A stretch of 64,000 bases of DNA from Membranipora membranacea (taxonomy: Eukaryota > Bryozoa > Gymnolaemata > Cheilostomatida > Membraniporidae). Each line of letters opens with the position of its first letter. Position 1 is the stretch's first letter. A program made the translations under genes and the position numbers. The stretch covers positions 20,892,001 through 20,956,000 of the forward strand of contig OU612073.1 of assembly GCA_914767715.1 (NCBI GenBank). The letters run 5' to 3'. Shown here in pieces: positions 1-64,000 of this stretch. Under the pieces are notes generated by a model that saw only the letters and a program-made list of their open reading frames with translations, was not told the DNA's origin and did no database searches.

Positions 1-2719
1 ATGGCCTGATGATGATAGACCAGGTTAAGCCTAAATTAAAATTTCCTGCTTTCCACCTACTATATGCCATCAGTTTATTTGTAGAAGAGTAAGCACCACA
101 GAATGAGGCAAATTGATCAAACTTGATTAAAGGGTTGTCTAATAATTGTGATATTGACTGGTTAATGGTGAGTTTTTGAGTTCTTAGGTTTCAATTTCCA
201 AATAAACCTGACTGTGATCATTGGTTGACGCTTTTATATTTACATATTTTTGCAATAGAATCTACCATATTTCAAGCAAGTATCTCAAGTATATGACTTG
301 AATATTATGGTCTTACTTAGACTACATTATGAGTAATGATAGAGATTTTCATTTTTGTGAGCCTCTCACTTATTTTGGCCTTTTCTCAACTTACACTTAA
401 GATCTCAACATGAAAAAATTTGTTCCCTTTTGATAGCAGAGAAATAATTTAAAAAGGGGTTTATAAAAGGTGCCTCAATACGAGAATTTTACAATTGTTC
501 TCGACCTAAGCTATTTTTCTTTTCATCTGGCTGCTTCTAATTTTGCTGCTTGCCAAATCATTAACTATGGCAGAAGAAAAGTTAATAAGTCATTTGTTTT
601 TCTGTTACCTGCTCATGTTGCCGCTTCACTGTAGCATAATCAAAGTTGAACACTGAGTTGCCATATAAAATATATAGAGTAACTGAAAGCTGCTGCTGCT
701 CTGCTGTATTCGAATTGTATCTAGAGAATTTTTAATTTTACAACCTTTATTTGGCTAACAAAATAATCCTTGTGGTCATCAATTAAAATATGATATAGAC
801 TGCATATATAAATCAATGATGTAGACTGCCAATAAAAACGTTGAGATGGTTTCTTTTAAATTTGCTGATTGCTGAGTGAGCAAGATCTTCTAGGGGCCCC
901 TCTCCCAAATTTCTCACTCATCATTGGAACGTTACATTCTGACTACATTCTGACTACGTGATTTGGGAAGAGATTTGTCTAAGTAAAATACCTATATAAT
1001 GAACATATAAAACCCCATTTAAATTGGTGATAATAACACAATTGTTTTTGAATAATTTCCATTCATTTGAATTTGTTAGCTTGAGATACGCAACAAACAA
1101 AGCATGGGTGGGATATTTCTTGCCACTAAAAGTGTGTTTGTCAAATGTATTTTGATGATGTTAATTACGCGTATGCAAAATCCGGTTAGCTAGTGGAGGG
1201 GTCTTTCAATTAAAATGGGCAATACTTTTTAAATCAAATTAACACAATCACAATATGGCTCATTGTGGTCTTCCAATTAAACAATTACGTTCACAAATTG
1301 TTCACTCACACTCTATATATTTCCATCAATAAGTGAGCTTTTTGGGTACGAGTCCTGAGCAGGTCCGGCACACTTCTGAGTGAGCGATCAAATAATGATT
1401 TTAGCTGGTCTTAATTGAATAACGCCCCTGTAAAACATATTTGATCACTAAGACTGCGATATCTGGTGTAGTCCAATCGGCTAGTGATCTGCTGATAAGG
1501 CAAATCTAGCAGTGGAATGTAGATGCATGGTGATTTATTGTTATTTTTAAAATTTTTGACCCTTTGACTGGTGGTTACAACTACCCTCTACTCTCTTAAA
1601 TCAGCCAAAATCTACCACAGGGTGCCGTCATTGGGAAGGATTGATCTACTTTAAACAATATACCATTTAATTTAAGTTCAACTATCAAGCATCGATCATT
1701 CAAACGTTATTTTTTCTGATTACTTTTTTCTTCATCTAGATTGAAAAAATTGTTTTTTTTCCCTTTTTCTCGAGGGCTGAATTTGAAGAACATTCTCATC
1801 GAATGAAAGTTATGCCAATAAAATTTTTTAAAAAAAACATCAATTTGTGCACTGATATTTTGAGCAATCCCGAATAGAACTGCTTTATTTTATGGCAGTG
1901 ATATAAATAAATTCAGCCATAAATGAAAAAGATTACAGTCTAAATTATTTTCTAATTTGATATGATCAAGTATGCAGCTGCTGTATAGGGTTTATTATAT
2001 TAACCATCACAGTATCACTCATGCAAAACATGTAGATGAAAATGGATGGTCTATTAAAAAATGCAAGTTATGCTCTCTACTGAATATTAAATCTCATAAA
2101 AAATTTAAAAGAAATATATGTCCTTTTTTGAGTGCGGGCTTTATCTGGACGGAGTTTAGTGGATGCTCATAAGGATATTTTAAGATCATTGAATAAAGTG
2201 GATGCGACTGATTTGACAAAACTTTATCAAAATGATTTTGACTAAAACTAAAAATAAAAATCATTCAAAGAGGGAACTGTCAACATGCAACGCCTGTCAT
2301 CATAAGTCTAATCTGGATGAATATATTGACCTGGTACTGACTGAAACTTGTTTTTTTTTGTGATCAAAGTTATATCCAAATCCAATTTTAAGTTACGCTG
2401 ACTGAATTTCTAATTTTTATTCATTAGTTTATGTCATCATAATTTAAAAGTGCATGTATGAAAATTATTACCAAAAATGCAATAAGAGATAGTCAGATGG
2501 TTCGAAACTAGAGTTGTGACAGCCCCTCGATGCTCCTGCTGTTGATTAAGAAATGTAACTAACAACAACCTGGACTAAAGGATAAGTTTTCACATCAATG
2601 AAAGATTTTCTTCAACAAACATTTTCACAAATTTTCACATTTCACAAAGTTTTATAATAATTCTTATAAGAAGAGATTCATGAATTTTATTCGTGTAACA
2701 CAGTCGGCATTTCATTCCT
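1..2719. other. Non-coding AT-rich region
   Basis: No exon with convincing coding character was found on either strand. The open frames here are short and of biased composition. The region is AT-rich with short homopolymer runs. A stretch around 1290-1400 weakly resembles one near 34340-34440: both carry a 'caat(a/g)agtgagc' block followed by a block matching 'gagtgagc'. This may be a degraded dispersed repeat. It could also hold upstream sequence of NUS1 or the end of a neighbouring gene outside the window. Confidence 0.5.
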
Positions 2720-2728
2720 CGGTCTCAT

Positions 2729-3916
2729 GGAAGAGCTTGTTAGCCACATCGCAGGGTAGAAGGGGCGTGGCTTGTTTGATTATGAGAGTAAAGACAACTC
2801 CCTATTTTCTATATATATATTGACACAAATTAATGTAATGTAATTTCAAATGTTTCGATGTTCTTTCATCACAGATTTGATGGTTTCAATGTAGGTATTG
2901 TTGCAAAGCTTAGAATAACTGACAATACCTCTTAGAGACCTAAATCAAAGCGCAGTCGGTGTTTGCTAAAGTCACAAGGATCTAAAATATATACATCAGT
3001 TTGTTCCCTCTGTGGTGGAGGGATATCCCTCTGCGACCACAGAGGGAACAAACTTGTTCTACAATACTTATATTCAAATATGGTAAATGCGAACTCTTAG
3101 TTGAATATATCTGCAGCTATTTGCTCCCATCATTCAACGGCAGTGGTGTCTCATTGATAACCTCAATATTTGTGACAGCACCATCGAACGTTGTAATCTA
3201 TTATTAAAAGCAAGTAAGGTAGCACTTGCCGCAACTTGAATAAAAACATATCGAGGCTGCGAAATGCAAAGAATATTCAGCATCCTCTGAGACCATGTTT
3301 GTGCAGTTTTCAAAGAGGCTACTAGGATGATTAATAAGGTACTGACCAAAATTCAGCTCACTAAGTGATGTTTTCATTTGTTTCGTCGAGTTGTTATTTG
3401 TGATATAAAGTCTAACATTAGCTTGTATGTTGGAACTAGTAAATGTTTAAGTGAAGTTTGAAGTTTGTTTATTGCCTTATTTCTAATATCCATCCTGTAA
3501 TTGGTTGATAGCATCGAAAGTACGGCACATAAGTAAAACAAAATAAAAGGAGTCTGAGCTGCATTAGTTGAAAAAGCGTAATAGCATTCAAAAAGGTGTT
3601 TTCTCTCTTGGTGTTCTACATTGGATGGCTGGTATTTATCCATCTTTGCTCTTCAAGCATATTTTCTGTTTGTATTTTATTTTAATGCGGGAGTTCAGGG
3701 GGTGTGGTGATCTTAGCTGGCTATTTTAGTGAAGTGTCAGAGGCATACATCATATATGCATATAGAGAGTATGTAGTATTAGTAAGGCACTACATCTATA
3801 AAATACATCTAATATAACCATGTGCTTTCACAATGTCTGTATACAAATAAGTGAACCAATGAAACAAGAGTATCAGGCCGCGCCCCTACCCTGCTATGTG
3901 GCTAACAAGTTCTTCC
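2729..3916. mobile_element. Mutator-like non-autonomous DNA element with 9-bp target duplication
   Basis: The ends form terminal inverted repeats of about 40 bp. The left end begins GGAAGAGCTTGTTAGCCACA. The right end, read in reverse complement, begins GGAAGAACTTGTTAGCCACA, and both continue through a GCAGGGTAG block into a G-rich block. The element is flanked by the same 9-bp direct repeat, CGGTCTCAT, at 2720-2728 and 3917-3925. Inverted repeats of tens of bases with an 8-11-bp (typically 9-bp) duplication are characteristic of Mutator-like (MULE) transposons. The 1.19-kb interior has no transposase-like frame, only short open frames (for example 3374-3643 on the minus strand), so it looks non-autonomous. 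A nested hairpin lies inside at 2998-3054. The family assignment rests on structure only. Confidence 0.75.
2998..3054. repeat. Nested palindrome (19-bp arms around a 14-bp palindrome)
   Basis: The arms at 2998-3016 and 3036-3054 are perfect reverse complements (AGTTTGTTCCCTCTGTGGT and its complement). Between them lies a second perfect palindrome, GAGGGATATCCCTC, at 3018-3031. The whole could fold into a long hairpin or cruciform. It lies within the Mutator-like element. I see no clear flanking target duplication. Confidence 0.8.
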
Positions 3917-4400
3917 CGGTCTCATGGCTATCATTGATGTTACTCTTTATATGCATGTCATATCAGCAATGAACTAATGAAGCAATGAGGTTTAGTTCAT
4001 TGATATCAGCCATTCTCCCTGGTCATATGTATTTTATTTTTATAAAATCAAGAAACAAAAGTGATACAACACAGACGCGAGTTATGGGGCGGCCTAACAT
4101 TCCTTCATTCCTAGTTCTGGTTGATTCATTTATTCTAGGAACATTTGAACTTAAGGTTCGGGAAAACTAGTCCTGAGAAAACTGAGAGGCTATGTTATGA
4201 TGTATCGAAGTTATCTTCTCTTTCTTTCATATAACCCAAATTCCTAGTTTAACAAGAGAGTAAAGGTTTGGGTGTCTGAGATAAGCTTCACTAACTTGGT
4301 AAACCGGAAGTTGAGTTTGGCAACTAACACATGACATCAGCCTTGAATGAGATTTTTTTTGCAGTCATTTCTCAAGGCAAATTCTGTTGATGCTGGGATT

Positions 4401-7676
<3,276 letters not shown>

Positions 7677-8013
7677 TGAATTCCATATCAAGTTTTCATA
7701 AACAATATACTCTAACTGAGTGTCATCATATTATGCAATGCAATGTATATATAACAGTACCGAATGCTGCTTCAGCTTTTTCTCCACTCCTACATATGAT
7801 AGATGAACCTCTGATTTGGCCATTACATCACAGTGAGTAATACAACATGTGATACTTACAATATCTGTGTAGCATGTGAACTACTACAGTACATGAACGT
7901 CCATCCTTCCATAAGGTAATAAGCTGCAATAACTATTTCTACTCCTAAGTCACCACCATTCTGTGTGTCATGCTTAGCTTTGTTATTCATGTTCTATGTA
8001 TATATAGGACCTA

Positions 8014-8019
8014 AATAAA
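8014..8019 (+). promoter_or_regulatory. AATAAA polyadenylation signal, probable NUS1 3' end
   Basis: A canonical hexamer lies about 340 bases after the NUS1 stop codon, on the coding strand. It is the first canonical AATAAA I noticed downstream. Assignment is by position only. Confidence 0.5.
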
Positions 8020-8403
8020 AATGCAACTGCTCATCCATTTATCCCGCCTTATTATAATTCTTGTTGTTATAATACTGCCTTGATCATAACGTTTTACACG
8101 TTAATTATACATGTAATTTCATTTTCACTCTTTGTCTGAGCTTTTCATGTTAAACTTTGGTAATGCTTCTGTTCAACTTCAGTCCTTCACTATTTTCATT
8201 AGATTGGGTATTTTGTTCATGAATGAATAATCCTGATAGCACATGGATAATGATAGTGAGCAGTAGTAATAATTTATAGCAATAAATACAGGCCATGTAC
8301 ATTCCTACTTTATGAGAATTTTTCCAACTTAAAAGTTACTACTGTGTTGTCTTCTCTTGTGCAACGGGGAAACAACTGCCAAAGTATGAACTACAGATTC
8401 ACC

Positions 8404-8425
8404 ATAGATCAAGTTTGCTCCATTT
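8404..8425. repeat. Solo copy of the 37.9-kb hairpin arm
   Basis: Twenty-two bases here are identical to the outer part of both arms of the hairpin element at 37900-38010 (beginning ATAGATCAAG, ending GCTCCATTT). The sequence then continues with a short internal repeat of TTTGCTCC. This shows that the hairpin arm belongs to a dispersed repeat family and is not unique to one site. Confidence 0.7.
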
Positions 8426-9226
8426 GCTCCAGTTTGCTCCACACACAATCAGGGTCTGGACCATCATGCTTCATAGTGGTAAAACAGAAATAGTGATTGG
8501 AGAATCTATGAAAAATGTTATATTGAGATTATAAATAATACCGATAATAATATATCAAGAAAAATATACTTTTTACAATAATTTACAATGTGGAATGAAC
8601 ATGCTTTTAGCGCATCAATATGTAATGGTAATCGACTGACAATGCATATAACAAGTATTGCACGCAATGACAACTGACAAGGGCTTTGTGTGACTTCTGT
8701 AGAGCAGTTTCACTTCAGTTGATCCAGGGAGTTTAGGATATTGTCCCAAACCCCTGGTTGATCTCGGGGTATAATGTTTTTGTTGGCACGGCAAACCTAA
8801 CTGTTGTCTTACAAAAGGGAATGATAGCTGTTAAAGCTTGACAAGAAAAGAGGTAAAATGCAGAAGAGATTTAAAGTTTTGTGGCATTTCCAACTGTTTG
8901 TTAATCTGGAATCAGCCTGTGGTCCTCTAAAGCGAGAAATCTAGGGTCACTTTATCTCCAAACATGTGTGCCAGATGATGCCAAATAGATAAAGGTATTT
9001 TATATGTATGAGGAGTGCTTCTTTGTTGCGGAGTCAACAAAGAGGGTACTGATCACTTCTAGCACATGTGATCTGTATAGCAGAAGAAGACTTATAATAA
9101 GTTATGATTACAATACTGTGGGATAAGGTTGTAAAATAACAACTCCCAATATAGATGAGACCCATATTCTTAGGCGCTTATGTGGACTAGATATCTATAA
9201 CATTATAATGGCCAGCCCGCTGACAT

Positions 9227-12200
9227 TCAGACATGCTCTTCAGCCCCTGCACTACCGTTGGCTATCGTATAGTTATGTGCTCGTGCACCGTGATTGGTCT
9301 TCACTAAGACATCCCGCGATGAAGCAGATCTAGCCGCTGACGACGATTGAGGAGACTTCACATTGTCTGCGTGACCATTTATATCTGGTATAGTGTCTAG
9401 ATATGCCTTTACTTGTGACTGTTTCTGCTGTGCTTGCTTTTTTTCTCGCTCTTTCGCCATTTTTCTATATCGGCAGGTGATGATGATTCCGACTATCAAC
9501 ACTAATAAAGCCACGCCACATAAGGCTATGCCTATAATACCACCAGTACCAAGTTCTTTTGTTGGAGGTAATGTTGTAGAGGTTTTTGAAACACTGTTGT
9601 AAACATTCCGATTACTTCCAGGCTTATTTGGGGATATACTTTCCACGCGCTGATCACATGCATCCACCTTGCTTTTATCTACAAAACAAGATGGGCATCT
9701 AATTTATGATACTGACTACCAACACAGGTGAACACCCTCATGAAAAGATACACAGCTTTTTAATTAAGTTTTAAAATTTGCAGTTTTTCTGAGAATATCC
9801 AACTAATGATAGTCATTTTAAGATTGCAACATCCATGAAAGACGTCTGCCGCACTCAATGACGTGTTTGCCTCCTTAAAATTGTGGGAGTCATCCTCGCA
9901 CTACACATGTTGGTTTGAATAGATAACTGTGCGGAAACTCAATAAAGTGGCTTACAGACAAAAATATTTGGGTTGAGCTATCAAAAATCTTGTTTAAGCT
10001 CCAGGAATCACATCAAGGCCAGAGAAGTACCACTTCAAAACAGTACTAGAATTTGGCAGAAGTGGAACATTACTCACATCCTACTGCAGCGATAGAACTG
10101 TTGAGTACATCTGCGCTGATCACGAGCTGATGGCTGATATACTTGGCAGCAGAAGTCACCCTCAGAAAACAGCGTCTCAAATTAACACAACTCTGTGGCA
10201 CCAACTGATATTGTAAGATGGTCCTGAAAGGTTCAGAATGTAAAGTGTAAACATATAGGAGAAATACTAGGAAACTTAAGCTCATGAAATAACAAAATCA
10301 ACACAAAAAACAGACGATCTCTACTATCATTCAACATTTGCAAACATGAATAGGTGTTTTTAAAATTGGCTCAAGACAGGTATGTTGTTGAATCTAGGCA
10401 CTGGTGTTAAACGACCGTAAAAAATGACAGAATGCTAGCAACTCTGTCATTTTTAATCGCAATAATGCTGGTAGAATCTGTCAACTGGCATTTCCCAGAA
10501 CTCACAGATTGTTTTGAGCTATCTGAAACGCAGCAGGGTTGAGATATGTGACATGAATTTCGTCGTTGTCAGTGGCCGACCATTCGGTAGGCTCTGTATT
10601 GACTTTGACTAGAGTAGATAGGAGTATAGATATCCGTTGAGAAAGTTTAGAGATCTGTGCAGAAGTATAGATTGTGGGGATAACTACTGAAAGTGTCTCT
10701 CTGGTGATTGACTGTGTGGTCTGTAAACAGTCTCCTCCATCGAACCCACACTACAAAACAGCAAAATAGGTGTTCTGTACAGGCAGGGTAATTTACATTG
10801 GTGATCGGTAGGGTAACACTTTGCTTGGGACCAAAGAAAACTAAACAAACGCGGTAACTGTAAATTGCTGAACAGGCTGAACGGGCTGAACAGCTGAATA
10901 GAATTTCTCAGACTAAAATTATTATTTGTAATCTTTTCTCTGGCTGACTATTACTTCTCAAACACATTCCTCCTAACCAAATGATTTGATGAGTCATTAA
11001 GTTCCTGTTGGCACCTAACATAACCAATTTAGGGCAAGCAAATGAAGCAATCAATGTGCCAATTATGACAAAAACTGATGGTGTTCTGGAAATTGGATAC
11101 CAGAAACATTATCCAGCTCAACCTTCCATCTAGCCAGTCTTAACAAGCTTTGTTTATAGGGGGGGGGGGGCTACTTTCCATCCATTCACTAGTCGTGTAA
11201 TGCCGGAAAATTTGCTGTGAATAAAATTGAAAGAAACCAAGGTGAATACTTAAAATAAATAATTTAATGAGAAGAATATAAAGAAATGTCCATGCTTATG
11301 CAAAATTAGCCAATCATGTAAAGAATCAAACAAATAGTAGTCTGAGAAATTCTGTTCAGCTGTTCAGCCTGTTCAGCAATTTACAGTTACCCAAACAAAC
11401 GCACTGAAATGACTCTTATCTAACTCCTAGAGTAACAGAGTAAACGGAGTACTGAGCCTGCGATTGTAACAACGCTTGAAGGTCATGTGACTGAGCATGT
11501 AGCGCAGCATATTTCGGTAGGTATCGGAAGCCTGTTGTAAAAGTTAACAGCGGATTACTAATCAAGGTAACCATGGATTAACAAATATCATGCAACCTAA
11601 AGCTGCAATTATCCCTTGATTGATTGCCCTGTGTCTCCATCAGAAGTGTGCACTACGTGGTCACCAAAGAATGGTTTCAGCTGCTCAACTTAGAAACCAG
11701 AAATACCAATGGACATATCTCAGTAACCCCCTCTCTTTGAATGACTGGTGGGTTGAAAACGGGATTAGCAAATCATATTACTGAATAATGCAGGACAGAT
11801 CGAGACTTACTGAAACATCATACACCATACTGGGTGAAGTTTATACTGAGGAAATGCAGTATTAATACCAACCTGAGGACTAGAACAGTTCCTCTGACAA
11901 ACTCCATCTTGATACAGTGTGTCACAGTGAGGCGTGCCACACTTATCCTCGAGATATGAGTCACAGTCTCCTCCATCGAACAGCTGATCCTCTGAGTCAC
12001 AATGCTCATCACACTGTCCGTTAGCAAAGACATGAGTACAACTATCCTCAGTAGTAGTCTGAGCACATGAGACTGCAAGTAAAAGATTAAATGGATGTCA
12101 GTCACAAGATTCCTGAGAGTTGTTTACATCAGACTTAGTTTGTGATTGCAATCCTCATGTTTTTAGCGCCATTAAAGCATTTGAGATTCAATACTTGGAG

Positions 12201-15200
12201 GGATGAGAGGGTCTCCTTGTAAGCATAGAACAACATGAACATTGGGCTAGGATAAAGGATATTTTTTTAATTTTCTCTTTTTGATAAACTTTTATGCAGT
12301 TTGTATATGGCAACATAGATATAAAATTTCCTTACTGAGGCTGGTGGCGCTGTCTTGAACACACAACTCCATTTTAGTGATCAGCACTGGGTCAGTAGTC
12401 TCACAAGTGAGAGAGCAGGTAAATATTCCTGTGTCTGCATCTTGGTCAATTTTTCGTACCCTCAAAAGGGAGGAAACTTCTCCTGGGGCAGATTCAGTCT
12501 CGTCCCAAATTCCTATGAAAATAAAGAGCATTTCTTTCAAGGAAATGTTTACTCACTCCAAACACGAGCAAATCACAAGGAAAAAACACCAATAACAGCT
12601 ATTAATCAGAAAAATTAGATTAAAATTTGAGAACCTTTGGCGCCTCAACAGGCCATTTTGGGTAATAATGTAATTTAGTGAAGCAAGTGAAAAAAACATA
12701 TAAATAATCCAATACGCAACTCGTGGCATGTAAAGAGTGTCATTCACCTAATTATTATAGGCGGGATATCTAAGACCGCTTGGAAAACTGGTAGGCAACA
12801 TAGGTAAGAGGGAGAAAAGTCTCCTTTAATGGATGCAAAATTTATCATAAAATGTAAATGTGTTTTTTGGTATACATAACAGAAAATATGATCATGGTAT
12901 CAATTGGACTATGCAAGGGTATAGTAGACAATGGGCGGACATTTATGATGAGTAGTCTTCATGCTGGTGAATATAAGAAGTGATGTAGTCATAGCATTCA
13001 GACACAGTGATTCGATATGCCAAGTGATACCAGGGCCTGCCAAATTTTGTAGTGTCAGTATAGGGGCAAAACTATGGGGGCTGGAATGCACTTTTACTGC
13101 CCGTAGTTATGTGCCAACGATCCGCCAACCCTATCATATCCATATCTCTATACCCTTTCAATAGTTATTAACTATACCAAGCGTCTTTTTTTTTAAATAT
13201 AATACTTTGCTAAGGGAACTAAATCCATAATTTCTACTAATATTATAATCAGCGTAGGAAGTAATGGAAGGCTAGCATAAGAATTTATTGAGAATTTTTG
13301 TCAACACATTGATCCTAGATGGGCATAATCATCTGTCATGCAACCTTATATCAGCTTAATTAAATTAGCAATTTTCATGTCATGAAATACTGCAATTTGT
13401 CATCTGAAGAAGCTCTGCCCGATACCCTCAAGACTCAATCTACCTCATATACAGTCCGGACTAATCAATTCTAAACCTACAGCTTTTTAAATCAATAATA
13501 TGGTGTTGAGGAATAAAGACAGAGAGGCGTTGTTTGTCATAGCAGAACACCATCTGGATCTCAAACTATCAACACAAGCCATCTACTAAGAGCATTCATG
13601 ACAGCAACACTCACTCCTGAGATCTCTAGGACCATCTATTAACCTTTTATGCAGTCATGAGGTTGCTAAATAGAAATGCTAACATACTGATAAAAAATCA
13701 CTGCGTTTTATCACTCTTCAGAAGACCAAATAGTTGGAGTCGTAATTTTCACATTGCCATTACTATCATACCTATAAGTATGTTTGTTTAGTATTAGTTG
13801 ACAGATAGATGTTGTGGCATAAAATATCGGCTGAATTTGATACAACAGAAATTTTAATCTCTAGACATGCAATTGTGGCACACTCCCTTTAATTTGCAAT
13901 GTAACAAAATCTGACAAGGGAGACTTATCAAAGGTTCATTCTGTCTACATGCAACAAATATGGGAAAGGGAGTAAATCAAGTAAGGAAAGTATGCGGTAT
14001 GTAGCAGGAACTTCTGAACAGATTTAGGCCCCAACCAAAACTGCAGTGGTTATACTCTGGTGTTGGTAATGTGAAGATTTGGGTTTGATTGCACAGGCAT
14101 TGTGATATCAGTGATGAAATCTCCCTGTAGTGCGGTACCTTATTCAAGAATTTTCCAGATAGAGGAAAACTGTGCTCTAAACTTTTGTTGACTCTTGTAA
14201 AATATACTTATTTACATATCTTTTTGTCTAGTACACACACCTTTGTCTTAGTACTTGAAACTGGGTGGTCCCAGTTAAACCTTTTTACACAAGACAGTAA
14301 AAATAATTATCGGGTGGCCAGAAATTTTTCAATCCACCTCACTGAGCTCTTCAAAGTGAATCTTCATTAACGATGTCACAATCTACATCTAGATCAGCAC
14401 CACCCTCGCTGGGGCCGTTGGGCGAAGGGCAAAAGTCTGGGGGGCTCAGACTAGCACCACCCCTACAGAACTTCTGACAGCTATTCAAATTTCTTTATTA
14501 CATTATCAATCACTTGTCTGCCATGTAAATGGCGTCGTAATGTCAGAATGGTGCTTGCAGTTTTTGAGGCCAGTCACTATGGCAATTTGGTCTTTAGCCA
14601 AATGCAATAGAGATTTGAATTTCAAATTATGCCTTTCATCATTTTGTGTGATCAACTTATATGTTGTGCTTGATTAACAATAGGAAACAAATTTCTGAAT
14701 AAAAACGAAATAGATGATTAACTTTTGGGTATTTGCCATCAAATTGATTGCTTCATTGAAATTTATGCACATTTAAAAAACCAAATGAGGTAAGACCTCC
14801 AAAAAGTAAATACATTGGCTCTTAATGATCTGCAAGTCGTCAAAATAATGTATGATGATATTGATAGTTGAAGTTTTGTTGGCACACAATCTATAAAAGA
14901 ATAGCTGAGAAATTCAAACATGTAACTCTATTACATAATGTCTTCAATGAGAAATGTCTGTGGGCAAACTACTAATGCATTTGTGACAGATTTTGCAGAC
15001 TTAGCAATGCACCGCTAATAAACTAAGCATTGAATGTCATACTTTTACTTGTCTGACACATAGCTAGATGAGAAATCTGAGCCTTCTAACCCAGCCAGTT
15101 TTTATTGACAGCGATATTAGTATTTTTATTGGGATATTAACTGTCCTTCTGATGTTGACTCAGCATTCTATGTCACTGTTCTGTAGCAGGTAGATCTATG

Positions 15201-18200
15201 TTTAGTTTTCTGATTATGGTGTCTAGAAATCTGAATGGATTTGAATACTTTTGATTGGCATGACCACACATATTGCAGATCACTGCACTAATCAGACGAG
15301 GTTAACACCCTGCCAAGAAAGTTCTTGAAGTTTTGTTGGAGTTGTCCTCCCAAAGGTAAAGCGTCGATGAGACGGACCCAGTTTTACAATGTTCATAGTT
15401 TAAGTCTGTGTCATGTGCTCTTTGTAATACAGCAGTTTTGCTTTACAGGTACAATCAAACACAGCAGAATCTCAACCTATGGGTGAGGTGAGATGGATAT
15501 GAGCGAGAGAAATGTAATTATATTTGTATTTTTGTTAGCCTATACGGAATTTTGCGTCATGGTTTTGCTTATTTTCATTTCACCTTGGTAGGTATCTGCC
15601 ATCTGAAGTACATCGAGTTAAATGATCAGGAACAGGAAAGGCAAGACCGGCACTTGAAGATTTTAGTCTTATCATAAATCAAGTGAGCTTTTCCTAGTAA
15701 AAAATGATGGATATCCGATAAGTTATAATCCACCAATCATCCATTTCAACATTACATTGCATAAAGGATCCTCCTAATTATGGTCATGGCTGAAACTGAT
15801 AAATGGGAACCGAAATAACATCCATCATCAATCATCATACAATATTGAAGTTAGTTCATAGTTGGACAGTTTGTGGGGTTTCTAGTCGCCAGCAACATGG
15901 TGAGTCAACCCATAACTGTTGAGGATCGGTAGAAAAAATTTGTTTTTCCTCTTTTTAACTAAAAAGACGCCCACTGCTTACATGACTCATATTTATGAAT
16001 GAAGTCAACATTGCTTGAAAAAACACCAAATTCCAGCGAGTTCCATCCGATAACAGACAAGATTGCTCATCTTGCTGTCCAACGTGACTTAAGGTATCTG
16101 TTGTTGAGTCAGGCACATGACTAGGTAGGGTACATACTTCATGCTATGACTACTGCTTGATCTTACACAAACTCTGATTACAGTAGAAGTGTAAGCGAGG
16201 CAGGATGTAAGTGGTGATGAATGTAATGATAGGTTTATTTTTAGCACAGTTGAGGGAGGAGGAAAGTCCCTCCCTAACTTACGTTTATTTAGAAGAAGGT
16301 ATAGAAATTCACTCTGCAAAATCCCCAACAATATTCGTTAATTCAGAATTATATATAGGATAACAGCAGTATAACACTCACCAAACTTATCTCCATCACT
16401 GATGGGAAATCGTGCTGTCTTTGATGAGAAGAACCAGTGTATTCTAGCAGTGGATGAGTTGTGACATTGTTCTTGTTGTGATATGGCTAAAGAGCAGAGG
16501 ATGTCTACTGTCTGACCTTCAACTCCGACCCCTGAACAACCGCTATCAGTCCGGAGCTCATAGAATGCTAGAAGGGAAGAAAATAAAACAGATTTTCAAT
16601 TTACTGAAGAATAATGAGGAGGAAGGTTCTGCTTAGGTTTAAAGTGTACTATCTATTCAGCGAACCAATTTGGAATCAATCACTTGTGCAATAGTCAAAC
16701 TTGTTTTGCAATTGGGCAAGCAGGAAAAAAAACTATGATAGTATGTATTAATGACCTTCATCATATTTATACATATATTCAGTTTTTTGTAATTAGTTGC
16801 AAAACTAGCGACACTGGCTTAGAACTGGAAGTTGAGCTTTAGGTCAGTTGATATGCATCCCATGTCATGTATTGATAAATATCTAAACTATAGAAACACA
16901 ATATCTGATTTGTTTTTCACGCAACACAAACAGTATTATGTTGTCCATTAATGGCCAGACAAAATCTAGGCAGTACAAGATTAGAATTATATAATGTCTG
17001 GGAACAGTGCCTAAATATGAAATCTAATACAAGACATGGGACGTTTCTATCACAGTTAGAGGGTCCTCACATCTATTGACGCCCCTCTCACCAGTTATGA
17101 AGGGTACTTATAAGCTGTATATTAAATGGGTACTCTTTCAGTACTGGCTCTGCTCTTTGTCCGCGATATGTAGTATCAATATAATACTTGCCAGCTTATT
17201 CAATCCATGAAATAACAGTGTTTTAAAATGATAATGGAGCTTGAATTAATTTAATGTGTTTGTAGACCAAACCAAATATCAACAGATTAGAGCATTAAAA
17301 TAAGTTGATAAATGAACATAATTAGCTTATAATTATAGGATTGAAAGGAATTGCGACTTCTGTTACTTTAAAAGAGACGCAGAGTTGTCGGACTGACCAT
17401 GCAAGTCCATATTCATACCATATGTCGAGGCACTGGCTGAACAAGACCCTGCTCAATTGAAATTTCGGCAATGGCAGCCATGCTAAATGGGATCGGTCTC
17501 TCATTTCCTTTTTCCCAAAACATTTGACTCGCTCCACTTTGTATAAGATGGTATCAGACATCTTGCCGCACTTATCATCCTAACACTCAATGACAATTTA
17601 TTTATCTCATACTCAGTTCCACAACACATAGCATTGTAAACCATCCCATCTCAATGGTTCTCTAATCTTATATTAATCAGCATGGGTCACTGGTTCATAT
17701 CAAACAGCGTGTCCGAAAACGCATTCAAATCTGGACTATTATGTTTCATCATGCAAAGATAATTGAGTATTTTACAAAGTTATCTTCAAATTCCCATGGA
17801 TGATTTCAGGACCCTTCCCTCAATCAAATTAAAAACTTAAAACTGTTGAGAAAATATTTATCAGGTTGAATGCTTGAATAACAATGCCAGCATCATTATC
17901 AGTGCACATATCAAATCTGTGGTACTGTAAAATGTATTTTAACTTTTTTAATCAGTACAATTTCCAATCAAAGCTTTATTTCAAGTGTAGGAAGCATACT
18001 ACGTTCCAGATTCCTTTCCGTATTCTAAATCTTTTCGAAATCGGATATACCATTTTGGGCCTTGATTTATCTTCGCTCCAAGAGGAACCATTTTCAGCAG
18101 GTGTTGCATGTTCTCATGTGATTAAAGTATCGATGGGATGTTTCCTAGCATCCAAATGTTTATCACTGCATAACATAGTCCAAGGCTGTCACTTGGTGGA

Positions 18201-20256
18201 CCTGCAGAAACCTGCAAACCTGTGACCATCTTCGACAGGTGTCGACACAACATGCCTTTATCACCTGATGAGCTCATTGCCTATAACTATGTGGGACTTG
18301 CCTCCAGATATTTCATAATATTTTATACCCCTGATAATTAAGATCACATCAACGGTCTTCATTAAAAACAAAGATTGTTGATGTTCAGTTCATTAACTGT
18401 TTTTCCCATATATTAATTTCCCATGAGGTAAGATTTTGATCACTGGTATAGTAATTTTTTAATCCAAGGGGAGAATATTTCATGAGAATTAATTGTTAGC
18501 TGTGTGAGAATTGTTTTAATTGGTGATGACGCTATCTGGTCTGTTATTTTTTTAACCTGTCCAAGACATAAATCTTCAATCGCTCAATATTGAGCCAGAT
18601 ACCTCGATAGACAGTTCAATGTGACATCCTTTAACCAAAATTCACTTCTGTATTAATTGATCGACATTCTCGCACCTTGATTCCGAGCGAATGACATTTA
18701 ATAACAAACTCAAATTAAAAAAATAATGCTAAGATGGCACAGAGACATCCCTAGGACCTGATGGTAGCCTCACATGTCAAAATAAATATAATATAATATT
18801 CTGGTGAATGGAATGTAAAAGCAGAATGTCGAAATCATAGACTCATATTTCATTTCATTAAAAATTCTACTGGCAGATGGATGGCGATGCTTAACTGCTG
18901 GTAGTGGTAACAGATTTTATTTTTGTCCATTTCCTTCCATTGGTGCATTATCAGATGACCCTATTTACCTCTCATATTCTTGCCTTACAAATCTTATTAT
19001 TGTCCATCCTTCACAGAAGTCTCCATAACAATTTGTCACAAACAGATTTTGAAGAGGCAGATAAAAGGCTTACATGGCGCAGGTAAATCAATTACCTTGA
19101 TATGTGGTGACTTGCACTGCACTGAGGTGGTCCACCCCCAAGACATGACTGCCTTTTGAAACAATAAATTATGGATTAATAAAACAATGGGAGACCAAGT
19201 CAATCTTCCACTACGCTGGTTACTCCATTGATTGTTACATTACCGGATGGCCACCTTGAATCTATTTTTAGCTAAGCTCATGGCAGCCTGTATAAAAATA
19301 ACCACGAAAATGTGGAAAAAAACAACTGGCATTATTTATGTGTTATGACAAGGTTACACATTGGTGATGCCAGACACACCATACCGGATATGGTGAGGTA
19401 TTATTACTGTGCAGCTACTGCAGCTCCGAGTCAGTAAATATCACAACTATCTAACTTACAGATGGCCGCTATCAGCTCACATCTAGTCTTTTATTGCATT
19501 TCCATGCGGTTTACTAAATATTTTCCGGCCAATCTCCTATTTCAAACCATTGCACTCCTATACAGGGGGGGGGGGGGGGGGGAGGATTATTCAATTTCCT
19601 GTTAGAGCTCTAGTGAGGAAGACCACAGTTTGTTTGGTAATGATAGGCTGATCCTTCTAATTACCCAAACATTTACACTCAAATCCATCAAGATCATCAT
19701 GATATTTCTCAGGATTATAGAATTAAAAAAGAGGGTGTATCAGACACGCTGCAGCTTTTTGTCTGCAGTGTGAATGAGCTAATATTGAGGTTTGAGGTAT
19801 AGTAAGGCTTGAACTAAAATCTCAGCAGTCGTCAGTCAGAGAAGCCATGTACCCCTAAGTGTACTGTAAGCATGATATGGCGGTGAACATGAAAAGGTTA
19901 TATCTCCTATCAATGTCTATGTAAAGATAAGGGAATACAGGCGATATGTTGAGTTGGATAGAGCATTTCACTTTTAGGAGTAAATAGAAGGAATGAATAG
20001 ACTGGTGGTAACGAAGGCAACTTTCTCAGAGAATAAAACTCCACGACACATACCTATGCAGTTATCTGTGAGAGAGTTTGCATTGATATTATGGACATAA
20101 AAGTGTGTTTTACCAAATAACCAGATAAACAAACTCACCATCGTTTGAAGCTGCAGCTGTGCATTGTAATGCCGTTTGTAACATTAAGGCAGCGATAGTA
20201 ATCCACATAGTCAGCATCCTCCACCGGCAGCGACAGCATAATGATTGCTGTGTCAT
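9227..20256 (-). CDS. Notch-core-like receptor: signal peptide, Ig domain, two LNRs, NOD/NODP, TM, short tail
   Basis: Exons in coding order: 20256-20139, 16567-16382, 12512-12336, 12072-11873, 10750-10506, 10223-10078, 9678-9227. Phases 1,1,1,0,2,1 agree at every junction and give 507 aa. Residues 1-36 are a signal peptide with hydrophobic core WITIAALML. Residues 40-160 are one Ig-like domain (Cys in DILCSL, Trp in RIHWFF, DTGIFTC). Residues 162-196 are a degenerate LNR (FANGQCDEHC, then FDGGDC) lacking the fifth Cys. Residues 203-235 are a canonical six-Cys LNR (YQDGVCQRNC, then CGFDGGDC). Residues 240-300 match NOD (ETLSVVIPTI) and 310-357 match NODP (paired Cys, CFLRVTSAAKYI). The TM is at 404-426. 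The 81-residue tail is basic then Ser-rich, ends EEHV, and has no RAM or ankyrin region. In Notch, LNR plus NOD/NODP form the mechanosensitive cleavage switch. No EGF repeats or furin site are seen. Introns 1 and 2 (3.6 and 3.9 kb) could hide extra exons. Ligand and signalling mode are unknown. Confidence 0.85.
10853..11392. mobile_element. Inverted-repeat element with 10-bp target duplication (Mutator-like MITE)
   Basis: This 540-bp element lies in intron 4 of the Notch-like gene. The left end begins GGTAACTGTAAATTGCTGAA. The right end read in reverse complement begins GGGTAACTGTAAATTGCTGA. The inverted repeats run for about 50 bp and differ mainly by one extra copy of an internal GGCTGAAC unit on the left. 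The 10-bp repeat AAACAAACGC flanks it at 10843-10852 and 11393-11402. The interior has a poly-G run near 11160 and no coding frame. A 9-10-bp duplication again fits a Mutator-like element, but its terminal sequence is unlike that of the 2.7-kb element. Confidence 0.78.
19565..19582. repeat. Poly-G run (18 G)
   Basis: An uninterrupted run of 18 G lies in intron 1 of the Notch-like gene. Similar runs occur at about 11160, 23787 and 37960. Run lengths may be inexact in any assembly. Confidence 0.8.
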
Positions 20257-23200
20257 TGTTTGTATTCTGATGATATCAATACAATATCTGATCAGTCAGA
20301 GGTATTGGCTGTATCCAGTTTTTACCCACACAAGGGAAGACAATATATTTCCTCGTCAACTGCGGTGAAGATATATCATTATTATCTATGAACGTAGCGT
20401 GTAGGTGATTGTCTGGCTTTATCAGAACATCTGTAGAGACCAGCTGCTTTGTGCCTGTTCTTCTTTTGATAAGGAGACCTGATTCCTGAGATTTGATGTT
20501 GTAACTCGTAATCACTGCTGTTTTATGTTCACCATCGAATATGTTCACCACCAAAAGAAGAAGAAATGATGACTGTGGAATCTGCAATTTATAAGACGGA
20601 GAATGGTTAATAAATACAAATCAGAGAAGACAATTTAGGTAAGATGATGTAACATAAGAATGAGCAGTTTTAACTCAATGGGAGTATGTACTAAAACCGG
20701 CATTTTCAATCAGCAACAGTCCGACACAATAAAAGTGCATTTGATCTTTAACTTCTACCTGAACTAATGATAGCAAAAATGTCAAGAATTATCAGGTACC
20801 CTATTCTGATCTAAATAATCCGTTAGAATTATGATGTTTTTGTAAGAAAAACCTGCAGATGAGCAGCTGTTTCTTGTACTTCTGTTGATCCTAACAAACT
20901 GTGATTAAAATCGCTCTTGGCAAGAGGCAATAGCCTAAATGATTCTGTCTTGTGTGTATAAGATCAATACTTTTACACGATTGACAAGGGCGATGAACAG
21001 CAAAATTACACCATAAAAGATAAACAATTATAATAATTTTATCTCACTTCGTCTAGCAAAAACAAAGACTGACGGCAGATGCTTTGACTGCAACAAAAAA
21101 AGTTAACGAATCAAACAGCTTGTATTGTGATAATACGCTACAGTCTGTTCTTGTATGAGTATTTACATAGCTCGAGAAATCACCAAGTTACTTTGTGTAT
21201 TAGATCGTTAGTTGTTTTTTCAGGCTCTTGACACAAAGGGAACATAAGGCTAAAAGCTGATAAACCTCTTTCCAAACTTCATATTTGACAACTAGGCCTA
21301 AGCAGAAACTATATAATGACGCTGAGCATTATTTAGAAGAGAACGAACTGCCCCTTATTGTAATTTTGTTTTGCCGTTTTGCTGTCATAGATATGTTCCT
21401 GCTTTGTGGAATGAAGTATATATCTGTAAGATACTAATTTGGGCAGTGGCTGTCGATCAGTGCCGAGAAAACAGGCAATGAAATTGATAAATGGCAACTG
21501 GCAAGAGGTGTCTATGTGATAAACAGGTTGCGAAAAACACATTCTCCAATGATTAAAACTGCCATCCCCGCCAACCAAACACTGAAAGTGAAATTTGGCA
21601 ACTAAACTGCCGTTTTTAATCAGATTAAATTCTACCAAAAACCACCAAAAATTCACCGTTATCGAGTGATAAATCAACAAGAATTACATATACCTGTCAA
21701 AGCTTCTGGAAATTGTTCAAATTTCAAATGTTTTTGCAAGAATTTGCGTCATGCCAAATCTGAGAGACAGTTAATTGACTAAACTATGTGCGTCTCATGC
21801 TGATGTCCCATACTTGAACAACAAGTCCAGCCCCATGGAAGGCGTAACGCTGAGCCCCTTACCAACTACCAATCAGACTGCATTTGACATGAAATACAGC
21901 TTGTTTCCTATTATGCTGTTTGAGATAGGAAATGATATGCATCTTTAGCAATGATAATCACAATAGCTTTTGCCCTGTTCTAAAGGTATATTACATAAAT
22001 CAACTCCTTGTATAAATTAACCAGAATTAATGACTTGAGATTTAACATTATTTGGCTTGTCTCCTTGAGGATGTCAAAATCAGCCTCAAACAGCAACTTT
22101 CCTAGCAACGGCAAAATGCTATCAATCTGTCAGACATTCCTGCCCTCAACACTGTCCACAAATAAGAATAAACATTAAAATTGCGTACTGACAAATATTA
22201 GCAGAGCATCTAATGATTTTAGTCAGCGGATTAATCCTTGATTGCAGCACAGCATTTGTGTTTGCCTTCATATTCGCATTTGTGGTGACGAGGAAAGTCC
22301 TTTGGTTATACTTTGCCTCAGATTCGAAAGCAATCGAATTATTTCTGATATGACCTACCTGAAAAGATGTGTAACACTAACATACTGCCCTACTATATTT
22401 TGGTTGCAGAAGTTCGAAAAGTTGTGTTTTCTAGAAAGAAGGGTATCATGCTACTACCTGGAACAGAATGTCGATTAGTTACCACCGTTGTATATTTTAC
22501 ATGTATGTATTGTTTATGAAGTAGAAAAGATATAAATACTTATGGCTTCCAGTAGATCGGCTTCCTGAATATTGGGACATGTATGTTGTATTGTGACTTT
22601 ATGACTGGTGAAGAATGATTGAGTGGCATACTGCAACAGGTGCTACATGTGGTAAGATAGCGCGGGGCTTACGTCATATAAATTAAACCAATGAAAATCA
22701 AGGTTAATCACAGAGGTCAAATTAGTGTAAATGTTTTAATTGCAGGTAAATATTTAAGACGCAATAGAATTTGATATTTGAGCTAGGTTCTTTCAAAGAT
22801 GGACTATTTACAGCAGTTGGTCATGAAAAAGAGTTGATTTTGGAAGAGTGAATTTAATTTCCAATTTTTGAATGAAATAACGCCTTACACATCTATGGAG
22901 GCTTTCCAAATAACATAGTCCAAGGTAAGATACTACCATCCACCAGGTCTCATTCAATCACAATGTAACCATTATTCAAAATATCTCATTTGCAGAAGTA
23001 GAGGGTTCTTATCTTCTTTCCCCATCCCAATCAACATCATTCATTATTATTACAATGTAAATAAATGTGTTATGTTTGTTTGAATGTATGTTTGTGTGGC
23101 AAGCTTTGACTCCTTGCCTTTCCATTTCCTTGTCTATGCAGACAGAATTCTGCCTACCTTACCTGGCACAGACTGCAAAGGAATGCATATTGTTATGCAA

Positions 23201-26200
23201 GTTGACAACAAACTCACTGCTATCAATTGGTCTATCTATGCATTTCATTGCAAGTCCTGACGCATATATGGTGGTGATACAATTGAACCCCAATTGAATT
23301 GGTAAAATTAATTTAACATACCTTTATCAATGAAATCTCTTAACCTGGAGGGAGTTCGTTGCCTTTATCAACTACACCTTGACTCACAGTCACAGACTGG
23401 CCTGTCACTTGTGTCACACAGTACAGCAGGGGGTATCCTTGAACAAATATATTGGTAGGGCTTTGCACCAGCTGAGTTGACCTCTACTGTTGTATATATG
23501 CCAAAATTGGTAGGGCTCAGCCCAACCAGCTCTCATTGACGATACCCCCCTGCAGTACAGTGAAAAACCAGAACTGTGTCCATTGATTTTTAAGTGGTAG
23601 GTTCGAGCACGAGATGTGTACAGGAATTTAAACCTGATCTTGTGAACACACCCAGTGTTTGAAGTGTATCAGTACTGGCCAATATCGAGTACTGGTATGA
23701 AGTGGTAGTCACTAGAATACTGCCACTAACACTAAACTACATTTCATATGTTATATATATATATGGGTGTTAATGATGACAATGTGGGGGGGGGGGGTAG
23801 TGGGTGGGTGCAAGTTTTAATGACAAGGTGGTAAAAGGTTTGGAATTTTTTAATGATGGGGAGGAAAAAGTGGAGCCCAATTTTTCAGAAGGGGGATCGC
23901 TCAGTACTTCCACCAGCTTATTCCCGATTCAAACACTTAAAACACCCGTGTAGGCCTACATTATATAATGATAAGCTCGGAACTTTTTTTGATTCATTGG
24001 ATACAGACCATTAGCCAAGCGTTGAATAGACAGAGAAGGTTCAAATAATTGAAAAAACTGACTTGTGATTTGAATATAGTTGCATATCTAGGGCCAATAT
24101 GGCTTGACTGGTTTTGTTTTTTAATGCTTAGTTTAGGGCGAATTTAGATCGGTCGAATGCAGTTATTGCTGCCCATGGCCCATCATATGACAATGGTGTG
24201 ATGCTCTGTCCCAGGCTATGATCTCGGTTTTATCTCCCTGTGTTCATGTATTATTGCTAATCAGGTGTTTTTGCTGTTCGAATACCCTGAAATGACTGTG
24301 TATGCATGCGCAAGTAAATTAAAATTTGGTCGATGATCGCTAATGGCCTATCTCCGGTTAAACTTTCAATGTAGTCCACAAATTTTTACTCACTTCAACT
24401 ATGGTTGTTCCCCAAGCAGGCAACACAGCCCATAACAGCAACAGGCTCTGGTAGAGAAAGTTGTATGCTTGTTCCTTTATTATCACATAACTTCGGAGAG
24501 AACTATATGCGTAGTCTTTTTTGACTATGTTTGGTTTAACCCCCAAAGATGACACTTTTTATTGGTAGATATTGAGGGCGAAGCAGAGTACTAGGGCAAG
24601 TAGTAACCCACCTAGGCCTATTCTGCACAGCTTCGGTTGACTGATAACCACTCCTTATTTTTTTATCAAGGTCACAAACTGGAGTCTTCCATATAAAATT
24701 ACTATATATGCATATTGTGGATATTTTTAACACGAGTCCCTAATGTTTCTCCATATGCCGTACATCTATAAGCTGATCTGCAGAATCTCTGCATGTCCAT
24801 ATCTCTTCTGTCCAAACATACGACCATCCTCATGTCAACATCATATCATTGACTTACCATGGTCAAATTCACTGTTCGTCGTGCTCACACTAAAATTCAG
24901 TAATGTATGTACTTCAGTGTAAGGCTTAGGTAACATGTGATGGCTCTATTTCTATAGTTATAAATATTTATTTCATGCTTGTGTTCCGAATTGCAATCAG
25001 TTTTCACTCCCAGGACATGATATTGAACTCCTGTGATAACCAAACGATTGTTTGTAGGATGCAAGTTAAGTCTTAACCCTGCAACAATGTCAATGTAATG
25101 TAAGGCCTCGTAATAGTGTGTATATCAGAATGTATTGACCTTGTGTTCATGTCCTCATATTTCATGAGACTAAATCTATTGACATCTTCCTGTTTAAGAT
25201 CGACAGCATGTGAGATGTCGAATATAAATATAACAGGAAAAGACTTCGCTGTTCCTTTGATTGGCTTTACACTATAAAGTTGCACACAATTAGAAAGTTG
25301 CATCCACATGGCCATGTGTGTGTTACTTCACACCAGTTATCAATTCTCAAAGAACATTGATTGCCTAGACCACCTCCAACACCAATAACCTGGTTTAGCA
25401 AGATAATTTTTTGTCAACAAAAAATTCACGTGTCTCATGCCATCAATCTAACATTATAACCATGTCACATATAGAGGCTAATGACTTAAGCTGTAACTCA
25501 GTTTGTTATTGTTTAGTTTGCAGTGTATGATGGTTGGCAGACAAGTATGTTATGGTGAAGGGTGGACTTGCGCATAAGTTTTAGTATTGAGATACCTTCA
25601 GGAGACTGAACAGTCAAGGAGTTGAAAAATATCCAGTCAAGCAGAGGGAGCTAAGAGCACTGACCTTCATCATTGACAGAGTGTAACTAGCTAAAGTATT
25701 GGTAAGTATTTATAGGCTGTAATTAAGTATGAATCCAATAAGATTTACTTATGATAAATAGAGAGAGGATGAAAATTTAATTGTGTACGAGTGGGTGGAA
25801 CAAGAGGGTAATTTTATTAATTCATAGTCAGATTGTGATCTTATTGAGACCTTCAGTCAGTGTGGTATTACTGAGTTACTATACAACTGGAGGTGAGCAT
25901 CTACTTCATCTGCAGACTGCTCTCTGATAGACACTGATAAGGTGACACCTGTATCTCAAGTGGTGAAGGGAGTTTTTTAGTAGAATTGATTTCGTCTTGA
26001 TAAACTGCCTGTTTAGTTTTAGATCTCAGCTTATTGTCAGATGGAGTTTGATCATTTCACCTTATCACAATATGCAGCATGTAGTCGCAGAATGAGGATT
26101 GATATATCCTTATTCTGTGATGTTCGAGTGTTGAGCCACATAATCCCCGCTGACACCCAGCTGAGATCTCTAACTAGGTCTGATTGTTCATGGTAACTCG

Positions 26201-26298
26201 GTTACATTTTGACTAGACTAATATATTTTTTTATTTATTCTTTGCAATGTGATGCAGACAGGACTCACAGGAGACAGTAGTTTTAGTAACATACCAGA
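20257..26298. other. 6-kb divergent intergenic region
   Basis: This is the space between the start codons of the Notch-like gene (leftward) and the acyltransferase gene (rightward), so it should contain both promoters. No exon is supported. A minus-strand frame at 20587-20276 has a hydrophobic start but closes before the Notch-like start codon and has no family match. A possible untranslated first exon of the acyltransferase ends at a good donor (GTAAGTAT) near 25701. A matching acceptor (GATGCAG) lies near 26257, just before its start codon. A 132-bp MITE lies at 23424-23555. Confidence 0.5.
23424..23555. mobile_element. Small MITE flanked by TA
   Basis: Inverted ends CAGCAGGGGGTATC and, in reverse complement from the right, CTGCAGGGGGGTATC enclose about 132 bp, with TA directly outside both ends. 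A TA duplication and short inverted repeats suggest a Tc1/mariner-type non-autonomous element. The interior contains the direct repeat ATTGGTAGGGCT twice. The element has no coding capacity. Confidence 0.6.
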
Positions 26299-29200
26299 AT
26301 GCAGCCTGCCCGAGTACAGCGGGCGCGGATACGACCCCCGTACCTGAGTACTCTGAGAGGAGACTTAGCTGAGGTCACACAGCTAGTATTTGTATACTTC
26401 CTCGGTACAGTTGTACTCTGGCCTATCATCATAGTGATCAGTATACTTTTCATACCACTGGTAAGTTAATATCACTTAGATTGTTCACATACACATGCAG
26501 GAAAGTAAATCCTTCCTACGTTTGTGGCATTTGTGTGTGGCTGCAATGTTACAAGCTTATAGTCTCATAATCAGATTGCGGATACTTTGTGGCCTCAAAG
26601 TATCCAAACTGATCTAAATAGCAGGAATGCTGCCTGTGTTGTCCGAGCTTCACTGCGATCATAACCCAAGTCCTAGACGAGTGAATACCTACATTGAGGT
26701 ATTTGCTGGACTGTGTGGAAAGCAATTTGTTGGACTTAAAATATATAATAGTTTGCCTTGTATGTGGTGATAGACAGCTTGGTGCAGATTCTCAGCTAGG
26801 ATACTGGCAGCTTCTGTGACTATGACTAGCCATAGAAGGAGGATGTTAGCGTGACCTCCATTAATGTAAACTTAGATTTAGTAAGACGGGGAACAATGAA
26901 CTGCCTCTCCATGGGGTTTCATTGCTGGGTAGGCTGGAAAAATATACACATTTATTATGCAAACGCTGAAATATCTTCATCCAAATTGTGGGAAAACCCG
27001 ATCATATGTTCAAAGTGATATCAAGGTATGAATCTAATGTCCCCTTTGTAGGCTATCCTGTGCCAACGAAACAAAATATTGACCAGGGAAAAAGGATTTC
27101 TAGCGTTCATATAATAAGACATACATGCCCAACTAGCTTACTGTGTCAATACAATTTTAGATAACTCATAATCATGATAAAAACAAAACTTGGACTGAAT
27201 AGTAATAAGAACACTATCGTTTATTAGTCTCTGGATATCAATAGTTAAAATATGTTGAGATATTATGTTGAGATATGTTGCACTAAGGAGTTAGAGAGCT
27301 CTCTAACTCTTTGGTTGCACTGACCACACTATCGCAAGTATGTTATGTCATCAACATTCCAGTAAGTAAGAAGAAAAAAAAACAAATCTCCTAGCACGCA
27401 CACTGTATTAATTTTGAATTATATGGGGTGGTACCTCATCAAGCTAGTAAAATCTGATGACTTGATTGTTCAAGTGCATGTGTGCTGAATTTCATATCAA
27501 TAATTATACTGAAGTTACCTGTTTGCACATCAAGGCCCTCATGTAAATCAATATGCTGAATATGTAAATTGTTTTGAGAGCATCTTCTGCTAGCTGGGGT
27601 AATAGACTTACAGACTCAGGCTGTCATCCACTAGACTTTCAATATGAAATTTTAGGTCGATCAATCTCAAGAACTTGTAAATCCTATACGGTATACTTAA
27701 CTTTAATTTAATGTTTAAAGTACATCCATTATTTTATAGTTGTAATTATTTCTGCATAAGGCTAGATGCGCACACACTTACATGGTCGCTGATCTGCCTG
27801 AGAAGTGCAAATGCCTGTACTCTGCTAGTCTAAGTGCTCAGACTCCAAGGCGCAGGGAGTTACTTGCGCAAGCTATCAAGCTATCGAGTTTGATAGCTTG
27901 CGCAAGTAACTCCCTGCGCCTTGGAGTCTGAGCACTTAGACTAGTACTCTGCCAACCAATTTTTCTAAGTTAATTTCCGCTAACTTACCATCTAGCTTGA
28001 CGATTGCCTAAGATCCTGTTGCCATCAACTATTTCAAAATCGGTTTCTAAATCCGCATCAAAATCTGCCAGCTTAAAAATAAACTATCTATACTGGGGCC
28101 TTATAGAGAGGAGCAGTGGATAGTCAGTGTTGTAAGCCATAGTGGTCCCCTAGTAGTAATCTATTGTAGTGAGACCAGCCAGTAAACGCATATTGTGAGT
28201 CTGCATGTAATACTGATATGGTGTATAGTTGTTGTGACCGTGTGCTATGTCCGTTATATATTTACAGACATGGTTAGTACGGAGGTTACTGCTTGTTTGC
28301 TCCATACCTTGTACCTGTACCCGATGTGGGTTAAGATGTAAATGTAGAGTAGCAGCTACCGCCCTGGAGACCACCTGGATAAGTATGCTATTGTCTCACC
28401 ACACATAACCCCTCTCACTGCCTCTATAAGTCCCGTGTGTCTGATGTAATCCTTTTATCATTATTCGCAGTAATCAAGTTAATGAATGATTCCACCCCAA
28501 ACTATGGAATTATTATGAGTAAATGAACTGATCTGTGATTGTTAGTAGTTGTCATTTCTTGCTTTCGTAGGAGACGACTCAAAGTTGAGGGCGGTCAAAC
28601 TTTGATCGGTCTTGAATAATACATCGGCCAAAATTACACACTTTGTTGGCTCCTACTTGAATGCAAACATTTTGATCCCAACACAACAGGCTCATACCTT
28701 ATGAGGATCTATCGATATAACCGTTGTTATTTGTTATTGTTTTATAGAGAGTACAGACAAGGTGATGACACATGGAGAGTTTAGAGCTAGATTGCGGGCG
28801 GTGCGGACAGCTCCCAAACACAGCACAAGTGATGAAAACATAGAAGCTCAGGCTCAGGAACCACTGATGGACGCAGCTGATAACAGTCATATTAACCCTG
28901 CAGTGCCTTTTAGATCAGGTAGGTGTGTCTTCATGTTTATCATGCAGTGATTACTATCCTGAGATCGATCTGTATTACTGGAGACTGTAAAAAAATGGTG
29001 AATTTTTCACGAAGGTGGAGCATCTTTATTCTTTTCTATGTTGAAACCATGCTTTGAAGCTCTGCAATTTAGGCTCATGAAAGAAAGTCTTTCGGCAAAA
29101 CATTGAGATCATCAGAATTTTGATATTTTACAACAAGCTGTGATCTAGCTGGCATAGGCTTTTGCCGTTATACCATAGAAGGGAATATAAAGATTGAGTT

Positions 29201-32200
29201 ACCGACAGCATGATCATTGACTGAGGAAGAATAAATGGAATTAAAATCTATTTTACATAAAGTCTAAAGTCGCGTTTGCTTTACCAGGTAGACAATACGA
29301 ATATGATGACTTGTGATGAACTTTGCCAAAATGTGGGTATATCAAAATGAAAAGTTGTCACAAAAATAACACAAATTTCTATATTTCCAGACCCAACTTC
29401 ACAAGTTGCGGATGCGTCGCTGGATGAGGCTGATGGTGACGTATATAGGGATAATATACATACACTAGTCATGGTAGTCGAGAAATCACTAAGCCTTGTA
29501 AACTTAGTATCTAAGATAGATCAAAGGATTACTAGTCTTACTACTAACGGTAAGTAATATTCCATTCCACACCTGGGTTCTGAACAAACTAGCAACTGTT
29601 GCTGATATTGAAATAGGCATAATAGAGTAATGTAGTTATTGTTGTATATATTATTGTCAGTCTCCAAACACACATATTTTCAGTTAATATGGATATAACT
29701 TCGTAGGGCATCTATCTGAAGAAAAAATGGCTCACCTCAACTGTCAGTGAGGGAAATGATGAAAAACAAGATTTTTTCTAGATAGCCAAAGTCAGCTGTG
29801 AGTTTTATTTTTACAGAGACAGACGGTAAATATTTCCCACGGTTCACGCAGTGTTTAGTACAGTCAGTATCCGGACATCATTACTGGGCAGACGACCCGG
29901 CGTTCTCTCTAGCTAATCATGTACAGATAGAGGAGGAGAAGGTGGTTGATCAGAAGGGACTTCAGGAGCTGCTAAATCGTACAGCCGAGGAAGGTCTGCC
30001 TGTAAACAGACCTCTCTGGCATCTTATACTAGCATCAGGTAAATTTCATGAGCAACGATTTTCATTCTGACTCTGTATGTGAAGCTTTGATAATGTAAGA
30101 AGATTATTAGCGGACATGTCTGCTTATGTTAGCTTAATCTATAATGTTCTTTATTTAACCTGAACTGTTCTGGCTAAGTTTATGAGAGAATAGGATAAAA
30201 ACCAGTGTTTATTTGGAGTTGCTTGCTCATTGACATTAAGGAGACAAATCCTAAATACAGTATAAAACTATCATGATCTTAGTTTTTGTCACTATTGATT
30301 AATTGATAATATTAATGTGATAAACGATTTGTTTTTTTTTGTAGGTTATGGTACATTGAGTGACACAGTGTTGATATGGAGATTCCATGGCACCATGTAT
30401 GATGCTGTGACCATAGCTAAGATTATAGTCTACGCTCTGACAAATCCTAAATTCATCACCTTCAAAGCCTTTAATCAGTATTATCATCATCATAATCATG
30501 TTATCAAGGTAAGGAACTATATGAATGCAGGATATGTATCATCTGTTTCACTGCAGGTGAAAAGAATAATATGACTCGCCATTACTAAGTGGTTCACTCA
30601 TGAAACGTGACAGCCACCTATATCTTATCAGAGCTGCACTTGACATTTTTTGCAGCTCATCATGCTCGATTCTGTCTATGTCTTTACTCATTCAGAATAT
30701 ATTTACTGGTCCAGTGCGATTTCTGTACCTTCTGCTTTCCAAAAAGCGGAGGAGACAAGAACTAGATACTAATACTAACAAAGAGGGAAGCAAACCTCAG
30801 TCACAATCAGGTATGACTGCTTACTGTATGTTCTATTCAAATTTATCATTTTCTAAGGTGTGCACATAACTGTACAAGATGCCATAACTTTTTAACGGTC
30901 TTAGAAGCAGATAGTAAAAATTTGTAATAACAATATGGTATAAGTATGAGATTTTTCAGAGATCCAACCTTTCCTGTTGCATATATGTGTGTTATATTCT
31001 TAGGTTGTAATGTTGTTTGACTTATTGTTATACAGCTCACTACGCATGGACAGAGAGGACACTGAACTTGTCTCAACTACTCAAAAATAAGATGCTTCTT
31101 AGCATGAGCTTCAATGATCTGATATTATCTATATTTACTGGTGCTGCAAGGGGACACGATCCTAATACATCTGAACAGACAGATGATGATCCAAATATAC
31201 TACAAAACAATAACAGGTCTGTATAATGATGTTAGTCAGTGGTGAGGTTAGAGTTTGGCATCATTAGAAACCTCTACCATGTTTTGTTTGAAGCTTTTTC
31301 ATATATCTGGAAAACATTTTGGCATATTTTTAGATTTGACAAGAACTTTGGTAGCCAGAGTCCAATTTTGCCTCATTGCAAAGTTGACGTTAGGTTGAGT
31401 TTAAACGCCATTTGATAAACAAAAATTGAAAGTTTCTCAGTGAAATACACTCATTGCTTATAATTCAGTTCAGTCAGTTCTGCATTGCGGTGCATTGATT
31501 GGTTTCTGTTTTATGTTGCAGTGTGTTGATACCAGTAGACTTATGGACTGGTCTGAAGAATAGGAAGACTTTACCTCAGGGAAATCACATGATATATATG
31601 CCTTGTGCTGTCAGTAAAGTGCCAGGTAAGTATACCTTGTGCTGTCAGTAAAGTACCAGGTAATCCAACTGTCACTCTAATCACAGGCTGAAATGCTGCG
31701 GAATAATTCTGATTGCCTTGAAAGTTTAAGCTTGCGTTCTCTTTGCATGTGCAGTAAAACTGTAATGGACTCTATTGTTGAGTCAAAGTCAAATGGTTGC
31801 AAATCATACCATTTATACAGCACTTTTGAAAACTTGATTGGAGAATCAGTTAAGTGTGTTTTCAAAAACTTTGAGAAAAATAAATTATTGAATTTTCAAT
31901 ATTTTTGGAGAAGCGCATGTCTCACAAGGGATGTAAAAACCATTCCCCTCCGTCACCATTAATCTACTAGGATGATCAGGTCTGTGACATTAGAATTATC
32001 AAAGACTTGGATATCACCTGAGAATACCCACTTACATTCCATATTGTGTTGTTTATGTTGTGTGTTTATATTATAGAGGTGATACCTCGCTTGTGGCGTA
32101 CAGAGCATTTCTTCTCTGAGATGAAACAATCTGGAGATACAAGAACACAACTCTACTCACTTAACTGGCTAGGTTGTCTCCCTTTCTCACAAAATCTGTG

Positions 32201-35200
32201 TAATAAAATACACAATGGGTTACAGGGGGATAGCAATATACTCTTCACCAGGTGAGCGGGTCAAAATAACATAACATCAAATTGAATTTTGGGACATTGA
32301 TCGATTGAAATTTTTTCCGAAAATAGTAAACTGTTTCTCAAGGTGGAATCCAAACACACTTACAACAGACAAAACTACAAGGCAAAATAACCAGTCTTAG
32401 TTAGACGAGATAGGGATGGCACACAGCAACTTGGGCAACAAATCTTGCAAAATATCATGTTTCAATAAACTTTTTTCCCACATACTTTAACATATGGTTG
32501 ACCTCTCATCTTCAAGAGATATGAAGGAAGCAATATGCTCCAATCAGAACACATATGACACCAAATGGTGTCTTATTCTGCTCCCAAACACACCATATCT
32601 ATATGATTGCAGCTGCCAAATTAGACCGTATGTATTTTACCTACTGGCCGGGTATTTGGGCATCAGTGATAATATTCAATGTTTGGTTGTTAAAAAACAT
32701 TATTTACTAATGAAACCTATAATACTATTATTCTATCTTACTCCATTGCTTTCCTAGAAACTTTGCTTTCAATTCAGGTCATCACTGTGGTCTGTATGGG
32801 TTTTAAATCATTATTCCAACCTTATTTCTATTCTCTTAAGTACAGTCAATGTAGGGTTAACTGTCACTCTGAATTTGCTCGAACATTTTATAACTTATAG
32901 TTCCTAGACATCATATGGAGTGATCATAGTGTCACCATATGACAGGACATAACTGACTCCACCCTATCTGAGCACTAAGAATATTCTAGTGTTTCTTTAT
33001 GATATTTTACAATGTAGATGTTTGTTGTTGAGTAGTTATCTCCTCATTACTTTATTTTGTAGTTTTCCTGGGCCGAACACATTAGATAATATAGATGGTG
33101 CTACTATACACGATATAATGTACTTTGCCAGCCCTCCTGCCCACGTCCAATACTCATTCAGCTTCATAACCTATTCAGGGACTGTCAAACTCATGACTCA
33201 GTCAGCTGATAAACTACCGGAGAATTACCCTGATCACCTAGTGCAGCGTATGGCCTCGCAGGTAAATACCACAAACAAAAGTTCATGAAGTTGGAGGCAT
33301 ACTGACTCTCGTGATCTGACTGGGCATGTAGATCACTGATAAACTAGGCTATCATTACCACAAAGCAGGTGTCGTAAGGCTAAGTATGCATCATGCGTGA
33401 CTTGAATTTGCGCATGTGCAAGAACAATGAGTTTAGTTTGGGTTCTGATTGCAACTTTGGAAATGGGATATCCCCTGCATAAACTGTCAATCAAACTCAG
33501 CTAATAATGACAAGAGAGGATCACTATTAATAACAAATCCGCACGCTTTGGGGAGTATGTCACCAGAGCAGGTAGCCAATCAGATGGCTTCGGAATTCCG
33601 AAACTCAATTTTGCAGAGATCAGCTCATGCCCAGAGCTGAGCATGCGCAGAATGAGTTGGAGGGTATCACTTTTCCAATGTTGCCAAACGTGGTTATTAG
33701 ACATATACTACAACATAATATGGATATAATATAATGTGTTTCACTTGATTCAAAATGATTGGCTGCCCTGGAGGGGAAATATTTACAGGAGGAAAAATTC
33801 CCCATTCCACAAATGTCATGCTTGAAATAACTTGTTAACATTTACACAACCATTTTACTTTTTACAAACTCTCACATCAGCTAGCCAAAAATTAATACTA
33901 GCTAACATAAAATCACCCACAAACTAGCTAAACTAAACTCTAGCTAACATTTACTCCTCTAAGGTCAACATAATGGTAATCTGCTGCTTTTTAAAAATCA
34001 GACAAAACAAGAAACAAGAGAGCTATTGTAAAATTGCAAAACCATAACATAACCTTTGTTATATTATATATTATATCTTATATATTATATTATACAGCTG
34101 TCAGTGATAAATAAGATGATATTTCAGAGATATTTCCCAGATGGTTTGGATCAGAGTACCTGTCCCTATGCTCAACCACAAGCTAACAGAATGTATTCTG
34201 ATGTAAGTATCTCTGTTAATGGTATTATACCAACCCGATACAGTGGCTATTACTATCCGCGCATGGCGGAGATAGCTTTGGCGTTCTTATCACTGTCACT
34301 TTGCTCAAAAATATTGCCTTTTTGATCTTTCTAGTTGACTAACTCTTTCAAAATTGGTCACTCAAAATGTATATAGTTCTATCAATGAGTGAGCCATTTG
34401 GAACAAGACCGCTTGCCAGACCCGCTCACTCAGAGAGTGAGCAAACAGATGGTACTGCATTATTCTTATATCGAAACTACAAGTTTATTTTTTACTAACC
34501 TGTGAGACGACAGATTTCAATCTGGAATACATTCATTCTTCATGTTATTGTAATAATTAATCATGATTTGTTTTGATCAGCAATATGTTGGACAGGTGAG
34601 ATCGACTGCTGCCCGCGAGGCGTTGTAAATATGCTCAAGTTTTGGGTTCTATTCGGAGTTATGCTACAATATTTTATTTGCTAATTTTGTATTTTTCTAG
34701 AAACACCCGCTAAAACCCTCAAACTGCCTGCTGCCTTAAATTTTCTTCAGTAAAATTTAAAAAAAATAAGATGAGGAATTGTACCTTTTGCTGGAGTTTT
34801 TGCCTAATCTCCTAATTATTACTTCTTAACCTCAAAACAACCTGATACCTTTGGAGGTTTGAGCAGCTAAGGTTATGCGGAACTAGTTTACATGCCACAC
34901 AGTTCTTCACAGAGCATGTTGCATATGTGATTTGCATATGCTAGGTGCCATCATTTTAACACATAAATTAAGTTAAACTGCTGTGTTGATGGTGCTTTCC
35001 AAAAATATTCTCTTTTAGTTTATGAGACGCATGCGAGAGATTGAGGAGATTCAGTCCTGTGCTGACAGGCTGGCAGCCTTACTGGTGCCTGCCCAAGAGG
35101 GGGAGATATCCTCCCGATCACAATCTCGCTCACAGAGAAGCCGTAGTGTCTCACCCACACTCTACCCTCATCAGCTTGTACATGACGATGTGGATAGTCG

Positions 35201-37059
35201 TCCCACTAGCAAAAGGACATCGCCTAAATTAAATAGATCTCGTGAGTAAATAGTGACAATAATCTGTTTTACTGTGACTAGCAGACGGAAAGCTGAATGT
35301 GAGCCTATTCAGCGCTTGAGAATGGAAAAATATATCTTCTAAATATCATGTTACTGTTGGTGATTTGAATATTGAGTCAACAAATGCTTTGTCATACCAG
35401 GGAGTTTGGGACCCATACCCATACCGAGATTTAGGCCGGGAATTTGGAGCTATCTACTCAAGTTGGATGTGAATAGACAACTCCACATTACAACAAACCA
35501 ACATCCATCAGCCAATCAAAACATAGCTAAAACACAAGCTTATTAGTCCACTGGTAAATGAGTAGATAACACCGAAAACATGCAGAACACAGACAGGGTC
35601 CCATCATTGGCCTGAATCCCACGACCAGGTTCACTGAACTGGTATACAATTTGAGTTGCTGGTTTTCAGTTATGTCTTGAATGAGATACAAGCTTTTAGA
35701 ATACATCTGTTATATTGTACTGCTTGAAAGTTGAAGCAATCCTTTGAAATAATAAGCTTACTTTGAATTGTCTCATAACTGTATTTTGGTGTGATTGTGT
35801 ATTTAACAGGAACTCCGTCCCCTCAGATGACAAGGGATAAGTTGACTACATCTCCACAGATTGGAAAAACTAAATCTCTGAGTTTAGCTTCTGCTAAAAC
35901 TGCTAATACAACAGTAGATGACAAGTGAGTATATCAGATACATTCACAAACAGTACTCCCCCTCCCCTAGATAAGAATCACGAGTGATGGAGCCTTCTTC
36001 ATTGTCTACAAATTTGATTCTGATTTCACGATTGAGAGAAGAGATAGTGTTTCTCTTCGTTGTTTTTGTCATCATATTGGATCTGTTGATATTACTGTAT
36101 TCCTTACAGATTGAAGACAAGCGTTTGTAGGAAAGATAGCCCAGTACTATTATCTGATGCTAATCTAGGACTAGGTACCCCTTCTGCGTCGCTGTCCAGT
36201 GAGAACGAGAAAACTAGGTCGCCCACTCTAGACTCTTCTCTCTCTAACCAGTGAGTGTAGTGGTGTACGTAAATCACAACCAATCTGAACATAGATATCT
36301 CATGCAGGGACCGTGTTAGAGGTAAAAACTCTTCGATAACACAGTTACGTACTCCATATTATTCTCTTCATGCCTTCAATTAAATTTTCTCCCTAAATAA
36401 AACATCCAAGCCTACCCAGTCATGACCACTGCTGAATACTGCAATATTTATATTACAGATTCTTAGATGCAGTTGGACCGTCAAAGATAACAGTACCTCA
36501 AACAGCCACTGAAAATAAAACCATTGCCATAACCGTCCCAAACGGTGATTCTACGGGGATGGTGACTCCATCTGGTGGCTGTATAAATTCCCCAGCTACA
36601 TCTGGAGATATAGCGATAAATCATGTGGAGATAAACACTAATGCAGAAGCTGAGCTGGGTTTAGTTACACCATCAGAGAGTTTAGAACTCCAACCAGAGA
36701 TCAACATCAATAACCACTGCAATGAAAAACTATTAAAAGGGAACTCAATGGTGGAAGTTCATAAATCTCATTCTAATCTAGACATTGAACAAACCGGTGC
36801 AGCTTTGCTAAAAGAACAAACGGCTGTTGTGACAAGTTCACCTGTTACAGCAACCAATGGATATTTGAGGCATGACTCTGGATCAGATATTGAACTGTGT
36901 ATTCCCGATGTGGATCACGAAGATAGAATCAGTCAAAAGTCACCAGTAATGATTTTATCAAATGGTGAGGCACAATTAGCTGACTCTGTAGGAAATACAG
37001 AGGAAATCCTGAATGGTATATCTGTAGATATTTGTCAAACTAATGAAGACCCAACATGA
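26299..37059 (+). CDS. WS/DGAT-family O-acyltransferase-like protein (WSD1-like), membrane-anchored
   Basis: Wax ester synthase/diacylglycerol acyltransferases esterify fatty alcohols or diacylglycerol with acyl-CoA. Exons: 26299-26460, 28750-28918, 29391-29549, 29817-30038, 30345-30508, 30696-30810, 31036-31216, 31522-31625, 32077-32251, 33063-33261, 34098-34202, 35019-35241, 35810-35924, 36110-36250, 36459-37059. All phases agree and give 944 aa, about twice the bacterial enzymes. Residues 28-53 are a membrane segment. The N-terminal half carries NRPLWHLILA. The site aligned to HHxxxDG reads HGTMYDA (252-258), so the catalytic second His is Gly. The C-terminal half has a SFPGP block (484-488) at the position of the family's NVPGP motif, and ASPPAHVQYSFS. 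From about residue 590 a Ser/Thr-rich, probably disordered tail runs to the end. Exon 6 uses the acceptor CTCATTCAG to keep frame. A conserved family is clear; whether it is an active enzyme is doubtful. Confidence 0.85.
27285..27313. repeat. 22-bp perfect palindrome flanked by 8-bp direct repeats
   Basis: GAGTTAGAGAG followed by its exact reverse complement occupies 27288-27309. The octamer GTTGCACT stands directly on both sides (27277-27284 and 27314-27321). A palindromic insert between 8-bp repeats resembles a collapsed remnant or excision footprint of a transposon with 8-bp target duplication, such as hAT. It lies in intron 1 of the acyltransferase gene. Confidence 0.65.
27825..27944. mobile_element. 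Perfect 55-bp-arm hairpin with 7-bp direct repeats
   Basis: The arms at 27825-27879 and 27890-27944 are exact reverse complements over 55 bp, beginning CTAGTCTAAGTGCTCAGACT, with a 10-base loop. TACTCTG stands immediately outside both ends (27818-27824 and 27945-27951). The absence of any mismatch between the arms implies a young insertion or active correction. The element is too small to code. It lies in intron 1 of the acyltransferase gene. Confidence 0.85.
33898..33963. repeat. Copies of a CTAGCTAACATTTACTC dispersed motif
   Basis: Two diverged copies of the motif lie in intron 10 of the acyltransferase gene. The second (TAGCTAACATTTACTCCTCT) closely matches the unit at 42938-42963. The same core forms the tandem array at 37588-37689. 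The function is unknown; it may be the conserved part of a larger dispersed repeat. Confidence 0.6.
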
Positions 37060-37420
37060 CAAAGTTATTTGGGCACTAAAATTTATCATCCTGGTTGTGA
37101 TCTCGAGCTATCCCCTTGAATTCTTTTGTTTTGGATCAAATATTATTGGTGTGGTTTCACCATTGATCTTTTTTTAATTAACCCTATTGTTCTAAGCTGT
37201 TGACTTGAAATAAAGGAAAAATACTAGACTGAATGATTAGAACTTGTCAGTTTGATTCCATGCGGTCAAATTATGCTTTTAGCAATTATGACTAATCCCA
37301 CACCATAGAAGACAAAATGCATTCACAAGAAAATTAATATGTATGGGTGACAGCTACCAAAAGCTGCCGCAGTACTCTTTTCATCTTGCTACTTAGCATC
37401 CTATAAAGGTAAAGTATGTA
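37060..37420. other. Gap between the acyltransferase gene and the tandem duplication
   Basis: This holds the probable 3' untranslated region of the acyltransferase gene, with a polyadenylation hexamer at 37209. Nothing else is visible. Confidence 0.5.
37209..37214 (+). promoter_or_regulatory. AATAAA polyadenylation signal of the acyltransferase gene
   Basis: A canonical hexamer lies 150 bases after the stop codon on the coding strand. Confidence 0.6.
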
Positions 37421-37587
37421 ATGGCTCCTGGTGCTGGCCATGAGAATGACTCGTGTACCAGGATCTCTGGGAGGAGGGAGCATGTTTTATTATACGGACA
37501 TATAAAATAGGGTTGTGGTAGAGGAGCAACGTATTCGCATGAGGAAAAGTTTGCCATTTTGCACCTTGCCTGAAAAAGTTACTTTGA

Positions 37588-37689
37588 GGCTAGCTAACAT
37601 TTACTCACCCAGCCTACTTTAGGCTAGCTAACATTTACTCACCCAGCCTACTTTAGGCTAGCTAACATTTACTCATCCAGCCTACTTTA
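37588..37689. repeat. Three 34-bp tandem units
   Basis: The units start at 37588, 37622 and 37656 (GGCTAGCTAACATTTACTCA...). They are identical except for one C-to-T change in the third. The matching place in copy 2 has one diverged unit near 42864, so the expansion followed the duplication. The unit lies upstream of the signal-peptide exon, in the presumed promoter area. Confidence 0.9.
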
Positions 37690-37899
37690 TTCAAACTCCC
37701 ACCTTAGCTTGTCAAAATTATGTGCTAGCTAAGCTATTTGATACTTTCATAATTCATCTAATTTAACGATACCATCATTGTTAACTTTGTACACTCCATT
37801 TTGTATTTCATAATTTGTAACTTATAATTCAAAGGCGAATGTAGTTGCCTATTCTTGTACTTGTAGACCATAAACTCGACTTATTTGTATCTATTCAAC

Positions 37900-38010
37900 A
37901 TAGATCAAGTTTGCTCCATTTTTCCCCGTTGGAATTGCCCCCTTCGGCGTGTCAGTAGAGGGGGGGGGGGGCAATTCCAACGGGGGAAAAATGGAGCAAA
38001 CTTGATCTAT
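37900..38010. mobile_element. Hairpin insertion absent from duplication copy 2
   Basis: Arms of about 43 bp start at 37900 (ATAGATCAAGTTTGCTCC...) and end at 38010. They are reverse complements apart from one length difference in a C/G run, with an 18-base loop. Copy 2 reads straight through at the matching place (CTATTCAACA at about 43143-43152, then AAGCCACTTTGG), so the hairpin was inserted after the duplication. The flanks TATTCAACA and TTTTCTACA may be a degraded 9-bp target duplication. A solo arm occurs at 8404. Confidence 0.8.
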
Positions 38011-38435
38011 TTTCTACAAAGGTCACTTTGGTATCATGAGAGACGGTTGTTCCCATTGCATATAGATAAGACATGAGCTGAATCAGCATTTCCACACTCC
38101 AGATGCCCATGTGGCTATAGGAATGAGTGATTTAGAACGGGTGGCAAACGAAGTGATTGGTTACTGACTAAAGAGAAAAGGCTTCGCAAATGGGTTCACC
38201 AAAATAAAAAAAGGGATGCTGGAACCTTTCAACCTACCATACCTTGCACTTCTTTATTTTCATTCTTCTGCATGCATGACACATGCCACAACAACATTTA
38301 CGACTGGTCATAATATAAGTAGTTTGGCAGTTATTTTGACTCGCTGTGTGCATGAATGTGCATCACACGCGATCGTCTGTCTGGACAGAGGAGGGCATAG
38401 TACTGCAAAACTGCAAGAACTCAAATTCTCTAATC

Positions 38436-41400
38436 ATGGCGATCGCGCCACTACAGCTTGGGATCCTCATGCTGGTCAGCATAGTTGTTGGGTCAAGTTG
38501 GTAATCTTTTGGTCAATGTTATAGCGTACTGTTATAAAAGCTTACCTTCAACCTTGCGTGCCACTACGGCCATTAGTTTATTTATTTAGTCATTCTTCCA
38601 AATATTATTTTTCGCAAATAACATGATCATTTTTTTCTCGGTCAATCTTCCATTTATAAATGTATTTTTCTTTTTCTTTTGTGGGCTAATATTGTAAGCC
38701 GTTCTTTTCGAATGAAATTATGCCATTGAAGTATTAAAAAAAACATTGCTTGGGTGGTAAGTTTGGTTTAAAAGTTATTTTAATATTTATTAAATTCATT
38801 TATTTGTTTGTATGGATTATACCCGAACTGGAAGACCAATTATAATTCTACCCATGTTATTCAAAACAGCTAGACTGGCTGGCCTCTTTCATTTTCATGC
38901 TGTAATCATGAATGGTCATGATACCACAGTCTTTCCTTTTATTAAAAAGTTCAATGTTTAAAATAAAGAATATTGGCAGGCTGAATCTGGATGTATTGAG
39001 AGAACTTAGTGGCATAAAAGTAATTAATTCCCATTCTTTTTTGTTTTCTGAAAAGACTCATCTCCAGTCACTGCAAATACTTTTGAGATAGAAATAACTA
39101 CCAGCACAACAAAAATTGGTAATGAGATATGGGTATATGGAGATTGTGTGGAACTTCTTTGCGATGCCAACAAGAAGAGACACAAAGATTCGACTGTTCA
39201 CTGGTTAGCATGGAACAGAGCAGAAACAACTTGGAAGTTTGTGAAGAATGGATCACACGGTGTAGTTTTCATCTTTAAAGATAACAGCATCTTAAAGATG
39301 ACCTGTCAACTGCATATATGTGCCTAATCTGGTGGAAGAACAACACTGTGTCATTGTCAAATAAGGTCATACTACGGTATCCGTGGGAGTTTTAAGAGTT
39401 TATGAAGTCACTATTATACTGAAAGCCATATTATTGGTATGCCAAAAACGTTTTAGGTACTTGAATAAAAGTTTGGTAAAAATATGATATGCGTGTGCAT
39501 TCAGGCCCCATTTGAACCACATCGCAAGCCCTACCCAGAGCTAGTAATATCTTCGACATACAAACAATGAATTCAGACATGCTACTTTACATACTTAAGT
39601 TGTTGTGCAATGATTAGGTATTTGGTAAAGGTTATCTTTTGTTCTTCCAGACATTGAATTTAATCCGACGGACATCTGTTGCGCTAGTTGATGGAATGCT
39701 GGAATCCCTTCTAAGCTGCTCTTAGGCAACATAATGTGGAACAATATTGATATTCTTGGTACAGGTAAGAAAAAGTTGAGCTTCCAAATATTGTCGTGCA
39801 AAAATGACGCTAAAATGCACTAATTTTGAAAATTCAAGATGCAGCACTGCTTTACAGTCACAGAGTGAAAAATGGTGGTTTTAGCCAGTTCCCAGACTTA
39901 TTTTTTTGCTATGGCTAAATAATTATTAACTGCCTAGGCTGTTTTGCCTAATAAAGTCATAGAATTTCATATATTATTATTATTATTAGTGAAGTGTAAG
40001 GCTATAACACAGGCACACGTTTATCCATCATGATGAGAGAGTTTTCAATTTTTTTTACAACCATTGATGCATCATGATCATGTAGGCATCAATGGTTGTA
40101 AATCTGCTCTCACCATCAATCAATGAATTACAGGCATGTCCCACAGCATCAATCGAGTCCTGTCGTAAGTGTGTACCATAGACTTGATAATAAGTCTATG
40201 GTGTGTACATACAAACATCAAACATACAGAGGAGAAAAAAATGTTGGTGATGAAATATACCTACCAGCAAATGTATTTTACTCTATTATTAGCTTATATA
40301 CTACTATTATTGAAAGATATATATGTATCTATCATTATCAATGTAACCTCTTAATGTTTAGGAACAAAGTTCTGCTTCAGTCCTACTCCAAAAAGCACTG
40401 TCAGTTGCAACCTGAAAAGCGCAAACACTCTGTTTGGAGGAGGCAGAACTCATCTGAAGACGTTTTCCTTGGTATTGAATGGAGATGGTGCACCATGCAA
40501 CTCATCCGACTTTAACCAAATACACGAAGAGCTAGACAGGAAGGACTGAGGACTTGTTAATTTATTGTTATAGAAAGATTATGATAATAGTAATAATTAA
40601 TCATTTCTAACTGGACAACTGAATTATCGTCCAACATATATCAAGTTATGAGGTATGTTTTTTGTTAAAGCAGAGACAGCAAATTATGGTATTTAAAGTA
40701 ATTCTTTCTATAGTGTATTACCAGCGAATCGATCATTAGATCTTAGTGGATAAATGGACACCAAAGAGCAGAATATAATTAACCATAACACTCGACTTTT
40801 GCGTGTAGCTAATAGCAAAACATCTAGAGATTATGGTGTCATTATGGTGTTATGTGCAATAAATGTCTCTGGGCCTGAGCATGTTGTTCACATGATCTGA
40901 TTTCACATCGTCAATTATGTTATCAAGTTAAAGCCTCGAGGTTGGGCTACAAATCAGACATCTCTGGACCATACAGCATATCTTATTATCAAACGATACA
41001 CAGCCTTGGGATATTTGGTACATCTGGAGCAGGGTACTCATACTGTCATGATAGGAGCCAAACCGACATTGACATAAGTGAGTTAATAAATGTCTGATTT
41101 AAAATGGACAGGATCTTATTGCTACCTGATTGCTATGATGGCACATACAATGGCATTTGTATTTATATTAATTACAACATATTTAGTTTCTTTGGCGTTT
41201 GCAACTTCATTCCATTGCATACAGTAGTTCATATTTAAAAACTTAGTTTTTCTCAATTCCCTTTATTAAAACTGTGACAATTTCAAATTCATTAGATTTT
41301 TGTTTACCATAAAATCTTCACTGCTTAGTAATGTATTTTTGTCAGAATGCTGTAAATTCTTTGGACCCTCTGAATAATTTCTTGAGGTTATTGTATCGAA

Positions 41401-41621
41401 ATAACTGAAATAAGATGAAATTGACCCGAAGTTGACCATATATGTAGTTTATCAAAGCGAAGGTTTTTTTTACAGATTTCCATTATCATAATGAGACTAG
41501 CTTCAACCAGGATTTGTTCTGCTGTACCCGAAACGCTGTGAATAATACCACGTCATGTTGGACAATAGAACTACACTATCTAGGTGAGCCCACAGCAGCT
41601 CCTACTTCTCCAACAGAATAA
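38436..41621 (+). pseudogene. Decayed tandem copy of the Ig-family surface protein gene
   Basis: Remnants of all exons of the intact gene at 43570 can be aligned. The signal exon at 38436 (ATGGCGATCGCG...) lost its donor: GTTGTTGGGT stands where copy 2 has GTTGGTAAGT. The Ig exon at about 39056-39395 reads well through HWLAWNRAETTWKF. It then has a deletion after SILKM that shifts the frame to a stop, and its donor is also lost. The third exon (about 39651-39764) has an in-frame TGA after CCAS. The fourth exon (about 40361-40530) stays open but lacks a donor. Exons 5 (40928-41077) and 6 (41476 on) are intact in frame. Exon 6 ends early at TAA 41619-41621, so the GPI-type tail is missing. Several independent lesions make a functional protein unlikely. 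The intact distal exons could still be transcribed or serve as donors in gene conversion. Confidence 0.82.
40054..40102. repeat. Hairpin with perfect 17-bp arms
   Basis: Arms at 40054-40070 (TTTACAACCATTGATGC) and 40086-40102 are exact reverse complements with a 15-base spacer. The wider flanks (GATGAGAGAG and CTCTCACCATC) are partly complementary too. A second hairpin with 11-bp arms follows at 40175-40202. Both lie in the intron before exon 4 of the pseudogene. Confidence 0.75.
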
Positions 41622-42035
41622 TTCATCACCTCTACAACAGAAACAATTAACAGTAGTATGCTATTCATTCCATGTATACTCAGTACAATAATATAACTTC
41701 AGTTAGATGTTATACATATTTTTTCAATTTTTGGTGAAATCTATATATAGTCAAGTTCGAATTTCTCTCTTTACACACGAGAAAACCAGCAAAATCTGCA
41801 ACTATCAATTTTATATATAATTATGTAATAAGATCAGGTATGAATTTTATCATGAATTACGGCATAAATAACCAAAAAGGTTTTACGCAATCTATGCCCT
41901 TACTTTGGCACAACTTTGGAATAAGAAGTTTGCCTTGTGACTGTTGTTGTTTTATTGGCATAAGTAATTTGGGCTGCCTCCATAATTTTTTATTATCTGA
42001 AATAGCCAAGCCATTTTTTTCTCTCAAGGGATCTT

Positions 42036-43569
42036 TTTCTGTATATACCTAAATTTATACAGCAAGCTTCCGACATTCTTAATGTAGAATAGACAACATC
42101 CGCTTATGTTCTAAACTTTCTTGTGCAATGCGTGGCTGTGTTACTGTTGATATTCTGGTCCAACCGAAAATCAGTTTCAACCCAGTGTTAGTTTCAAAGA
42201 TGTTGGTCTCAAAATGTCATCACCATTAGAAAACATCATTTTTTTTCTAATCTCTTTATTGGTATCATCGTAAATTACTTATTCTCAATAATTTTATTCT
42301 TCCAACTGAACGTTTAATTTCTAAGATGAATTTTTATCCTGATGTCATAATCATGAATGATGATTTTTTTTAAAACTACTGTCTATTACAAACAACAAAG
42401 GGTAGTAAATACAACTAATTCAATTTTAAAACTGTTATATCAGGGAGAATTCCATTCTCCCTGGTTATATTAACCCAAATAAATCACACTAAGCAAATTT
42501 TCCGCTACCTTGGTTGGGAATTTCTGGTTTCTTGGTGACAATATGAGGTGGTTTGGATAGCGCCGTGCAAGTTTGGCCTAGGTTGTAAGCATGAGAGTAC
42601 GTGGACAACTATTGTTGAAGTGAAACAATGGATAGTTAGCAGCCTTCCAAATGACTGTGTACAGCAGTCAAAACGATTGCATCATAATGCTTATCATGTG
42701 AAAATATCTACATATTACATAGGTGGCTCCTGGTGCTGGCTATGAGAATATTTCTGGGAGGAGGGAGAGTGATTTAGATGGACATCTAAAATATGGTTGC
42801 ACTAGTGGAGGAAAGTATGCGCACGAGGAAAAGTTTGGGACATGCTTGAAAAAATAAATTTGAGGCTAGCTAACATTTGTTCGCCTTCATTACTTTTTAA
42901 TTTTATGGACTTTCTCCTTAATTCGGCAAAATTTAGTGCTAGCTAACATCTACTCCTCTGAGGTATTTGATAATCATCTAAATTAGCGATACCATCTTTT
43001 TTCACATTGTACACTCAATATTGTAGTGTCACTAAAAATCCAAAGGCGAATGTAGTTAAGTTTTGACACTTGAAAAACAGTTCATGGTAGAAGGGCCTAT
43101 GCTTGTACTTTTAGATAGAAAATAAACTTGACTTATTTGTATCTATTCAACACAAGCCACTTTGGTTTTGGGAGAAAAGAGTGATCCCATTGCATATAGA
43201 TGAGAAATGAGCTCAATCAGCATATTCCTTACTTAAGACGCCCATGTGGTTATAGGGATGATTCAAAACAGGTGATCAACGAAGTGATTGGTTTCTGACT
43301 AAAGAGAAGGCTTTGCATTAATATATAGAAAAACTAGGTTGTGCTATAAACAAAAATGGGATACTGGAACTTACCAGACCACGCTCTGCTTTTTTTTGTT
43401 CTTCGGCCTACCTGACACATGCCACAACAATAACCTCTAGTCATAATATAAGTAAAGTGGCAGATATTTTGACTGGCTGTGTGTATGAATATACACCACA
43501 CATGATCGTCTCTCTGGAGAGAGAGGAGTGTAAAATACTGTATCACTGCGAGAAACACATTCTCTTATA
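42036..43569. other. Junction of the duplication and upstream region of the intact Ig gene
   Basis: Positions 42036-42720 are unique spacer with no exon. From 42721 on the sequence matches the upstream part of copy 1, including one diverged CTAGCTAACA unit near 42864 and another at 42938. The promoter and any untranslated leader of the intact Ig-family gene should be here; no clear TATA element can be assigned. Confidence 0.5.
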
Positions 43570-46500
43570 ATGGCGGTCATGTTTTGGATCCTCCTGCTCG
43601 TCAGCACAGTTGGTAAGTCAAGAATCTTGCTCGGATCTTCAGTTTGCTTCGAAACTGGTTTTCAGATGAAACATAGCCCGAAATTGAAGATCATTAGTTC
43701 TACCTGAACTAAAAATCAAAACAGGCAAAGTTCTGTGGTGACTTGCGTCTAAAGTTTACTGATGTTTTGGGTTATTATTTTCGTGATAAGTGCGGGTTAT
43801 TAAAAATAATACCAAATATATACACTGATATCCTTTATGCTAATTCTGTTGATCCACCCATGATCTAAGGTCACTGTTTTCATTTGATAAAAAAGTTCAA
43901 TAGTTCACATAAAGCCTTTGGTAAGCTGTTTCCGAATGTATCGAGGTATCTTATTTGAATAGCAAAGTGTGACAAATTTAATATTTTCCCTATCTTATTT
44001 TGAAGAATCATCTTCTCAAAATTCCGATCCTATCAAGATAGAGATACTTACCAACACAACCCCAATTAAAGATGAAACTTGGATATATGGAGACGGTGTA
44101 GAATTAGTTTGTGACTCAAACAAGCTGAGAAGCAAAGATTCGACAGTTCACTGGTTGGCATGGAACAAAACAGAGACAACTTGGAAGTTCGTGGTTAATC
44201 AATCGTGGGGTCTCATTTCAACATCCAAAGAAAATAACATTCTGAAATTTACAAAACAGAATAATGCTGGATATAACTCCCAGAATATATCGTATGATCT
44301 GTCGACCAGATATATATGTATGATCTGGTGGGAGGACAACACTGTGTCATTCTCAAATCAGCTCACTCTGAGATATCCAGGTGAGTCTTAGATATATTTT
44401 CTAAAAATTTGAAATCCTCTTTGTGGAACAAGCTTGATTTTGGTGGTGTTGAGCTACAGTTGATTCATTATCTGACTTGTGAAAGCAAACTTGTCTAGGC
44501 CAAACAAAGGCGGGTTTCACCTTTCATCCTGACAATTGTGATTGATGTTCACGTCGGGTGGTAACTGCGCCCACATAACGACCAAACTAGGGGTCTTGAA
44601 CATTGAAAGAAAAACTCACTTATACTGGATTACATAGATGATGACTAGTCAAATGAGCTAACTTCATAGCTCTATCAGAATATCTTCTTCAATGATGATT
44701 GCCATTGGCTTCATATTGGAAACAGAAGAGAGATGCAAATATACAGATATAAATATATATTTTTTGTTGTTGAAAGATTACAGACCTAATGATAAGGTGA
44801 AGATATTCATGAAGAATGATTTGGAGCAGTGCTGCATCAATTGTTCGGCCATCGGAATCCCTGCTCAGCTGCTTGAAGGCAATATGAAGTGGTCAGACGG
44901 CGTAACTGGTATGGGTGACCCAATAAAAATATTACTTATCAATGCCTCAAATATCACAGTGAGAATTGCACCACTATAGCCAAATAATAGAACTATAACC
45001 CCTGTTTAAACTGTGTAACATCATTACATATTTTTTCTTTAGAAATTCGACACTGCTTCACCCATACTGGTGAAAAGGGATCCCAACATTGTCAACTCAA
45101 AAATGGAAATGCTTTGTTTGGTGGAGGTAACAGCCCAATCCTGATGCAGATTAGTTGGGAAGCCGACGAGACCAGTATACCATGCAGCTCATTTAATCAG
45201 ACATACAAGGGAACTGCAGCACTTAACAGTGAGTACAGTAACAGTTTCTGATGTTAGCAAGTTTGCAGGACATTGAGGAATGAATACAAAGTGCTGCTAA
45301 TGGAAGTGATGCTGCTATTTGATTTTTAATGAGTTAAAGTTGATGGTCAAACCGCCCAAATCTGTTCTCACAAATACTCACAGATAAATGACTCAATTGC
45401 CTCTGAGTTGAGGGTGTGAAGAAAATTCACATCAAGCTGCATAAATTTTATTCTATCACAGGACTTATTTTTCACCCTCAACTTTGTTTTTTTTTGTATT
45501 TCCTTCAATAGACAGTTTTTTGAGCTTGATTTTAAGCCTATGTTCCATGAATCCATGAATCATTTCAGGAAATTTGTCAACAAAACAGGCAGAAGTTGAT
45601 ATAAAGGACTAATTCTACTACCAAACATATTTCCAAAACTATGTTCCCATCGGTTTTCGATGACGCCCACACTGAATCTGAAAGAGATTTTATCCTATCT
45701 TAAGCAGCTTCCAAGATGCGTCCATTTCAGCGCCTTTTTCCTATGCTGCGTGCGATAAAGAGTACTTAACTGGATAGAGGACAGCTCCGAACATAGGCTT
45801 AAAATCGAGCTCAGAAAACTGTCTATTTCTTTGTTTTTACTTTGTATTAAAGGAATAAAGAAATTGTTGTTTTAAAACTTTCCTCACTAATTTGGTTTCT
45901 GGAATTGAGCACATTGTGCACAAGGTCAATTATTATATCCTCAGTTATGTTATCCAGTTACAGCCTCAATGTTAGACTTCAACACATACTCCTCTGGACC
46001 ATACAGAATATCTTATAACCAATCAATACACAGCCTTGGGATATTTGATATGTCTGGGGCAGAGTACTCATACTGTCACAACAGAAACCAAACTGATATC
46101 GACATCAGTGAGTTTGCTTTTATCTGTTTTTCATGGACTGTATGTTATTGTCAACTGAATGGTATGATGACACATTTATGACAAATGTATTTAGTAGCTT
46201 TGGTATTTTTTACATTTCTCAATTCCCTTTGTTAAAACGTAACAACTTACAACGATTTTTTATTATTGAATAGCTGTTTACCATAAATCACATCTTCACT
46301 GCCAGTATGCTTAATAATTCTTTGGTTACTCTGAAAAATCTCTTGAGGTCATCGAAATAACTGATTCACATTGATTCTGTAAAAATAAATTGCTCCGAGG
46401 TTTATCATATATGTAGTTTATCAAGGCAAAGGTTTTTTTTACAGACTTCCATTATCATTATGAGACTAGCTTCAACCAGGATTTGTTCTGCTGTACCCAA

Positions 46501-47257
46501 AACACTGTGAATAATACAATGTCATGTTGGGCGATAGAACTACACTATCTAGGTGAGCCCAAAACAGCTCCTGCATCTACAACAACAGAAGAGATCATCA
46601 CTCCTACAACACAATCAATTAACAGCAGTATGCTATTTATTTCATTATTGGGAGCCTCGATGCTTTGGTGGTTGCACTTGTGCTGAAATTTCCCATATCA
46701 GGACTTAGTTACGTGATATTTGTGTTTTCGGTGAGAGATTTTTATATAATCAAAGAAAATTCTCTTATCCTGAGAAAATCAGCAAAATCTGCGACTATCA
46801 ATATCATGTATTGGATTAATTTTGAAATAAGATCAGGTTTGAAATTTATCCTGAGTTACGGCATAAATAAATGAGATGATTTTGGCAATACCTGGAAATA
46901 TGATGTTTGCCTTGTGACTGTTGGAATCCAAAACGTGATTGAGAAACCAAAAACTTACTTTCTGAGGCATAACTGTGAATCATTGTTTTTTATGAGCATA
47001 AGTAATTTAGGCTGTCTCTAATACGTGATGGTAAACCAGTTTTGGATATCAGAAGTCAATTCCACTGAATAATTTTATCAGGAACAACCGAACCACCGCC
47101 TCGAAGACTTACAGTGACAGAGAAGCTGATCAGAGTATACAGTGCTGCCGCTGGAGGGGCTATACTGGCTATTATATATGTCATCGCTGCCGGCGTGTAT
47201 GTCTACAGAGATATGAGCTGTGCGTGTGGTGTGGGCCAGACTAACCAGTCGTACTGA
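43570..47257 (+). CDS. Ig-superfamily surface glycoprotein with alternative GPI-type or transmembrane ends
   Basis: Exons: 43570-43612, 44006-44380, 44777-44908, 45043-45228, 45958-46107, then either 46445-46686 (375 aa) or 46445-46552 joined to 47082-47257 (389 aa). All internal junctions are phase 1. Residues 1-14 are a short signal peptide (MFWILLLVST). Exon 2 encodes one complete Ig-like domain with Cys50, Trp64 and Cys119. Exons 3-4 (QCCINCSAIG, then SIPCSSFNQ) and exons 5-6 (YSYCHNRNQT, DLFCCTQNT) look like two more cysteine-containing extracellular modules, with several NxS/T sites. In the long-exon form a Thr-rich stalk ends in a 19-residue hydrophobic tail (357-375) with no cytoplasmic part, as in GPI-anchor signals. 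In the spliced form residues 350-373 are a transmembrane helix with a 16-residue Cys-containing tail. I do not recognise a named family; a role in adhesion or recognition is inferred from the Ig fold only. The preceding copy is a pseudogene. Confidence 0.8.
46445..46686 (+). other. Alternative last exon with internal splice donor
   Basis: If read to its end, this exon codes the Thr-rich stalk and GPI-type tail and stops at 46684-46686. Inside it, after codon CTA, stands the donor G|GTGAGC at 46553. Splicing there to the acceptor TTTTATCAG|GA at 47081/47082 keeps phase 1 and adds the transmembrane exon. The same donor is conserved in the pseudogene (near 41582). Confidence 0.65.
46866..46871 (+). 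promoter_or_regulatory. AATAAA signal for the GPI-type transcript
   Basis: A canonical hexamer lies 180 bases after the GPI-form stop codon and before the transmembrane exon, as needed for a transcript ending there. Confidence 0.5.
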
Positions 47258-47493
47258 GAAAGTTATTATATCACCAACATATAGTGACTAACGCAAAGTG
47301 GATCATTATGTTTTAATTTGAGGACAATAGTTAGAAAACTCTAACCAAATGTTGTCTGGCCTTGTTTGCCTTTGTTCAATGCAGCTAAAGTTAGGAAACT
47401 GCATCAATTTTTGGGAGTTGTGTTCTTAGTTTTCAGTTGATGAAAACTCCCTCAGTTTATGCTGCTGAATTGCTGATTTGTTATTCAGGTTAA

Positions 47494-47499
47494 AATAAA
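47494..47499 (+). promoter_or_regulatory. AATAAA signal for the transmembrane transcript
   Basis: A canonical hexamer lies about 240 bases after the stop of the transmembrane form. Together with the signal at 46866 it supports two alternative 3' ends. Confidence 0.5.
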
Positions 47500-48621
47500 G
47501 AACAAAATTTTTTTTATATTAAGGTTATACCATAGTGACAACCTTAAGTTACTGGAAACACAGTCAGACTGTCTTAAAAGTATAATAGCTACAGCTGTGG
47601 CAATATTTTTCCCGCTATTATCAGAGCAATTTAGTTTGCCGAACATGTGGTGCCGTGGTCTTTACTGCAGTGACCACCGATCGTTTGTTACGGCTCCTTG
47701 ACTTTGCCCATGACTAGAGTATTTTTCCGATTGGCTTTTTCTATTGATACCAATGTTTACAGTTTTACACAAAAAAGCATTGCATGGTTTGTTGGCTCCT
47801 CTCATTTTTATCTTCATTAATTGGTTCCATAGAAGGCAGAGACAGGATATTCTTCCTCAATTAAGATCAGTTTTAGATTTTACAAAACAGAAAGTAAACC
47901 TTGTGATTTTTATATGGGACTGTTGCAAACCCTTTTCTGCTGGGTGAGCTACTTTGGCACCTTTTTGCAAATCGATGAGGTATTGTCTGTTATATACAGA
48001 TATTTATTATGTGTTTAAATGGCACTTTTCTGTAGGAAAAGATCATCAATGAGTTGGTTGTCTGGTGACAGTATTTCATTGGGAAAATAATCATTAGTAC
48101 ACAGGACATGGCATCTTGACACTGAGATTCGTCCATCTACTTATCATTATAGTTGAAGCAGCAAAAATTGAACAGTGCTCATGTCGAAATGAAGGAAAAG
48201 TATAATGTAACAGTAAACATGTATGCTGAAAGTGGATCAGTTAACTCAAAATCTTTTAAAGGGCTGAGTTTCCATAAGGATCAGTCAGATCATGTGCTAT
48301 GATTGTGATTTCTTAGTAATGGGCAGTTCACGTTTACGCGATATTTTACATTTATTAGTGGCATGCTCTCCCTCCACATGCAGTCCTACAGCATCTCCTG
48401 TTACCTCCGCAGTCAGAATTTCGCCTACAATATCTCCCAGTACTACGCCTTGCACAGTATGAGGATGATTTGCGGAATCTTGGTACTCTCGGGCATCTGT
48501 GAAGGAATGTTAAAAGCAAAAAGGTTCAGCCTAACATCAAATTAATGTGATTTATGTTTTATTGATGTTACTGTATATTGAGGTGAGAGGGTAAGAAGGG
48601 ATCTGTTGATGCAGGCGCATT

Positions 48622-48627
48622 TTTATT
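48622..48627 (-). promoter_or_regulatory. AATAAA signal of the first WAP gene
   Basis: TTTATT on the plus strand gives AATAAA on the coding strand, 150 bases after the stop at 48777. Confidence 0.5.
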
Positions 48628-48776
48628 TAAATAAATGTAGTACATATCTGCATTATTTGCGCAGTCGTCATATTAGTGAATGCAATTTAACCAAGGTTCT
48701 CACCAGCTTTGATATCATTGAGCTTGAAAAAAAGTTTTTCTTCTATTATGATTTAATAGTTCATAGCGCTGAAACA

Positions 48777-50917
48777 TCATAGATAACCAAGAGATGAACA
48801 TCTCATCTTTTTTTCATTCCATGTTGAAAAACCCACTAACCTCCTTCTCCGTTTTGGTGTTGGGCGCTTTGGTGTTGGGCGTTTTGGGGTTGGACGTTTT
48901 GGTCGTTTCGGTTGTTTAGGCAGTGTAGGAGGTGTAGACGATGGCAGACCTGGTGTAGTTATACACTGTCCCCCTCCACATGTTGATGCAGGACAGCATA
49001 GTCGGAACCTTCCACAGTCGTTATCTGAGAAACACTCTGCTATAACTGAGGTGCGAGCGCATACTTCGGGCAGCGGACTTGCCACTTTTATCGGACAACT
49101 GGTAGTAAATTAAAAAAAGAGAGTGGATAATATAAAAATATTGAACCTACAATCTTCCCGGTTCCCACAATAATTATAACAAAGCTAAAGAGAGCATGAA
49201 ATAAGAAATATAAGCTGGCATTGAGAGAGACATTTATACCATAAGTATCTTTTGTTTTCTATGTTTATGAATGAGTACACTGAGAGTTCTTTCTTACAGA
49301 GGATTCCTAGTAGATAAGTTGATACATTGCCCGGTGTTACATCTGTCTCTTGTTCTACAGCAGGTTTTACCCCCATCGCAATCACTACTGTCACCCTCGG
49401 GATTACATTCAAAGGCTAATCTTACTCTACTGCAGAATTCTGGAAGCGGGAACTGCACAGCTGGACAACTGGTGAAAGAAACAATGGAATGTTGACAGAA
49501 ATAACATGGCAGTGTGAAACTGAATAATTTTGGTTTGCACATACATATGATCCATATCCAACATAAGTTAGGTTGTCATTATGATTACTTTGGTATGCAC
49601 TACACAGCAGGGAGAAGAACTCTCATACAATTCACACAAATAATGGGAGGGCCGATGTGAGAGAGATATAAGTGTACTTGCACTCACTTCCTGTTTTGTC
49701 CTCCATGCAGGTTTGGAGTGGTAGTAGTAAAGAAAGGCTGTGTGGTAGTAGCAGTTGATACCACAGGCTTACAAAACAGTTCTCCGCACGAGTCAGGACA
49801 GCAGCCCAGCCCTGACCCACAGTCACGCTCTCTATTGCACCTAGGTAGGGTGGTGAGTGACTGAGGACATGTGCTGGATGGGGGGACAAGAGGGCAGTCC
49901 AAGTTCAGACAGAGAGTGCCCCCGCACTCTACTGGACAACATGTGCTCCCAAAATCACAGCCTTGGTCTAATCTACATTCAAATGGTGGGAGTCTCAGAC
50001 TGCAGTCCACAGTCTGGTCGACAGCTGGGCAGGTCGCTAGCGTTTGCTGGCAGGTGCTCGGTCTCCCGTAACAAGTAGGGCAGCATGAATAACCATTACT
50101 GCAGTCAAGGCTTGATGAACAGGCAGCGCCGAAATCGTGTGTTGGGTCATTGCATACTCGATCAGCAATTGGTAGGCACACAAATCTGTATGAACGTAAG
50201 ATAACATGGTGGAAAATCACAATCTTGGAATAATCATGATGTCATACTTATCACAAAATTAAGGTTTATTGCATGTAGTAGCGGACACAAGGCCAATAAT
50301 AAAGAACATGCAATTTGCAACATGTTTAAGGAGTTTTAAGGAGTTATGAGCATTGAATAAATACATAAATACATAACCATCTTGAGATATCATACAGAAT
50401 GAGTTAGCTTCAGTGATAAAAGAAATATGAGTACAGAAATTAAAGAGTTTTGATATGTCTATGATGAATATGCTTTGACAATGCTGCCAGGTAGAGTGAT
50501 GGGTGAAATTATGTATGTAGCTTATGAAACGCAAGAGGAAAGTAAAGCAAAAGCAGAGTAATAAACTAGTAGAACTCACATTGGCACGCGGTTAATACCT
50601 GGTGACGACTGGCCATTCGTATATACACCTTCAAGAGAAACAGAGAGATGGAAACTATTTACAGCAAGGTCTAATAGGTGGATAGATAATCAGAAGGCCG
50701 ACATTATTATCAAGCAGGTCTATCATCTAGCAGACATACTACGAATCTGACAGAAGTTGGCAAATCTATCAGGATTCATGAATGAGAAAAAAATTACGTT
50801 CAATTCGAAATTGTTTGGTAATTCCAAGTCTGTCGATTGCTCAGGCTGTTGATCGGTTGATCAGTCAAAGAACTACTTACCTCCGAAGATAAAGCAGATT
50901 ACAATCAGCAGCTTCAT
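48777..50917 (-). CDS. Secreted protein with five WAP (four-disulfide core) domains and a basic PTPKR-repeat tail
   Basis: WAP domains are small disulfide-rich modules found in secreted protease inhibitors and antimicrobial proteins. Exons in coding order: 50917-50881, 50628-50580, 50185-49688, 49468-49298, 49098-48777. Phases 1,2,2,2 agree and give 358 aa. Residues 1-12 are the signal peptide (MKLLIVICFIFG). The long third exon holds three WAP domains, seen from the CC pairs in YSCCPTC, STCCPVECGG and LGCCPDSCGE. Exons 4 and 5 hold one each (KTCCRTRDRC; RLCCPASTCGGGQC). A Thr-rich linker separates domains 3 and 4. After domain 5 comes a Pro/Lys/Arg tail with three PTPKR units. The first domain is irregular. 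The reading frame may stop at 48777 as given or splice at a GTTAGT site after RRRR. The gene is head to head with its paralogue at 53384. Targets are unknown. Confidence 0.86.
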
Positions 50918-53383
50918 CCTGGCGTTTATCTCGTGGAAATAATTACAGACAGAGGGAAGCAAGATTTTATACCCTCATTGAAGTTTCAATCATTTGGAAC
51001 ACATTATTTATGATATAAATGGTCTAAAAAAGTGATGGGAAAATAGGATGGTCTGATTGTATTGTTATAATTCTGAGATTAGCTCGCCTTCTCACGGACC
51101 TAAGGTTGCTACTACCATATTTTAAGAAGATTAATGTGCGGAAGACGTTACTATTACTAAGTGAGTGATTTATTGAACATTTCAACCAAATGTATTTCTT
51201 TGGTACAATATTATAGATGGATAAGCCAGACGATGATAGACTGGGTGGCTATGTTTCTGGAAGTATAATCTAGAAGTATTCCAAATTTTCTATTTTAGTG
51301 ATTTATTTACTTGTTACTACAGAGAAAGATACAAAACTGATCTACCACTAGATAATCAGGATTTGTGACAGAATTTAGTTTAATTTATTTATGATCGATT
51401 TAGTGTGAAATTGCTGGCAAACAAGTTTGCTGATTTATTGGGCAGGCATGCAAAGCATCCAATTTTCTCATGGGATCAAGAGCAAAGGCGGTCTTTGGTA
51501 ACTAGTGTCTTCACTTTGAGCCTGACCAACCATCTTCTATATGTGAGTCCATTAACTTTGATGGAAAACCTGACTTCTCAGGCCAGCTTTATTCTTGGTT
51601 GATTTCACACAGATGATTTTAATTCAAACAATGACAAATTTTTCTAAATTATACAAAGATGGACAAAGTTGTCCTAATATACCTTGGACTTTTGGGAGTT
51701 TGGTTAAAATCACTCGCCACAACCCAAAGAAATGGTTGCACAATAGTGGTTGGCTTAAGGGCTAGATTGCAATATCTGTGCCAATTTGTTCACATACTAT
51801 ACTTGATTCGGAGTACATCAGTGGTCTTACACACCACAGTACTGCAGTGAGATTACTGATGACAACCTTCAACACTGGCACGTTGAAGACACAGTACCCT
51901 AACCAACGTAGCCGTCTTTCGGGAACACATCAGAAAAAAATCATATGCATATTGTTTCTTTTTTTGTTAAATTGCAGTTGAAACACATTAGGTGGTGTAT
52001 TTGTATTCTTTGTCTTTGGTTGTAGGAATTCTGAAAAATGAAAGTGTAATAGAACATTACCCGCCGAGCTGAATTGTAGCCAGATAGATATATCGTGAAT
52101 ATTTCCAGTGATGACATGGCTAATGTTATTAATTCTGATATGTCATTATGCTATTTGTTGTTGCAACAGTGCTAGTTATTTGGAGTTCATGGAAATTGCT
52201 TGATTGAATGCTGATAAATAGAAAAACGAGAGATAGATTCTGAAAACAGCCATGTGCGGCTTGATATCTCTCAACTCAGCGGCCACCTATTACCTGAGTT
52301 ATCCACCCTCTGATCATGTCCGGACAACTTCAAACATGATGTTCCAAAAATGACATTATTTCTGCTAAAGATCAACCAGTGATCACACAGTCTGCAAATA
52401 ATCTGTAATTAACTATCATAATATACGTTATGATGCAGGATAGTTTGAAGCTCGCAACTTCTCCTTTGTTTGGCGTATGTGTGTTATAGGCTCAACGGTT
52501 GCAACCTTTAAGAAACTATATATTTAAGGCTGAAAGAAATATAAAATTGGAATAATAATGGTTTGTTATACCCCAAATCAGTATATTGTGCCTGAAAAGA
52601 AGCTTTTTTGTTCACCACGTCACAAATAGAAATGGATGCTTTGTTGCTTGATTAGGAAAAGGCGAGGAAAGATTACGCGACCAGATTGTTATAATGTTGA
52701 GCTAAAAAAGTTAATCCCATATGGGCTGTCAGAGCAGCAGCGGTGGCAGCAGCAGAAGCTAAGAAGCAAATATAAAAATGACTGCATGGTATCGATACAT
52801 CTTCAATGAAGTTTGAGATCTCTGGAGCGTCTCACACAGCGCTGAGATTTGATCTATTTTACTCTGTGGTTGTTGCGATGCTAACCAGTACAAGGAAATA
52901 ATAAGGAAACAGAAATACTTTAGAGACATTATACAGCATATAAATTAATACAGATTATCCTACCAGCCAAGTACACAAATCAAATGATCCATAATGTCAT
53001 GATAATGTTGATTGCACTGATTTATAAATCAGTGGTTGTTTGCCATTGACATGTCATCACGCATACCTGGTTTTATGATATAAGTTTTATGATATTTTTA
53101 TAATATTGTTATTTTATATCAATATTGGGTCGTGAACAGGGTGAGAATTGTTGAATTTGGCGTCAAGTCAAGCGTGGTTATTGTCAGTCTTTAATCTCAT
53201 TGGTTAATGAGCATTTGCAATTACGTACTCACAGTTTGTCAACCCTGGCACCGATTGATTTACTCGGGAATAACCATGAATGATGGATTATGGCCATTAG
53301 TCTTAGGTAAAGCATGATACCATCAAGATATAAATTCTGTTGTTTGGCTAATTAAGCGCTATTTACCCACTGGCTGTGACAAC
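50918..53383. other. Divergent promoter region between the two WAP genes
   Basis: The two start codons are 2.5 kb apart and face away from each other. No exon is supported between them; frames near 51405-51981 look like chance. Shared promoter elements are possible, but I could not identify any specific site. Confidence 0.5.
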
Positions 53384-55548
53384 ATGCAGTCATTTTTTGT
53401 GTCAATACTCTGCTGTAATTTGCTCTTTGGAGGTAAGTAGTGTTTTACATCTCACTATTCTTTTTACCAAACTTTACCAACCAAATCCTTATCTTGTTGA
53501 ACCTCCAGTTTGCTCGCACCAGATAAAATATGTTATGCCAAAAAAGTTTTTAAGAAAATGTCACATTTCCTAAAAAAGGTTTTGTTGATAACAGTTCTTG
53601 TAACAATATACCAATGTGTAGCAACAATGTAATTGTCCAACTGAAGTAATCCTCAGAGTTTCAAATTGCAGGCGGTTATGCACAGCTCTCATCTACTGGT
53701 GGTTGTCCAAGTCCAGGCCCATTCACGGCGAGCTGTCCGTTTAACTCTGACGCTACATGTGACAGAGATGGAGAGTGTCCAGGGAAGAAGTTGTGCTGCG
53801 GCTGTCCAAGAGAATGTAAAGACCCGAGAGGTCCTGCTCTGCCACAAGTGGGCAAGTAAGTCAAGATTTTAGTACCACTCATTCAGCGATATGAATATTA
53901 CGATGAGTGGCGGAGGTTAGCACCGAAGGGGAATGATTATTGATGTACTATAAGAATCGAAATTATGTGTTTTCATAGCTGCTGTTGCCAATAATGTTTG
54001 AGCCGATTGTGCATGTAGGTTAATTTACGACTCAAATGGAATGATCCAATGACTTTTTTTATAACAGTTGTCCGATAGTGTTTGAGATACCATTGAGTGA
54101 GTGTGCCCGCCGAGGGACACCAAACACCTGTAGTAATGACAATCAGTGCTCTAATGGCCAGTCCTGCTGTCCAGGTGAATGTGGAGGACGATCATGTAAG
54201 TCCACAACCGGAGGTGGTGACTCTCCTGATTTCAATCCAGGCTTCCCAAACAATCCACCATTTTACTCACCAAGGTAAGAAAATCCTGTCTGTGCAAATT
54301 AACTATGGTTAAAGAAAGCAGATGGGTTGTTGTACATATGTTCACCTGTCTCCAACGATTAATAGTGATTGCGTGTATTATGATGTGTTCTAGGGTCCTG
54401 ATAGCCAAGTAATAGGTCAATTCAGATAGTCTTTCTGTTAACTTTCGTCTTTGACCTTTGAACCTTATGACCTCAAATAAATTTGAAACTGTTTCTAACT
54501 TTGTAGCTCTCAATGCCCAGTAGTAGATGATGTGGACTGCAGGGCGAGGTTCCCTGCATTCCAGTGCAACTCAGACAGTGATTGTGATTCTAATAAGTCA
54601 TGCTGTCCTGCTGAATGCGGAGGCAGAGTTTGTGCTCGACTCAGAAGGACCCCTCCTGCCGTACATACTACTAGACTACCTCCACGCAGACCCGGCAGAG
54701 TACAGAAGTATAACAAATCGTGAGTTGCCATAACATATTAATTCTTTTGCTATGCAGATGTGTTGGTATTCCACAAATCTAATCTTTTAGTTTTGAATTG
54801 GTTATCAAGAGCAAAAAAAATGTAAAATAGAGATTTACCCCCTCCCTACATTGATCATGGTTGTTCTGGAAAGTTGTTTGATTCTCGTTGGAAATCTTCA
54901 TAAGAAATGCCCCTTGACTGCACTTTGACCACACTTTTTTTTCTGCTTATAACTTTCATAACCATAACCAGGGACTAGAAGCTCAGTTGCTTAGAGAGCC
55001 TGACCTCTAACACACTCCTTCAAGCAATAAACAATATCGATGATATATATTCCACTAGGTGCCCGATCAAGGTTCCAAGAAGATTACCAGCTTTATGTGC
55101 TAGAGTGAGTGTGATTGCAGACTGCTTCTCAAACCGAGATTGTGGAAGAAAAGAGATGTGCTGTCCCTCATCTCAGTGTGGAGGAGGCAGCTGTGTTGCC
55201 AAAAGAACAAGAACCAGGAAGAGGTAATAAATTCATCCTACATTGGACAAGTTTGCTAAACACTCATATCACTGCCTCTAACCTCTTATTTACAAAATCA
55301 TGAATGTTGTACAACATGATGAGGCTTCACCACAAAAATAGGGAATTTTTGATAAATATTCTACACAGGGTTCGAGTTGGTGGATGATCGCTCTTTTTAC
55401 TTTTATTAGCAGGTGCCCTGCAGTGCCAGCCCGTAAGCCAATATCCTGCTCTAGAGTGAGGGTTGGGAGATTGTGTAACCGTAACAGAGACTGTGCTGGT
55501 AAGAAGAGGTGCTGCCCCGGTACATGTGGCGGGACAAGCTGTGTATAA
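53384..55548 (+). CDS. Secreted protein with five WAP (four-disulfide core) domains
   Basis: Exons: 53384-53432, 53672-53855, 54068-54274, 54507-54719, 55059-55223, 55413-55548. Phases are 1 then 2 throughout; the protein is 317 aa. Residues 1-16 are the signal peptide (MQSFFVSILCCNLLFGG at the junction). Each of the five following exons encodes one WAP domain, recognisable by KLCCGCPREC, SCCPGECGGRSC, SCCPAECGGRVC, MCCPSSQCGGGSC and RCCPGTCGGTSC. Short Pro- or Arg-rich linkers separate them. One domain per exon with phase-2 borders allows domains to be added or lost without breaking the frame. Domain 4 is very close to domain 5 of the neighbouring WAP gene (CPIKV, CAR.SVIA, CFS..DCGR). The protein ends right after the last WAP cysteine. 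A role as protease inhibitor or defence protein is inferred from the family. Confidence 0.88.
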
Positions 55549-55825
55549 AGTGAATAGAGGTACATAGTACAAGAAATCTATGAGTCACTGCAGCAAGGAC
55601 AACCATAGCGTTGTTATATACTAATGTATAATATATAATATATAATATATAATAACTATATGGGGACAACTCATGTGTTTGTGCTGATCATTTAATTAAA
55701 TCACGCTTGATCATAGTCAGAATGCTCTGTGAGGAATCCAGCTTTTTGATGTAGGTACATTTTTTGTTTAATGTTTCAGTGAAGACCATAATATTGAGTC
55801 TATGTTGAAGACCTACTTTTTGCAT

Positions 55826-55831
55826 AATAAA
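55826..55831 (+). promoter_or_regulatory. AATAAA signal of the second WAP gene
   Basis: A canonical hexamer lies 280 bases after the stop codon; a second one follows at 55869-55874. Confidence 0.5.
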
Positions 55832-55910
55832 CAACTTGCATTGGTGCTTTTTATTTATGTATTTCTGAAATAAAATGAAATAATGTACATGAGTCAGATG
55901 GGATTATTGA

Positions 55911-55916
55911 TTTATT
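55911..55916 (-). promoter_or_regulatory. AATAAA signal of the P450 gene
   Basis: TTTATT on the plus strand gives AATAAA on the coding strand, about 170 bases after the P450 stop. The convergent WAP and P450 transcripts would therefore nearly touch or overlap around 55850-55890. Confidence 0.5.
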
Positions 55917-56081
55917 GCTAAATCTACCTGGCACGCTATCACATAGGTGTCATAAAAACCAGATTATCTTAATGAAATTTCACGAGCTTGCACAAGAGAT
56001 TAGCATTAATCCTTTTGGGGGATAATCCTTCATATGTATCTCGGGCTCTACTACAGTATACTAATGTCTTCAATAAGACTG

Positions 56082-59000
56082 TTAGTGCCTCGGTATGAAC
56101 TTTATTTTGTATCTCGGCGGTTCCAGCACTATCACAGATTTTGTTACAGTAGTTGGAGTTGTCTCCTGACCGCACACAATCTTATACTTCTGCAGCGTCG
56201 AAACGAGGAAGATGAATATCTCTATTTTGGCTAGCTGCTCACCAGGGCATGCTCTCCTACCTGTTAAATGAATAGAATATAGAATAACAATATTCTAAGA
56301 CCTCAAGGATGCATTCTAGTATCTGAAATAAATTGCAGGCTATGTATGAATAACGAGGGTACCTGGTAAGCCCCAGACTCAGCTATTCTGTTTTCTAATA
56401 AATACCACCATATAATAAATGTAAAAGCGCACTGAATCTGGAATAGTATACATATTTACTTGTATCAGTACAATAGACAATAGTGCAGACATGTTCCGTG
56501 GAAAAAAAATTGATATAATGTAAAATGCTATACACACAGTAGCTCTCAAGTGTGTATGGGATTTACAGTAGCTCTCAACTGTGTATGGGATTTTACATTT
56601 GATTATTAATAATCAATTCTCTTTCCACTCCCTAAGTCGACTTTTGCCTGGAATTAAAGCTCATTACCTGTGCCAAAAGGAGTAAACTCTTTGCCTTCAG
56701 GTTTTTTGAACTTTCCTTCTTCATCGAGGAATCGATTGGCTTTAAAGCTGTACGGGTCCTCATAGAGTGCCTCATTGTGTGATGTACACCACAGATTTCC
56801 AGCCACCACCGTTCCTGTAAGAAGATAGCAGATATGGTATTGATTGCCTACAGTCGCAGGCTGATTGTAAGAATACTTTTTAGAAAGCGATTTTTGGAGC
56901 GACAGTGCGATACAAAAAGCGATCAAAAGATACCATTGGCGTTTATATTTCTAGGTTCTAGTTTTGAAAACCCTCAGTAGGATTGAAACGATTGTATGGT
57001 TGGTTTTCTCAAATCAGATCAGTGGCTGTCCCCTAACTATTGGTATATCAGACTGGTAATGGTTGTAATGTTTTCGGTTTATTTACACTTGGATATGAAT
57101 GTTATCCCTTGCAACTGAGCTTTGTACTCAATGTTGTCTCACTTTTGTTCTATCAAATTTAGCGACCTGTTAGGTAATCATACCTTTGGGTATAGTGTGA
57201 CCACATACAACTGTATCTTCAGTGGTGTAGTGACTCGCTGTCATCATAGCGATATCTGTCCTTAAGATTTCAGTCAGAGCTGACATTGTGCTATGCATCT
57301 CCTGTCTGTCTGAAGCTTGGGGAGTTCTCTCTCCTGTAAAAATTAGACAGGATATCCTGTTAGCAGTCTTGTCATGCTTCGATGAAGTTAAGTTTGACAT
57401 GAGAACTTGAATGGCAATTTTTCGGAGGGCATTGTTCATCAATGTAATCTTGATTAGTAAATTTCCTCAAATTCTGGGAAATGTGACATACTAAATTATG
57501 GATCATACCCTACCTGACAGGCATTAAATAATTGAAACTATAATTTTACCAAGTGCATACATTTCGAGAGAGTTCCAAAAAATTATTGCAACAATACAGT
57601 TTTGCTCTGGAAACTTTCAATTCTAACTGATGACTTCACAATAATGCTCATTATTGCTTCACAGTCTCCATATTTATGGAATAAATTAATTATGGAACTA
57701 AATTAATTTATGGAATAAATTAAATTATTATTTTAGTCTCCATAAAATGTTCTGTCACTGCATGAAAACATTCCTAAAGATGATGTAGAATGACAATAAA
57801 AGTATATATATATATATATTTATACAAAATCCAAATGTGAAATAGAAAGACCCTTAGAAGCTTACCAATCACGTCTTTGATTTCTTGGTATATACCTTCT
57901 TGTACTTCAGGGTGGAGCGTCATGAACAAAAATGCCCAATAAAGTGACATACTGGATGTATCAGTTCCTGCTAGATACATCTGGAGAACTGTTCCTAACA
58001 GGTTGTTTTCTGTTAAATAAAAACATGTATACAAATATTAACTGATATTTTGTCAAGGAATACAACATTATCTGATATGTTATTTTGAGAGCATACTATC
58101 AGGAATGTTGATGATAGACAAAGGGTTGACCCTCCCATATAAAAATGATAAAATATATACATATCATTGAAAGAACTATATTTAAATGGAGGAAGTACTT
58201 GCCTGTGTAGATTTTTGAATTGGGCTCGGCATTCCGCATCTCTATGAGGAAAGAGTCGACGTAATCTCTGGGGTTTTCTGGATCTAAGGTCTTCTTGTGC
58301 TCTTTGATCTGTCCCAGACAGAAGTCCAGGCCAGTCATAGCTTGCTTTTTAGATGCTGCAAAGCCTAAGGGATCTATGGGTAACCACTGTAAAACAAACA
58401 GGAAAGTGATGGTTTAATTCTCTGGTGGAGGACGACTTCTGTATTTGAAGAAAAAAATATGCTGGTTTGCTCATTCTCAGGCATAATGTGATGGTCGACC
58501 CCACTATTCATTTGCATTCTGGAATTTAAGAAAATAACTTTTTCCACTCACACATCTTGCATTCCTTTGTCAAAAAGGCCAACAAATCCTCCTTGGTGAG
58601 TATTCTGATTTCTTACTCAAATCTCAAAATAACAATAATAGCGATTCATGAGGCTTACACACCTTGAGGAAAGGCGCCAACTCCATCATAAAGTACTTTC
58701 CAAAGAATTCACCAAACTTCAGGTTCTTAGCCTGATCCCTGTTGTATTCAAATCGTTTTCCGAATATGATATGAGTGGCTACATTAGATACTGACTGCTG
58801 TAGCTGCTCGTGTAGATCTATTGGTTGCTGGTTTGTTTTTTCGAGCACTTCTAAGAAATATCTCACTTCCTCGTGTATGACCTCTTCCATACCCTGGCGT
58901 CCTGTTGGGAAGAAACAGTCAATGATTGAAAATTACTTTATGGAATTTGGTATCTATTAATTATTAAGTTCCATTCGAAGATTGCAACTGATTAATGGTG

Positions 59001-60598
59001 GGCAGATAGTTTGTTTCATGTATATCCTTTTGAAACTTGAAGTTGTCCAATTACACTGAACGAGAGCATAACTACCACTCACATGCTTTGCTTCTATTGG
59101 GTCTCACCAATCAAAAAGTGAAGGTTACATTTTGCCGCTATGGTAATAGCATGCCTTGTTCAAAATGTGTCGGAAAATTGGACCCAACACTAGAAATGTC
59201 TTGAGTACAAGACACGCCTTCTGGCTGTTTTTAAATGTGTCTGGAGGTAAACCATGGGTGTAGCCAGGCGAGTAGACCGTGTATTATATAAGTGACATCA
59301 CGTAGCGGACTGTGTAAAGTTATTTGACCTGAGTGAACTAGCTAAGGCAAGAATAAGTAAACAACACACACATCTTGATTGTAAGATCATACAGCGCCTG
59401 TTACTAGATAAACACTGTCATCCATATAACTCACCTACACCTCTCTCCCTGAACACACTCAGCATGTGACGTCTTAATGGCTGCCAGACACCATCTGCGC
59501 TGTCGATCATACCAAGAGCTGAATATATCATAAGCTGATGTTAGTAAAAGACTATATGTAAATAGTGATTGGAAATGAATGATAGGCATAAGGCAATGCT
59601 GTCTGAATATGACAGTTGAAAGCCCCATTTGAATACAGTTTTGAACTTGGTTGATAACCTCTCAATTATTATTTTTAACTTTTGACACATATCAGAAGCT
59701 GAATGGTGAACAGTGGGTATTATTCAAGGAATAGATTTTCTGCACTAATTCTGTTGCCTCCGATCGTCTTTTGCAATGAGAGTAGATTGACAAAATAAAT
59801 TTCTTTATACATTTTCGTTAAAAAGTCAGAGTCCCCGATTTTGGAAATGAATGATGTGTAATGCCCTATTGAAATCATCGTTTATTACCGATAGGAGACG
59901 GTGTAGTTGTGTCTATACAGAATGAGACTGTTATATTTACCATCAGGGTAGCCCAGAACTGCCAAAGGAGTCCTCTCTAGCGTCTGTGGAGGACGCATAC
60001 TAAGAGTATTAGCATTCTTTATAAAAGCTTCGTGTAAGGCTTTAGGAGAATTGAGGATCACTGTTGGATTTTGTGGCCATCTTACTGTGAACACCTCTCC
60101 AAAGTTTTCTGTAAACACATGGAAGAGATTTGTATTTTTAAACCTAAATGCTTGCTTCAGTCGTGTGTGATGGTTGATAGTGGTAGCCAGTTTACAGTCT
60201 AAGACTTTACAAACATCACTTATTTGAGGTGTCTACTAATTGCTATTTTCTGAACGAATTTCTCCATTCTTCTACAATGAACCGTCATGCAGCGATATCC
60301 TCACATAATTGCAACCTGCACATGCTGCAGCAAAAATATATAAACATCTTAAATATTGAACCAATCGATGAAAAAATCCAGCTTATGTCTCACCGTAAAG
60401 GTATTGTCCAAGGTTGTCGAAGTGAAATATAAGTTGATGAGAATTCCCGATCAGAGGTAGAGGCATAGGACCAGGGGGATATCGGTGTCTGTTCCATACT
60501 GGCCAGTAGTGTAGGAGGAAAAACACTGTCCCTGTGCCGACTAACACCGAGGTGGGCAGAGATGTTACATATTCTATCGCCGAACTGAGATTGTCCAT
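56082..60598 (-). CDS. Microsomal cytochrome P450, CYP2-like
   Basis: This is a haem-thiolate monooxygenase anchored in the ER, oxidising small lipophilic substrates with electrons from P450 reductase. Exons in coding order: 60598-60394, 60108-59941, 59518-59435, 58901-58663, 58386-58203, 58009-57866, 57333-57184, 56814-56668, 56260-56082. The phases agree throughout, giving 499 aa, the normal length. There is an N-terminal membrane helix (about 16-40), then the Pro-rich hinge RYPPGPMPLPLIGNSHQ. The C-helix has WQPLR (136-140), the I-helix AGTDTS (307-312) and the K-helix ExxR at E363-R366. The haem loop FGTGRRACPG spans exons 8 and 9 with Cys445 as the iron ligand. The nine-exon structure with mostly phase-1 borders resembles CYP2 genes. 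Intron 5 has a GC donor (G|GCAAGT), required by the frame. An upstream in-frame ATG at 60625 would add nine residues. Substrate unknown. Confidence 0.93.
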
Positions 60599-62304
60599 CA
60601 CAAGATCTGGTATTAATAATAACATTAATAATGATCAAATCACTCCACGGCTGACGTCTTAGATACAATAGCAAAATGGCAAAAATCAAATTATGCCCTC
60701 CTGTCCTGACTTTTGCCACCTTTTCTCATGAAATTCAACATATTGTATAAGGGTTTAGAAGTGTTGCGCAGAAAATCTGAAGTTGCAATTAACCGCAAAT
60801 CAATAAGACAGATTCTTCTGACGGATCAATGCGAAACAAACGAGAAAAATCTGACAACACAAAACAGTCTGATGGAAAAGTTTGTCCAGCTAATTTGCAG
60901 AATAAGTGCAGCTTGCTTTAAAACAAAGCAGTAATACCTGTGGTATACTCACCCATTATAAGTGATTAACGGCTTATCAGGCGCTATGCAGTAGTCTATC
61001 AGTATCTATCTTGAGTAAAGTATTCAATTTCAAGCTCAACCTTGCAACTGCAGTCTACATTAGCTGTACAAGGCACTTTTATAGAGGGTGTAAAACCCGC
61101 CAATTATCTTAAGCGTAGTGTGTAATCTGGCTTAAGAATTCACAACAGCATCACATGCCTCTGCAACTTTGTCACATGCTACTGACGCAATAACGTTAGT
61201 CATTGTCAGGGCTCAGCAATTCCTGATAGCAGACTCCCACTCAAAGACAGGATTAAATATTTATTGATATTGCAAAACACAAAACTGTACTAAAAAGCCT
61301 AAGTCAATAGTGGCCAAGGCCGACTCAATTTATGCATTGTTCAAGTGTAGATATATCAAGGTATTTGTTAGCGTGCAAGTTGCACAATGTATAATCAATA
61401 ATTCGTGAAGCAGTCATGCAGAGTGAAGGCTAGAATGTAGGCCTACTTTACATTATCTGGAATCCTTTTATGCACGCAAAGCTGAGGGATCGCCTGATGT
61501 TAATGCTGATCACCTGATTCTGCATCCAGCTGAAACTATGAGTGCTTATGTACTATGACTCAATAACTTGCAGAGCTTATGTCCGTGCTATCACCTTGGC
61601 CAGACCGGAAGACCATAGGTGCATATGTACTATGACCAAATTTGCAAAGCTAGCATAAGCACTAACAACCCAGCCAGACCGATCATCGCATTTTGGGAAC
61701 ACAACATTTTTGGTAGGCCTCCGAGGCAGACAAGCCAAATTATTTTTGTATGAGATATCCTAAATCCAATTTCTAGCTTACAATTATAATCGGCTCTATA
61801 GAAGTGAAGTGTCCGCAGGCACACTTTTCAAGTATTTTGTGACATAACCACTAGGGGGAACCTTATCATTTATTCTAAAAAAGTGAGGAGTATTTAAATG
61901 TCTCTTTTTCACTATTATAGTTTCTTTTTTTTGGTCTTTCTTTCTTCTGTTTTGGCACTAAATGATTTAGATTGCCGATAAAGTATTAAAAAAACCAACC
62001 TCATGTGCCACTATAAATGAGATACGCCTAGCTTTAATCTTGCATCAGCTCCAAATAAATACAGATGCCATCCATGTACGGAAGAGAAGTTGGGAGGTGG
62101 AATCCTTTACAGCGAGAACAAGTGAAGTGAAATAAAGCAGCAAACAACAACAACATACTCCACAAATTATTCGTCCCCACAAACAGGCTAGAAAGCACAA
62201 CCATCAGTTGAACCTAATACCATACTGGAACACTGACCTCCACAAAAAGAGCTTTTTTGTTGTCACTGTTAATTGTGGTATTACCTTTGTAATATATATA
62301 GATA

Positions 62305-62571
62305 CAGTGTTAGAATTTAGGGGGATGCAAGGGGATGGTGTCCCCTTCCTACTTTGCCTAGGGGGATGCATCTCCCCCTATATATCATAACCCAGGTTAC
62401 TGTCAGCTGGTGAGTACATCAATATGAGTTTTCCAAAATATGGCTAAAATTTATGTATTTTCATTTGCAATCACCACAAGGCTCCGCAGACCTGCCGGGG
62501 GCCAAGGCGGCCCCCTGAAGCCTCGGCTTGGTTGGCATCCCCCTACCTCATGTTTTCCACTTCTAACACTG
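62305..62571. mobile_element. MITE with CAGTGTTAGAA ends and TA flanks
   Basis: The left end CAGTGTTAGAA and its exact reverse complement at the right end (62561-62571) enclose 267 bp, with TA outside on each side. A second inverted block (AGGGGGATGC) lies further in. The interior has a GC-rich stretch near 62482-62535 unlike its surroundings. No coding capacity is visible. TA-flanked short inverted repeats suggest a Tc1/mariner-like or related family. Confidence 0.6.
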
Positions 62572-63012
62572 TATATATATATATATACATTTTGATTTGC
62601 ATCCACCTTCATCCGAAGAGTTTTCCCTGATGCGCAAAAAAAAACAACAAAAAAACAACTGAAATAAAATCAAGGGAATAGGAATTCTGACCCAATCCAA
62701 TTAAAACTAATGGGACGACAATGCAAACTGTAATGACTGTTCTATAGCTAATAATCATTGATGGACCAATAAATTTTAAGACCCACAATATTTCAACAAT
62801 TAAAGCTGCATTCAAGGTCTTATGTCGCATACTATTTCCACTATTTTTATCTTAATATACACTTTATTTGCTATTCAGTTCCCCTTTTGGAGCCAATGAG
62901 AATATGCTGACGTTAAGGTATGATACATGATACATGTTGCGGCTTATCTTTAATGCAAGGTGAGGATGGGCAAGCTAGGGTTATGTATGAAGAGCTCACC
63001 TCCATTAGCAGC

Positions 63013-63084
63013 ATGGGTGGTGACCGGGATTCGAGCCTACAAGTCTCAGAATAAAAAGCTAGAATCCTAACCACCACGCCAACA
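63013..63084 (-). repeat. tRNA-derived SINE-like fragment
   Basis: The minus strand carries GTGGTGGTTAGGATTC, close to the A-box region of tRNA-Glu-type genes. About 30 bases on comes GGCTCGAATCCCGGTCACC, with a B-box-like GGCTCGAATCC. The acceptor ends do not pair well, so this is not a working tRNA gene. Such A-box/B-box pairs are typical of the head of tRNA-derived SINEs. No obvious body or tail could be delimited. Confidence 0.5.
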
Positions 63085-64000
63085 AGCAGGTAGTTATGCG
63101 AAACATCTAACATGAGAAGCAGCAAGGTAAATAATCTAGATAATGACAGTTTTGGTGCTTTCATAAACAAATTATTAGATGCTTTTTGCTCGACGTCTCT
63201 CTGGATATTCCGAGGGTAAAAAGCTGATTACCATTACATTCCTAGATGAGCTTTGAGATATGATGAGCTTTGTTGCATATTACTTACATATCACCATTTT
63301 AATCTATCCATTGATCCCTCTCTGAACAATCACAGGGTTTGGACCTCCTGGTATCATGTATGTACCTATAATAACAACACACATTATGGAGTTGTGTTCT
63401 CTTTTTACATGAGAGGATAAGGAAATACTAAAACAGATGTTGTACTCAGGATGCAAGTGAATCATTTCAGCCTGGATACCCTAGCCCTCTAACTTTTCCC
63501 AGCAGCAAGTGCTGTGCTTTCAAAACTGGTTCATCCAAAGGAGTTTGAGCATTTTCAGTGAATTCAACTATTCATTCATCATTATGAGACCAACACGAGT
63601 GATTGTTGATCCCTGCGGCCAGCAAGACAGGAAGCTATAGAATGTGACAAGTGTCACCTGTGGACACACAGCATATCAGCAAAGATTCTAATATTTGATA
63701 TCCGGGATTAAACCAGAGAATGTATTTAAACTCTTTACAGATGTGAATTCTGCAAACAAAGGTAAGCTATTTCTGTTGAATGGGTTCTAATTTTAAAATC
63801 ATTGCAAATGATTTCACTTTATTTGGTAAATGGATGTGGAAGACGGGACAGAAAAATAGTTCCCTGATGATGACAAGCAGAGAGCAAGGTGGGTTACAGC
63901 TTTCAGCCCTGCATGCCATCTTTCATGAAAGGACAGTAGACATACCGTTTTGAGCAGCGTCACTAAAATATGTTGTCTGAAAAAAGAGGTTCTGTTTTTA

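Follow-up and report, generated by a model that had tools for sequence, protein, structure and literature searches.

Gene structure, orthologue, and Ig head

The M. membranacea gene occupies seven exons on the minus strand (20256..9227) of the window, by which we mean the whole 64,000-nucleotide stretch analyzed, and all of its introns are of the GT-AG type (Table 1). The junctions 20139/16567, 16382/12512, and 12336/12072, as well as three more, were confirmed, and the exon chain gives one reading frame of 507 aa and a stop, with a further stop codon lying in frame 5' of the first ATG. The protein may start at M1, M14, or M17.

Table 1. Coordinates (window positions) of the exons and of selected features of the M. 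membranacea gene
Feature	Position	Strand	Remark
Exon 1: start and signal-peptide-like segment (~residues 1-40)	20139..20256	-	GT donor; upstream in-frame stop
Exon 2: N-terminal half of Ig domain; flanking introns in phase 1-1	16382..16567	-	C64 and W84 conserved in the W. subatra orthologue
Exon 3: C-terminal half of Ig domain, carrying DxGxFxC; flanking introns in phase 1-1	12336..12512	-	
Exon 4: LNR-a (without C5) and most of LNR-b; C163	11873..12072	-	
Exon 5: remainder of LNR-b, then the NOD-like half of HD	10506..10750	-	
Exon 6: NODP-like half of HD, Cys pair C321/C327	10078..10223	-	
NSSIAAVG, S2-like site; also a conserved N-glycosylation sequon	10079..10102	-	Putative equivalent of Notch S2
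Exon 7: stalk, transmembrane helix, 81-residue tail, stop	9227..9678	-	
C365 codon: conserved stalk cysteine, obvious partner absent	9656..9658	-	
Transmembrane helix, residues 406-426	9473..9535	-	Hydropathy

A single clear relative was found, a protein of 487 aa from another bryozoan, Watersipora subatra (P0001), which is named "notch homolog protein 1-like" and matches the M. membranacea protein at 47% identity over 91%. The search scored only the 7991 candidates with the most shared words, at lengths of 0.55-1.75 times that of the query, so that longer relatives and full-length Notches could not appear; with W. subatra residues 138-345 as the query, the sole match among 571 candidates was the protein itself, full-length Notches again being excluded by the length limit. 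The profile search gave just one further match, P0002 (E=2.2e-3). This many-LNR protein, from a metagenome contig of 1.4 kb, has none of the remaining layout and was dropped.

Both bryozoan proteins comprise, in the same order, a signal peptide, one Ig domain, two LNRs, an HD-like region, a stalk, a transmembrane helix (TM), and a tail, and the 20 cysteines between the signal peptide and the TM are all common to both. Fragment rows of the alignment gave identities to the orthologue of 48% for exon 3, 58% for exon 4, 56% for exon 5, and 67% for exon 6. Because the predicted W. subatra protein has the same layout, the Ig and LNR exons are, judged by sequence, one gene in two species, and the exon chain is therefore not an artefact of the preliminary description, whose seven exons in one frame we retain.

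The same description had proposed a signal peptide, one Ig domain, a degenerate plus a canonical LNR, one TM, and an 81-residue tail, and each of these parts was recovered. The Ig hallmark C64...W84...DxGx[FY]xC134 is present in both proteins, although the Pfam scores fall below the cut-off in both (I-set, E=4.2e-4, for the W. subatra fragment; V-set, E=0.068, for the M. membranacea fragment), and the Ig exons are bordered by phase 1 introns. Among 19-residue stretches with a mean hydropathy >1.2, each protein contains just one signal-peptide-like stretch and one TM. The tail measures 81 residues in M. membranacea, where neither a Pfam domain above the cut-off nor an ankyrin match was found in it, and 84 aa in W. 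subatra.

The LNR pair and the membrane-proximal region

In the M. membranacea protein, Pfam detects LNRs in two stretches (E=5.2e-15), as against the three of the Notch family; LNR-a lacks C5, whereas LNR-b is canonical. The best matches among solved structures are the Notch1-3 regulatory regions, which the LNR pair together with the first part of the HD matches at whole-sequence E-values down to 4.3e-15. Alignment of the pair with Notch1 by hhalign (probability 96.4, E=1e-9) runs to residue 276, which lies early in the HD, and when the LNR match was extended into the HD, shuffled HDs were not beaten in every pair.

The evidence for the HD itself is graded. Pfam NOD and NODP are absent from the listing for both proteins even at E<=10, where HMMER filters drop most matches above ~0.1, and no match was found by hhalign restricted to the HD. 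A Notch-only HD profile gave a weak collinear match to the W. subatra HD, which 3 of 5000 shuffles equaled and which exceeded all 222 of 222 window ORFs, with the NOD and then the NODP matches in collinear order; the score of the M. membranacea HD was reached by 127 of 5000 shuffles and by 3 of 222 window ORFs, and the NOD stretch had negative bits in both proteins. In single-pair comparisons with Notch1, Notch2, and Notch3, respectively, the fractions of 2000 shuffles reaching the real score were 0.52, 0.33, and 0.022 (M. membranacea) and 0.0065, 0.37, and 0.21 (W. subatra) for NOD, and 0.094, 0.41, and 0.045 (M. membranacea) and 0.23, 0.0105, and 0.015 (W. subatra) for NODP. Two-profile local alignment against shuffles gave 27/300 for NOD and 1/300 for NODP, with wrong-half controls of 8/300, which is nearly as good, and 272/300. 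The AlphaFold model, with a mean pLDDT of 37.6, is too poor for a fold search or for judging an Ig or SEA-like fold, the TM being the sole confident part of the W. subatra model (blocks with pLDDT 82-95); the alignment used as folding input has a few residues out of place where two of its rows begin, and alignments with misplaced short exon rows were left out.

The preliminary description had named the lack of a NOD/NODP profile match as grounds for abandoning its reading and, taken literally, that is the Pfam result for both proteins. However, NOD and NODP are reported missing even in some bilaterian Notches (PMC2770060), so that a lack of Pfam hits says little against an HD. What lies between the LNRs and the stalk is likely a divergent, SEA-like Notch HD; the heterodimerization region of the preliminary description is less firmly supported than was stated there.

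Aligned on the common Cys pair, NSSIAAVG would correspond in position to the S2 site of Notch1 (IEA|VQ). The distance from this S2-like site to the TM is ~50 residues, conserved in both proteins, compared with about a dozen in Notch. The long stalk offers unmasked cut sites, an observation that counts against a gated-shedding view. Two cysteines, C163 at the start of LNR-a and C365 in the stalk, are invariant in the two proteins and have no obvious partner, C163 lacking its usual one because C5 of LNR-a is missing; together they could hold the two sides of the S2-like site in place or carry load past the HD. With two LNRs, a weakly recognizable HD, the longer S2-TM spacing, and these two cysteines, the earlier wording that "exactly this core" of Notch is present was too strong, whereas an Ig head on a Notch-type core stands as to the single gene, the domain order, and the W. 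subatra orthologue of the same layout.

Proposed receptor function and alternative readings

We favor, with moderate confidence, a bryozoan type I membrane receptor that bears an Ig head on a Notch-type core and undergoes LNR/HD-gated shedding. In such a receptor, the Ig domain, encoded by a separate pair of phase 1-1 exons, would occupy the place that EGF repeats and the first LNR have in a Notch-type negative regulatory region, and it would bind a partner, while the LNR/HD unit would keep a membrane-near metalloprotease site closed. Opening of this unit would lead to shedding of the ectodomain, and the remaining stub would be cut in the membrane or degraded. Because the tail is without a recognized signaling domain and is the least conserved part between the two species, the chief effect may be shedding itself, which would end adhesion and set an Ig fragment free, and not a nuclear signal. 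Regulated shedding of an Ig-LNR receptor is plausible, while force gating, cuts by ADAM or gamma-secretase, and signaling by the tail are conjectural. In the cell assay described in PMC6586460, native non-Notch receptors in which a SEA-like domain adjoins another domain can work as proteolytic switches.

It is unlikely, by comparison, that the product is a decoy or an adhesion protein of the Ig type whose LNR/HD block would be just a calcium-stabilized spacer, with no regulated cut and no intracellular signal. Such a spacer would fit a tail that is 35% identical between species and without a Pfam domain above the cut-off, as well as an HD that is weak by sequence; moreover, a SEA domain need not be cut, since PMC6586460 describes a MUC13 chimera that reached the surface but showed no proteolysis in its reporter assay. 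Within the ectodomain, however, conservation is highest in the LNRs (66% and 61%) and the HD (57%), above the Ig domain (43%), with the stalk at 40%, which suggests that constraint lies on the core rather than on the head.

Less probable still is a disulfide-stapled variant, in which a C163-C365 bond would let load bypass the HD, the ectodomain would be freed from an S2-like cut only on reduction, and gating would depend on redox or on cleavage of the stalk instead of force on the HD. The invariance of both cysteines and the even cysteine count between signal peptide and TM in both proteins point this way, as does the structural knowledge that, in Notch, the stretch just before LNR-B covers the S2 strand. 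Either cysteine could instead bond to one of the Ig domain or link two molecules, and the staple rests on two sequences.

EGF repeats were found neither by Pfam, in both proteins and in 125 window ORFs, nor by pattern in the window; the furin motif R-X-K/R-R was found in neither ectodomain; and a crude pattern scan of the window turned up neither a second LNR exon nor any EGF or ankyrin motif. Pfam returned just P450, WAP, and WS_DGAT from the 125 ORFs at E<=0.01. The absence of EGF repeats, of a furin site (as R-X-K/R-R), and of ankyrin repeats that had been described earlier is borne out, and the M. membranacea protein is not a Notch receptor. A full Notch gene with missed exons is disfavored by these scans and by the W. 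subatra protein of the same layout, and a truncated genuine Notch gene or a gene-model artefact with overlooked EGF and ankyrin exons is highly improbable, given that the orthologue's name in its favor is set against the window scans and the start, stop, signal-peptide-like stretch, and short tail of both proteins.

Comparison with Notch and other proteolytic switches

To our knowledge, the force-gated switch of Notch is used in nature solely in Notch-type proteins that also carry EGF and ankyrin repeats. No description of a native Ig-LNR-HD receptor was found in the open-access literature, in agreement with the earlier statement that none of this layout was known. The bryozoan protein resembles Notch (LIN-12/Notch) in having LNRs, then an HD-like region with a Cys pair, and then one TM, but it differs in having no EGF repeats, R-X-K/R-R furin motif, or ankyrin repeats, two LNRs instead of three, a longer stalk, and an 81-aa tail.

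Engineered synNotch receptors carry a foreign binding head on the Notch core and a different tail, and the bryozoan protein resembles them in this arrangement; unlike them, it is a natural gene with a diverged core and a tail that is not a known transcription factor. It is conceivable from the sequences, but doubtful, that bryozoans evolved a natural equivalent of synNotch, in which a Notch-derived mechanosensitive switch gained an Ig head and another tail, and in which a C163-C365 staple may have replaced the LNR plug and turned the trigger from pure force into force plus redox. A native protein with a Notch core, another head, and another tail would show that evolution, like engineers, treats the switch as a portable module, and its core, diverged in having two LNRs, lacking a furin site, and bearing other cysteines, would tell which features the gate needs.

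A reduced Notch-type layout with a signal peptide, two LNRs, and one TM is also seen in the Monosiga "Notch-like" gene (1 EGF, 2 LNR, TM, 3 ANK; PMC2770060), which differs in having EGF and ankyrin repeats and in whose description there an Ig domain is absent. PMC6586460, which mentions synNotch receptors, describes SEA-like switches that are strong (dystroglycan, protocadherin-15, and CDHR2) or moderate (Trop2 and cadherin-23), and the contact-dependent reporter signal of the strong ones was blocked by BB-94 and by a gamma-secretase inhibitor. These receptors have a membrane-near SEA-like domain beside another folded domain, as the bryozoan protein may, but the neighbors described in that account are cadherin-like or thyroglobulin, not LNR. 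The combination of Ig plus LNR was not found in the same account, one legend of which terms the domain neighboring that of protocadherin-15 Ig-like.

Gene model and the Watersipora subatra orthologue

The seven-exon, one-frame gene model of the preliminary description was borne out, with GT-AG introns throughout, 507 residues, and an in-frame stop codon 5' of the first ATG, although M14 or M17 could serve as alternative start codons. Every intron flanking or separating the Ig exons is in phase 1, the pattern typical of shuffled cassettes. Of 7991 candidates scored from a set of 5.8 billion proteins, a single one proved related at E<=0.001. It is a 487-aa protein from the cheilostome bryozoan Watersipora subatra, recorded as 'neurogenic locus notch homolog protein 1-like', and 91% of the query aligns to it at 47% identity (E=4.3e-129); the window, too, is thus probably bryozoan. 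The alignment spans the Ig domain through the tail, with identities over aligned residues of 50/117 in the Ig domain, 23/35 and 19/31 in the two LNR repeats (LNR-a and LNR-b), 70/122 in the heterodimerisation region (HD; NOD plus NODP), 17/43 in the stalk between the HD and the transmembrane helix (TM), 12/21 in the TM, and 27/77 in the tail. All 20 cysteines lying between the signal peptide and the TM, as well as four ectodomain N-glycosylation sequons, are common to both proteins. The gene is real and conserved, and the predicted W. subatra gene likewise joins the Ig and LNR/HD exons, which answers the main worry of the preliminary description, namely that these might belong to different genes.

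Features of the window
Feature	Position	Strand	Detail
Exon 1	20256-20139	minus	
Exon 2	16567-16382	minus	
Exon 3	12512-12336	minus	
Exon 4	12072-11873	minus	
Exon 5	10750-10506	minus	
Exon 6	10223-10078	minus	
Exon 7	9678-9227	minus	
Proposed S2-like site with sequon N350-S-S	10079-10102	minus	NSSIAAVG
Probable CYP gene	56657-60232	minus	four cytochrome P450 exon-like ORFs, in order; profile 22-72, 108-198, 308-361, 358-407
Cysteine-rich ORF	49687-50241	minus	two WAP four-disulfide-core stretches; E=3.4e-4
ORF with weak wax ester synthase/DGAT catalytic domain match	29786-30067	plus	E=4.5e-4, below cut-off
Long ORF	36436-37056	plus	no Pfam match at E<=0.1
CTTA tandem array	6237-6400		41 copies, 98% matches

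Relationship of the LNR-HD core to Notch

The LNRs of the window protein match Pfam at E=5.2e-15. LNR-b has the canonical cysteine spacing (4-8-3-4-6), while LNR-a retains C1 (spacing 8), C2, C3, C4, and C6, with Gln at the C5 position in both species. The top matches among solved structures were the Notch1-3 regulatory regions (whole-sequence E of 2.1e-12 for the window protein and 4.3e-15 for the pair of orthologues), and the best stretch of the pair search (own E 1.4e-10; profile positions 169-278) comprises LNR-a, LNR-b, and the HD start, aligning onto Notch LNR-B, LNR-C, and NOD. An hhalign comparison with Notch1 (probability 96.4, E=1e-9, residues 126-276) agrees with this placement, its segment preceding the LNRs being probably spurious. 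The Ig domain carries the hallmark residues and scores below the Pfam cut-offs.

Evidence on the NOD/NODP-like assignment points both ways. Pfam NOD and NODP matched neither protein at E<=10 (the HMMER filters remove most matches with E above about 0.1), and hhalign with the HD alone found nothing; by contrast, a profile built from the human Notch1-3 HDs ranked the W. subatra HD higher than 4997 of 5000 shuffles and than every one of the 222 window ORFs with at least 60 aa, the gene's own exons included. The score of the window HD was equalled or exceeded by 127/5000 shuffles and 3/222 ORFs. In both proteins the two matched stretches fall in the order NOD then NODP; the NOD bits (-1.8 and -2.3) carry no weight alone, and the NODP bits are 6.1 and 1.6. 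With the reverse profile, 336, 104, and 11 of 5000 shuffles reached the Notch1, Notch2, and Notch3 scores, respectively. When only the HD was shuffled and the LNRs were kept, the full score was reached in 7, 14, and 14 of 400 trials for Notch1-3, 10 for the window protein, and 110 for its orthologue, and the best-domain score in 0, 9, 82, 4, and 277, respectively; these outcomes are mixed, the majority lying in the expected direction. Counting also its position between the LNRs and the TM, we judge the HD very probably homologous to that of Notch. A passage of one study reports some bilaterian Notches that also are without NOD and NODP (PMC2770060). AlphaFold, given five shallow alignment rows, was confident at the TM helix only (mean pLDDT 37.6, pTM 0.23).

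Departures from Notch and a proposed shedding mechanism

A crude pattern scan detected neither EGF nor ankyrin motifs in the window, nor a further LNR exon (it likewise missed the intron-split LNR-b), and neither ectodomain contains an R-X-K/R-R furin site. By membership criteria the window protein is not a Notch receptor, and its layout is striking; we, like the preliminary description, found no account of a native Ig-LNR-HD receptor, here in the open-access literature. It plausibly functions like a Notch gate and might be force-gated. Two conserved features suggest that its operation may differ somewhat from that of Notch.

By alignment coordinates, the loop separating the NOD and NODP matches is ∼17 residues shorter than in the Notch profile. 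Taking C321/C327 as the Notch NODP cysteine pair places NSSIAAVG (NSSIASVG in W. subatra) at the position of the Notch1 S2 site, IEA|VQ. From this S2-like site to the TM there are 51 residues in the window protein and 50 in its orthologue, a far longer stalk than the dozen or so residues of Notch1, and one that could permit cleavage without HD opening. The longer stub might also be a poorer gamma-secretase substrate, because affinity drops as the ectodomain lengthens (Bolduc 2016, as cited in a passage of PMC7248309). Two conserved cysteines have no obvious partner: C163, at the start of LNR-a, misses its usual LNR partner, and C365 is alone in the stalk; a bond between them, inferred from cysteine counts, would if formed tie the LNR-a start to the stretch beyond the S2-like site. 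The conserved sequon begins at N350, five residues ahead of A355 in the proposed S2-like A-V bond, and the W. subatra sequon has the same spacing; if glycosylated, this position might alter how readily a protease reaches the bond.

In the reporter assay described in part of PMC6586460, dystroglycan, protocadherin-15, and CDHR2 substitute for the Notch switch; their signal requires contact, and both BB-94 and a gamma-secretase inhibitor suppress it. Substitution is moderate for Trop2 and cadherin-23, MUC13 is uncut, and MUC1 and IA-2, which have no structured neighbour, are cleaved ligand-free. Unlike the latter two, the window protein has a folded neighbour, the two LNRs, beside its HD, which makes regulated shedding of the ectodomain the leading reading. 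The tails (81 aa, and 84 aa in W. subatra) share 35% identity, and Pfam scores no domain above its cut-off in either of them, leaving a nuclear output like NICD unsupported.

Neighbouring sequence

Among 125 of the 153 window ORFs of at least 68 aa (the other 28 comprised those of the gene itself plus short ORFs, largely overlapping, that were chosen unsystematically), Pfam matches at E<=0.01 were limited to P450 (6 ORFs), WAP (5 ORFs), and WS_DGAT. The cysteine-rich ORF perhaps belongs to a longer WAP protein. Rfam gave no match in the window at gathering scores, and the GC content is 37%.
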